This document shows, piece after piece, positions 1 through 49,022 of a stretch of DNA of 49,022 nt. Origin of the DNA: Actinomycetota bacterium (GTDB lineage: Bacteria; Actinomycetota; Actinomycetes; Streptosporangiales; Streptosporangiaceae); assembly GCA_021324595.1 (NCBI GenBank), contig JAJPIV010000032.1, positions 1 to 49,022 on the forward strand, given 5' to 3'. The notes under the pieces are model-generated. The model did not search any database, was not told the DNA's origin, and worked only from the letters and a program-made list of their open reading frames with translations. Position 1 is the stretch's first letter. Every line of letters starts with the position of its first letter. Made by a program: the position numbers and the translations under genes.

Positions 1-122
1 ACGCCTGGGCGAGCCTGTACCGGACCGAGTCGCGGCCGTTCCCCCGCCCGGACACCGGCAAGATCGCCGTCAAGGTGATCAACGACTACGGCGACGAGGT
101 GATGAAGATCTTCGCCGTCTGA
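1..122 (+). CDS. C-terminal end of a probable DNA methylase (partial)
   Basis: An open frame enters from the left edge and ends at a TGA at 120-122, giving about 39 residues ending in KIAVKVINDYGDEVMKIFAV. From memory this kind of ending resembles the C-termini of large site-specific adenine DNA methylases found in actinobacterial defence islands, but the catalytic part lies outside the window, so this is an inference. The gene converges with the helicase, whose stop lies 13 bases away. An unrelated protein cannot be excluded. Confidence 0.45.
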   Translation, partial: AWASLYRTESRPFPRPDTGKIAVKVINDYGDEVMKIFAV

Positions 123-135
123 CCGTCCCCGCTGG

Positions 136-2892
136 TCAGCGCCGGGCCGAGGCGCAGATCGTCCGGACCTCGCAGCGGCGGCACCTCGGGCCCGGGTTGG
201 GCCGGTAGTCGCGGGCGCGGATCCGCCTTGCCGCCTCGGCGACTTTGCGCTCGGCGGCGCTGATCGCGGCTGGTCCCACCGGCACGGGCTCCCGGGAGGC
301 GGCCTTCAGGTCGTGCACGTACGCGGCGCGCACGTCGAGCCCTTCCCGCCGGCCGGCGTCGGCGTATACCTGAAGCTGCAGCCCATGGTCGCCGGCCTCG
401 TCGTGGGTGGCAGTCTTGTAGTCCACGATGGCCAGCGCTGTGGGGATGCCGCCTTCGGTGTCGAGGATCACGTCCGCCCGGCCGGTCACGGTCACGCCGT
501 CCAGGTGCAGTTCGAAGGGACGTTCGGTCTCCCACACCCGGTGCAGGTCGTCTTCGTACTTGGCCGTGTACGTGGTCACCAGCCGCCGGGCGGCGTCTTT
601 GAGCTGCTGGTGGGCGGGCTTGGCGGCAGCGGGCAGGAAGAAGCTGGTGTCGAGGAGCTCATCGATCTCGGCCGGTGCCGGGACCCGCCCCGAGGCCTTG
701 GTGGCTTCGGCGACGGCGCGCAGCACGTGGTGCACGGCCTTGCCGTAGCCCAGTTCGGGGGCCAGCCGGGGCTGGAAGCCGATCAGGTTCCGCAGCCGGA
801 ACGCCAGCCCGCACTCGATGAAGGCGGCCAGCTCGCTGTAGGTGATCGAGATCGGGTCTCCGTCGCTGTCGTCGCGTGCCTCGATGGCGGGCAGGGTGAT
901 GTCCTCCGGCTTGACCTCCAGGTGGGCGAGTTCGGTGTAGTACGGGCTGGCCGCGACAGCGTTCTTGGTCACCCGGCCGTGCCGGGAGACCGACAGCCAG
1001 TCGCGCGCGCGGGTGAGCGCGACATAGAACAGGCGCCGCTCGTCACCATCGCCTCCCTCGTAGCGGGCGGCGTTGAACTGGTCGCGGGGCACAAGCCAGT
1101 CCTGGGCCTTGCCGGCCCGGGTCGTGGGGAACCGGTTGGCGGTCACCGACGGCACGAACACCGCAGGCCATTCCAGCCCCTTGGCCCGGTGGACGGTGGT
1201 GAGGTCCACGGCGTCAAAGACGAAATCGGCCTCGCCGTCGAAGGCCTCATAGGCGCCCTGGGCGTAGTTGATGATGTGCAGGGCGAGGTTGCCGTAGTAC
1301 CACAAGCCGCGGTCCTGGCCGCCGAGCTGCTCACCCGGCGCGTCCGGGTCCGGCCGGGCCCGCCGCCGGACCGACTCGTAGTCCACCAGCAGCGCGGAGA
1401 ACCGGGCCAGCGTGCCGAGCCGGTTCAGTTTCAGCGGGTCGGACAGGTCCCAGGAGCGGATGTCCAGTTCGTCTAGCAGGTCGTAGAACTCGGCCATGAG
1501 GTCCGCCCGGCGGTCCGTGCGCGGCACGGCCGCCTTCCACTCCTGCAGGAACCGCGCCAGCCGGTTCCGGGCCGGGTCGGGCAGCTCGAAGACCCGCTGG
1601 TACCCGCCGATCAGGTCCGCATCGGTGATCGTCCGGCCGGGGTCGTAACGGCCGCGCCATTCGATATCGCCCAGCCAGGCGAATGTCTGGCCGAGGAGCA
1701 CCGCCTCGGGCTGGTCGAACAGGCCCGTGCGGCCTCCGGGCTGCACCGGAATGCCGAAGGTGGCGAACTGCTCGACCAGCCGGGGGTAGCAGGCCCGGCC
1801 GCGCACCAGGACGGCGATGTCCCGGTAACGGACTCCCCGGTCGGCCAGGTCGAGGATCAGGTTGGCGACCCAGCCAGCCTCCTCGGTCTCGGTGGGGGCG
1901 CTCCATGCCACGACTTCCGGACCGGCCCCGCCGCCCGGGGGCCGGTGCGGCGCCATCGTCTTGTCGATCCGCTCCGGGATCGTCAGCGCGAACTGGTTCG
2001 CGACCTCGATGATCTGCGGCCGACTCCGCCTGTTGACCGTGATCTCGAACCTGGCCACCGGCGCGTACCGGTCCGCGAACGTGACGATGCTGGACACATC
2101 CGAGCCGCGCCACTGGTAGATGGCCTGCTGGTCATCCCCGACCACGCACAGCTCCACCTGCGGGCCGGTCAGCAGCCGGATCAGCCGCTCCTGGGCCGGG
2201 TTGACGTCCTGGTATTCGTCCACGATCAGATGCCGCAGCCGCGCGTGCACCTGCCTAGCCAGTTCCGGGTGCTCCAGTTCCCGCACCGCCCGCACCACCT
2301 GCTGGCCGTAGGTCAGCAGCCGGTACCGGTCGAGGGCCTCGTAGTAGGCGCGGAGCACCGACCCGAACGGGTCCGGCATCGCAGCCGGGTCGAGCAGCTC
2401 GTTCTCCACCACGTCCACGCCTTTCAGGAACGCGGCGATCGACGCGAACAGCCGCCTCCTGCTGTCAAGCTGGCGGATCTGCAGCCGGTTCGCCTCCCGC
2501 GACAGGAACGCGGTGAGCTGGTTGTCGTCCAGCACGTCGTACGTCTCATACCTGGGCACCCGCTGTTGCAGCAGCCGGAAGCAGAAGGAGTGGATCGTCC
2601 CGACGAACAGCCCCGCCAGGCGGTCCAGCGCCCCCGTGCCGAGCCTGTCCGCCACCCGGTGCGCGATCCGGTTCTTCAGCTCGTCGGCCGCGCGCTCGGT
2701 GAACGTGAACGCCACCACCGAGTCGGCCGGGAAACCGTCCGCCAGCAGGTCTGCCACCCGCTGCGACACCACCTCCGTCTTCCCCGAGCCCGCGGACGCG
2801 GTGATCTGCACATGGCTGCCGCGGTGTCGGACGGCGTCTCGTGCCGGGCCGGTCAGTTCCGGCGCCGGACGGCGGGTCTCGCTGGGTGACAC
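136..2892 (-). CDS. UvrD/Rep-type DNA helicase fused to a C-terminal Fe-S PD-(D/E)XK nuclease
   Basis: The 918-residue protein is a superfamily 1 ATP-dependent DNA helicase. The Walker A motif ASAGSGKT is at residues 32-39, the Walker B/motif II DEYQD at 225-229, and motif III/IV QAIYQWRG at 256-263. The last 235 residues form an AddB/Cas4-like nuclease: a first cysteine in FIECGLAFRL (C694), a GxxxH-type helix near 722, D807 in GRADV, D824 and K826 in VDYKTA, and C904/C907/C913, which with C694 could hold a 4Fe-4S staple. Known relatives (AddAB, AdnAB, RecB-like) process DNA ends in repair or phage defence. The GTG start at 2892 has no obvious ribosome-binding site; a leaderless start is possible. 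The converging methylase fragment and the toxin-antitoxin genes behind it suggest a defence island, but a repair role is equally open. Confidence 0.85.
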   Translation of the reverse strand: MSPSETRRPAPELTGPARDAVRHRGSHVQITASAGSGKTEVVSQRVADLLADGFPADSVVAFTFTERAADELKNRIAHRVADRLGTGALDRLAGLFVGTIHSFCFRLLQQRVPRYETYDVLDDNQLTAFLSREANRLQIRQLDSRRRLFASIAAFLKGVDVVENELLDPAAMPDPFGSVLRAYYEALDRYRLLTYGQQVVRAVRELEHPELARQVHARLRHLIVDEYQDVNPAQERLIRLLTGPQVELCVVGDDQQAIYQWRGSDVSSIVTFADRYAPVARFEITVNRRSRPQIIEVANQFALTIPERIDKTMAPHRPPGGGAGPEVVAWSAPTETEEAGWVANLILDLADRGVRYRDIAVLVRGRACYPRLVEQFATFGIPVQPGGRTGLFDQPEAVLLGQTFAWLGDIEWRGRYDPGRTITDADLIGGYQRVFELPDPARNRLARFLQEWKAAVPRTDRRADLMAEFYDLLDELDIRSWDLSDPLKLNRLGTLARFSALLVDYESVRRRARPDPDAPGEQLGGQDRGLWYYGNLALHIINYAQGAYEAFDGEADFVFDAVDLTTVHRAKGLEWPAVFVPSVTANRFPTTRAGKAQDWLVPRDQFNAARYEGGDGDERRLFYVALTRARDWLSVSRHGRVTKNAVAASPYYTELAHLEVKPEDITLPAIEARDDSDGDPISITYSELAAFIECGLAFRLRNLIGFQPRLAPELGYGKAVHHVLRAVAEATKASGRVPAPAEIDELLDTSFFLPAAAKPAHQQLKDAARRLVTTYTAKYEDDLHRVWETERPFELHLDGVTVTGRADVILDTEGGIPTALAIVDYKTATHDEAGDHGLQLQVYADAGRREGLDVRAAYVHDLKAASREPVPVGPAAISAAERKVAEAARRIRARDYRPNPGPRCRRCEVRTICASARR

Positions 2893-2928
2893 GGCAATTA
2901 CTTTACGGCGGGCGTGATGCCCTGAAAA

Positions 2929-3081
2929 TCAAGGAACGATCACGCTTGCGCAGCCAGCGGCACCCGCGTCCATCTCGCACGGGATCGTCCACGTCCCGTG
3001 CTCGTCGTGCCTGGCCTCGATGGCCAGCCGGATCACCGTGCCGCGCTGCCGCCGCCATTCCTGCTGCGTCATGCCCGTCAT
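2929..3081 (-). CDS. Small hypothetical ORF, 50 residues
   Basis: A short minus-strand frame reads MTGMTQQEWRRQRGT near its start and ends ASVIVP before TGA. It has two candidate ATG starts (3081 and 3072) and no strong ribosome-binding site. It occupies most of the gap between the helicase start and the RHH gene and runs the same way as both. Composition is like that of coding sequence, with a soluble, charged middle. No family is recognised. The call rests only on an open frame and on position. Confidence 0.3.
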   Translation of the reverse strand: MTGMTQQEWRRQRGTVIRLAIEARHDEHGTWTIPCEMDAGAAGCASVIVP

Positions 3082-3140
3082 CCAGGACCCGGGCTCGCGT
3101 CCTCTCCGTCTTGCCCGATCACGGCTGGCTCTGTCACAGG

Positions 3141-3503
3141 TCAGCGTCCAACGGCCTGCAGGTGCCCTGTTGGCAGCGTGACGGGATTGGCGTTCTCGGT
3201 CCGGTAGTTGCCTAGCGGCGTAACCACCCGGAGCGTGCCGGTGCTCTGTGCGCTGATGCCGGCAACTCGGGGCGATCCTGCGCGGAGATACGCCTCGACC
3301 GCCTGGCGGACAAGCTCTGAAGGCCGGATTCCCCGGCGGCTGGCATCATCGAGCAGTTCCTCGGCCAGGACCGCCGGGAGGCGAGCGGAGATCACCTGAG
3401 TGCCCGATGGCCTGCTCTTGATCAGCTCAGGCTCGGCCTCCCATTCGCCTTCGTCCTCGTTGTGCGCGAGGGCTTCATCTGCTGCCGTCGCCATGTCTTC
3501 CAT
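3141..3503 (-). CDS. Ribbon-helix-helix antitoxin-like DNA-binding protein (BrnA-like)
   Basis: The 120-residue protein has an acidic N-terminus followed by a ribbon-helix-helix core (strand VISARLPA, then helices covering LAEELLDDASRRGI and PSELVRQAVEAYL). Such proteins usually repress their own operon and neutralise a partner toxin. The start chosen is ATG at 3503, because AGAGGAA sits just upstream and the stop of the preceding gene is one base away (TGACATG), so the two are translated as a pair. A C-terminal tail of about 35 residues follows the RHH core. BrnT-BrnA operons have the same toxin-first order. Assignment to BrnA specifically is an inference from the neighbour. Confidence 0.65.
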   Translation of the reverse strand: MEDMATAADEALAHNEDEGEWEAEPELIKSRPSGTQVISARLPAVLAEELLDDASRRGIRPSELVRQAVEAYLRAGSPRVAGISAQSTGTLRVVTPLGNYRTENANPVTLPTGHLQAVGR

Positions 3504-3504
3504 G

Positions 3505-3792
3505 TCAGTTCCTCTCCCACCATGCCTTCTCCGCTGCCGTCGCACGCCGCCCGGTGATCGCGCGCCATCGCCCGCTTACCGCCGCGTCCTCGCGGATGAA
3601 GATCGCGTAGAAGCCTCCCCTCCCATCTGGTCCGATCATCTGATGCGACGCTGCACGATTGCGCCGGTTTCGGCTATACCGCGGTGCCTCACGCCAGACC
3701 GCAAGTACATCAGACGGTCGCACTCCGTGCTTAGCCAGGTGCTCTACGTCCTCGTGTAACTGGTCAGGTGCCTCGAAATTGGCCTGGTGTGG
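3505..3792 (-). pseudogene. BrnT-like toxin that has lost its start next to an IS66 element
   Basis: The open frame matches the general BrnT layout: FEAPDQLHEDVEHLAKHGV (compare the FEWD...KHGV opening of BrnT), then VLAVW, an RNRRN segment and a C-terminal WRAITGRRATAAEKAWWE resembling the BrnT end. BrnT toxins are RNase-like and are paired with an RHH antitoxin, here one base downstream. Upstream the frame runs without any ATG, GTG or TTG for the BrnT-like N-terminus into the TGA that is also the transposase stop (3793-3795). The first usable start is GTG at 3723, which would remove the first strand. I infer that the element removed or displaced the native start and promoter. The family call is from remembered motifs. 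Confidence 0.55.
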
Positions 3793-5223
3793 TCAAGCGG
3801 CGGCAGGCATCCAGGGCCGGCCTTCGGTGAGCATGACGAGGGCGTCGAAGAAGTGCAGGCCGTGTTTGGCGGCGGTGGATGGGTAACTTCGGATCGCGCA
3901 GAACTGCCGGGCACCGGTGAGGGTGCGCAGGCAGCCGGATACCTTCTGCCTGAGCTTGGCCATCCGGATGTCGCGCTCGGTTCCGTTGTTGCCTGGGGGG
4001 ACCTCCCAGTTGCTGGTGAATCGCAGGTAGTCGTCCTGGCGGTCGAGCAGGCGGCGGGCCAGGGCGTGATGTTTGCGTGCGAGCGTGCCGGGGCGGCCGC
4101 TGGTCTGGCTGGCACCGATCAGCGCGGCGGATCGGTAGAGGGTGACCTGCCCGGCAAGGGCGGCCGGATCAACGGCATCGCGCCCCTGGGTGATCGCCTC
4201 GCTGACCAGCTTCTGCATCGTGGTGAGCGCCTCGGCGGCCTGGGTGGCCCAGCGCCATTGGCCGTCGGGGGCGGTGCCGGTGACGGCCTGCGGCTCGCGC
4301 AGGACGTGCGCGCAGCACAGCTGGTGGGCTGCCCCGGTGTAAAGGTCATACGGCGCCCAGGCATCGTGCACGGCGACCCCGCTGAAGGAGGGCAGCGCAC
4401 CCATCGCCTCCATGGCCGCCTTCCCGCGCCGGGGGCGGACCACGAGCAGGGTGTACTTGCCGGGGCGGGCGCACTGCACCCAGGCCAGCTTCCCCTCCGC
4501 CCGGAACCCGGTCTCATCAAACCCCGCCACCGGGCTGGCGGCGATCTGCTTCCCCGGTCCAGGAACCCGTCGAGGCTCCCGGCGGACCGGGCGGTGACGG
4601 CCGCGACCGTGCCGGAGGAAACCGGGACGCCGAACAGCTCGGCCAGCGCCTGCGCGGTCCGCTGCTCGGACAGGAACTGCCCGGCATACAGGTAGATGAT
4701 GATCGCGGCGATCTGCGGCCCGTATTGCACCGGCGCCTGCGCCCTGGCCGGGGCCGCTGCCTTGGTGCGGTGCCCGCAGGCACATTCGCGCTCAATCAGC
4801 TGATGCTCGGTCACCTCGATCGCCGACGGCGGCAGATCGAAGACCTGGCGGCGCTCCACCCCGGTGACCGGGCGGCCCGCCCGCCCGCTCCCGCACCAGC
4901 CGCAGCGGGCCGGCTCATGGCGTACCTCCCGGTCCGGCCGGGCCGCCTGCATCAGGGTCTGCCCGTCGTGCCCATCCTGCCCGCCCGGCTTACGCCCGGT
5001 CTTCTTCCGCAGCGACCGCGGCGCCGGCTGCCCAGCCCCTCGCTGGAAGCAGGCTTCGGCGAGTTCCGCGAGTCCTGCTTCAGCTGCGCCTCAAGCTCAG
5101 CGATCCGCAACCGCGCCCGCTCAAGCTCCGCCCGCGTCTGCGTCAGCTCCTGACGAAGCGAGACCACCAGTGCGGCCAGCACCTCATATGGCGTCGGGCC
5201 TTCCTCAACGGGCACACCGGGAC
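3781..5223. mobile_element. IS66-type insertion sequence with a single transposase gene (ends approximate)
   Basis: The element is defined by the IS66-family transposase on the minus strand; no accessory tnpA or tnpB genes are present, as in the reduced IS66 subgroup. Exact ends are not proven. A weak imperfect inverted match exists between GGCCTGGTGTG at 3781-3791 and the reverse complement of 5213-5223 (GTCCCGGTGTG), but the right copy overlaps the transposase start. I could not identify a target duplication. On the left it abuts the BrnT-like gene and on the right a broken methyltransferase. Confidence 0.6.
3793..5215 (-). pseudogene. IS66-family transposase, interrupted by two frameshifts
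   Basis: Read through two frame changes, the protein is a typical IS66 transposase. An N-terminal coiled coil (LRQELTQTRAELERARLRI) leads to NSPKPASSEGLG, then RKKTGRKPGGQDGHDGQT. A zinc-binding part follows with CGWCGSG and ECACGHR. The catalytic core contains VAGFDETGFR, VHDAWAPYD and, near the end, NNGTERDIRMAKLRQKVSG. The frame changes lie at about 5030-5043 and 4551-4562. Each is cured by adding one base, and the second lies at a GGGG run. It is either an inactive copy or an intact gene with two single-base assembly losses. The start is GTG at 5215. Confidence 0.85.
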
Positions 5224-5345
5224 GCTACGACTCAAGGTCACCTAGCGCACGTACCGGCACAGTCGGCGTGCCGGATCAAAGCCAGGCAGTCACCTCGCAC
5301 CGAGACGCTGCGGTACTCAGCAGCGGGCACGGCGGGAGGAAGGTG

Positions 5346-5752
5346 ATGGGCAGCGCGGAATCGGGCTGCCAGCTAGGCAGCGACGCCGCCGGGCTGGAGC
5401 GGCTAGACCTGCAGGGCAGGGTGCTCGCGCCCGCGACCCGCACGATTCTCCAGATGGCCGGCGTCCGCCGGGACATGCGGGTACTCGACCTGGGTTCAGG
5501 AGCGGGGGACGTGGCGTTCGCCGCCGCCGAGCTGGCCGGGCCGGCCGGCGAGGTCGTCGGGATCGACCAATCGCCGGATTCCGTCGCGAAGGCGACCGCG
5601 CGGGCGCCGGGCGCGGCCTGTCCAACGTCCGGTTCGCGGTCGGTGATATCCATGACAGGGCACCCGACAGGCCGTTCGACGCGATCACCGGGTCGTCGAT
5701 GACCGGCGGGTGTTTCTCGCGTCAGTCTCCTGGCACAGTCTCCTGCTCCTGA
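5346..5752 (+). pseudogene. N-terminal remnant of a class I SAM-dependent methyltransferase
   Basis: After a good ribosome-binding site (GGGAGGA) the ATG at 5346 opens a Rossmann-fold methyltransferase. Motif I is VLDLGSGAGDVAF, and the post-I acidic residue is in VVGIDQS. The frame breaks at about 5600-5614, and the homologous sequence (GLSNVRFAVGDIHD, PFDAIT) continues in the frame that needs one extra base. It then loses resemblance after about 5700 and stops at 5752, roughly half the usual length of about 250-280 residues. So besides the frameshift the 3' half is missing. It lies beside the insertion element, and deletion during or after insertion is a plausible cause. Confidence 0.65.
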
Positions 5753-5918
5753 TTGTCGCGGATGGGTGCAGGTGGGTGAGATGCGCCAGCCGCGCTCGTC
5801 GTGAATCAGCCCGTGGCCCCAGCCGGACGATGCTCTCCATCTGCTCGGTGAAGCCCAAGAGCACCAGGTTCCGGTGCCGTGACGTCACCCTGGGCCTTCG
5901 CGTCCCGGCGCTGGCATC
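5753..5918. other. Gene-free junction between the accessory zone and the catabolic cluster
   Basis: No frame here has a convincing start, ribosome-binding site or family match. On the minus strand the fragment GHGLIHDERGWR looks protein-like, but it is short and not in frame with an upstream start. It may be debris from a lost gene. Confidence 0.4.
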
Positions 5919-7220
5919 TTACGGGCCGGCCTCGCCGTCGGCGAGCGCGAGGCCGTGATCGAGCGCGGCGAAGATCTGCTCGAGCTCGGCCTCGCTGACC
6001 ACCAGCGGCGGCGCCAGGAACAGCGATGTCTGCTCGCCGCTGGTGGCGATCAGCACGTCGGCCTCCAGCGCCCGGGCGACGACGCGGCTGGCGAGCGGGC
6101 TGGGGTCTTCCCCGCGCCAGTCGCGCCAGTCCGGGCCGTGCAGCTCGACCGTCCAGTGCAGGCCCCGGCCATCCACCCGGGCCACGCTCGGATGCCGCGC
6201 GGCGATCTGGCCGAGCCGGTCGAGCATGAGGCCGTCGAGCTCCCGCGCCCTCTGGTAGAGGCCGTCTCGGCGGGAGACGCGCAGGTGAGCCCGGATCGCG
6301 GCCATCGCGACCGGGTGCGCCCGGTAGGTGGAGTAGCTCTGCCAGCTGGTCCCGCGCAGGCGCTCCGCCACTTCGGCCGACAGGACGACGGCGCCGGCCG
6401 CGGCGCCGCCCGCGCTCATGCACTTGCCCATGGTGACCAGGTCCGGCCGGGAGCGGCCGTGCTGGAACTGGAACCATCCGCCGACCCGGCCGAACCCGGT
6501 CACGGTCTCGTCGGCGATCCAGAGCGCCCCCGCCTGCCGTGCCAGGTCGGCCACCCGGTCCTGGTAGGCGGGGGAGTGGTAGACGCCACCCTGGCTGTAG
6601 TCGAGCAGGACAGCCGCGCTGGCGGCCAGCATCTCCCGCGCGCGGCCGGTCCATCCCTCGCCGCGCGTCGGGTCGGGCTGCCCGGTCACCCGCGCCCCGC
6701 AGGGCGCGGGCAGCTGGTGGACCGTGGCGAGCCGCGGCGGCGCGCTGACCCCCCCGGCGGCGCGGGACAGCCCGCCGTGCCACTGGGGCTGGACGGTCAG
6801 CTCCCGGGCCAGGCCGGCGCCGCCATGATAGGCCCGCTCGCGCGTGGCGAGCGGCGCCCGCCCGGTGAGCGCCTGGCACAGGGCCAGGGCCGCGTCGTTG
6901 GCCTCGCTGGCGCTGATGAAGAAGCGGACGGCCCCGGCCCAGTCCTCGCCGTCGAAGGCGATGCCGATCAGGTCATCGGCGGCCTGCTCGCGCTCGGCCC
7001 AGTGCCAGCCCTCGTTGATGACCGGGGCCGCCGCGGCCCGCGCGACCGCCTCGACGATCTCCGGGTGACAGTGGCCCAGCGGGGCGGCGGTGTTGCTGGC
7101 GTCGATGACCTCCCGGCCGTTCTCCAGCGTGAACCAGGCCCCGTGGCCACCGACGATCCGGGGGCTCGACTCGTCCCCGGCGGTCAGGCTGGTGGACAGC
7201 AGCCGCCCGGAGCCGCTCAC
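5919..7220 (-). CDS. Class III (omega) PLP-dependent aminotransferase
   Basis: This 433-residue protein has the fold-type I class III signature. LGHCHPEIVEAV is near residue 48, the PLP-phosphate-binding segment ISASEAND near 102, ADETVTGFGR gives the pyridine-nitrogen aspartate D237, and the Schiff-base lysine is K266 in VTMGKCMSAGG. Family members move amino groups from omega-amines, beta-alanine, GABA or aminoisobutyrate to pyruvate or 2-oxoglutarate. It is the last gene of a four-gene minus operon, 31 bases after the tautomerase. The start is GTG at 7220 with GGGAG eight bases upstream. In context it would deaminate a beta- or gamma-amino acid produced by the nitrilase-fold hydrolase. That is an inference. 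Confidence 0.85.
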   Translation of the reverse strand: MSGSGRLLSTSLTAGDESSPRIVGGHGAWFTLENGREVIDASNTAAPLGHCHPEIVEAVARAAAAPVINEGWHWAEREQAADDLIGIAFDGEDWAGAVRFFISASEANDAALALCQALTGRAPLATRERAYHGGAGLARELTVQPQWHGGLSRAAGGVSAPPRLATVHQLPAPCGARVTGQPDPTRGEGWTGRAREMLAASAAVLLDYSQGGVYHSPAYQDRVADLARQAGALWIADETVTGFGRVGGWFQFQHGRSRPDLVTMGKCMSAGGAAAGAVVLSAEVAERLRGTSWQSYSTYRAHPVAMAAIRAHLRVSRRDGLYQRARELDGLMLDRLGQIAARHPSVARVDGRGLHWTVELHGPDWRDWRGEDPSPLASRVVARALEADVLIATSGEQTSLFLAPPLVVSEAELEQIFAALDHGLALADGEAGP

Positions 7221-7251
7221 GCCCGCGCTCCCATGCCGGATCCTCCCCCGC

Positions 7252-7464
7252 TCAGCGATCTCCCGAGGGAGCCGCGCCGCCGAGTGGCCGGCCGGCGATG
7301 CCCCAGCGCGACGCGGGAACTTCCTCGATCACGACCCAGATCTGCGACCGGGCCTCTTCCCCGAGCACGCCGCAGGCGGCGTCGGTGAGCGCCTCGATCA
7401 GCCGCTGGCTCACCGCCGGGTCCTCGAACCGCCGGTCGACCGCCTTCACCTCGATGTAGGGCAT
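7252..7464 (-). CDS. 4-oxalocrotonate tautomerase family protein
   Basis: A 70-residue protein beginning Met-Pro (MPYIEVKAVDRRF), so removal of Met would expose the catalytic N-terminal proline of this family. The remaining pattern (ALTDAACGVLG, then VVIEEVPASRWGI) fits the short tautomerase fold, which forms oligomers and interconverts enol and keto acids. The start at 7464 is supported by GAGGTGA just upstream. It sits three bases after the nitrilase-fold gene and is clearly cotranscribed with it. It probably handles an unsaturated or enol acid intermediate in the cluster pathway. Confidence 0.8.
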   Translation of the reverse strand: MPYIEVKAVDRRFEDPAVSQRLIEALTDAACGVLGEEARSQIWVVIEEVPASRWGIAGRPLGGAAPSGDR

Positions 7465-7467
7465 CGT

Positions 7468-8343
7468 TCACCTCGCCACGCCCGCCGGCTTCCCGGCGCC
7501 GAATCCGTGGACGGGCAGGCCGGGCCTCCGCGACATCCACAAGACGCTGTTCCGCTCCTCCGCGCGCGACACCCCGGCGCGCAGCGGCACGGGAACGCAC
7601 AGCAGCTCGGGCGGCGGCCGCTCCCCCTCGCCCGCGCGGCCCGCGCGGGCCGCCACCTCGCCGAACGGCGTCAGCACCTGGCTGGCGCCCAGCAGGGTGC
7701 CGGACGGGTTGGCCCCGCATTGGTTCGCCATCACCCACCACTGGCCGTTGGCGAGGGCGAGCGCGGGGTAGAGCGTCTCCCACCAGGCGGCAGCCTCGGC
7801 CTCGTACGCGGCGGGCTCGATGACCAGCGTCGCGCCCGCGAGCCGCAGGGCCCGCGCCGTCTCCGGGAAGTCGCCGTCGAAGCAGACCGCCAGGCCCACG
7901 GTCCCGAGCTCGCCGGTCCGGCAGACGGTGAGCCGGCCGCCGGGCGTGAATATCTTGTCCTCACCGGTCGGGCCGTACAGGTGGGCCTTGCGGTGCCAGG
8001 CGCGCAGGCGGCCCTTCCGGTCGTACAGCACGCCCGTGTTGTGGACGGCGCCGTCGGCGCCCCGCTCGGGGACCGACCCGGCGGCGAGCCAGATGCCCAG
8101 CTCCCGGGCGCGGCGGCTGAGCGCCTCCCCCCGGGGCCCGGAGAGCGGCTCGGCCGCCCCTCGGGCGTGCCCGGCCAGGGCCGCCGGGTCGTACCCGCAG
8201 GGCCACAGCTCGGGGAGCACGACGAGGTCCGCGCCCTGCCGCGCCAGCTCGCCGGCCAGGCCGAGCGCGGCCGACAGGTTCTCCGCCGGCCTGCCGGGCT
8301 CGGGCAGCCACTGGGCGATGCCGATGACGGCATCCTCACGCAC
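7468..8343 (-). CDS. Carbon-nitrogen hydrolase (nitrilase superfamily amidase/ureidase)
   Basis: The 291-residue protein carries the nitrilase-superfamily catalytic set: E45 in VVLPELW, K119 in WHRKAHLYG and C154 in LAVCFDGDFPE. The superfamily includes aliphatic amidases, N-carbamoyl amino acid hydrolases and beta-ureidopropionase. The Glu-Lys-Cys set does not decide among them, and the short length favours an amidase or carbamoylase over a true nitrilase. The GTG start at 8343 overlaps the permease end by eight bases, with GGGGAG at the right distance. In this operon it would cleave an amide or ureide formed after ring opening and feed the aminotransferase. Confidence 0.85.
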   Translation of the reverse strand: MREDAVIGIAQWLPEPGRPAENLSAALGLAGELARQGADLVVLPELWPCGYDPAALAGHARGAAEPLSGPRGEALSRRARELGIWLAAGSVPERGADGAVHNTGVLYDRKGRLRAWHRKAHLYGPTGEDKIFTPGGRLTVCRTGELGTVGLAVCFDGDFPETARALRLAGATLVIEPAAYEAEAAAWWETLYPALALANGQWWVMANQCGANPSGTLLGASQVLTPFGEVAARAGRAGEGERPPPELLCVPVPLRAGVSRAEERNSVLWMSRRPGLPVHGFGAGKPAGVAR

Positions 8344-9754
8344 TGACGCTCCCCGCCCGCACCGGGACCTTGGCCTCCCTGGCGACCCTGGCCCGAGCCA
8401 CCATGTAGTAGAGCGGGAGGATGACGGCGAGGCCGACCAGCCAGGACAGGTCAGTGCCGCCGAGGCTCCTGGCGACCGGCCCCTCGAACAGGGTGGTGTT
8501 GACGAACGGGATCTGGATGCCCACGCCGATCAGGTAGACGATCAAAGTGGCCCAGTTCACCCGCCCGTACACCCCGCCGGAGGGCTCGAAGAACGACGGC
8601 ACGTGGTACTGGCCGTGCCGGATCAGGTAGAAGTCCACCAGGTTGATCGCCGTCCACGGGATGAGCACGTAGAGCAGGAACAGGATGAAGTTCACGTAGC
8701 TGGTCAGGAAGGTGCTCTGGTAGGCGAGTGCCCCGACGAGCGCGACCGCGACGATGAGCACCGACACCACGGCGCGAGTGCGGGCGCGGGGCAGCCAGCG
8801 GTGGCGGAACGTCTGGCCCACGGTGATGGAGCACAGCATCCCGCCGTAGAGGTTGATCGCGTTCGTGTCGATGATCCCGAGCGCGAACACCAGCATGATC
8901 AGCCATCCCGCGCCCGAGGTCAGGTGGTCGATCGCGGAGATCTGGTCCGGGTTGGCGGACGCGAGCCCGACGACCACCCCGAGGATCATGGGCAGGACGG
9001 TGCCCAGGACCACGCCCGCATAGGAGAACCAGAACGTGGCCCGGACGCTCTCCCCGGCCGGCATGTACCGGGAGTAGTCGGAGACATAGGGGGCGTACGC
9101 GATCTGCCACAGGATCCCGGTCGTGGCGGCCGCCCCGATGAACCCGCTCCAGGTGAACGAGCCCTCGGAGAGGAAGGTGGCCGGCAGCCCCCGGGCGACG
9201 ATCACGCCGAGGGCGAGCAGCATCACGCCGCCGAACAGGATCGTCGCCCACCTGTTCACCGCGTGGATCAGGTCGTAGCCGACCACGGTGATGAGCAGGC
9301 TGCCCACGCCGCAGATGACGATGCCCCAGTCGGTGCTGACGCCGTGGACGAGCTGGTTGATCGACTGCCCGCCGAGGATCAGGTTCGAGGCGAAGAAGCC
9401 GACGTACATGAACACGGCGATCGCGATGACCAGCACCGCGCCGACCATGCCGTACTGGCCGCGGCTCTGGATCATCTGCGGCACGCCCAGCCGCGGCCCC
9501 TGCGCGGAGTGCAGCGCCATGAACAGCGCGCCGAGCAGGTTGCCCAGCAGGATCGCCAGGACGCTGGCCCCGAACGGCAGCTTGAAGGCCACCGGCGCGA
9601 GCGCCCCGGTGACGAAGGTCAGGGGCATGATGTTCGAGCTGAACCAGATGGTGAACAGGTCTCGCGGCCTGCCGTGCCTTTCGCTTTCCGGGATGGCGGC
9701 GATCGTGTACTGCTCCAGGGTCGCCGCCGTGGCGGATGTCCGGCTTTCGGTCAT
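8336..9754 (-). CDS. NCS1-family nucleobase:cation symporter-like permease
   Basis: A polytopic membrane protein of 472 residues with about 12 predicted hydrophobic segments and the look of the NCS1 family (cytosine, purine, uracil, allantoin, hydantoin carriers): WFSSNIMPLTFVTGAL near the start, then SRYMPAGESVRATFW and WTAINLVDFYLIRHGQY. These carriers import neutral nitrogen heterocycles with Na+ or H+. I place the start at ATG 9754 (MTESRTS) rather than 9766, because GGAG lies seven bases before it and the longer form lacks a site. It leads the four-gene minus operon, under a recognisable promoter at 9784-9813. Its presence is the best hint that the cluster substrate is a heterocycle. Confidence 0.85.
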   Translation of the reverse strand: MTESRTSATAATLEQYTIAAIPESERHGRPRDLFTIWFSSNIMPLTFVTGALAPVAFKLPFGASVLAILLGNLLGALFMALHSAQGPRLGVPQMIQSRGQYGMVGAVLVIAIAVFMYVGFFASNLILGGQSINQLVHGVSTDWGIVICGVGSLLITVVGYDLIHAVNRWATILFGGVMLLALGVIVARGLPATFLSEGSFTWSGFIGAAATTGILWQIAYAPYVSDYSRYMPAGESVRATFWFSYAGVVLGTVLPMILGVVVGLASANPDQISAIDHLTSGAGWLIMLVFALGIIDTNAINLYGGMLCSITVGQTFRHRWLPRARTRAVVSVLIVAVALVGALAYQSTFLTSYVNFILFLLYVLIPWTAINLVDFYLIRHGQYHVPSFFEPSGGVYGRVNWATLIVYLIGVGIQIPFVNTTLFEGPVARSLGGTDLSWLVGLAVILPLYYMVARARVAREAKVPVRAGSVSA

Positions 9755-9783
9755 GGTGAGCTCCATGGGTGCGGCGTTGCGGC

Positions 9784-9813
9784 AGTGTAGGATCGCGCCT
9801 TCGCACGGTGCAA
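9784..9813 (-). promoter_or_regulatory. Sigma-70-like promoter of the permease operon
   Basis: On the minus strand TTGCAC (9813-9808) and TACACT (9789-9784) are separated by 18 bases. Transcription would start near 9777, leaving a leader of about 24 bases before the ATG at 9754. The match to housekeeping consensus is good for such a GC-rich genome. Confidence 0.5.
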
Positions 9814-9818
9814 GATGC

Positions 9819-9833
9819 TTTCATCAAGTGAAA
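9819..9833. promoter_or_regulatory. 15-bp inverted repeat, candidate IclR-family operator
   Basis: TTTCATCAAGTGAAA has perfect five-base arms around a five-base centre. It lies six bases upstream of the permease -35 box, between two divergent genes of the cluster. IclR-family regulators commonly bind short, AT-rich palindromes of this size, and the cluster encodes one. The link is inferred. Confidence 0.4.
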
Positions 9834-9972
9834 TTCAGCACGTGGCGGGCTCGTCATGCGACAGGGCTCTCTCGGGAAGCGAGAGGCTGTTCCCCCCGGC
9901 CGGGGCGAGTGGTACCGTCCGCCTGCCCCGGCGCGGGCCGGGGCGGACCCTGGGCGAAGGGGGGCCAGGCTG

Positions 9973-12051
9973 GTGCGCGACCCCAGGTACGACATCCTGT
10001 TCGAGCCGGTCCGGATCGGCCCGGTCACGGCCAGGAACCGGTTCTTCCAGGTGCCGCACTGCAACGGCATGGGCTACCGCGACCCGAGCGCCCAGGCCGC
10101 CATGCGCGGCGTCAAGGCGGAGGGCGGCTGGGCGGTGGTGTGCACCGAGCAGGTGGAGATCCACCCGACCTCCGACATCACCCCGTTCATCGAGCTGCGG
10201 ATCTGGGACGACGCGGACCTGCCGGCGCTGGCCCGGATCTGCGATGCGATCCATTCCCAGGGCGCGCTCGCCGGCATCGAGCTCGCGCACAACGGCATGA
10301 ACAGCCCCAATCTCTACAGCCGTGAGGTCCCGCTCGGCCCGGCCAGCCTGCCGGTGGCGACCTGGAGCCACGACCCGGTGCAGGCCCGCGCGATGACCAG
10401 GGCCGACATCGCGGACCTGCGCCGCTGGCACGCCGACGCGGTCCGCCGGTCGCTGGCGGCCGGGTACGACCTGGTCTACGTGTACGCGGCGCACGGCCTG
10501 GGCGGGCTGCACCACTTCCTGTCCCGCCGTTACAACGACCGCGGCGACGAGTACGGGGGGAGCCTCAGGAACCGGGCCCGGCTGCTGAGCGAGATCCTGG
10601 CCGACACCCGCGAGATCGCGGATGGCCGCGCCGCCGTCGCCTGCCGGATCACCGTGGACGAGATGCTCGGCGAGGCGGGGATCACGCGGGCGGAGACTGA
10701 GGAGCTCGTCGGCCTGCTCGCCGAGGTTCCCGACCTGTGGGACTTCGTCCTGGGGAGCTGGGAGGACGACTCGGTCACCTCCCGGTTCGCTCCCGAGGCG
10801 GCCCAGGAGGAGCATGTGCGCGGGCTCAAGCGGCTCACCACCAAGCCGGTCGTCGGCGTGGGCCGGTTCACCTCCCCGGACACGATGGTCCGCCAGGTCA
10901 CCAGCGGGGTGCTGGACCTGATCGGAGCGGCCCGGCCGTCCATCGCTGATCCCTTCCTGCCCCGCAAGATCGAGGAGGGCCGCCTCGAGGACATCCGGGA
11001 GTGCATCGGCTGCAACGTCTGCGTTTCGGGTGACTTCACCGCGTCGCCGATCCGCTGCACCCAGAACCCGGCCATGGGCGAGGAGTTCCGGCGGGGCTGG
11101 CACCCGGAGCGGATCAGGCCGAGGCGCTCGGACGCGCGGATCCTGGTCGCGGGTGCGGGGCCCGCCGGGCTGGAGGCGGCGCGGGCGCTTGGCCAGCGTG
11201 GCTACCGGGTGACGCTGGCCGAGGCGTCCCGGGAGCTGGGCGGCCGGGTCGCCCGCGAGTCGGCCCTGCCGGGCCTGGCGGCCTGGCGCCGGGTGGCGGA
11301 GTACCGCGAGCAGCAGCTCCGGCGGATGCCGAACGTGGAGATCTACCCGCAGAGCCCGATCGACGCGGACGATGCGCTGGCGGGCGGCTTCACCCACGTG
11401 GTGGTCGCCACCGGCGCGGCCTGGCGGGCCGACGGCGTCGGCCGCTGGCACACCCGCCCGATCCCCGTCGGCGGGCCGCTGCCCGTGCTCACCCCAGACG
11501 ACCTGATGGCCGGGCGCCGCCCGGCCGGGCCGCGCGTGGTGGTGTTCGACGACGACCACTACTACCTCGGCGGGGTGCTCGCGGAGCTGCTGGCGGGTGA
11601 GGGCTGCCAGGTGCGGCTGGTCACCCCGGCAGCGCACGTCTCGGCGTGGACGGCGAACACCCTGGAGCTCGTGCGCATCCGGCGGCGGATCATGCGCGCG
11701 GGGATCGCCGTGGACACCAACCGCACGGTGACCAGGCTGGACGGGGACGGCGTGGTGACCGCGTGCGTGTTCACCGGCGCTGAGGCCCTGGTGGAGGCGG
11801 ACGCCGTCGTGATGGTGACGGCCCGCCTGCCGCGCGACCGGCTGGCGGCCGATGTGGAGGCCATCGCCTCGCGGCGGCCCGGGGGCCCGCTTCGCTCGGT
11901 GCAGGTGATCGGGGACGCGTGGGCGCCGGGGACGATCGCGGCGGCCGTCTGGTCGGGCCGGCGCTGCGCCGAGGAGCTCGACGAGCCGCCCAGCACGGCG
12001 CCCGTGCCGTTCCGGCGCGAGGTCGCCGCGCTCTCCCGCGAATGGCCGTGA
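9973..12051 (+). CDS. Dimethylamine/trimethylamine dehydrogenase-like flavo-iron-sulfur enzyme
   Basis: The 692-residue protein follows trimethylamine dehydrogenase (TMADH) end to end: an FMN-binding TIM barrel, a 4Fe-4S site and C-terminal nucleotide-binding domains. The GTG start at 9973, behind AAGGGGGG, gives VRDPRYDILFEP, which lines up with the mature TMADH N-terminus. C30 in QVPHC matches the cysteine that holds 6-S-cysteinyl FMN. Cysteines C344/C347/C350/C362 (CIGCNVCVSGDFTASPIRC) match the cluster ligands. Y171 and H174 (YAAH) and the Asp in WEDD match the catalytic triad. Position 60 is Gln (TEQ), where TMADH has Tyr and dimethylamine dehydrogenase has Gln. The loop carrying TMADH Trp355 lacks a Trp. 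I infer oxidative N-dealkylation or deamination of a secondary amine, with electrons passing to ETF. No ETF gene is in the window. Confidence 0.85.
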   Translation: MRDPRYDILFEPVRIGPVTARNRFFQVPHCNGMGYRDPSAQAAMRGVKAEGGWAVVCTEQVEIHPTSDITPFIELRIWDDADLPALARICDAIHSQGALAGIELAHNGMNSPNLYSREVPLGPASLPVATWSHDPVQARAMTRADIADLRRWHADAVRRSLAAGYDLVYVYAAHGLGGLHHFLSRRYNDRGDEYGGSLRNRARLLSEILADTREIADGRAAVACRITVDEMLGEAGITRAETEELVGLLAEVPDLWDFVLGSWEDDSVTSRFAPEAAQEEHVRGLKRLTTKPVVGVGRFTSPDTMVRQVTSGVLDLIGAARPSIADPFLPRKIEEGRLEDIRECIGCNVCVSGDFTASPIRCTQNPAMGEEFRRGWHPERIRPRRSDARILVAGAGPAGLEAARALGQRGYRVTLAEASRELGGRVARESALPGLAAWRRVAEYREQQLRRMPNVEIYPQSPIDADDALAGGFTHVVVATGAAWRADGVGRWHTRPIPVGGPLPVLTPDDLMAGRRPAGPRVVVFDDDHYYLGGVLAELLAGEGCQVRLVTPAAHVSAWTANTLELVRIRRRIMRAGIAVDTNRTVTRLDGDGVVTACVFTGAEALVEADAVVMVTARLPRDRLAADVEAIASRRPGGPLRSVQVIGDAWAPGTIAAAVWSGRRCAEELDEPPSTAPVPFRREVAALSREWP

Positions 12052-12054
12052 TCA

Positions 12055-12078
12055 CCCGGCCCGCCGCGCGGGCCCGGG
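12055..12078. terminator. GC-rich hairpin between convergent genes
   Basis: CCCGGCCCG at 12055-12063 can pair with CGGGCCCGGG at 12069-12078 with one bulge and a five-base loop. It fills the 35-base gap between the dehydrogenase and SDR stops. There is no U tract, so it may act as a bidirectional block or only in part. Confidence 0.35.
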
Positions 12079-12086
12079 ACGCCGCC

Positions 12087-12884
12087 CTAGACGTCCCAGC
12101 CGGCGTCGACCGGGATGTCGTGCCCGGTGATGTTCCGCGCGGCAGGGGAGACCAGGAAGCGGACCGCCTCGCCGACGTCAGTCTCCTCCACGAAGCGGCC
12201 GAGCGCGGTCTGGGCGGCGAAGTCCGCGTAGACCTCCTCGGGGGCCTTGCCCAGCTTGCGCGCCTTCTCGGCGACGATGCGGTCCATGCGCGCGCCGTTG
12301 GTCACGTTCGGGCAGACGGTGTTGACCGTGATGTCGTGCGGCCCGAGCTCGAGCGCGAGCGTCCGGGTCAGGCCGCGCACCGCCCACTTGGACGAGGAGT
12401 AGCCGCTGCGGTTGCGGTAGCCGCGCAGCCCGGAGGTGCCCGCCAGGTTGACGATCCGGCCGCCTCCGCGCGCGATCATGTGCGGGATCGCGTGCTTGCA
12501 CGGCAGGAACGTGCCGATGACGTTCAGCTCGAGGATCTTGCGGAACTCCTCGGCCGGGTAGCTGTGCGCCGGGGTCTCGATCGGCCCGGTGCCCCCGGCT
12601 GTGTTCACCAGGATGTCGACGCCGCCGAAGCGGGCCGCCACCGCGGCCATCATCGCCGCCACCTGCTCCTCGTCGGTCACGTCGCAGCGAACCGGCAGGC
12701 TCTGGCGGCCGGGGTACTTCTCGTCCAGCGCCGTCGCCTTCGCCGCGAGCGCCGCCTCGTCGCGCCCGGCCAGCGCGACGTGCGCCCCGTCCTGAGCGAG
12801 AAAGTCGGCCGCGATGGCGCCGATCCCCTTCGCGGCGCCGGTCACCACCGCCACCTTGTCCGCCAGCGGCAGGTCCCTGGTCAT
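12087..12884 (-). CDS. Short-chain dehydrogenase/reductase
   Basis: A classical SDR of 265 residues. The cofactor glycine motif TGAAKGIG is at 15-22, CDVTDE follows near 67, and the catalytic pair is Y162 and K166 in YSSSK, with GHDIPVDAGWDV at the end. Such enzymes use NAD(P)(H) on hydroxyl or keto groups. The start codon overlaps the IclR stop (ATGA, 12881-12884), so both proteins come from one message and are translationally coupled. It likely handles an alcohol or ketone intermediate of the cluster pathway. Substrate not predictable. Confidence 0.85.
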   Translation of the reverse strand: MTRDLPLADKVAVVTGAAKGIGAIAADFLAQDGAHVALAGRDEAALAAKATALDEKYPGRQSLPVRCDVTDEEQVAAMMAAVAARFGGVDILVNTAGGTGPIETPAHSYPAEEFRKILELNVIGTFLPCKHAIPHMIARGGGRIVNLAGTSGLRGYRNRSGYSSSKWAVRGLTRTLALELGPHDITVNTVCPNVTNGARMDRIVAEKARKLGKAPEEVYADFAAQTALGRFVEETDVGEAVRFLVSPAARNITGHDIPVDAGWDV

Positions 12885-13759
12885 GCGCGGCTCCTCTCCC
12901 AGCGCCCCCCCGGCCCCCGGGCGGGGCCATCGCCGGCCGGGCCGATCGGCACGTCGGCCGCCGACACCTGGGGGGTGGCCCGCCCGATGGCACGGCCGAT
13001 CTCGGCCGCCGCCTCGTGCACGAGCGCCACGTCCCGGCGGACCCGGTCGACGGACAGGCGGGGGCTGGGCCCGGCGATGCCGACGGCGCACACCACGTCG
13101 GAGTCGGAGACCACCGGCACCGCGATGCCCCACACGCCGACGTTGGTCTCCTCGTAGCTGCTCGCCCAGCCGCGCGCGCGGATGGCCTTCAGCTCGCGCC
13201 GCAGCTCGCGCGGATCGGTGATGGTGGACGCGCAGAACCGGTCGAGCGGCCGCTCGATCAGCCGCTCGATCTCCTCCTCCGGCATGAACGCCAGGAGCGC
13301 CTTCTGGGAGGCGCCGGCGTGCAGCGGGAGCTGCCGGCCTGGCTGCACCGACAGGCGCAGCGGCTGCGGCGTCTCCACCCGCTCCAGGCACACGCTCCGG
13401 TCGCGCTCCGGCGTCAGCACGGTGAGCAGGGCCGTTTCCCCGGTCGCGTCCGACAGGCGGCGGAGGGGGCCCAGCGCGACCGGGCGCAGGTCGGCCACGG
13501 CGCGCGCCCGCTCGCCCAGGCTCAGCGCGGCGGCGCCGAGGCGGAACCGGCGGGTGTCCTCGTGCTGGCTGACATAGCCGAGCCGCTTGAGGGCGGCGAG
13601 GATGCGGTGCACGGTGGGCACGGGCAGCCGGAGCGCGCGGGCGATGTCGGTCGTGCTCCACTCCGGCCGTGCCTCGGTGAACACCTCCAGGATGCGGAAG
13701 GTCCGCTCCAGCACCTGGAAGGCGGGCTTGGGCTCGTCGCCAGCCGCGGGGACAGGCAC
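12881..13759 (-). CDS. IclR-family transcriptional regulator
   Basis: A 292-residue regulator with an N-terminal winged helix (FQVLERTFRILEVF, then STTDIARALRLPVPTVHRILAAL) and a C-terminal GAF-like effector domain (LHAGASQKALLAF, CAVGIAGP). IclR proteins sense catabolic intermediates and act as repressors or activators of adjacent operons. The start chosen is GTG at 13759, because a perfect AGGAGG (minus strand, 13773-13768) stands eight bases before it; the longer ATG form at 13804 would overlap a palindrome. It is divergent from the hydrolase-molybdenum hydroxylase operon and cotranscribed with the SDR, so it is the natural controller of the whole cluster. Confidence 0.85.
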   Translation of the reverse strand: MPVPAAGDEPKPAFQVLERTFRILEVFTEARPEWSTTDIARALRLPVPTVHRILAALKRLGYVSQHEDTRRFRLGAAALSLGERARAVADLRPVALGPLRRLSDATGETALLTVLTPERDRSVCLERVETPQPLRLSVQPGRQLPLHAGASQKALLAFMPEEEIERLIERPLDRFCASTITDPRELRRELKAIRARGWASSYEETNVGVWGIAVPVVSDSDVVCAVGIAGPSPRLSVDRVRRDVALVHEAAAEIGRAIGRATPQVSAADVPIGPAGDGPARGPGGRWERSRA

Positions 13760-13793
13760 TTGCGCAACCTCCTGGCATCGGTCATCCGGGTGA

Positions 13794-13805
13794 CATGCTA
13801 GCATG
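13794..13805. promoter_or_regulatory. 12-bp perfect palindrome in the iclR-like/hydrolase divergent promoter
   Basis: CATGCTAGCATG is a perfect palindrome midway between the divergent IclR-family and hydrolase starts. About 28 bases further on is TTTCATGTCACGAGAAA, which shares the TTTCAT half-site with the 9819 repeat but has wider spacing. Either could be the operator. Confidence 0.35.
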
Positions 13806-13873
13806 ACGATCCCGGTTACTGAGAGGCAATTTCATGTCACGAGAAACGGGGGCATGCGAGCGGAGGAGCGACC

Positions 13874-14851
13874 GTGGACCGACCTGATCTCGAACTTCTG
13901 CGCGGCGCCATCGACATGCACGCGCACACCGCCCCGGCCCTGTTCAAGCGGCACATAGACGACGCCGCCCTCGCCGAGTACGCCGCCGCCTACGGGATGC
14001 GCGGCTTCGTGCTGAAGGACCATGACGCGTCCACCACCGGCCGGGCCTATTACGTCAACCGCATGTACCCGCACGTCGAGTCCTACGGCTCCGTGGTCCT
14101 GAACCGCTCGGTGGGCGGCCTCAACCCCTACGTCGCCGAGGCCGCCATCCAGTACGGCGCCAGGGTCGTCTGGATGCCGTCGAATCACTCCAAGTACCAC
14201 GCGGAGTTCTTCGACATGCCGGACTACCCGCAGTTCGGCCGCCCGAGGAAGCAGCTTCCCGGCGAGGGCGTGACGGTCTTCGAGGAGGACGGCCGCACCC
14301 TCACCAGGGAGGCGAGGACGATCTGCGAGATCGTCGCCGAGAACGACGTGGCGCTGGCCACCGGGCACCTGTCGCTCGCGGAGATCCGGGCGCTGCAGGA
14401 CGCCGCGGTGGACGCCGGCGTGAGCCGCTTCATCGTCACGCACGCGAACTGGTCGCTGTGCAAGCTGGACCTCGACGTCCAGCGCGAGCTCATCGCCAAG
14501 GGCGCGACCATGGAGTACGTCGCCTGCTCGTGCGTCTCTCCCATCTTCTGGGAGCAGCAGCCCGGCGAGCTCGCCGAGTGGATCATCGCCCTGCGCGGGG
14601 AGAATGTCGTGCTCGGCTCCGATCTCGGCCAGTTCGCCGGGCCTCCCCACCCGGAGGGCCTGCGGATGCTGCTCGCGGCGCTGCTCGACGTGGGGGTGCC
14701 GTACGAGTACCTGGAGAAGATGGCCAAGGAGAACCCGGTCGCCGTGCTCGGCCTCGACCCTGGCTGGAGCCCGGCGCCCGCCGCGGCGCCGGCGCCCGCT
14801 GCGGCGCCGGCCCCCGCCGCGGCACCGCTCCCGGCGCCTTCCTCCCGGTGA
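13874..14851 (+). CDS. Amidohydrolase-like protein (DUF6282-type) with a Pro-Ala repeat tail
   Basis: The 325-residue protein resembles metal-dependent hydrolases of the amidohydrolase/PHP type: DMHAHTAP gives the HxH pair at about 15-17, and later ligand-like sites are LKDHDAS, ATGHLS, VTHANW and GSDLGQFAG. I believe it belongs to the uncharacterised DUF6282 group, a recall not verified. In context it may open a lactam or cyclic ureide ring made by the adjacent hydroxylase. GTG at 13874 follows GGAGGAG at good distance. The last 28 or so residues are a low-complexity Ala/Pro tail built from an 18-bp DNA repeat, which the catalytic fold should not need. It is the first gene of the plus operon. 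Confidence 0.65.
   Translation: MDRPDLELLRGAIDMHAHTAPALFKRHIDDAALAEYAAAYGMRGFVLKDHDASTTGRAYYVNRMYPHVESYGSVVLNRSVGGLNPYVAEAAIQYGARVVWMPSNHSKYHAEFFDMPDYPQFGRPRKQLPGEGVTVFEEDGRTLTREARTICEIVAENDVALATGHLSLAEIRALQDAAVDAGVSRFIVTHANWSLCKLDLDVQRELIAKGATMEYVACSCVSPIFWEQQPGELAEWIIALRGENVVLGSDLGQFAGPPHPEGLRMLLAALLDVGVPYEYLEKMAKENPVAVLGLDPGWSPAPAAAPAPAAAPAPAAAPLPAPSSR
14771..14838 (+). repeat. Tandem 18-bp repeat coding the Ala-Pro tail
   Basis: About three to four copies of a unit close to GCGCCCGCCGCGGCGCCG, in frame, encode PAPAAA repeats at the C-terminus of the hydrolase. The copies differ slightly, so this is not an assembly echo of a single unit. Confidence 0.7.
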
Positions 14852-14935
14852 CGCTCCCCGGCGAGGAGATCTCGTGAGCCGAAAGGCATTTGCCTGTCCC
14901 GAGAAGCCGTGCTAGGCATCTGCACCGGAGGCACC

Positions 14936-15901
14936 ATGTTCATCAGGCCATTCGGGTACGAGCGGGCCGGGAGCCTCGCGGACGCGTGCGAGATGCTGCG
15001 TGAACGGGGGGAGGCCGCCAAGGTCATCGCGGGCGGCCAGAGCCTGCTGCCCATGGTCAACCTCGGCCTGGTCCAGCCCGAAGTGATCATCGACATCTCT
15101 CACGCCGGCCGGGACGACGACGGCGCCGCCGCCCGCGGCGGCGGCGCGGTGCCCGGCGGCGCGGTGCCCGGCGGCGGCCGCTCCGGGAGCGATCGGGCCG
15201 TTGCCGCGCGGAGCCGCGAGATCGGCGGCGGGGACGGCTACCTCACCATCGGCGCCCTCGTGAGCCACGCCCGGCTGGCCGGCGACCCGGCCGTGGCCTC
15301 GGCGCAGCCGCTGCTGGCCGCCGCGGCGGCCCGGATCGGCAACCCGCGCGTCCGCAGCCGGGGGACGCTCGGCGGCTCGCTGGCGCACAGCGACCCGGCC
15401 GCGGAGCTCCCGCTCGCCATGGTGGCCCTGGGCGCGAGCTATCGCGTCACCGACGGCCGGTCGGCCCGCGATGTCAGGGCGGAGGAGTTCCACCTGTCGT
15501 TCCTCACCAGCGCGCTGGCCGAGGACGAGCTGGTCGTCTCCGCCACCGTGCCGGCGCTCGGCCCCGGCTGGGGCTGGAGCTTCCAGGAGGTCGCACGCCG
15601 GGAGGGGGACTTCGCGCTCGCCGCCGTCGCGGTGCTGGTCCGCATGGCCGGCGGCATCGTGGCCGAGGCGAGGGTCGCGGTCGGCGGCGCCGCCGACCGG
15701 CCGCTGCGCCTCGCCGACGTGGAGGCCGCCCTGGCCGGGGCGTCCCCCGGCGAGATCGCCGGGCGCGCCGGGCCGCTGCGCGGGCTCTCCCCCGTCTCCG
15801 ACATCAGCGCCAGCGCAGGGCACCGCGCGCACCTGTGCGCCGTCCTGGTCCGCCGCGCCCTGGACGAGGCATGCCGACGCTCACAGGAGGCCACCGCGTG
15901 A
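14936..15901 (+). CDS. Molybdenum hydroxylase FAD-binding subunit (xanthine dehydrogenase/CoxM family)
   Basis: The 321-residue protein is the medium subunit that carries FAD and passes electrons out of the complex. The flavin motifs are IAGGQSLLPM near residue 34 and RSRGTLGGSLAHSDPAAELP near 140. The ATG at 14936 (MFIRPFGYERAG) is chosen because GGAGG lies just before it. Between the two flavin motifs there is a glycine-rich insertion of about 40 residues (DDDGAAARGGGAVPGG onward), partly built from a 15-bp repeat and absent from typical family members as I know them. The gene is second in the operon, 84 bases after the hydrolase, and overlaps the iron-sulfur subunit by GTGA. Confidence 0.85.
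   Translation: MFIRPFGYERAGSLADACEMLRERGEAAKVIAGGQSLLPMVNLGLVQPEVIIDISHAGRDDDGAAARGGGAVPGGAVPGGGRSGSDRAVAARSREIGGGDGYLTIGALVSHARLAGDPAVASAQPLLAAAAARIGNPRVRSRGTLGGSLAHSDPAAELPLAMVALGASYRVTDGRSARDVRAEEFHLSFLTSALAEDELVVSATVPALGPGWGWSFQEVARREGDFALAAVAVLVRMAGGIVAEARVAVGGAADRPLRLADVEAALAGASPGEIAGRAGPLRGLSPVSDISASAGHRAHLCAVLVRRALDEACRRSQEATA
15141..15180 (+). repeat. Short in-frame 15-bp repeat within the FAD subunit gene
   Basis: Two adjoining copies of GCGGTGCCCGGCGGC plus related flanks encode AVPGGAVPGGG. It forms the core of the glycine-rich insertion and looks like a replication-slippage expansion. Confidence 0.6.
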
Positions 15902-16467
15902 CGCACACCGCGACCATCACCTTGACCGTGAACGGCCAGCGCCTGACCCGGACCGCCGGGGCGCACCTGACCCTGCTGCGCTGGCTGCGCGACCTCGCCG
16001 GGGTCACCGACCCCAAGTACGGCTGCGGCGAGGGCGTGTGCGGGGCGTGCGCCGTGCTCCTCGACGGCGAGCCCGTGTCGGCATGCCTGGTGCTGGCGGC
16101 CCAGGTGGACGGGGCCGAGGTCACCACGGCCGCCGGCCTGTCCGGGCCGGGCGGGATCCCCGGCCCGTTGCAGGAGGCGTTCCACGCCTGTCACGCAGCC
16201 CAGTGCGGGTTCTGCACGCCCGGCATGCTCGTGACCGCGGCGGCGCTGCTGGCTGACGGCCGCATCCGGTCCCGGGCCGAGATCCGGGCCGGGCTGCACG
16301 GCAACCTGTGCCGCTGCACCGGATACGGCCCGATCGTGGACGCGGTCGAGGCCGCGCAGGAGGCCCGGCAGGCCCGGCCGGATCCGCGTGATCACCTGGG
16401 GCGCGCGCCGGCCGGCCACGACGCGCCCCGGCCGCGCCCGGCGGCCGGGCCGGAGCGCGGGCGATGA
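15898..16467 (+). CDS. Molybdenum hydroxylase 2Fe-2S subunit (CoxS family)
   Basis: A 189-residue small subunit with both iron-sulfur sites of the family: C43, C48, C51 and C63 form the plant-ferredoxin-like cluster ([11 protein letters not shown]), and C103, C106, C138, C140 form the second ([17 protein letters not shown]). It shuttles electrons from the molybdenum centre to FAD. GTG at 15898 overlaps the preceding stop and has AGGAGG seven bases upstream, so the start is secure. Some 25 residues after the last cluster are Pro/Arg/Ala-rich and extend beyond the usual family end. The stop overlaps the large-subunit start. Confidence 0.92.
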
Positions 16468-18838
16468 CCAGCGCGGCGCCTGGGGCACCGGGCAGGCCAG
16501 GCGGCATCCGGACCTCCAAGCTGGACGAGCTCAGGGTGGTCCACCAGGCCCTGCCCCGGCACGACCAGGCCGAGAAGATCGCGGGAACCACGCGCTACGC
16601 CGGTGACCTGGCGTTCGCGCACATGTTGCACGCCCGCCTGGTTCGCTCGCCCGTCCCCTCCGCGCGCGTGACCCGCCGCGACTCCACCGCGGCGGCGGCG
16701 GTTCCCGGGGTGGTGTGCGTCCTGTTCGGCGAGGACGTGCCGCACAACACGATCTGGGTGGACGTGCCCGGCCAGACGGTGGAGGTCGCCGCGCTCAAGG
16801 CCAGCATGGAGGTGCTCGCGACCGACCGGGTGCGGTTCCACGGCGAGCCGGTCGCGCTGGTCGTCGCCGAGTCGGAGGAGGCGCTCACGGCGGCGTGCGA
16901 GCTGGTCGAGGTCGAGTACGAGGAGCTCCCGGGCGTCTTCGACCCGGACGAGGCGCTGGCCGACGGCGCGCCCGCCGTCCACGAGCGGGGCAACTTGATC
17001 GGGGAGTGGCGGATCGACCGGGGCGACGCCGACGCTGCGTTCGCCGCGGCCGACGTGATCGTGGAGGGCAGCTACCGGACCCAGTTCGTGGACCACGCCT
17101 ACCTGGAGCCGGAGGCCGGCGTGGGCTGGATGGACGACGAGGGGGTGCTCAACCTGCGGGTCGCCACCCAGGTCGTGGAGCACTACCGGGACGTGGCCCG
17201 CATCCTCGGCGTCCCGGAGTCACGGGTCCGGGTGATCGCCCCCTACGTGGGCGGCGGCTTCGGCGGCAAGGAGGACATGACCGTCGAGCCCTACCTGGCC
17301 CTCGCGGTGCTGCGGACCGGCCGTCCGGTGCGGATGCAGTGGACCCGGCAGGAATCCCTGCTCGCCCGGCCGAAGCGGCACCCGATGCGGCTGCGCTACC
17401 GCACGGCGGCCCGCCGTGACGGGACGATCCTGGCCCACAGCATCGACATCACCGCCGACTCCGGCGCGTACGCCTACCTGTCCGCGCTCGTGCTGCTTTA
17501 CTCCTCGGTGCACGCGTGCGGCCCCTACCGGGTGGACAACGTCCGCCTGCGCGCCCGCTGCGCCTACACCAACAACCCGCCCACGTCGGCGTTCCGGGGG
17601 TTCGGCGGGATGCAGGTGGTGTTCGGCTACGAGGCGCAGATGGACCAGGTGGCGGCCAGGCTCGGGCTGTCCCCGGCCGAGATCAGGAAGAAGAACGCGC
17701 TGGCGCGGGGCGACACCCTGCCGGTCGGCCAGGTCATCGAGACCGAGGTCCTGCTGAAGGACTGCATCGACGCGGTGCTGGACAGGGCGGGGGCCAAGCC
17801 CGCGCCGTCCGGCCCGCGCAAGGCCGTGGGCCGGGGCATGGCCGCCAACATCCAGTCGTACGGCAGGCTGGTCTGGCTGAACGACTCGGCCGCCGCGTGG
17901 GTCGGGCTGCAGCTCGACGGCAGCCTGACCGTGCGGTGCGGAGTGCCCGACATCGGCGGAGGCCAGGCATCCTCGCTCGCCCAGATCGCCTCCGAGGTCC
18001 TCGGGGTGCCGATGGACCGGGTCACCGTTCACTTCGGCGACTCCGCCCTCACCCCGCTGGCGGGCACGACGACCGCCACCCGCCAGCTGCTCATGTCCGG
18101 CAACGCGGTGTACGAGGCGAGCGTCCAGCTGCGGGACGCTGTGCTGGGCGCCGTGGCGCGGGAGACGGGCCAGCCGGCCGGCGGGCTCGCGATGCGGGCC
18201 GACGGCGCCGGCGGCACGGTGATCGCGGGGCCCGGCCTGCGCCTGACGCTCCCGGAGGCGGTGCTGATCTGCCGGCGCCGGAACGTGCCGGCGGAAGCGC
18301 TCGGCACGTTCTTCGGCCCGAAGGGGCAGCCGGTCGCGCGGGACCTGCGGGCGGACCGGGTGTTCCCGGACTTCACCTTCGGCGCGCACCTGTGCGACCT
18401 GGAGGTGGACATCGACACCGGGCACGTGCAGGTGGTCCGCTACATCGCCGCGCACGACGTGGGCAGGGCCATCAACCCCTGTCGGTCGCCGGGCAGATCA
18501 GCGGCGCCGCGGTGCAGGGGCTCGGGATGGCGCTCCTGGAGGAGGTCGTGGTCGAGGACGGGGTCAACCTGGCCGCGGGGTTCTTCCAGTACCTGATCCC
18601 GACCGCGACCGACGTGCCGGACATCGAGGCGATCGTGCTGGAGTCCGGGGAAGGGCTCGGGCCGTTCGGGGCGCGCGGCACCGGCGAGCCGCCGATCGGC
18701 CCGCCCGCCGCCGCGGTGGCCAGCGCGATCTGCGACGCGCTCGGCCGGCGGCCCACCGCGCTTCCGATCACCCCGGAGCGGGTGCTGGCGTGCGCGGCGC
18801 CCGCCGATGGCGGCCCGGACCGCCCGGGCGCGCCCTGA
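16464..18838 (+). CDS. Molybdenum hydroxylase large subunit (xanthine dehydrogenase family), with one frameshift
   Basis: The catalytic subunit binds the molybdopterin-cytosine dinucleotide cofactor. It has GGGFGGKED near residue 262, TSAFRGFGGMQV near 374 and the catalytic-glutamate region RGTGEPPIGPP near the end. The first frame is open from ATG 16464 but leaves the family at about 18475-18482 (INPCRS). Adding one C to the AACCCCTG run restores INPLSVAGQISGAAVQGLG and an open frame to TGA 18838, about 790 residues, which is full length. The AYxCSFR loop of CO dehydrogenase is absent, so this is an N-heterocycle or aldehyde hydroxylase, not CO oxidation. I treat the shift as a probable sequence error. 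Confidence 0.85.
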
Positions 18839-18964
18839 CCGGCCGGGCCCCCCGGCGGCGGGCGCGTCGCGGCCCGCGGCCGGTCTGGCCGCCGCCGGCC
18901 GCCCGGCCGCATGGCGGGGGCGCCGGCTCGTGGCGCACACTGATGCGGTGGGCGGGCTCCGGCG

Positions 18965-19993
18965 ATGACAGCGCTGCTGGTGGTCCTGGCGATCGGGTTC
19001 GCCTTCAGCATGGGCGCGCACTACACCGGCGCGTGCATGGGAATGCCGCACGCCCTGGGGGCCATCGGCGCCCGCGGCGCCCTGCTGCTGATGGCCCCGC
19101 TGACGCTGGCCGGGGCGGCGCTCGCCTCGCACGGGGTGGAGCGGACGGTCGGGCATGAGCTGCTGGCCGGCCCCGGCCTGTCCACGGCGGGGCTGGTGAT
19201 CGTGCTCGCGGTGGCATTCGGGCTCACCAGCCTGTTCAACGTCGCGCGGGTCCCGACCTCCACGATCCAGATCCTGGTGTTCAGCGTGGCCGGGGTCGGG
19301 CTGGCGGCGGGAGCGGGGGTGCGCTGGGCCACGATCGGCACGCTGGCCGCGATCTGGGTGGCCGCGCCGCCGGCCGCCGGGCTCCTCGGCTACGCGCTGA
19401 CCCGGGTGCTGGACCGGGTCCCGGCCATCCGGGCGCGGGCGCGGGCCACCGGGCCGGCGCCTGCGGCCACCGCGCCCGGCCCGGCCGCCGCCGCCGGCGG
19501 GCCGCTGGCCGCCGCGCTGATCGCGGTCGGGGCGCTGGCGTCGTTCACGATGGGCGGCAACGACGTGGCCAACGCGACCGGGCCGCTGGTCGGGGCGGGA
19601 GTGCTCGGCCCGCTGGCGGCCGGCCTCGCCGGCGGCGCCGGCCTGGCCGCGGGGGTGCTCAGCTGGGGGCGGCCGCTGCTGCGCCGGGTCGCCTTCGACA
19701 TCGTCAGCGTGGACCGGCCGATGGCGGCCGCCGCACAGCTCGTGCAGGCGCTCGTCGTCCTCGCGGCGGTCGCGTTCGGGTTCTTCACGTCCATGAACCA
19801 GGCGCTGATCGGCGCCATGACCGGCGCCGCCGTGGCCCGCGGGCGCCGCGCGGTCCACGCCGGCGTGCTGCGGGGCGTCCTCCTGGGCTGGCTGATCGGC
19901 CCGGGAGCCGCCATCGCACTCGGCTTCGCGGCCGGCCGGCTGGCGGCGCTCTCGGCCGGAGCGCACGCGCTCCGGCCGGCGGCGCTCCGGTAG
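18965..19993 (+). CDS. PiT-family anion permease with a divergent first repeat
   Basis: A 342-residue membrane protein with about 10 hydrophobic segments. The second half has the PiT phosphate-transporter signature GGNDVANATGPLVGA. At the equivalent place in the first half stands GAHYTGACMGMPHALGA, which lacks the Asp-Asn pair seen in both repeats of ordinary PiT proteins. The two halves are joined by a short Ala/Pro-rich linker. PiT carriers take up phosphate or sulfate with H+ or Na+. The altered repeat may change substrate or coupling. It follows the hydroxylase operon by 126 bases, so cotranscription is possible but not shown. No PhoU-like DUF47 partner gene is adjacent. Confidence 0.75.
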   Translation: MTALLVVLAIGFAFSMGAHYTGACMGMPHALGAIGARGALLLMAPLTLAGAALASHGVERTVGHELLAGPGLSTAGLVIVLAVAFGLTSLFNVARVPTSTIQILVFSVAGVGLAAGAGVRWATIGTLAAIWVAAPPAAGLLGYALTRVLDRVPAIRARARATGPAPAATAPGPAAAAGGPLAAALIAVGALASFTMGGNDVANATGPLVGAGVLGPLAAGLAGGAGLAAGVLSWGRPLLRRVAFDIVSVDRPMAAAAQLVQALVVLAAVAFGFFTSMNQALIGAMTGAAVARGRRAVHAGVLRGVLLGWLIGPGAAIALGFAAGRLAALSAGAHALRPAALR

Positions 19994-20046
19994 GCTCTGC
20001 GCGACCACTGCACGCATCCGATGACCGCCGACCGGAGGCCGCGACA

Positions 20047-20946
20047 GTGACCGGCCCGCTGGAGCTCGACCGCCTGAGCCGGCGGTTCGGCGACGTGACC
20101 GCCCTGGACGGCCTGAGCTTCAGCGTCCCCGCAGGGCAGGTGGTGGGGTTCCTCGGCCCGAACGGCGCCGGCAAGACCACGGCGATGCGCGCCATCTTCG
20201 GCCTGACCGACCTCGACTCGGGCTCGGTGCGTTGGGCGGGTGCCCCGGTCGGCGCCGCGGAGCGGCGGCGCTTCGGCTACATGCCGGAGGAGCGCGGCCT
20301 GTACCCGAACATGCCGGTCGCGGAGCAGGTCGCCTACATCGGCCGGCTGCACGGGATGGACGCGCGCGCCGCGGCCTCGGCCGCCAGCGGGTGGCTCGAG
20401 CGCCTCGGCGTCGCGGACCGCGCGGCGAGCAAGGTCGGATCGCTGTCCCACGGCAACCAGCAGCGGGTGCAGCTCGCGGCGGCGCTCGTGCACGACCCCG
20501 AGATGCTCGTTCTCGACGAGCCGCTCGCCGGCCTGGACCCGGCCGGCATGGACGCGATCGGCGAGGTGCTCGTGGAGCGTGCCCACTCCGGGCACTGCGT
20601 GCTGTTCTCCAGCCACCAGCTCGACCTGGTCGAGGACCTGTGCGAGTCGGTGGCGATCATCGACCACGGGCGGCTGGTCGCCAGCGGCACCGTCGACGAG
20701 CTGGCCACCAGCGGGCCCCGCCGGCTCGTGGTCCGGGTGGAGGGGGACCGCGAGGGCGCGTGGGCGCGGGCCGTTCCCGGCGTCCGGGTCTCGGAGGTGA
20801 ACGGCGGCGAGGTCAGGCTCGTGCTCGACCAGGGCGCCGACAGCGACGCGGTCCTGGATGCGGCGCGGGCCGCGGGCCGCGTCACCACGTTCACCTTCGA
20901 GCGCCGCCGCCTGTCCGAGGTGTTCCGCGAGGCGGTGAGCTGGTGA
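20047..20946 (+). CDS. ABC transporter ATP-binding protein (NatA-like)
   Basis: A 299-residue ATPase: Walker A GPNGAGKTT at 37-45, signature LSHGNQQR, Walker B LVLDEPLAGLDP, and the switch histidine in FSSHQ. The C-terminal 90 residues form the extra domain typical of exporter ATPases of the NatA/drug type. GTG at 20047 is preceded by GGAGG. The stop overlaps the permease start (GTGA, 20943-20946), so the two form one transporter. The substrate could be sodium, a drug or a lipid. Confidence 0.88.
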   Translation: MTGPLELDRLSRRFGDVTALDGLSFSVPAGQVVGFLGPNGAGKTTAMRAIFGLTDLDSGSVRWAGAPVGAAERRRFGYMPEERGLYPNMPVAEQVAYIGRLHGMDARAAASAASGWLERLGVADRAASKVGSLSHGNQQRVQLAAALVHDPEMLVLDEPLAGLDPAGMDAIGEVLVERAHSGHCVLFSSHQLDLVEDLCESVAIIDHGRLVASGTVDELATSGPRRLVVRVEGDREGAWARAVPGVRVSEVNGGEVRLVLDQGADSDAVLDAARAAGRVTTFTFERRRLSEVFREAVSW

Positions 20947-22301
20947 GCAAGCTGCCCTATGTCGTCGTCATCGCGGTGGTGGCGGTCATCGTCCGGCTCG
21001 GGCTGCGCCGCCGCGCCCGGGCCCGGACGCCCCGGCCGGGCGCCGCCCGGGCCGGGCGCCGGCCGCGGCCGGTGCTCGGCGACACCGGGCTGGTGGCGGC
21101 CCGCGAGATCCGCGAGCGGCTGCGGGGCCGGGTGTTCTGGATCGTCACGGTCATCCTGTTCGGCGCGGTGGCGGCGGCCGTCCTCATCCCCGCCCTGCGC
21201 GGGCACGGGACCGCGAGCCAGCGGATCGGGGTGGTGGCGGGCTCGGCGCCGCTCGACGCGGAGCTGCGCGCCCTGGCCAGGGGCACGGGGCTGTCCGTGA
21301 CGATCACCACCGAGCCCGGCCTGGCCCGGGCGCGCGCCGCCCTCGCCGCGGGCCGGCTCGACGTCGTCGTGGACGGCGCGGGGACGATCCTGGTGGACAA
21401 GCCGGTCTCGCCCGCCGACACCTCGGCGCCGGCCCGCTACGTGCGGGCCGTGTCGGAGGCCCTCGGCGCCCAGCGGGCGTTCGCCCGGGCGGGCCTGACC
21501 CCGCGGCAGGTGGCCACGATCGCCGGGGCCAGGCCGGTGCCGGTCGCCAGCCTCCAGCCCGCCAGGAAGGCCCGCACGACCGCCGAGACCACCGCGCTGC
21601 TCGGGGTGATCCTGACCTTCATCGTGCTCACCCAGTACCTGACGTGGACGCTCATGGGGGTGATGGAGGAGAAGGCGAGCCGCGTCGTCGAGGTCCTGCT
21701 GGCCGCCGTCCGGCCGATCCAGCTGCTCGCCGGCAAGGTCCTCGGGATCGGCGCCGTCGCCCTCGCCCAGGCGGTCGCCCTCGTCGCCTTCGCGCTCGCG
21801 CTGGCCGAGGCGGCCGGGTCGAGCCTGGTGCACGGCGCCGCCCCGCTCGTGGCGGCGGCCGCGCTCGGGTGGATGGTCCTCGGGTACGCCTTCTACAGCT
21901 GGCTCTACGCCGCCGCGGGCTCGCTGGCCGAGCGGCAGGACCAGGTGCAGAGCCTGGCGCTGCCGCTGAGCGCGCCCCTCATCCTCGGCTACATCGCCTC
22001 CCTGGTCAGCGTCAGCTCGGGCACCCCCTCGCTGCTGGTGACGGTGCTCGCCTACCTGCCGCCCACGGCCCCGTTCGCCATGCCGGTGCTGGTCGGGTTC
22101 GGGGAGGCGACCTGGTGGCAGTTCGCGCTCTCCATGGCGCTGACGCTGGCGTGCACGGTGCTGGTGGCGCTCGCCGCGGCCCGCGTCTACCGCCGGGCCG
22201 TGCTGCGGACCGGCGGGCGGGTGCGGCTGCGGGACACGCTGCTCGGCGCGCGAGCCCCGGCGCGGGGCGGAACGCCCTCCCCGCGCGGCCTGGCGCGGTA
22301 G
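20943..22301 (+). CDS. ABC-2 type permease (NatB-like)
   Basis: A 452-residue integral membrane partner of the preceding ATPase. It has a short N-terminal hydrophobic segment, a basic linker, AAREIRERLRGRVFWIVTVIL leading into the first ABC-2 helix, a large extracytoplasmic domain (about residues 90-220), then five or six C-terminal helices containing the NatB-like MEEKASRVVEVLL motif. The GTG start overlaps the ATPase stop. The extra N-terminal helix before the ABC-2 helix is a little unusual; an alternative start further in would remove it but has no evident ribosome-binding site. Confidence 0.85.
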   Translation: MSKLPYVVVIAVVAVIVRLGLRRRARARTPRPGAARAGRRPRPVLGDTGLVAAREIRERLRGRVFWIVTVILFGAVAAAVLIPALRGHGTASQRIGVVAGSAPLDAELRALARGTGLSVTITTEPGLARARAALAAGRLDVVVDGAGTILVDKPVSPADTSAPARYVRAVSEALGAQRAFARAGLTPRQVATIAGARPVPVASLQPARKARTTAETTALLGVILTFIVLTQYLTWTLMGVMEEKASRVVEVLLAAVRPIQLLAGKVLGIGAVALAQAVALVAFALALAEAAGSSLVHGAAPLVAAAALGWMVLGYAFYSWLYAAAGSLAERQDQVQSLALPLSAPLILGYIASLVSVSSGTPSLLVTVLAYLPPTAPFAMPVLVGFGEATWWQFALSMALTLACTVLVALAAARVYRRAVLRTGGRVRLRDTLLGARAPARGGTPSPRGLAR

Positions 22302-22353
22302 CGTGGGGGAAGCTGCCCGGGGATCCGGCCGGCACGACGCGAAAGGGCCGCAC

Positions 22354-22785
22354 ATGGCACGGGTCAGCACGTACCTGAACTTCCAGGGCCAGGCGGAGGA
22401 GGCGCTCGCCCGCTACGCCGACGTCTTCGGCACCCGGGTCTCGGCGCTGTTCCGGTTCTCCGACATGCCCGAGGCGGGGCCCGGTGAGCTTCCCGAGGAG
22501 GAGCGCGGCCTCGTGATGCACGCCGAGCTGCCGATCATCGGCGGCCACGTGCTGATGGCGACCGACATGCTCCGGTCCCTCGGCCAGCGGACGCGGGTCG
22601 GCAACAACACCACCATCAGCCTGGATGTCGACAGCAGGGAGGAGGCCGACCGGATCTACCAGGCCCTGGCCGATGGCGGCTCGGAGGGGATGCCGATGGC
22701 CGACATGCCCTGGGGCGCCTACTGGGGCACGACCCTGGACCGCTACGGCATCCGCTGGATGGTCAGCCACGCCCCGGCGTCCTGA
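22354..22785 (+). CDS. VOC-superfamily (PhnB/glyoxalase-like) protein
   Basis: A 143-residue protein with the PhnB-like VOC fold: RVSTYLNFQGQAEEALARYADVFG at the start, GHVLMATD in the middle and WGAYWGTTLDRYGIRWMV at the end. Members are small metal-binding or binding-only proteins of diverse or unknown role. The ATG at 22354 (after AAAGGG) is preferred over the longer form at 22303, which begins one base after the permease stop and lacks family similarity in its first 17 residues. Confidence 0.75.
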   Translation: MARVSTYLNFQGQAEEALARYADVFGTRVSALFRFSDMPEAGPGELPEEERGLVMHAELPIIGGHVLMATDMLRSLGQRTRVGNNTTISLDVDSREEADRIYQALADGGSEGMPMADMPWGAYWGTTLDRYGIRWMVSHAPAS

Positions 22786-22797
22786 CCCCCTCCCCGC

Positions 22798-24246
22798 GTG
22801 ACGGTCCGGGCCGGCGGCCCCGGGCACGTGGGCCTTCGGTCCCCGCGCGGCCCCACGCTGATCTCGCTGATGCTGGCGACCAGCCTGGTCGCCATCGACT
22901 CCACGATCATCGCGACGGCCGTGCCCTCGGTCGTCGCCGACCTTGGCGGCTTCGCGCAGTTCCCGTGGCTGTTCTCGGTGTACCTGCTGGCCCAGGCCGT
23001 CGCGGTGCCGGTCTACGGCAAGCTCGCCGACGTGCTCGGCCGCAAGCCGATCATGCTGCTGGGCATCGGGCTGTTCCTGGCCGGGTCGGCGCTGGCCGCG
23101 GCCGCGTGGTCGATGCCCGCGCTGATCGCCTTCCGCGCGCTGCAGGGCCTGGGCGCGGGCGCGATACAGCCGATGAGCCTGACGATCGCCGGGGACATCT
23201 ACACCCTCGCCGAGCGGGGCCGCGTCCAGGGGTACCTGGCCAGCGTCTGGGGCGCGTCCGCGGTCGCCGGCCCCGCGCTGGGCGGCGTGTTCTCCGAGTA
23301 CCTCACCTGGCGGTGGATCTTCATCGTCAACATCCCGCTGTGCGTCATCGCCGCGCTCGCGCTGATCCGCAACCTCCGCGAGGCGGTCGCCCGGCGCCCG
23401 CACCGGATCGACTACGCCGGCTCCGCGCTGCTCGCGGCCGGGTGCGGCCTGGTGATCCTGGGGCTGCTGGAGGGCGGGCAGGCGTGGCCGTGGTCGTCCC
23501 CGCCGGGCATCGGCGTCCCGGCCGCCGGCGTCGCGCTGCTGGCCCTGTTCATCCTGGCACAGCGCCGGGCGGCCGAGCCCGTCCTGCCGCCCTGGGTGCT
23601 GGGCCGCCGGGTCCTGCTCGCCGGCAACCTCGCCTCGGCCTGCGTCGGGGCGGTGCTGATCGGGCTGACGTCGTACGTCCCGGCGTTCGCGCAGCGCGTG
23701 CTGGGCGCCAGCCCGCTCGTCGCGGGCTTCGCGGTCGCGGCGCTGACCGTCGGCTGGCCGCTCACCTCCAGCCAGTCCGGCAAGGCGTACCTGCGCGTCG
23801 GCTTCCGGGCGACCGCCCTGGCCGGCAGCGCGGTGACCGTCGCCGGCACGGCACTCACGGCGCTGCTCGGCGCCCGCTCGGCGGTGCTCTTCGCGGGCTT
23901 CTCGTGCTTCGTCGCCGGCGCCGGGCTCGGGCTCGTCGCGGCGCCCGTCCTGATCGCCGCCCAGAGCACGGTGAGCTGGGGCGAGCGCGGCGTGGTCACC
24001 GCGGCGAACATGTTCAGCCGCTCGGTCGGCAGCGCCCTGGGCGTGGCGTGCTTCGGCGCGATCGCCAACGCCTCGCTGCGGCACGGCGCGGCCTCGGCCC
24101 GGGCGCTCGCGCTCGCCTCCCACCACGTGTTCGTCGCGGCGGCGGCGGCGGCCGTCCTGATGGGGCTCGCCGCGGCGCTGCTGCCGCGCGCGGGGCGCGC
24201 CGCAGGAGCCGCGGCCCTGCTCGCGCCGGATGCCGCCGGGGTCTGA
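22798..24246 (+). CDS. MFS exporter of the DHA2 (14-helix) type
   Basis: A 482-residue transporter with about 14 hydrophobic segments. The early part has STIIATAVPSVVADLGG and the loop 2-3 motif GKLADVLGRKP; the helix-5 antiporter motif region is SVWGASAVAGPALGGVFSEY. DHA2 proteins export drugs or metabolites against protons. GTG at 22798 lies 12 bases after the VOC stop but has no clear ribosome-binding site; translation may be coupled, or begin at an internal ATG a little downstream. No regulator is adjacent. Confidence 0.85.
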   Translation: MTVRAGGPGHVGLRSPRGPTLISLMLATSLVAIDSTIIATAVPSVVADLGGFAQFPWLFSVYLLAQAVAVPVYGKLADVLGRKPIMLLGIGLFLAGSALAAAAWSMPALIAFRALQGLGAGAIQPMSLTIAGDIYTLAERGRVQGYLASVWGASAVAGPALGGVFSEYLTWRWIFIVNIPLCVIAALALIRNLREAVARRPHRIDYAGSALLAAGCGLVILGLLEGGQAWPWSSPPGIGVPAAGVALLALFILAQRRAAEPVLPPWVLGRRVLLAGNLASACVGAVLIGLTSYVPAFAQRVLGASPLVAGFAVAALTVGWPLTSSQSGKAYLRVGFRATALAGSAVTVAGTALTALLGARSAVLFAGFSCFVAGAGLGLVAAPVLIAAQSTVSWGERGVVTAANMFSRSVGSALGVACFGAIANASLRHGAASARALALASHHVFVAAAAAAVLMGLAAALLPRAGRAAGAAALLAPDAAGV

Positions 24247-24262
24247 GCCGGGCCGGGTGATC

Positions 24263-24284
24263 GGCCGGGCGCTCACGCCCGGCC
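24263..24284. terminator. Perfect 9-bp hairpin between convergent genes
   Basis: GGCCGGGCG (24263-24271) and CGCCCGGCC (24276-24284) are separated by CTCA. It lies 16 bases after the MFS stop and 41 bases after the DUF488 stop on the other strand, as expected for a shared terminator. There is no U tract. Confidence 0.55.
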
Positions 24285-24325
24285 ACGCGGCCGCGCCCGT
24301 CCCGCTCGGCCCGCCGGCCCTGTCG

Positions 24326-24688
24326 TCAGGCGGAGCCGCGCAGCACGTCGGCGAGGACCGCGGCCTGGCTGAGGCCGACGTCCTTGGTCGCGGTGAGCAA
24401 GGTGACCGGACCGGACTCCGCCAGCCGCCGGAGCCGGGCGAGCGCCTCGCGGGCCGGCGGGGCGCCGAGCTCGGCGACGTACCGGCGGCGGAACTCCTCG
24501 AACAGCGCCGGGTCGTGCCGGTACCAGGTTCGCAGCCCCGGGGACGGGGCGACGTCCTTGGCCCACTCGTCCAGCCGCGCCGCATCCCTGCGCAGCCCGC
24601 GGGGCCACACGCGGTCGACGAGCACGCGCGCGCCGTCCGCGGGCGACGGATCCTCATACACCCGGCGGACGCGTATGTCCACGCTCAT
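24326..24688 (-). CDS. DUF488 family protein
   Basis: The 120-residue protein has the DUF488 signature: RVLVDRVWPRGLRR, then LDEWAKDVAPSPGLRTWYRHDP and VTLLTATKD. Homologues are widespread and uncharacterised; some sit near heme or redox genes. The ATG at 24688 is preceded by GGAGG and overlaps the stop of the small membrane-protein gene (ATGA), so the two are coupled. Confidence 0.85.
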   Translation of the reverse strand: MSVDIRVRRVYEDPSPADGARVLVDRVWPRGLRRDAARLDEWAKDVAPSPGLRTWYRHDPALFEEFRRRYVAELGAPPAREALARLRRLAESGPVTLLTATKDVGLSQAAVLADVLRGSA

Positions 24689-24954
24689 CACGGTCCTCCC
24701 TCCGCCGCCCTCCGGTGAGCGGCCGGGCTGAGGTGGCTCCCGCCACCAGCCTGCCACGGCGCCCCGCCGTTCGGCGGGCTGGCCCCGGCCACGAGTACCT
24801 TCCGGGCGAACGCGTCGGCCCACCCCGACGCCGGCCGTGCCAGGCCCGTCCGGCGCTCGCACCTCCAGATGCCGGCCACCACGGCCAGGAACACCGCGGC
24901 GGCGCCCGACGCGAGCGCCACCGCGACCACGAGGACCACCACGCGAATCGCCAC
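24688..24954 (-). CDS. Small single-span membrane protein
   Basis: An 88-residue frame with one hydrophobic helix at about residues 4-28 (RVVVLVVAVALASG onward) and a polar, Gly/Pro-rich C-terminus. The start is GTG at 24954, with GGGAAG uncomfortably close, so an internal GTG is possible. The main support for it being a gene is the ATGA overlap with DUF488. No family recognised. Confidence 0.45.
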   Translation of the reverse strand: MAIRVVVLVVAVALASGAAAVFLAVVAGIWRCERRTGLARPASGWADAFARKVLVAGASPPNGGAPWQAGGGSHLSPAAHRRAAEGGP

Positions 24955-25106
24955 CTTCCCGGATCACTGGCGGCCAGGGAACGGCGCCCTTGACAGGCCA
25001 CCCGCCTCAAGCGGGCGCCGCGCGGGGCCAGGCCGGAAGGCGCCTGGCGGGAAGCGGCAGAACCTTGCGGGACGTGCAAGCGGCCCACGGTCCCCTGGCG
25101 GTGCGA

Positions 25107-25132
25107 GGTACGTTCGGAAGGGGACGTGTACC
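25107..25132. promoter_or_regulatory. Imperfect inverted repeat before the XRE-family gene
   Basis: GGTACGT and ACGTGTACC flank a ten-base centre, about 30 bases before the regulator start. XRE proteins often autoregulate from such sites. Only the symmetry supports this. Confidence 0.25.
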
Positions 25133-25162
25133 CGGCGATGAGGCCCGGCGAGGCGGCGGAGA

Positions 25163-26533
25163 ATGGCAGGCGGGCACGGCAGGCCCGGCGCGGACGCCGG
25201 CGCCACGCTGCGAGCGATCAGGACCAGCAGGGGGATGACGCTGGCCGAGCTCGGCCGGCGCTGCGGCTACTCGGCCTCTCAGGTGTCGCGGTTCGAGCGG
25301 GCGGTCTGCCCGCTCACCGACGTCACCGTGATCCGCAGGCTCACCGCCGCGCTGGACGTCGATCCGCGGGTGTTCGGCCTGGCCCCGGTGAGCGACGGGC
25401 CGCCGCGACACGCCGCGAATGACAGCCGCCGTAATCCGGCTGGGCCTATCGTGATCCGTGATCCCCGACGGGAGGACGGTGACGACCCGGTGCGACGCCG
25501 CGAGCTCCTGGCCGGAGCGGCCGGGCTCGCGAGCGCCGCGGCGCTGGGCGTCCCGGTCGGCGAGCATCCGCCCGGCGCCGGGGCAGCGCCGCCAGCGGGC
25601 TGGCCGGAGGCGCTGCTGTACTGGCCGGCCGCCGCTCCTCCGGCGCCGGTCGGGGCGCTCCGGCGCGCCGTGGCCACCGCGCGGGCGGACTTCCAGCAGG
25701 CCCGCTACGACCGGCTCGCCGCCGGGCTGCCCGGCCTGATCGCCACCGCCGCCGCCACCAGCGACGCGGCGGGCGCCAGGCACGCCGCGGCCAGCGCGCT
25801 GCTCGCCGAGGCGTACATCACCGCGACCAACCTCATGGTCAAGCTCAACGACGACCCGCTGGCACTGGCGCTGGCCGACCGGGCGCTGCGGGCGGCGCTC
25901 GCCGGGGACGACCCGCTCACCGCGGCGGACGCCCAGCGGGCCGTGGCCACGGTCCTCAGGCGCTGCGGCCACCGTGCCCGGGCGCGCGAGCTGCTGCGCT
26001 CGGCGCTGCGGCAGGCCGAGCCGGCCGCCGCGGCGAGCCCGGCCCGGCTGTCGGTGTACGGCACGCTCGCCGCGGTCGCCGCGTACACCGCCGCGGTGGA
26101 CGGCGACCGCTCTGCGGCGGCCGATCTCATCGCCGAGGCGAGGGCGGCGGCCCTGCGGCTGGGCGGGGACGCGAACCACAGGTTCACCGCGTTCGGGCCG
26201 ACGAACGTGGCCCTCTACCAGGTCAGCATCGCGCAGGTGCTGGGCGAGCCCGGCCTGGCGATCCGGCACGCCCGCACGCTGCGGGTGGCGGCCATCCCGA
26301 CGCCCGAGCGCCGGGGCCGGTTCTGGATCGACGTCGCCCGCGCCTGGCACCAGTGGGGCAGGCCCGAGGAGTGCTACCGGGCGCTGCTCGCCGCGGAGCG
26401 GGCGGCGCCGGCGGAGGTGCGGTACCGGCCGCCCGTGCACCGCATCACCGAGGACCTGCTGCGCTCGGCCCGGCACCCGATGCCGGGGCTCCGGGAATTC
26501 GCCCGGCGCATCGGCCTGCCGTCGCCGCGCTGA
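25163..26533 (+). CDS. XRE-family regulator with a C-terminal TPR-like domain
   Basis: The 456-residue protein begins with a Cro/C1-type helix-turn-helix (LRAIRTSRGMTLAELGRRCGYSASQVSRFER, residues about 16-46). A linker contains RRELLAGAAGLASAAALG, and the last 290 residues are alanine-rich helical repeats typical of the actinobacterial HTH-TPR regulators. These control secondary metabolism, development or signalling, often in answer to a small signal. The LLAGAAGLASAAALG stretch looks like a Tat-type hydrophobic segment, but the family is cytoplasmic and has this stretch regularly. It lies 49 bases upstream of the PLP lyase-like gene and may control it. Confidence 0.8.
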   Translation: MAGGHGRPGADAGATLRAIRTSRGMTLAELGRRCGYSASQVSRFERAVCPLTDVTVIRRLTAALDVDPRVFGLAPVSDGPPRHAANDSRRNPAGPIVIRDPRREDGDDPVRRRELLAGAAGLASAAALGVPVGEHPPGAGAAPPAGWPEALLYWPAAAPPAPVGALRRAVATARADFQQARYDRLAAGLPGLIATAAATSDAAGARHAAASALLAEAYITATNLMVKLNDDPLALALADRALRAALAGDDPLTAADAQRAVATVLRRCGHRARARELLRSALRQAEPAAAASPARLSVYGTLAAVAAYTAAVDGDRSAAADLIAEARAAALRLGGDANHRFTAFGPTNVALYQVSIAQVLGEPGLAIRHARTLRVAAIPTPERRGRFWIDVARAWHQWGRPEECYRALLAAERAAPAEVRYRPPVHRITEDLLRSARHPMPGLREFARRIGLPSPR

Positions 26534-26582
26534 CGCCGACCGCCTCGCGGGCCGCCTCCCCGCCGCGGCTAGCCTGGGCCGC

Positions 26583-27974
26583 ATGGACGCCTATCCCTAT
26601 TCCGGACGGTTCGCCGTCCACCGGCGGCTGCCCGGTCAGGGGCGCCCCCGGGACGAGATCCTGGCCGAGCTCGCCGCCATCGCCGCCGAGGAGGACGCCT
26701 TCTGGGAGACCGGCAAGTGCTCGGGGACCATGTACTGCGGCGACCACGGGCACTACTCGTTCCTCACCGCGGCGTTCGGGCAGTTCGCGCACGTGAACGC
26801 CTTGCAGCGGGACATATGCCCCAGCATGACCAAATTCGAGGGCGAGATCATCGCGATGACCCTCGACGTCCTGCGCGCGGACGCGGTCACCGACGGCACC
26901 CCGGCCGGGATCGTGACCACCGGCGGGACCGGGAGCATCCTGCACGCGATGCTCGCCTACCGGGATCACGCCCGCGCGGAGCGCGGGATCACGGCGCCCA
27001 ACGTGATCAAGCCGGAGACCGCGCACCCGGCCTTCGACAAGGCCTGCCACCTGTTCGGCATCGAGCCGCGCACCGCGCCGGTCGACCCGGTCACCACCGG
27101 AGTGGACGCGGGCTGGGTCGCCGACCACATCGACGCGAACACGATCGCGCTCGTCGGGTCGGCCTGCAACTACGGGTACGGCACCATCGACCCGATCGCC
27201 GAGCTGTCCGGCCTGGCGCTGGACCGCGGGATCGGGCTGCACGTCGACGCCTGCCTGGGCGGGTTCATCCTGCCGTTCGGCCAGCGGCTCGGCTACGACA
27301 TCCCCGTCTACGACTTCCGGCTGCCGGGGGTGACGAGCATCTCCGCGGACACGCACAAGTACGGCTACGCGCTCAAGGGGTCCTCGGTCGTCGCCTTCCG
27401 CCGCAAGGAGCTGCGGAACGCGCAGTACTTCTACTCCGCCGGCTGGAGCGGCGGGAAGTACTGCTCGCCAGGCATCGAGGGCTCCCGGTCGGGCGGGCTG
27501 CTCGCCGCGACCTGGGCGTCCATGGTGAGCCTGGGCTGGGACGGGTACCTGCGGCACGCCCGGGAGATCTTCCAGACCTCGGCCCGGATGCAGGACGCGG
27601 TCCGCTCCCACCCGGAGCTGCGCATCCTGGGCGCCCCGACGTTCCTGTTCAGCTTCACCTCCGACGAGTTCGACATCTACCACGTCAACGACTTCATGCG
27701 GGAGCGCGGCTGGCGGTTCAACGGCCAGCAGTACCCGAACGCCCTGCACATGGCCGTCACCCGGCCGCAGACCCAGGCCGGGGTGGCCGAGGCGTTCGCC
27801 GCCGACCTCGCCGAGGCCGTCGGCTACGCGCGGGAGCGGGCCGGGGAGCCGGCGCGCAGCGGCGCGGTCTACGGCGGGCTCCCCGGCGGCCTGACCGGCG
27901 ATGCCGACCAGTTCATCCGGGCGGTCATGGCCGAGCTGATGGACGGCCAGCAGGCCCTCCCGCCGCCGGGCTGA
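26583..27974 (+). CDS. PLP-dependent decarboxylase/lyase of the sphingosine-1-phosphate lyase type
   Basis: A 463-residue group II decarboxylase-fold enzyme. Features are CSGTMYCGDHGHYSFL near 46, TTGGTGSI at 112-119 (phosphate-binding), HVDACLGGF with D222 and the Schiff-base lysine K259 in SADTHKYGYALKG. The combination of HKYGYALKGSS and the aromatic YFYSAGWSGGKYCSP segment is closer to sphingosine-phosphate lyases than to glutamate or aromatic decarboxylases. The known reaction cleaves a phosphorylated 2-amino-3-hydroxy compound to an aldehyde and phosphoethanolamine. The FGGY kinase 78 bases downstream could make a phosphorylated substrate, which is speculation. Start ATG 26583 has no strong ribosome-binding site. 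Confidence 0.8.
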   Translation: MDAYPYSGRFAVHRRLPGQGRPRDEILAELAAIAAEEDAFWETGKCSGTMYCGDHGHYSFLTAAFGQFAHVNALQRDICPSMTKFEGEIIAMTLDVLRADAVTDGTPAGIVTTGGTGSILHAMLAYRDHARAERGITAPNVIKPETAHPAFDKACHLFGIEPRTAPVDPVTTGVDAGWVADHIDANTIALVGSACNYGYGTIDPIAELSGLALDRGIGLHVDACLGGFILPFGQRLGYDIPVYDFRLPGVTSISADTHKYGYALKGSSVVAFRRKELRNAQYFYSAGWSGGKYCSPGIEGSRSGGLLAATWASMVSLGWDGYLRHAREIFQTSARMQDAVRSHPELRILGAPTFLFSFTSDEFDIYHVNDFMRERGWRFNGQQYPNALHMAVTRPQTQAGVAEAFAADLAEAVGYARERAGEPARSGAVYGGLPGGLTGDADQFIRAVMAELMDGQQALPPPG

Positions 27975-28052
27975 GCCCGGCCGCGCGGGGCCGGGCCCGG
28001 CCGCCACGGGGCCGGCGCTACGATCGGCGCCACGAAGGAGTGGTGGCTGCCC

Positions 28053-29624
28053 ATGACCGACCCCGCCCGGCCGCACGACCGGTACGCGCTGGTGATCGAC
28101 CTCGGCACGAGCAACCTCAAGGTCGGCCTGGCGTCGCTCGCCGGGTCGGTGGCGTGGACGGCCGGCGCCCCGGTCCGGACCGAGCTCACCGACGGCGGCG
28201 GCGCCGAGCAGGACGCGGGCGAGTGGTGGCGGCTGATCCGGTCCGCCTGCCGCGACGCCGTCGCCAGCGGCGCCGTGCCGGCGGAGGCGATCGCGGCGGT
28301 CAGCGTCACCGGCCAGTGGGCGAGCACGGTGCCGGTCGGCGAGGACGGCGCCCCCGTCGGCCCGTGCGTGCTGTGGATGGACTCGCGCGGCGCGCCGCAC
28401 GCTCGCCGCCGCTTTGGCGGCCCGGTCTCGGGCTACGCTCCCCTGCCGCTGCTCACCTGGGTGCGCAAGACCGGCGGCGCCCCGTCCACCAGCGGCGCCG
28501 ACCCGATCGGGCACATGCTCCATCTGGAGCACGACCGGCCGCAGATCGCCCGCGCCGCCCGCTGGTACCTGGAGCCGGTGGACTACGTCTCGATGCGGTT
28601 CACCGGGGCCGCCGCCGCCTCGCCCGCCTCGATGACCGCGGCCTGGCTCACCGACAATCGCCGGCCAGGCGCCCTCCGCTACGACCCGGCCCTGGTCCGG
28701 CTGGCCGGGGTCGACGCCGCGAAGCTCCCCCCGCTGCGCCCGACCGCCTCGGTCACCGGGACGGTCCGCGACGACGTCGCCGCGGACCTGGGCCTGCCCC
28801 CGGGCGTCGCGGTCGTGGCGGGCACCCCGGACCTGCACTCGGCCGCGGCCGGGGCCGGCACGCTGGGCGGCGGCCGGAGCCACCTGGCGTTCTGCACGAC
28901 CTCCTGGGTCAGCTGCACGGTGGGATTCAAGAAGACCGATGCGATCCGCCAGATCGCCACCGTCCCGGGCGTGCTGCCCGGCAGCTACGTGGTCGCGAAC
29001 AACCACGAGACCGCCGGGGCGTGCCTGCAGTGGCTGCGCGACCGGGTGGCCGGCGGGCGGCTGAGCTTCGACGAGCTGACCGGCATGGCCGCCGGCGCGG
29101 GGCCGGGCGCCGGCGGGGTGCTGTTCACCCCGTGGCTGGCCGGGGAGCGATCGCCGGTCGATGACCGGAACGCGCGGGCCGGCTTCCACAACCTGTCGCT
29201 CGGCTCGGGCCTGGCGGAGATGGCGCGCGCGGTGCTCGAGGGCGTGGCGTTCAACAACCGCTGGCTGTACGAGGCCGTCGAGCGCTTCACCAGGCGCCGG
29301 CTCGAGCCCGTGCGGGTGTTCGGCGGGGGGGCGCGGTCGGACCTGTGGTGCCAGATCCACGCCGACGTGCTCGGCCGCGTGGTGGAGCGGGTTGAGGACC
29401 CGGTCCACGCGAACCTGCGCGGCGCCGCGATCCTGGCCGGCCTTGCCCTGGGCGCGGTCGACGCCGCGGCGGCGGGCGCGCTGGTCCCCGTCGAGGCCAC
29501 GTTCCGGCCCGACCCGTCGGCGCGCGCCGCTTACGAGCGCCTGTACGCCGAGTTCCCGGGGCTCTACCGGGCACAGAAGGGCATGTTCGCCCGGCTCAAC
29601 GGCCACCGCGCCGGCGCGCCCTGA
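28053..29624 (+). CDS. FGGY-family carbohydrate kinase (xylulokinase-like)
   Basis: The 523-residue protein has the ATP-phosphate motif VIDLGTSNLKVG at about residues 14-25, TGQWASTVPV with the substrate-binding region WMDSRGA, the catalytic-type aspartate in GTPDLHSA and, near the end, FGGGARSDLWCQIHADVL. FGGY kinases phosphorylate sugars or polyols (xylulose, glycerol, ribulose, erythritol). The specificity cannot be read here. AAGGAG lies somewhat far (about 12 bases) from ATG 28053. It follows the PLP lyase-like gene on the same strand and probably shares its transcript. Confidence 0.85.
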   Translation: MTDPARPHDRYALVIDLGTSNLKVGLASLAGSVAWTAGAPVRTELTDGGGAEQDAGEWWRLIRSACRDAVASGAVPAEAIAAVSVTGQWASTVPVGEDGAPVGPCVLWMDSRGAPHARRRFGGPVSGYAPLPLLTWVRKTGGAPSTSGADPIGHMLHLEHDRPQIARAARWYLEPVDYVSMRFTGAAAASPASMTAAWLTDNRRPGALRYDPALVRLAGVDAAKLPPLRPTASVTGTVRDDVAADLGLPPGVAVVAGTPDLHSAAAGAGTLGGGRSHLAFCTTSWVSCTVGFKKTDAIRQIATVPGVLPGSYVVANNHETAGACLQWLRDRVAGGRLSFDELTGMAAGAGPGAGGVLFTPWLAGERSPVDDRNARAGFHNLSLGSGLAEMARAVLEGVAFNNRWLYEAVERFTRRRLEPVRVFGGGARSDLWCQIHADVLGRVVERVEDPVHANLRGAAILAGLALGAVDAAAAGALVPVEATFRPDPSARAAYERLYAEFPGLYRAQKGMFARLNGHRAGAP

Positions 29625-29996
29625 GGCCGGGCCGCCCGCTCGCGGCCTCGCCGCCCGGCACCGTATCCGCCCGGTCACGCGATGGCTGGCATGGAATGTC
29701 CGGGTATGTGATAGCTCGGGTATCCTGGCGGGGTGACGTCGGCCACGGGGGCGGGCTCAGGGGGCGCACGGGCCCCCTGCCGGGCCCCCGGCCGCCGCGC
29801 GGGGGACGCCGTGGTCCCGCGGTGACGCCGGGCGGAACGAAGGCCGGCGTAAACCAGAAGATCGCCTGAATGGTCTTGCTATCGGCATTTGCCGCGCGGG
29901 CGGGCAACCTAGGCTCGCCGGGGGCGGCTCCGGTGGCGATCGCTCACGCGGCGGGCCGCCCGCGCCCGCCGGCAGGCAGGAAGCAGGGAGGGGATC
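29625..29996. other. Gene-free leader region upstream of the polysaccharide locus
   Basis: About 370 bases with no supported gene. It contains the hairpin at 29758-29779 and two relatively AT-rich patches (about 29690-29725 and 29850-29890) where promoters would be expected. I could not match either to a clear -35/-10 pair or to a known riboswitch fold. Confidence 0.5.
29758..29779 (+). terminator. 8-bp perfect hairpin, possible terminator or leader element
   Basis: CAGGGGGC (29758-29765) and GCCCCCTG (29772-29779) with a six-base loop. It lies 133 bases after the FGGY kinase stop and 217 before the GT2 start. It could end the kinase transcript or structure the GT2 leader. Confidence 0.3.
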
Positions 29997-32579
29997 ATGC
30001 GCCACTGGCCCGGCACGCGGGCGAGCGCTCGTCCGCGCGACAACGACCACGACGTCGGGCACGGCGGCGGCCCGGGCCTGGCCCGCCGCGCCGCGACGGC
30101 ACCGCGGGCCAGCGCCGCGGCCCGGCGCGGCCAGTGGGGCAGGGACCGGCGCGCCACGGCGATGGCCGTGGTGCCAAGACCGGTCAGCGACCGGCGGATC
30201 GCCATGGCCAGGCTCGCGATCATCGTGACGGTTACCGCGTGGGTCGCCTACTTCGTCACATGGCTGCTGTATGACTTCCTGAACCACGCCTACTCGTCCA
30301 CGGTCGCGCGGACCGAGGCGATCTGCTACCTGCTGATCGTGACGCTGCTCACCGCCTCGGCCCTGGCCTACCTGCTGAGCCGGCTCGGCTTCTGCTACCG
30401 GACCCGCAGCCATCACCGGCCGGGACGCGCGGTCCTGGACCACTTCTTCGACGCCAAGGCGCCTACGCTCACCGCGATCGTGCCCTCATACCAGGAGGAG
30501 TGGCACGTCATGCGGAACACCCTCCTGTCGGCCGCGCTGCAGGAGTACCCGCACAAGCGCATCGTCCTGCTGATCGACGACCCGCCGGTGCCGCGCACCC
30601 GGAGGGCGCGCGAGCTGCTGACCGCCGCCGTCGCCCTGCCCCGCCAGATCGAGGCCCTGCTCGCCGGGCCCGGCGCGAGCTTCGCGGCGGCGGCCGAGGA
30701 GTTCGATGCCAGGTACGGCGCGTCGGGCAACCCCGGGCTGCACGCCATGACCGAGCTGGCCGGCCACTACGATGCGGCGGTGACCTGGCTGCGGCGCCTC
30801 GCCAGCGGGCTGGAGGTGACCGACCACGCGGACGCGTTCTTCCGCAACGAGGTCGTGCTCCGGCTGGCGGGCGACCTGGAGGAGGTGGCCGGCGCGCTGC
30901 GGGAGGCCGCCGGCGAGGGCGTGGCCCTCGACGTGGCGCACATGCGCAGGCTTCACCGGCGACTGGTCTGGATCTTCCGCGCCGAGGTGAGCAGCTTCCA
31001 GCGCAAGCGGTACGCCTCGCTGTCCCACGAGGCGAACAAGGCCATGAACCTCAACAGCTACATCGGCCTGATGGGCGGCAGCTACCGGGAGGTCCGGACG
31101 GTGAACGGGCTCGCGCTCGTCCCCGCCGACCCGGACGACTGTGACCTGCACGTCCCCGACCCGGACTACGTCCTCACCCTCGACGCCGACAGCGTCCTGC
31201 TGCCCGAGTACTGCCTGCGGCTGGTGTACCTGCTGGAGCAGAGCGAGCACCGGGCCACCGCGATCGCGCAGACTCCCTACAGCGCGTTCCCCGGCTCGGC
31301 CACCCGGCTGGAGCGGATCGCCGGCGCCACCACCGACCTGCAGCACATCGTGCACCAGGGCCTGACCTACTACGACGCCACGTTCTGGGTCGGGGCCAAC
31401 GCCATCATCCGCAAGCGCGCGCTGGACGAGATCGCCGAGACCTCTTACATCGGCGACTGGGAGATCCGCCACTACATCAGGGACCGCACCGTCATCGAGG
31501 ACACCGAGTCCACGATCGACATGGGCATTCACGGCTGGAAGCTGTTCAACGTGCCCGAGCGGCTGAGCTACAGCGCGACCCCCCCGGACTTCGGATCGCT
31601 GTGCATCCAGCGGCGCCGCTGGGCCAACGGCGGGCTGCTGATCCTGCCGAAGCTGCACCGCCAGTGGCGTTCCCGGCGCTCCCGGGGGGAGCGCCCGCGA
31701 TTCGGCGAGCTGTTCCTGCGCTGGAACTACATGGCCTCGATCTCGTGGAGCTCGGTCAGCCTGCTCGTCCTGCTCGCGTTCCCGTTCAGCTCCACGCTGA
31801 TCAGCCCGCTGCTCGGCCTGATCGCGCTGCCGTACTTCATGGCCATGGCCAGCGACCTGCGGTACTGCGGGTACAAGCGGCTGGACGTGGCCCGGATCTA
31901 CGGCTTCAACCTGATCCTCCTGCCGGTCAACCTGGCCGGCACCGTCTCCTCGCTGGTGCAGGGCATCACCGCCTCGAAGGCGCCGTTCGCGCGGACGCCG
32001 AAGGTCCGCAACAGGACCGTCGCGCCTCCGTTCTTCGTCGTCGCTCCCTACCTGCTCGTCGGCCTGGCCGGGTACACCTTCTACTCGGCCTACCGCCACG
32101 GCCTGGCGGAGAACATGAGCTACGCGGCGCTCAACATCGTGCTCGCCGGGTACGCGATCGTCGCGTTCATCGGCGTGCGCAACTCGATCGTGGATGCGTG
32201 GATCCACGCCAGGTCGCTGCTCTACAAGCCGGCCGAGCCGCGCAGGCGGCGGGTTCCGGTGCGGCGCCAGACCGAGCCCGTGGCCGCCCGGGCCGGCGAC
32301 TGGCGCTCCGTCCTGCAGGTCGGCTCGGTCGACACCGGCCACTGGGGAATCCCGCGGCGGGAGGCGGTCCCGGCCGGCCCCGGCGCCCGGGGCGGTCGGG
32401 CCGGCGGCCCGGCCTGGCCGGACAGGGAGCTCGAGGCCGCCTACCGGCCGGTCGTCGACCTGGGATCGGGCACCGTGGTCGGCCACGAGCGGCTCGCGCG
32501 GCTGGTGGACCACGGCGGCGAGGCCGCGCGCCCGGATCCGCGGCGCGGGCCGGGCGACCGTCACGGGCGGGCGCGATGA
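29997..32579 (+). CDS. Membrane GT2 polysaccharide synthase (cellulose synthase-like)
   Basis: An 860-residue processive-type glycosyltransferase. A basic N-terminus of about 60 residues precedes two membrane helices (LAIIVTVTAWVAYFVTWLLY and a second near residue 110). The cytoplasmic GT2 domain has TAIVPSYQEEW, the nucleotide-sugar DxD in TLDADSVLLPEY, DTESTIDMGIHGW with a likely catalytic acid, and QRRRW (QxxRW). About five further helices follow. A helical insertion separates the first strand from the DxD region. The last 50 residues include YRPVVDLGSGTVVGHERLA, which resembles the first strand of an EAL domain, then stop. ATG 29997 has GGGAGGGG just upstream. The next gene overlaps by ATGA. 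The polymer is not predictable: cellulose-, mannan- and chitin-like products are all possible. Confidence 0.85.
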   Translation: MRHWPGTRASARPRDNDHDVGHGGGPGLARRAATAPRASAAARRGQWGRDRRATAMAVVPRPVSDRRIAMARLAIIVTVTAWVAYFVTWLLYDFLNHAYSSTVARTEAICYLLIVTLLTASALAYLLSRLGFCYRTRSHHRPGRAVLDHFFDAKAPTLTAIVPSYQEEWHVMRNTLLSAALQEYPHKRIVLLIDDPPVPRTRRARELLTAAVALPRQIEALLAGPGASFAAAAEEFDARYGASGNPGLHAMTELAGHYDAAVTWLRRLASGLEVTDHADAFFRNEVVLRLAGDLEEVAGALREAAGEGVALDVAHMRRLHRRLVWIFRAEVSSFQRKRYASLSHEANKAMNLNSYIGLMGGSYREVRTVNGLALVPADPDDCDLHVPDPDYVLTLDADSVLLPEYCLRLVYLLEQSEHRATAIAQTPYSAFPGSATRLERIAGATTDLQHIVHQGLTYYDATFWVGANAIIRKRALDEIAETSYIGDWEIRHYIRDRTVIEDTESTIDMGIHGWKLFNVPERLSYSATPPDFGSLCIQRRRWANGGLLILPKLHRQWRSRRSRGERPRFGELFLRWNYMASISWSSVSLLVLLAFPFSSTLISPLLGLIALPYFMAMASDLRYCGYKRLDVARIYGFNLILLPVNLAGTVSSLVQGITASKAPFARTPKVRNRTVAPPFFVVAPYLLVGLAGYTFYSAYRHGLAENMSYAALNIVLAGYAIVAFIGVRNSIVDAWIHARSLLYKPAEPRRRRVPVRRQTEPVAARAGDWRSVLQVGSVDTGHWGIPRREAVPAGPGARGGRAGGPAWPDRELEAAYRPVVDLGSGTVVGHERLARLVDHGGEAARPDPRRGPGDRHGRAR

Positions 32580-34210
32580 GCACGCCCCCGGACCAGCACC
32601 GCGCCCCGGTGGCCCGGCCGGTGCGCCTGGCCGAGCTGACCGGGCCGCAGCCTGTCATCGGCGACGACTGGCTCCCCGAGGACGAGCCCAGGCGCGAGAT
32701 CTCCCCGCTGCGGGTGCTCATCGCGATCATCCTGGTGGCGGCGCTCGGGTACGGCGGCTTCCTGGTCGCCAGGACGCGGCTGGCGCCCCCGGTCGCCCTC
32801 CGCCAGACCTGGTTCGCGCCCTACGTCGACGTGACCCTCACTCCCGTCTACGAGTTCCAGAGCACCTCGGCCGACCCGGCCAGGCAGGCGGTGCTCGGCT
32901 TCGTCACCGACCTGCGTGGTCGGCCCTGCGCGCCAGGCTGGGGCGGGGTCTACTCGCTGAACGGCGCCGACCAGGCGCTGTCGGTGGGGCCGCGGATCGC
33001 CCAGCTCCAGCAGGACGGGGCGCAGCCGATCGTCTCGTTCGGCGGCGCCGCCCACACCAGCCTCGACGTGAGCTGCCCGAGCGTGCCCCGGCTGGTCAGC
33101 GCCTACCAGTCGGTGATCACCCGGTACCGGCTCACCACGATCGACCTTGACGTCGAAGGGGCGGCCCTGGGCGACATGGCGGCCGCGCAGCGCCGCGCCC
33201 AGGCGATCGCCAGCCTGCAGCGCACGGCGCGGGCTGCCGGGCGGCCGCTCGCCGTCTGGCTGACCCTGCCCGCCGAGCCGGCCGGGCTGCCGGCGGGCGC
33301 CCTGTCCGTGATCGCCTCGATGCTCGGCCAGCGGGTGGCGATCGCGGGCGTGAACGTGATGACGATGGACTTCTCCCAGCCACCCGGCCAGGGCACCTCG
33401 ATGCTGCAGCTGGTGGAAGACTCGCTGACGGCCGCCCACGGCCAGCTCGCCCGCCTGCTGGCCCGGTACGGCGTCCCGCTCACCTCCGCGCAGGTCTGGC
33501 AGCGCCTCGGGGCGACCGTCATGATCGGCCAGAACGACGTGCGGGGCGAGATCTTCACCACGGCCGACGCGGCCGGGCTGACCGCGTTCGCCAGCCGGAA
33601 CGGGCTCGGGCGGGTGTCGATGTGGTCGCTGAACCGGGACAGCCAGTGCGGCTCATCGTTCCCCGAGATCGGGCTGATGTCCAACACCTGCTCCGGGACC
33701 GCGCAGTCCTCGCTGGAGTTCACCGCGATCTTCTCCAGGCTGGCCGGCAGCGCCGCCGCGTCCGCCGCCACCGCGTCCTCCGCGCGGCAGCTCCCGCCGG
33801 CGCCGAACACGAACCCGGCTGACGCGCCGTTCCCGATCTGGTCGCCGGCCGAGCAGTACCCGGCCGGGTACAAGGTGGTCGAGCACGGCGAGATCTACAT
33901 CGCGAAGTGGTTCAACAGCGGCGACGATCCGGCCGCCGCCGTGCAGTACTCCTGGCAGACGCCCTGGGAGCTGATCGGGCCGGTGCTGCCCGGCGACCAC
34001 GCGCCCAGGCTCCCCAGGCTCCCGGCCGGCACCTACCCGGCGTGGAGCCGCACGAGGCAGTACAAGGCCGGGGCGAAGGTGCTGTTCCGCGGGCTGCCCT
34101 ACGTGGCCAGGTGGGAGAACCAGGGGGTGCAGCCGGGCGCCGGCATCGGCGCGGCCAGCGGCTCCCCGTGGCGGCCCCTGTTCAAGATCCCCGGCGAGCC
34201 CTCCGGCTGA
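32576..34210 (+). CDS. Membrane-anchored GH18-like hydrolase with two C-terminal chitin-binding-like modules
   Basis: A 544-residue protein with a cytoplasmic start, one membrane anchor at about 46-65 and an exported catalytic domain. TTIDLDVEG gives D190, D192 and the acid E194 of the GH18 DxDxE motif; IVSFGGA before it is the usual GH18 strand-3 motif. GH18 enzymes cut beta-1,4-GlcNAc polymers. Two modules at about 419-470 and 489-540 share the W...Y..G..V...G..Y.A.W pattern of CBM5/12. The two are joined by a Pro-rich linker. The start overlaps the synthase stop. The enzyme likely trims, releases or edits the synthase product at the cell surface. Confidence 0.82.
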   Translation: MSTPPDQHRAPVARPVRLAELTGPQPVIGDDWLPEDEPRREISPLRVLIAIILVAALGYGGFLVARTRLAPPVALRQTWFAPYVDVTLTPVYEFQSTSADPARQAVLGFVTDLRGRPCAPGWGGVYSLNGADQALSVGPRIAQLQQDGAQPIVSFGGAAHTSLDVSCPSVPRLVSAYQSVITRYRLTTIDLDVEGAALGDMAAAQRRAQAIASLQRTARAAGRPLAVWLTLPAEPAGLPAGALSVIASMLGQRVAIAGVNVMTMDFSQPPGQGTSMLQLVEDSLTAAHGQLARLLARYGVPLTSAQVWQRLGATVMIGQNDVRGEIFTTADAAGLTAFASRNGLGRVSMWSLNRDSQCGSSFPEIGLMSNTCSGTAQSSLEFTAIFSRLAGSAAASAATASSARQLPPAPNTNPADAPFPIWSPAEQYPAGYKVVEHGEIYIAKWFNSGDDPAAAVQYSWQTPWELIGPVLPGDHAPRLPRLPAGTYPAWSRTRQYKAGAKVLFRGLPYVARWENQGVQPGAGIGAASGSPWRPLFKIPGEPSG

Positions 34211-34216
34211 CCAGCG

Positions 34217-35326
34217 GTGGCCGCGCGGATGCGACAGCCTGGCAGCGGGCCGGCCGCGGAGGCACCCGCGGCCGCCGCGCCGCCGGCCGGCCCGCGCGGC
34301 CGGCCTGGGCGCAGGCCACCCGCGCGGCCAGGCGGGGCGGGGCGGTCCTGGCGGCTCGCGCTCCCGGCGATCGGCATGGCCGGGGCGATCCTGGCGGCCG
34401 GGTGCGCGGCGCCGGCGCCCGGCCCGTCCCCGGCGCCGCGATCGCCGGGCCCGCTACCCGCCGCGCCGGTGCCGCGGGCGCTGCGCCCGTTCACCCCCGG
34501 GCTGCTGCTCGGCGCCTATCCGGGCGCCGGCGGGCTGCGCGGCTTCGACCGGCAGGTCGGCCACGCGGCCCTGGCGGTCAGCTACGTCCGCTGGGGCACC
34601 CCGGTGGCCGAGCTGGCCGCCCTGGTCGCCGCGACGGCGCGCCAGAGCGCCGAGGCCGTGCTCGAGCTTGAGCCCGGCGCCTACGGGCACGACGCCAGCC
34701 AGATCGCCGCGGGCGGCAGCTCGGACGCCTGGCTCGGGCAGCTGGGCCTGGTCCTCGCCTCGGTCGGCAGGCCGGTCGCGATCTCCTTCTTCCCCGAGAT
34801 GAACGGGCCGTGGCACGCGCGGTGGAGCGAGGGGCCGGCCAGCTACGTCCTGGCCTACCGGCACGTCCACCGCGTGCTGTCCCGGCTGGCGGGGACGCTG
34901 ATCACCTGGTTCTGGCAGTGCGCCGCGATCCACAGGGACACCCCGGATCCCCTCCCCTGGTGGCCGGGGCGCCGCTGGGTCGACGTCGCCGCGATGGACA
35001 GCTATTACTACTACCAGGACGACGACTTCACCCGGGTGTTCGGCGCGACGATCCGGCTGATCAGGGAGCGCGCTCCCACGGTTCCGGTCATGATCGGGGA
35101 GACCGCGGCGGGGCCGCTGTTCCGCAGGCAGGCCTGGGAGATCGGCGACATCTTCGCCGGCGTCCGCAGGTACCGCCTGATCGGCCTGATCTGGTTCGAT
35201 CAGGACCAGCACAAGCCGCCGTACCAGTTCCACCAGGACTGGCGGCTCCAGGATCACCCGGCCGCGCTCGCCGAGTTCCGGCGGTGCCTGGCCAGGTACG
35301 GTCCCCTGGCCAGGCTCCGGTCATAG
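34217..35326 (+). CDS. GH26-like glycoside hydrolase lipoprotein
   Basis: The 369-residue protein has a long basic, Pro/Ala-rich N-terminus, a hydrophobic segment and a lipobox LAAGC with C63, so the mature form should be lipid-anchored outside. The (beta/alpha)8 domain has SFFPEMNGPWH with the acid/base E194 and VMIGETA with the nucleophile E295, and WVDVAAMDSYYY between them, fitting clan GH-A family 26 (mannanases and related endoglucanases). The GTG start at 34217 is six bases after the GH18 stop and has no clear ribosome-binding site; ATG 34229 is an alternative. It is the third gene of the polysaccharide operon. Confidence 0.78.
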   Translation: MAARMRQPGSGPAAEAPAAAAPPAGPRGRPGRRPPARPGGAGRSWRLALPAIGMAGAILAAGCAAPAPGPSPAPRSPGPLPAAPVPRALRPFTPGLLLGAYPGAGGLRGFDRQVGHAALAVSYVRWGTPVAELAALVAATARQSAEAVLELEPGAYGHDASQIAAGGSSDAWLGQLGLVLASVGRPVAISFFPEMNGPWHARWSEGPASYVLAYRHVHRVLSRLAGTLITWFWQCAAIHRDTPDPLPWWPGRRWVDVAAMDSYYYYQDDDFTRVFGATIRLIRERAPTVPVMIGETAAGPLFRRQAWEIGDIFAGVRRYRLIGLIWFDQDQHKPPYQFHQDWRLQDHPAALAEFRRCLARYGPLARLRS

Positions 35327-35336
35327 CCAGGCGTGC

Positions 35337-35576
35337 TCAGCCGGCGCAGGGCGCCGCCCGCACGCCGGCCACCGCGCGCCGGAAGGCCGTCACGAGCAGG
35401 CCGATCACGTGCCGTGCCCGGCGGCGCGGCCGGCCGTGACGGCCGGCGCCGGGCTGGAACGGCCCTGGCCTGCGGTGCCTGGGCGGCACAGGCGTCCACA
35501 TGAGCCCGAGGGCGAGCGACGCGGCACGCTGGCCGGCCACCGGCGTTCCCCCGCGTCCGAATGCGTCCATATGCAC
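35337..35576 (-). CDS. Small hypothetical ORF, 79 residues
   Basis: A basic, low-complexity frame with coding-like third positions and AGG shortly before its start (ATG 35576 or 35570). No family is recognised. It fills much of the 366-base gap between the GH26-like gene and the ECF sigma gene. The rest of that gap (35577-35692) is relatively AT-rich and probably holds the ECF gene promoter; no clear boxes could be assigned. Confidence 0.3.
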   Translation of the reverse strand: MHMDAFGRGGTPVAGQRAASLALGLMWTPVPPRHRRPGPFQPGAGRHGRPRRRARHVIGLLVTAFRRAVAGVRAAPCAG

Positions 35577-35692
35577 CTGCCTGCCCTTCCTCTAGGATGC
35601 GTCTCACCGGGAAAGAGCGCGAAGTCTGAGCGCTATGACGCGGAACGAGGCAAGATTTGCCTGGTCGGACCTCGGAATCTCGGGAGGGAGCG

Positions 35693-37315
35693 ATGGCCAT
35701 GCCGGCGGTGCCCCCGGCCGCGGGAGACGTGACCGGGGCGTTAAGCCCCGGACCCGGCGCCGTCGGGACGGGCTCCAGCGACGCGGAGCTGATCGCGGCG
35801 GCACGCGCCGGCGACGGCTCGGCTTACGGCGTTCTCTACGAGCGTCACCGCGACGCCGCCCGCCGGCTCGCCTACCACCTGACCGGGCGGGCGGACGACG
35901 CGGAGGACGCGGTCGCGGAGACGTTCGCCCGGGTGCTCGCGGCGATCAGGCGCGGCTCGGGTCCCACCGAGGCGTTCCGCCCGTACCTGCTGGCCGCGCT
36001 GCGCCACGTCGCCGCCGATCAGCGGCGCGGCCAGCGGGGCCAGGTGCCGGTCGCCAACGAGGACCTGCCCGATCCGGGCCAGCCGTTCGCCGACCCGGCG
36101 CTGGTGAGCCTGGAGAGGTCGCTGGTCACCCGGGCGTTCCGGTCGCTGCCCGAACGCTGGTCGGCGGTGCTGTGGCACACCGAGGTCGAGCAGGCCAGGC
36201 CGGCCGAGGTGGCGCTGATCTTCGGCCTCACCCCCAACGCGGTCTCGGCGCTCAGCCACCGGGCACGTGAAGGGCTGCGGCAGGCGTACCTCCAGCTCCA
36301 CCTGTCGTCCCGGGCCAAGGCCGAGTGCGGGCCGATCGCGGCCAGGCTCGGCGCGCACGTCCGGGGCGCGGTGTCCCGGCGCGACGCGCGCCGGATCGAC
36401 GGCCACCTGCGCCGCTGCAGCGACTGCCAGGCGGCGTACGCCGAGCTGACGGCGATCAATGGCACGCTGCGCGGCCTGCTGGCGCCGGCCTTCCTCGGCG
36501 GCGCCTTCGCCGCCGGGGCGGGCGGCACGGCCCCGGGCGGCACGGCCCCGGGCGGCACGGCCCCGGGCGGCACGGCAGGACCCGCCGGGCGGCCGCCGAG
36601 GGTCCGCCGGATCGCCAGGCTCGCCGCCCACCACCCGGCGGTGTCGCTGGCAGCGGGGGCCGTGGCCGCCGCGGTCCTGCTGCCGGCGATCTTCGCCGGG
36701 CACGTGCCCGGCCTCTCCGGCCGGCAACCCGGCCGCCCCACCTGGTCCCGCCCGCTGACGCTCGGCGTGCCGCCGGCCAGCCATTCCCGGCCGGGCCGGC
36801 GCGCCGGGGCCGGCTCGCCCGGCTCGTCTCGCTCGCTGAGCGGCTCGCCGAGCCCGGCTCCCAGCGGCTCGCCGAGCCCGTCTCCCGGGACGTCGCCATC
36901 GCCGGCCGGCTCGCCGTCCCCGGCCGGCTCGCCGTCGGCGGGGCTCACCGCCCGCCTGCAGGCCCAGGTCAGCGTCGCCGGCGTGCTCGGAGTCGGCCTC
37001 ACCGCGGTCGCCACGCTACGGGTGTCCGACACGGGGGACGCCGCGACAGCGCCCCTGATCGCCGTGCTGACACTGCCATCCGGCACGATCGTGCTCGGCC
37101 TCGGGAAGGGCTCGGCGGGCTGGTCCTGCGTCACGGACGCCACTGGGGCGGACTGCGCGCACGGCCCGGTCGGCGCCGGCAGCTCCGCTATGGCCTCGTT
37201 CCGCATCCTGATCATCACCCTGGCGGGCTGCGGGACTCCGGTGGTAGCGACGGTCACCAGCCGGACCGGCTCGGCAACCGGGCGCTCGGCCCAGACGGTC
37301 CGCTGCGCCTTGTAG
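35693..37315 (+). CDS. ECF sigma factor fused to a zinc-finger anti-sigma domain, membrane helix and outer Ser/Pro region
   Basis: The 540-residue protein joins a full ECF sigma factor (region 2 about 32-112, region 4 about 140-200 with LTPNAVSALSHRAREGL) to an anti-sigma-like zinc motif HLRRCSDC (H238, C242, C245). A Gly/Thr repeat follows, then a transmembrane helix at about 316-337, a Ser/Pro-rich stalk (SGSPSPAPSGSPSPSPGTS) and an exported beta-rich domain with two or three cysteines. The ATG at 35693 follows GGGAGGGAG. Normally sigma and anti-sigma are separate proteins. Here activity would need proteolysis or a conformational change. It sits right after the polysaccharide operon and may answer to the cell surface. 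Confidence 0.85.
   Translation: MAMPAVPPAAGDVTGALSPGPGAVGTGSSDAELIAAARAGDGSAYGVLYERHRDAARRLAYHLTGRADDAEDAVAETFARVLAAIRRGSGPTEAFRPYLLAALRHVAADQRRGQRGQVPVANEDLPDPGQPFADPALVSLERSLVTRAFRSLPERWSAVLWHTEVEQARPAEVALIFGLTPNAVSALSHRAREGLRQAYLQLHLSSRAKAECGPIAARLGAHVRGAVSRRDARRIDGHLRRCSDCQAAYAELTAINGTLRGLLAPAFLGGAFAAGAGGTAPGGTAPGGTAPGGTAGPAGRPPRVRRIARLAAHHPAVSLAAGAVAAAVLLPAIFAGHVPGLSGRQPGRPTWSRPLTLGVPPASHSRPGRRAGAGSPGSSRSLSGSPSPAPSGSPSPSPGTSPSPAGSPSPAGSPSAGLTARLQAQVSVAGVLGVGLTAVATLRVSDTGDAATAPLIAVLTLPSGTIVLGLGKGSAGWSCVTDATGADCAHGPVGAGSSAMASFRILIITLAGCGTPVVATVTSRTGSATGRSAQTVRCAL
36521..36577 (+). repeat. Four copies of a 15-bp in-frame repeat
   Basis: The unit is close to GGCGGCACGGCCCCG and encodes GGTAP repeats in the linker between the anti-sigma zinc motif and the membrane helix. 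The copies are almost identical, so length polymorphism is likely. Confidence 0.75.
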
Positions 37316-37332
37316 CGCGCGAGGCCGCGCGC
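37315..37332. terminator. GC hairpin directly after the ECF gene
   Basis: GCGCGCG (37315-37321) and CGCGCGC (37326-37332) with the loop AGGC begin at the last base of the stop codon, between convergent genes. No U tract. Confidence 0.35.
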
Positions 37333-37379
37333 GCCGGAACGCCGCCGGCCGTGCCGGTCACCGAGCGGGCCGTGCCGGT

Positions 37380-37811
37380 TCACTCACCGGCGCGGCGCCG
37401 CATCCGCTTCACCTGGGCGCGCCGCCGCTTGGCGGCCAGCCGCCGCTCCCGCGCCGCGCGGGCCGGCTGGGTGGGCCGGCGCCGCGCGGGCGGCGGCGCG
37501 GTCGCTTCGGCCAGCAGCTCGGCGAGCCTGGACGCCGCTGCCTCCCGGTTCCGCAGCTGGGAGCGGTGCTCGGCGGCCACGACGGTGAGCACGCCATCCG
37601 TCAGCTTGCCGGAAAGCGCCTCAAGCGCCCGTTCCTTCAGCCGCGGCGGCAGCGCCTTCGACCCGGCCAGGTCGAACGAGAGCTCCACCCTGGTGTCGGC
37701 CGTGTTCACCGACTGCCCGCCGGGCCCGGAGGATCGCGAGAACCTCCAGGTCAGCTCCTCCGGGGGGACGCGCCTGCCGCGGACCACCACGTTCACGCTC
37801 ACGGACCGCAC
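37380..37811 (-). CDS. arfB: ArfB-like peptidyl-tRNA hydrolase (release-factor-like, rescues stalled ribosomes)
   Basis: The 143-residue protein has the class I release factor catalytic loop in SSGPGGQSVN (GGQ) and a basic C-terminal tail (ERRLAAKRRRAQVKRMRRRAG), without the codon-recognition domains. This is the layout of ArfB/YaeJ/ICT1, which enters the empty mRNA channel of stalled 70S ribosomes with its tail and releases the peptide. The start is GTG at 37811. It is divergent from the MBL-fold gene and convergent with the ECF gene. Confidence 0.9.
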   Translation of the reverse strand: MRSVSVNVVVRGRRVPPEELTWRFSRSSGPGGQSVNTADTRVELSFDLAGSKALPPRLKERALEALSGKLTDGVLTVVAAEHRSQLRNREAAASRLAELLAEATAPPPARRRPTQPARAARERRLAAKRRRAQVKRMRRRAGE

Positions 37812-37998
37812 CAGGTCCCGGCGGTCTCGTTCACCCTCTCGGGCCAGTCCCGCACGTCACCATTGTCCTGCCCGTCCCCCGGCATGGCGTGCCCGCGTCG
37901 CTCCCGGCCTGCCATCGCGGTCCCGGCGCCGGCTCCGCTCCCGGCCTGCCCGTCGGCCAGGCGCCCGAGGGTTCTGCCTGGTATGCCAGAATGGTCCC

Positions 37999-39072
37999 GT
38001 GCGGTTCTCTGACCTGCGCGACGGGGATGCCCCTGCCCGGCCGGCCCGCGACGACCGGTACCGGTGGACTGAGGAGGGTGCCCACCCGGTCGCGCCCGGC
38101 GTCCACCGGATCCCGCTGCCCCTGCCGTTCGACGGCCTGCGCGCCGTCAACACCTACGTGATCGAGGCCAGCGACGGCCTGGTGATGATCGACTCTGGCT
38201 GGGTGCGCGACGAGACCAGGCGCCAGCTCGAGCGATCGCTCGCGCGGATCGGGGCCGGCCTGGGCGACGTGCGCCGGTTCCTCATCACCCACGTGCACCG
38301 TGACCATTACACGCAGGCGATCGCGCTGCGCGAGGCGTTCGGCTCGAAGGTCGCGCTCGGCGCGGAGGAGAAGCAGTCGCTGGACGTGCTGCTTCGCAGG
38401 GATGGCCGGGGGATGGCGGCGCAGGCCGGGCGGCTGATCGCCGCCGGGGCGCAGCCGCTGATCGACAGGATGGCCCAGGCGGGGATGACCCCTCCCGCCG
38501 CGGACGCCGGGTACGCCGAGCCGGACGAGTGGATCGCCGACGGCCAGGTCTTCGACCTGGGGACGCGCACGCTGGAGGCGATCGCCACCCCGGGCCACAC
38601 CAGGGGGCACGTGGTGTTCGCCGACCGCTCCGCGGGGCTGCTGTTCGCCGGCGATCACGTGCTGCCGCACATCACCCCGTCGATCAGCTTCGAGGCCGCG
38701 CCCAGCGAGCTGCCGCTGCGGGACTTCCTCCGCTCGCTGCGGCTGGTGCGGCAGATGCCGGACATGGCGCTGCTGCCGGCGCACGGCCCGGTCGCCCCGA
38801 GCGTGCACGCCCGGGTGGACGAGCTGCTCGACCATCACGAGGCCAGGCTCGCCGCGATGAGGGCCGTGATCGCGCAGGCGCCCGCCACTGCCTACGAGGT
38901 CGCGCTCGCGATCCGCTGGACCTCGCGGGAGCGCGAGCTGACCGACCTGGACCTGGTCAACCAGACGCTCGCGGTCGGGGAGACCGAGTGCCACCTGGAC
39001 CTGCTGGTCGCCCGCGGCCTGGCATCCGTGACGGTGGCCGACGGCATCCGCCGCTACCGCCTGGCCGGCTGA
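37999..39072 (+). CDS. MBL-fold metallo-hydrolase
   Basis: The 357-residue protein carries the metallo-beta-lactamase signature THVHRDH (H98, H100, D102, H103), TPGHTRGHVVF with a third metal histidine and LLFAGDHVLPH. The C-terminal 90 residues look like the winged-helix extension of the MBL proteins related to human LACTB2 and actinobacterial homologues (LLPAHGPV, then ALAIRWTSRERELTDLD). Members hydrolyse RNA, thioesters or lactones; the substrate here is unknown. GTG at 37999 is the only start in frame near the family N-terminus; the ribosome-binding site is weak. Confidence 0.82.
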   Translation: MRFSDLRDGDAPARPARDDRYRWTEEGAHPVAPGVHRIPLPLPFDGLRAVNTYVIEASDGLVMIDSGWVRDETRRQLERSLARIGAGLGDVRRFLITHVHRDHYTQAIALREAFGSKVALGAEEKQSLDVLLRRDGRGMAAQAGRLIAAGAQPLIDRMAQAGMTPPAADAGYAEPDEWIADGQVFDLGTRTLEAIATPGHTRGHVVFADRSAGLLFAGDHVLPHITPSISFEAAPSELPLRDFLRSLRLVRQMPDMALLPAHGPVAPSVHARVDELLDHHEARLAAMRAVIAQAPATAYEVALAIRWTSRERELTDLDLVNQTLAVGETECHLDLLVARGLASVTVADGIRRYRLAG

Positions 39073-39100
39073 GCGCCAGCCGCCCCACCCGCGGCCCGCC

Positions 39101-40027
39101 TCACCCGGCGGGGCCAGCCGGCCCCTCGCCCTGTTCCGCCCAGGCGACCGCGACCCGCGCCGCCAGCGCGGCGTTCCCGGCGATCAGCTCCTGGTTGACG
39201 GCCACGCTCCGCCCTCCGCTGAGCTCCTCGACCCGGGCGAGCACGGCGGGCGTCACGGCCTGGCCGGTGATCCCGGCCTCGCGGACCTGCCGCACCGCCT
39301 CGCCGATCAGGTCCTCAATCTCGATCCCGTCGTCGGGCGGCCTGGCCAGGATCAGCCCGCCCGACGGCACGACGGCCCAGTGCGCGCCGGCCACCGCGGC
39401 GGCCTCGGCGGGCTTTCCGACCACCGCCGAGGCCGGCGGGCCGCCGCTGGCGGAGCAGAACAGCGGCAAGGTCCGCGTCCGCCAGCCCAGGACGGGGACG
39501 CTGAGCGTCTCGAGCAGCTCGGCGGTGGCCGGGACGTCGAGGATCGACTTGGCGCCCGAGCAGACCACGACCGCCCTGGTGCGGGCCACCTGGAGCAGGT
39601 CGGCCGAGATGTCGAGGGTGCGCGCGAACCCGCGGTGCACCCCTCCGATGCCGCCCGTGGCCAGGAACGCGATCCCGGCCATCGCGCAGATGGCCAGCGT
39701 GCCCCCGACCGTGGTCGCCCCGGTGGCCCCCTGGACCACGCAGGCGGCGATGTCCCGCGCGCCGACCTTCCGCGCGGCCGCCCCGGCGGCCGCGAGCCGC
39801 TCGATCGACCCGCGGTCCAGCCCCACCCGGATCTGGCCGTCCAGGATGCCGACGGTCGCGGGGATAGCGCCCGCCGCCCGGACCCGCTTCTCCGACTCCA
39901 GCGCGGCCGCCAGCCCCCGCCCTCCGGAGAACCCGTGCGACACCAGGGTGGTCTCCAAGGCCACCACTGGCCGGCCCTCCGCGAGCGCGGTGGCGACCTC
40001 CTCGCTCAGCCGCGGCCCGGCCGTCAT
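39101..40027 (-). CDS. psuG: Pseudouridine-5'-phosphate glycosidase
   Basis: The 308-residue protein matches PsuG throughout: VVALETTLVSHGF, IPATVGILDGQIRVGL, ATGGIGGVHRG and LDISADLLQ, and later VNQELIAGNAALAARVA. PsuG cleaves pseudouridine 5'-phosphate to uracil and ribose 5-phosphate, using a manganese ion. It lets cells recycle a modified nucleoside from RNA. The ATG at 40027 overlaps the stop of the degraded kinase frame in front of it, a remnant of the usual psuK-psuG coupling. If the kinase is dead, another kinase must supply the phosphorylated substrate. Confidence 0.92.
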   Translation of the reverse strand: MTAGPRLSEEVATALAEGRPVVALETTLVSHGFSGGRGLAAALESEKRVRAAGAIPATVGILDGQIRVGLDRGSIERLAAAGAAARKVGARDIAACVVQGATGATTVGGTLAICAMAGIAFLATGGIGGVHRGFARTLDISADLLQVARTRAVVVCSGAKSILDVPATAELLETLSVPVLGWRTRTLPLFCSASGGPPASAVVGKPAEAAAVAGAHWAVVPSGGLILARPPDDGIEIEDLIGEAVRQVREAGITGQAVTPAVLARVEELSGGRSVAVNQELIAGNAALAARVAVAWAEQGEGPAGPAG

Positions 40028-40263
40028 GACATCGCCCCCAACGTCCCCGCCGCCGCGATGGCGAGGGCGACGCCGCCGGCCAGGTGGCCCGCGGTGATCG
40101 CGCCGCCCGCGCCGGCCGCGTCCGCGGGCCGGGCACGGGACGCGCAGGGCAGGCGGCCGTTCACGATCGCGCCGTCCGCGCCCAGGGTTCGGATCGCCTG
40201 CGCCCCGGGCAGGTCCCCGGCGCCCGCCACCGGAGAGCGCGACGACGGCCCCGGCGGCGCCAT
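40024..40263 (-). pseudogene. Relic of a PfkB-type pseudouridine kinase in front of psuG
   Basis: A 79-residue frame resembles the last part of a ribokinase-family kinase: LGADGAIVNG, then AAGAGGAITAGHLAGGVALAIAAAG, matching the DTTGAGDAFTAG region. The catalytic aspartate of GAGD is Gly here, and the upstream 200 or so residues are absent, because a divergent gene begins 111 bases away. It still overlaps psuG by ATGA, so the coupling outlived the gene. It might still be translated as a leader for psuG. Confidence 0.6.
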
Positions 40264-40373
40264 CGGTCACCGGCCCGGCCGGCCCGCCGCCGGCCCGCGC
40301 CGCCGATGCTCACGCTCCCGTCCCTCCCACGCGGAGCGTAACGTGGAGCCGGTGGCATCGGCGAGGCGGGGCG

Positions 40374-40628
40374 ATGAAGCTCAAGCTGGATCTGCACGAC
40401 ATCTACAACCGGGGCCAGGACATCGACCGCGCGCTGCGCGAGGTCATCGACGAGGCGGTGCGGGTCCGGGCGCCGCTCGTCGAGATCATCCCCGGCAAGG
40501 GGTCGGGTCAGCTCAAGAAGCACATCCTGCGGTTCCTGCAGCGCAAGGACGTCAAGGCGCTGTACCACCGGGTGGAGAAGGATTCCAGGAACTGGGGCCG
40601 GCTGTTCGTGCACTTCCGCTGGAAGTAG
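40374..40628 (+). CDS. Small Smr-domain protein
   Basis: An 84-residue stand-alone Smr domain: LDLHDI at 5-10 (the LDLH motif) and GKGSGQLKKHILRFL at about 41-55 (the GKGSG motif). Smr domains nick or bind branched DNA or cleave stalled mRNA; in MutS2 they are C-terminal. Stand-alone bacterial forms are poorly understood. ATG 40374 is preceded by GAGGCGGGG. It is single, divergent from the psu genes. Confidence 0.85.
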   Translation: MKLKLDLHDIYNRGQDIDRALREVIDEAVRVRAPLVEIIPGKGSGQLKKHILRFLQRKDVKALYHRVEKDSRNWGRLFVHFRWK

Positions 40629-40635
40629 GCGGCCG

Positions 40636-41076
40636 TCAGGCGTTCGCCGCCTGGGCCGCGACGAACGTGCGCACCATGTCGGAGACCTCCTCCACCGAGT
40701 GGATGATCAGCTCAACCCCGCCTCCGCCGTCGGGGACCGGCGTGTTCACCGGGCACCAGTAGCGCTCCATGTACGCGCCCGGGCTCCCCGGGATCTCGAC
40801 GTCGTAGCGCTGCAAGGGCATGATGTCGGCCTCACCGGTCTGGAGCACGCGCGCCAGCGAGGCGCGGAGGTTCCGCGCGCCGGTCGCGCTCGGCTCCCGC
40901 GGATCGCCGGGGAATGCCTCGAACACGCCCCGCCCGGTCAGCTGGTCCCGGTCGCGGCCGGACACCCGCAGGTACGCGTCGTTGGCGTCCGCGATCACGA
41001 AATCGGGCGTGAGCAGCAGGACCGGCACCGGCAGGTGCCGGAAGACTGCCAGGTAGTCGATCCGCGGCCCCGTCAT
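40636..41076 (-). CDS. Stand-alone PAS-domain sensor protein
   Basis: The 146-residue protein is one PAS domain: YLAVFRHLPVPVLLLTPDFVIADANDAYLRVSGRDRDQL is the standard opening, with GRGVFEAFPGDP next and a terminal strand VELIIHSVEEVSDMVR. It has no output domain, so it must act through a partner or be a fragment of a signalling pathway. It converges on the Smr gene (stops seven bases apart). The ligand is unknown. Confidence 0.8.
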   Translation of the reverse strand: MTGPRIDYLAVFRHLPVPVLLLTPDFVIADANDAYLRVSGRDRDQLTGRGVFEAFPGDPREPSATGARNLRASLARVLQTGEADIMPLQRYDVEIPGSPGAYMERYWCPVNTPVPDGGGGVELIIHSVEEVSDMVRTFVAAQAANA

Positions 41077-41121
41077 CGCTGTCTCCCCCGGACATGGCGT
41101 GACCCTCGCTGTCGTCCCACG

Positions 41122-41334
41122 CTACCAGCCGGTGCGCGCCGGGGCCGGGACGCTGTCCTCCTCGCGCGCGCCCAGGTACCTGCCCTGCGCGGCGCGGAGG
41201 GCCGCCCCGGCCACCCGCGCCGCCCGCACCAGGGGCGGCGGCCGGCCGTGCCTGGGCCGGTAGCCCTGGCGCTGCCATCCCTCCGACAGCGCGTCGCACT
41301 CCGGGCCGGGCAGCAGCAAGTCAAGCAGCAGCAT
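41122..41334 (-). CDS. Small hypothetical ORF, 70 residues
   Basis: A frame starting MLLLDLLLPGPECDALS and ending in APARTGW, with GGGGAAG at about eight bases. It overlaps the end of the next small frame by a few bases. Coding-like third positions but no recognised family. Together with the frame at 41321-41530 it covers most of the 480-base gap between the PAS and holin-like genes; the remainder holds nothing I can name. Confidence 0.35.
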   Translation of the reverse strand: MLLLDLLLPGPECDALSEGWQRQGYRPRHGRPPPLVRAARVAGAALRAAQGRYLGAREEDSVPAPARTGW

Positions 41335-41530
41335 CGCCAGCTTCCCCCGATCGGCTCCCCCGCGGCGGGCCGCCTCCCCCGAGCCCGCGCCCGCCGGCAC
41401 CGTGGTCCTTCTGCCGCGGTACCGGATGGTGCCACAGCGGCACGGCCCGGTCGAGAAGGCGCCGGGCCCAGCGGCGTGTCGCCCGGGCCCGCGCGGCTGC
41501 TTCGCGTCCTTCGCGGAGCTTGTCCGCCAT
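41321..41530 (-). CDS. Small hypothetical basic ORF, 69 residues
   Basis: Starts MADKLREGREAAARARATRR, a charged helical opening, and becomes Gly-rich and disordered at the end. Its stop lies inside the start of the following small frame, as in a coupled pair. No clear ribosome-binding site. It is divergent from the holin-like gene with 27 bases between starts. Confidence 0.3.
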   Translation of the reverse strand: MADKLREGREAAARARATRRWARRLLDRAVPLWHHPVPRQKDHGAGGRGLGGGGPPRGSRSGEAGDAAA

Positions 41531-41557
41531 GCCCGTGTCGCCTGGCAGGATGACCGC

Positions 41558-41938
41558 ATGAGACTCCTGGTCAAGCTGGCGATCACCGCCGTGGCGCTGT
41601 GGGTGGCGACGCTCGTGGTCCCCGGCATCCAATTGCCCGCGCACTCGGCCGCCACCAGGGTCGCCACGCTCGTCGCGGTCGCGCTGATCTTCGGCGTGAT
41701 CAACGCGGTGCTCAAGCCGGTCGCCAAGGCGGTCGGCTGCCTGGCCTACGCGGCGACGTTCGGCCTGATCAGCATCGTCGTCAACGGCCTGCTCTTCTGG
41801 CTGGCCAGCTGGGTCGCCGGGTACCTCAGGCTGCCGTTCCACGTCAAGGGCTTCGTGCCCGCGGTGCTCGGGGCGCTGCTGGTCGGCGTCGTCGGCTGGG
41901 TGCTCAGCCTGATCCTGGAGCGGGACGGCCGCCGCTGA
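41558..41938 (+). CDS. Phage holin family 4-type membrane protein
   Basis: A 126-residue protein with four hydrophobic segments: LVKLAITAVALWVATLVVPG at the start, then ATLVAVALIFGVINAVLKPV, FGLISIVVNGLLFWLASWV and VPAVLGALLVGVVGWVLSLI. This is the pattern of PF04020-type proteins named after phage holins but common in bacterial chromosomes, where function is unknown. No phage genes are nearby, so I do not treat it as a prophage mark. Confidence 0.82.
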   Translation: MRLLVKLAITAVALWVATLVVPGIQLPAHSAATRVATLVAVALIFGVINAVLKPVAKAVGCLAYAATFGLISIVVNGLLFWLASWVAGYLRLPFHVKGFVPAVLGALLVGVVGWVLSLILERDGRR

Positions 41939-41996
41939 TGCGCGCCCCCGGCGGCCCCGGGCGCTGACCCGGCGCGGACGCCCGGGCCTGCCCCGC

Positions 41997-42815
41997 TCAG
42001 GCCTTCCGCGCCACCCCGCACCAGGCGCTGATCTCGTGGTCGGGCACCAGGTCACCGGGCTCCGGGCGCCAGCGGTGCGGCTGGACCACGCCCGGCTCGA
42101 TCAGCTCCAGGCCGCCGAAGAACCGGCAGACCTCCGGCCGGGTCCGGAACGTGACGACTTCCCGCTGGCGCTCGTTGAGCAACCGCTGCATCCGCGCCAT
42201 CGCCTCGGGCAGCACGTCGCTGGCCGGATGGGAGATCACCAGGTGGCTGCCGGGCGCCATCGCGTCCATCAGGCGCGCGACGAGCCCGTGCGGGTCGTCC
42301 TCGTCGGGTATCAGCTGCAGGATCGCGAGCAGCATCACGCCGACCGGCCTGGCGAGGTCGATCGTGCGCGCGGCCCTGGCCAGGATCGAGTCCGGATCGC
42401 GGAGGTCGGCGTCGATGTACGCGGTCGCTCCTTCCGGAGTGCCGGTCAGCAGGGCCCGAGCGTGGACCAGCACGATCGGATCGTTGTCCACGTAGACGAC
42501 CCGGCAGTCCGGGGCCACGGCCTGGGCGACCTGGTGGGTGTTGTTCGCGGCCGGCAGACCGGTGCCGATGTCGAGGAACTGCCTGATCCCGGCCTCGCTC
42601 GCCAGGTGGCTGACCGCGCGCCGGAGGAACTGGCGGTTGGTGCGCACCCCGGGAAGGATCAGCGGGTTCGCCGCGATCGCCTGCTCGGCGGCCTCCCGGT
42701 CGGCGGCGAAGTTGTCCTTCCCGCCGAGCCAGTAGTCGTAGACCCTGGCCGGATGGGCCACGCTGGTGTCCAGCTCGGGGGGTGGCGTGCTGTCCCGCAT
42801 GCCCCGGTCGGTCAC
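41997..42815 (-). CDS. SAM-dependent methyltransferase of the actinobacterial PF04672 (DUF574) type
   Basis: The 272-residue protein has the family signature DTSVAHPARVYDYWLGGKDNF at its start, then FLDIGTGLPAANNTHQVAQ (SAM-binding motif I) and VYVDNDPIVLVHARALL. Dozens of these occur per actinomycete genome; substrates are mostly unknown. The GTG at 42815 is chosen because AGGGAG lies six bases upstream and the family begins right after; the longer ATG form (42914) adds an unrelated basic stretch. Confidence 0.88.
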   Translation of the reverse strand: MTDRGMRDSTPPPELDTSVAHPARVYDYWLGGKDNFAADREAAEQAIAANPLILPGVRTNRQFLRRAVSHLASEAGIRQFLDIGTGLPAANNTHQVAQAVAPDCRVVYVDNDPIVLVHARALLTGTPEGATAYIDADLRDPDSILARAARTIDLARPVGVMLLAILQLIPDEDDPHGLVARLMDAMAPGSHLVISHPASDVLPEAMARMQRLLNERQREVVTFRTRPEVCRFFGGLELIEPGVVQPHRWRPEPGDLVPDHEISAWCGVARKA

Positions 42816-42933
42816 TGCAGGCTCCCTCGGATCTGACCGCTTTGATTGCCGCCCAGCGCGGGAAACGCGCCCGCGCATGCCGGGCAGCTCCATCCTTTCA
42901 TGGCCCAGGGGCAAGTGGCCGGGACGGACCGGG

Positions 42934-44830
42934 TCAGCCCGCGCGCCAGAGGTAGGCGACGTTGCCGTGGTCTGCGGCCGCCAGCGTCCGGCCGCCGGGG
43001 GCGAAGGCCACCGCCCACACGTGCGCCTGCCCGGCCGGGATCGTCAGTTCCTCGGTGATGCGCCCTGCGGGCAGCCGCCAGAGGTAGACATGCCCGTTCA
43101 CGTCGCCCACCGCGAGCAGCCGGCCGCCACTGCCGAAAGCCAGCGCCTCCACCCCGGTGACCGTCCCGGGATCGGTCAGCACGGCACGGGCAGGACCCCC
43201 GCCCGGCGACCACAGGTAGGTGGAGCCGTCGTAGGAGCCGGTTGCCACGAGCCGGCCGTCCGGGCTGAACGCCACCGCGGTCACCGAGTCGTGCGCGGAG
43301 TAGGGCACCGCCAGGGCAACGGTGCGGGTGCCGGTGAGCACGTCCCACAGGTAGGTCACGCCGTTGAGTCGCCCGTGGCCAGCGTGCGGCCGTCCGGGCT
43401 GAACGCCACCGCGAGCACCCGCGCAAGCCTGGATCGGTGACGGTCCTGACCAGCCTTCCCGTGGCGGCGTCCCACAGGCGCACGCTGCCGTGGGCGCCTC
43501 CCGCCGCCAGCAGCCCCGCCGGGCTGAAAGCCAGGGCGTTGACCCCGAGGCTCCCGTCGGGCGGTGCGAGGACGCCGCCGAAAGTGAACCGCGACCAGCC
43601 GCCCGGGCGGCCCCTGGCCGACCTGGCCGCGCCGGCGGCTCCGCCGGCCGGCCCGGCTGGCGAACCGATGAGCAGCAGCGCCGCCACTGCGCCAATGGCG
43701 AGCAGCGCGGTGCCCGCGGCCGCGGCCAGGACCAGCCGGCGGCGGGCCCGGCGGGCCGGGGAGGCCGTCCCGCCGACCGCTGGCGCGGGTGGCGGGACCG
43801 TGGCCGTTCTCGGCCGGGTCGGGATTCCGATGGTCCGCGCCCGGCTGAACTGCACCGGACCGCCAGCGGGTCCCTGGCCGCGAGGTGCGGCATCCAGCTC
43901 CTCGCCGAGCGCGTCGGCGAACTCACCGCAGGTGGCGTACCGGTCCGCCGGTGACTTCGCCAGCGCGCGGGCGAGCACGGCGTCGGCCCGTGGCGGCAGG
44001 TCGGGCCGGAGCGAGGTCACCGGCGGCGGCTGCTCGTTCATGTGCGCCAGCGCGACCGCGATCGGATCGACGAGCGGGAACGGCGTGGAGCCGGTGAGCG
44101 TCTCGAACGCCGCGCAGGCGAGCGCGTACTGACCGGTCCGGCCGTCCACCAGGCCACCCTTGACCTGCTCGGGGGCCATGTAGCCGGGGGTGCCGAGGAG
44201 AGCGCCCGCGCTGGTGAGGCCACCAAGCGACCCGGCGGTCTTGCTCAGCCCGAAGTCCGACAGGTAGACGTGGTCCGGCCGGCCACGGCCCGCGCCGGCG
44301 TCCAGCAGCATGTTCGCGGGCTTGACGTCGCGGTGCACGAGGCCGCTCCGGTGCGCGGCGTCCAGGGCGGACGCCACCTGAGAGACGATGCCGGCGGCGC
44401 GGCGCGCGCTCAGCGGCCCCTCCCGGCGCGTGAGCGAGTGAACGTCCCCGCCGGCCACGTAGCGCATCGCGATGAAGAGGACCTGGTCCGCCTCGCCCGC
44501 CTCGAAGACCGGGATGATGTGCGGGTCATCCACCGCGGCCGCAGCCCGTGACTCCCGGATGAACCGCTCGCGGAAGGCGCCGTCCGCGGCGAGCCCCGGG
44601 GCGAGCAGCTTCAGCGCCACCATGCGGCCGAGCCGCTGGTCGCGGGCGAGGTAGACGACCGCCATCCCGCCCGCGCCGAGCCGCCTCTCGATCGTGTAGC
44701 TGGCGACCAGCGAGCCCGGACCGAAGCTTGCCGCCCACGCGGCCGCGGGGCCGGCGCCTCCGGGGGACGGATCGGTTACCTGGCCCTCCTTCGAGCCACA
44801 TCGAGAGCCTCGGGAAATGGGGGTCCGCAT
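42934..44830 (-). CDS. Ser/Thr protein kinase with a C-terminal WD40 repeat domain, two frameshifts
   Basis: The kinase domain has the glycine loop LGAGGMAVVYLA, the lysine in VALKLL, HRDVKPANMLLD, DFGLSK and GTPGYMAPEQ, a complete active set. After a Pro-rich linker comes a membrane helix (LVLAAAAGTALLAIGAVAALLLIG), then outward WD40-like repeats (VNALAFSPAG, VTAVAFSPDGRLVATGSYDGSTYLW, LWRLPAG). Between repeats the frame changes twice, at about 43425-43435 and 43370-43382; one added base at each restores repeats (RVLAVAFSPDGRTLATGD). The best ribosome-binding site AAGGAGG stands five bases before GTA, not a start codon, so I use ATG 44830 with weak support. It may be a sensor of extracellular ligands. 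Confidence 0.8.
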
Positions 44831-44964
44831 CACCAGTGGCCGGATTGAGAACGACTGGCCGGCCGATGCGTGGCTTCGAGTATCCGCCCGGCGCACCCGC
44901 GGCCGCAACCGCCGCCGCCGGGCATGCCAGGATGGCCCGGGGGACGCCTGCCGGAGGGAACGCC

Positions 44965-45681
44965 GTGGCCGATGTCGAGTTCCGCAGCGATGTGACGGTC
45001 GAGCTGGTCAAGCACTCCGCCAGCGACGCCGACGTGATCTGGGCGGCCCGCGTGTCCACCAAGGGCGAGCAGTCGCTCGCTGAGATCAGCGCCGACCCGG
45101 AGCGGTCGGCCGGGCTGATCAACTTCCTGATGCGGGACCGGCACGGAACGCCGTTCGAGCACTCCACCATGACCTTCTACGTGCACGCGCCGATCTTCGT
45201 GTTCCGCGAGTTCATGCGCCACCGGACGTTCAGCTTCAACGAGGAGAGCGGCAGGTACCGGGAGCTGAGGCCGGTCTTCTACGTGCCCGCCGCCGACCGT
45301 GAGCTGGTCCAGGCCGGCAAGCCGGGCGCCTACGAGCTCTTCCCCGGCAGCGCCGAGCAGCACCGGGTGGTCGCGGAGGCGGCCCGCCAGGCCTACCACC
45401 AGGCGCACGCCGCCTACCGGGCCATGCTCGAGGCCGGGGTCGCCCGCGAGGTGGCGCGGATCGTGCTGCCCGTCGGGATCTACTCGTCGATGTACGCGAC
45501 CTGCAACGCCCGCGCGCTGATGAACTTCCTCTCGCTGCGGGTCAGGCACCCCGGCGCGGCGTTCCCCACCTTCCCGCAGCGGGAGATCGAGATGGTCGCG
45601 CGGAAGATGGAGGCCGCGTGGGCGGGCCTGATGCCGCTCACCCACGCCGCGTTCGAGAGGAACGGCCGGGTCTGCCCGTAG
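44965..45681 (+). CDS. thyX: Flavin-dependent thymidylate synthase
   Basis: The 238-residue enzyme has the ThyX motif RHRTFSFNEESGRY at 85-98. It methylates dUMP to dTMP using methylenetetrahydrofolate, NADPH and FAD, in place of or beside ThyA. FEHSTMTFYV and YSSMYATCNARALMNFLSLR are further family blocks. GTG at 44965 follows GGAGGG at six bases, and gives a family-sized N-terminus. Divergent from the kinase gene. Confidence 0.93.
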   Translation: MADVEFRSDVTVELVKHSASDADVIWAARVSTKGEQSLAEISADPERSAGLINFLMRDRHGTPFEHSTMTFYVHAPIFVFREFMRHRTFSFNEESGRYRELRPVFYVPAADRELVQAGKPGAYELFPGSAEQHRVVAEAARQAYHQAHAAYRAMLEAGVAREVARIVLPVGIYSSMYATCNARALMNFLSLRVRHPGAAFPTFPQREIEMVARKMEAAWAGLMPLTHAAFERNGRVCP

Positions 45682-45751
45682 CGCCGCGGGGGCGCGCCGT
45701 TCCGCGGGCCGCGCGGCAGGCGGCCGCGGCCTGGCGGGACCGAGGCGCTGC

Positions 45752-46210
45752 CTACCCGGCGCGCCTGCGCCGCCGGCCGCCGGCCATCCCCGCCGCCCCG
45801 GTCAGGCCGAGCGCGATCGCGCCGTGCCACAGGGCGGTGAACGCGCCGCCGACCATCCCGCTGCCCCCGAGGAACACCGAGAGCACGAACACGACCGCGG
45901 CGGTGGCCGCCCCGGGCACCACCGCGAACCGCCACGGGTTCCGGCGCGCCCAGCGCAAGGCACGGCTGCGCCGGCCTCGCCGGAGCATGGCACCGCCGCC
46001 GGCCACGGCGAAGAGCGCCACCGTCCCCGCCGACAGGGAGCTGGCCAGGCCGAGGCCCCCGCCGGCCAGGTGCAGCAGCAGGTCGGCGCCGGTGACGACC
46101 GCGCCGGTCACCGCAGCCGCCCGCCAGGGCACCTCGGAGAGCGCGGCGCCAGAGATGACCAGCTCATCCCGCCTGGTCAGGTCCCTCTCACCATCACGTA
46201 CTGCAGGCAT
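45752..46210 (-). CDS. Hypothetical membrane protein, three to four helices
   Basis: A 152-residue protein with a charged N-terminus and hydrophobic segments at about 32-50, 55-75, 93-112 and 118-140, ending in GGRRRRRAG. ATG 46210 follows GGGAG. No family recognised. Convergent with thyX and divergent from the YbjN-like gene. Confidence 0.65.
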   Translation of the reverse strand: MPAVRDGERDLTRRDELVISGAALSEVPWRAAAVTGAVVTGADLLLHLAGGGLGLASSLSAGTVALFAVAGGGAMLRRGRRSRALRWARRNPWRFAVVPGAATAAVVFVLSVFLGGSGMVGGAFTALWHGAIALGLTGAAGMAGGRRRRRAG

Positions 46211-46366
46211 CGTGACTCCCGTCGTCGAGCTGGCCGCGACCTCAATCAAGATATGTCGTTTCTTGGCATGATGCCAGCGCTTAGCCCCGGCCGGGCCGTG
46301 GACAAGCCCGCGAGGCGCCAGGTAGGCTGCCAGCCAGTCGCGCCCGCTCCGATTACGGGAGATTCA

Positions 46367-46771
46367 ATGGACTGGCCGGATCTGCGGCAAGGGTACCTGG
46401 CGCTGCTGAATGAGAAGGGGTTCCGGCCGGAGATCGATTCTGACGGTGACGTTCACTTCACCTATGAGGGCGGGCATTACTTCGTCACCAACAACTGCGA
46501 CGACACGTACTTCCACCTGCTCTACCCCGGGTTCTGGAGCCTGGGCAACCGGGACGAGCAGGTGGCCGGCCTGCTGGCCGCCAACGCCACCAACCGGCGC
46601 ATGAAGGTCGCGAAGATCCTGCTCAACTCGGACCTGACCCGGGCCTCGGTGACGCTGGAATGCTTCATCGGCCAGGCGTCGGACGTGGGCAGCTTCCTCA
46701 TGCGGGCGCTGCGGTGCATTCAGCAGACGGTTGACGTCTTCCGCGAGGAGTACGGCAGCATCGCGAACTGA
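46367..46771 (+). CDS. YbjN-like/type III secretion chaperone-fold protein
   Basis: The 134-residue acidic protein opens LRQGYLALLNEKGFRPEIDSDGDVHF and continues with GGHYFVTNNCDDTYFHLLYPGFW and LTRASVTLECF, the strand-helix pattern of the YbjN fold. Function of these proteins is not settled. GGGAG lies six bases before ATG 46367. Its stop is 17 bases from the convergent UvrA-like stop. Confidence 0.6.
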   Translation: MDWPDLRQGYLALLNEKGFRPEIDSDGDVHFTYEGGHYFVTNNCDDTYFHLLYPGFWSLGNRDEQVAGLLAANATNRRMKVAKILLNSDLTRASVTLECFIGQASDVGSFLMRALRCIQQTVDVFREEYGSIAN

Positions 46772-46788
46772 GCGCCGCGGTTACCGGG

Positions 46789-49022
<2,234 letters not shown>

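Follow-up and report, generated by a model that had tools for sequence, protein, structure and literature searches.

Histamine dehydrogenases (HDHs) are the closest described enzymes to the one considered here. According to the portion of the source available (PMC10180351), HDHs oxidise histamine and, more slowly, agmatine, putrescine and 1,3-diaminopropane. In the enzyme from Nocardioides (Pimelobacter) simplex (3K30), residues Gln65, Ile74, Phe77, Glu79, Asn115, Tyr181, Trp267 and Asp358 have been proposed to bind histamine, and in that from Rhizobium sp. 4-9 (6DE6), sensitivity to substitution is high at Trp263 and Asp354 and intermediate at Gln60 and Ile69 (PMC10180351, same portion). Pno of Agrobacterium S33, another HDH-family member, is described in the accessible text on that enzyme as using electron transfer flavoprotein as its acceptor (PMC7688666). 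A route of histamine breakdown, the hin pathway, is known from Pseudomonas putida, where the parts of two reports available list a permease, an aldehyde dehydrogenase, a FAD monooxygenase, amidases, an aspartase and a LysR regulator (PMC8231116, PMC6467879). Its first step is carried out by the aminotransferase HinC, whereas HDH loci have a flavin dehydrogenase. In the literature searched, with most subscription journals outside its coverage and several sources available in part, no description of an HDH in a hin-like cluster was found.

We then examined a stretch of 49,022 nucleotides, hereafter the window, in which an HDH gene is surrounded by the following features:

5919..7220, minus strand: class III aminotransferase, at the end of the divergent unit (PF00202, 172 bits)
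7468..8343, minus strand: carbon-nitrogen hydrolase, co-directional with the permease gene and overlapping it (PF00795, 135 bits)
8336..9766, minus strand: NCS1-type permease, divergent from the HDH gene (PF02133, 172 bits)
9767..9972, no strand: intergenic stretch between the HDH and permease genes
9973..12051, plus strand: histamine dehydrogenase (FMN/[4Fe-4S] amine dehydrogenase), 692 aa, GTG start
12087..12884, minus strand: short-chain dehydrogenase/reductase, SDR (PF13561, 199 bits; start from the open reading frame listing)
12881..13804, minus strand: IclR-family regulator (profile matches)
13874..14851, plus strand: DUF6282 protein (PF19799, 212 bits)
14909..15901, plus strand: molybdenum hydroxylase FAD subunit (PF00941, PF03450)
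15835..16467, plus strand: molybdenum hydroxylase 2Fe-2S subunit, start uncertain (PF01799, PF00111)
16464..18838, plus strand: molybdenum hydroxylase large subunit, frame broken, end taken from an open reading frame in another frame

The open frame at 9973-12051 on the plus strand, first reported in an earlier note on this DNA, was found again, and an alternative ATG start lies at position 9856 in the same frame as the GTG. A search of PDB sequences placed 3K30 first (1039 bits), 6DE6 second (867 bits) and HisD (6L6J) third (690 bits), with trimethylamine dehydrogenase (TMADH; 1DJN, 532 bits) well below both HDHs. Since the protein aligns over its full length to solved enzymes, with up to 1039 bits, chance similarity is excluded. 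It fell below every NCBIfam cut-off among the matches listed (best 25 of 34). Altogether, the protein belongs to the HDH family, an assignment that we regard as practically certain.

The earlier note had proposed structure prediction and superposition on TMADH as a check. The nearest fold to the model, which was built from 30 aligned sequences (mean pLDDT 81.8, below 50 in the lid portion, residues 109-136, including Asn110), is 3K30 (Z 49.8, 2.5 A over 660 residues, 63% identity), followed closely by TMADH (2TMD, 48.1) and then by 6DE6 and 6L6J (both 47.5). Fold alone cannot separate HDH from TMADH, because the Z score of TMADH just exceeds that of the Rhizobium HDH; the two are separated by sequence and residue evidence.

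In a MAFFT alignment with TMADH, the residue assignments made earlier held throughout. The FMN cysteine is Cys30 in both enzymes; Tyr171 and His174 correspond to TMADH Y169 and H172; Trp263 and Asp266 of the WEDD motif, in which Asp265 adjoins Asp266, correspond to W264 and D267; and the four Fe-S cysteines (344, 347, 350 and 362) to C345, C348, C351 and C364. The cysteine set for a 6-S-cysteinyl FMN and a [4Fe-4S] cluster is therefore complete, and FMN is predicted to be covalently linked to Cys30. TMADH resembles the window enzyme in fold and in all these positions, at 38% identity in the structural alignment, but differs in its trimethylamine cage. Gln60 is aligned to Y60, and the loop reads CVSG-DF where TMADH has CISRWEI, W355 standing opposite the gap. 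Hence, of Tyr60, Trp264 and Trp355, the window enzyme keeps Trp264 alone (as Trp263), so that the cage is incomplete, as had been noticed before. Trimethylamine was rejected as substrate, given Gln60 and, in the 355 loop, the gap and Asp354, which upholds the earlier view that it is an unlikely one.

The eight published histamine-site residues were all found where expected in 3K30 with chain numbering. Their counterparts in the window are Gln60, Ile69, Phe72, Glu74, Asn110, Leu176, Trp263 and Asp354; seven of the eight are identical, the sole difference being Leu176 for Tyr181. Besides these residues, 3K30 shares with the window enzyme the FMN cysteine, the Fe-S cysteines, the catalytic residues and the fold, while the window protein is one residue longer after about position 230. 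The Rhizobium HDH has the same pattern of Q, I, F, E, N, W and D, but carries Phe at the 181 site and WEDC in place of WEDD. Judged by these residues, Gln60 and the absent Trp355 equivalent are the HDH's own signature, and the "broken trimethylamine cage" would be the histamine site; trimethylamine is unlikely for this same reason.

To place the enzyme among its relatives, these were collected by exact peptide patterns of the query in genome contigs, and the best 80 of 564 loci (L008-L087) were kept, a sample that for this reason leans to close relatives and in which some contigs end early. Glu79, Trp267 and Asp358 (3K30 numbering) are invariant in all 80. At site 65, which is residue 60 of the window enzyme, 55 have Gln and 25 have Glu, and the full QIFEN pattern occurs in 51 of the 55 Gln60 enzymes; the Glu60 enzymes are unlike 3K30 at site 74 in 24 of 25, at site 77 in 21 of 25 and at site 115 in all 25. 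Site 181 is held by Leu (46), Ile (22), Phe (6), Met (3) or Tyr (3). As Leu is the commonest residue there (46/80), Leu176 is ordinary and was rejected as a mark of new specificity. Among the 25 loci with at least three of six histamine-type companion groups, this site is Ile, Leu or Phe in every case, and Leu in five. As a side observation, Lys replaces the catalytic His (His174 in the window) in four related HDH-like proteins (L079, L081, L082 and L085), two of them from Xanthobacter. The genome of the window also encodes a second family member (L109, G000:C167:3957-6035), 45-46% identical to the window HDH, in which Ala stands for Cys30, position 60 is Tyr and one Fe-S cysteine is replaced by Ser.

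A tree of 88 rows was obtained by a quick search, with support by SH-aLRT only and some long branches. It places both characterised HDHs and the window enzyme within one group of 84 rows (SH-aLRT 98). The window protein, L009, L008 and a partial gene of genome G033 form a group (97), which joins 23 proteins, chiefly from Rhodococcus, Mycobacterium and Gordonia, with a support of 94 that falls slightly short of the starred level. Most of those 23 sit with such genes as aldehyde dehydrogenase, FAD monooxygenase, DUF1028, RidA, M20 amidohydrolase, aspartase, APC permease and LysR. Across the 80 loci, the tree requires six or more switches between Gln and Glu at position 60.

A simple script called the genes that flank HDH in the 80 loci, and these genes were then grouped, the companion groups being defined on the same loci and labelled from one representative each by Pfam or NCBIfam; several of them are broad families. 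Companions were counted by tblastn (at least 60% of the representative in one piece, 1e-30), a rule that misses split or partial genes (e.g., L022, L065). Among the 55 Gln60 loci, matches were obtained for RidA in 40, LysR in 38, DUF1028 in 34, aldehyde dehydrogenase in 31, FAD monooxygenase in 28, APC permease in 25, M20 amidohydrolase in 21 (a second M20 type in 12), aspartase in 16, NCS1 permease in 14, HpaB-type monooxygenase and the Amidohydro_3 type in 13 each, and HutI-like imidazolonepropionase in six. Among the 25 Glu60 loci all these counts are zero, except for one aldehyde dehydrogenase. The neighbours of the HDH relatives thus match hin genes in role, a likeness drawn by description only. 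HutI-like genes, whose representative (L043) exceeds the curated hutI cut-off, lie near HDH in L043, L044, L047, L048, L051 and L065 and would fit an imidazolone step. The HpaB-type gene lies near HDH in L010-L012, L015, L033, L043, L045, L046, L059, L061, L079, L085 and L087; as 11 of these 13 loci have no FAD monooxygenase match, a HpaB-type flavin monooxygenase may possibly replace the latter in the ring-hydroxylating step.

At least two of eight histamine-type companion groups were present in 39/55 Gln60 loci and in 0/25 Glu60 loci, and the same rule gave 34/41 and 0/12 when applied to loci of at least 19 kb only. The Fisher value of 3e-10 overstates the evidence, because a kinship-corrected test was not significant (median p 0.25, six independent pairs; on average 2.9 pairs in the same direction, 0 opposite and 3.1 with no difference). 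The present sample suggests that Gln or Glu at position 60 tracks the presence or absence of histamine-type neighbours, and kinship could explain it; the 25 Glu60 enzymes may act on other amines.

The window HDH has Gln60, yet none of the usual histamine-breakdown companions is found in the window: none of the 13 companion-gene representatives matches anywhere in the 49 kb at 1e-5, the later hin-type genes are missing, and the combination that defines a hin-type cluster (monooxygenase, DUF1028, amidase and aldehyde dehydrogenase near an amine-oxidising gene) was not found there. In the genome, which was searched for DUF1028, FAD monooxygenase, ureohydrolase and HutI-like genes, there was no match for DUF1028, the best FAD monooxygenase match reached 29% over under half of the representative, and two ureohydrolases and one 37% HutI-like match were detected. 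As an enzyme, the window HDH is an ordinary family member, and it is its neighbourhood that is unusual.

This neighbourhood is nevertheless shared with a few relatives. L009 has all the genes in the same order, with identities of 63 to 93%, the DUF6282 protein being 93% identical over 298 residues; the permease, hydrolase, aminotransferase and HDH are found again in G033 (L108), where the contig ends within HDH. NCS1 relatives of 43-52% identity lie near HDH in 14 other loci, and the permease is kept beside HDH in L009 and L108. Of 394 sampled genomes of the class, nine have an NCS1 match at 1e-100 and nine an HDH at 1e-180 or better; in the three with both (G000, G085 and G416) the pair lies within about 8 kb, and G085 has a full histamine-type cluster that includes the NCS1 permease. 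The window's permease is the likely importer of the HDH substrate. The aminotransferase is also kept in L009 and L108, and was not detected at E 1e-70 in any of 393 other sampled genomes of the class.

The hydrolase is under the cut-off of all eight NCBIfam models matched, and its Glu45, Lys119 and Cys154 resemble the catalytic triad of carbon-nitrogen hydrolases; the aminotransferase reached no NCBIfam cut-off among the matches listed (best 25 of 69). For the permease and the DUF6282 protein no solved relative was found at the thresholds used, the latter being presumably hydrolase-like from its DMHAHT motif. Among solved enzymes, the molybdenum large subunit comes closest to nicotinate dehydrogenase (3HRD, 295 bits). 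The frame of the large subunit breaks at about 18461-18497, the C-terminal part continuing in another frame, which means either an assembly error or a dead gene. In G416, the molybdenum large subunit is on another contig than HDH and adds no linkage. An IS66-type transposase (3793-4785, minus strand) lies near the end of the aminotransferase gene. A promoter scan of 9767..9972 returned no sigma-70-like site, and no inverted repeat common to the HDH-permease intergenic regions of the window, L009 and L108 was seen by eye.

Taking residues and relatives together, the substrate is best read as a primary amine, with histamine as the first candidate, and not as a secondary or cyclic one; histamine is probably the main physiological substrate. 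The amine, imported probably by the divergent NCS1 permease, would be gripped by Trp263, Gln60, Asp354, Glu74, Ile69, Phe72 and Asn110 and oxidised at the Cys30-linked FMN, with Tyr171, His174 and Asp266 as catalytic residues; water would then free imidazole acetaldehyde and ammonia, and the electrons may travel by way of the [4Fe-4S] cluster to an acceptor, for instance electron transfer flavoprotein. As the usual later genes are missing in the window, there are three options: genes in other parts of the genome may deal with the aldehyde; a different route may be built from the molybdenum hydroxylase, the DUF6282 protein, the hydrolase and the aminotransferase; or the enzyme may naturally act on another primary amine, e.g., agmatine.

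The last of these options, an HDH-family enzyme with agmatine or another diamine as its physiological substrate, whose guanidine or GABA-type product would be processed by the adjoining hydrolase and aminotransferase, is unlikely in our judgement. The accessible part of PMC10180351 does report HDH side activity on agmatine and 1,3-diaminopropane, and the window hydrolase matches N-carbamoylputrescine amidase, if weakly (61 bits, cut-off 410). Moreover, SDR and molybdenum genes like those of the window lie near HDH in L009, L040 and L077, and the latter two also carry an agmatinase-like gene (2/55 Gln60 loci). However, this ureohydrolase match was also found beside one Glu60 enzyme (L078, 1/25), and ureohydrolases act also on formimino compounds of imidazole routes. 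The window itself has no match to the agmatinase-like protein at 1e-5, neither the hydrolase nor the aminotransferase reaches a specific model among the matches listed, and, site 181 excepted, the histamine-site residues are those of the characterised HDHs.

That the window represents a third type of locus for histamine (imidazole-amine) breakdown, in which a molybdenum hydroxylase rather than a flavin monooxygenase oxidises the imidazole ring, is quite improbable, although part of the survey speaks for it. The HDH would start such a route, the water-using molybdenum hydroxylase would then oxidise the ring, the DUF6282 protein and the carbon-nitrogen hydrolase would open it and release a carbamoyl group, and the aminotransferase would dispose of the amino group, all steps past the aldehyde being conjectural. 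In support, an FMO-type or HpaB-type monooxygenase is present in 39/55 Gln60 loci, and L009, L040 and L077, which have a close molybdenum subunit and the SDR, carry neither. On the other hand, L045 and L047 have a distant molybdenum subunit (30-36%) plus a monooxygenase, and the broken frame of the window's large subunit counts against this route.

The earlier note had concluded that the substrate was probably a secondary or cyclic amine, as for a dimethylamine-dehydrogenase-like enzyme, and while its description of a broken trimethylamine cage stands, this conclusion is not supported, and we consider it very improbable. The loss of Trp355 together with Gln60 does break the cage, but the same two changes are seen in both characterised HDHs, with the other HDH-site residues kept in the window; the replacements match Gln65 and Asp358 of the HDH histamine site, and HDHs oxidise primary amines. 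At six of the eight sites TMADH has another residue than 3K30, in a comparison that covered HDHs, TMADH and HisD. The phylogeny that the earlier note had proposed likewise speaks against it, grouping the window enzyme with the two characterised HDHs.

Finally, a 6-hydroxypseudooxynicotine amine oxidase (HisD/Pno-like) acting with the molybdenum hydroxylase in an N-heterocycle pathway has next to no probability and was rejected: despite the nicotinate-dehydrogenase-like molybdenum enzyme nearby, the third place of HisD among the sequence matches, and a shared fold, Fe-S cysteines and Tyr/His/Asp, HisD has Ala opposite Cys30, non-covalent FMN and other substrate-site residues (one of eight shared with 3K30, and two, Leu and Trp, with the window enzyme), and the window protein reaches 690 bits with HisD against 867-1039 bits with the HDHs.

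Overall, the substrate guess for this enzyme is corrected from a secondary or cyclic amine to a histamine-type primary amine, and the survey suggests a testable rule that relates Gln or Glu at position 60 to the neighbouring genes. If true, a molybdenum-type histamine route would be a chemically different way to open the imidazole ring. Moreover, since HDHs serve in food histamine tests, as stated in the part of PMC10180351 at hand, variants for that use can be drawn from the window enzyme and its relatives.
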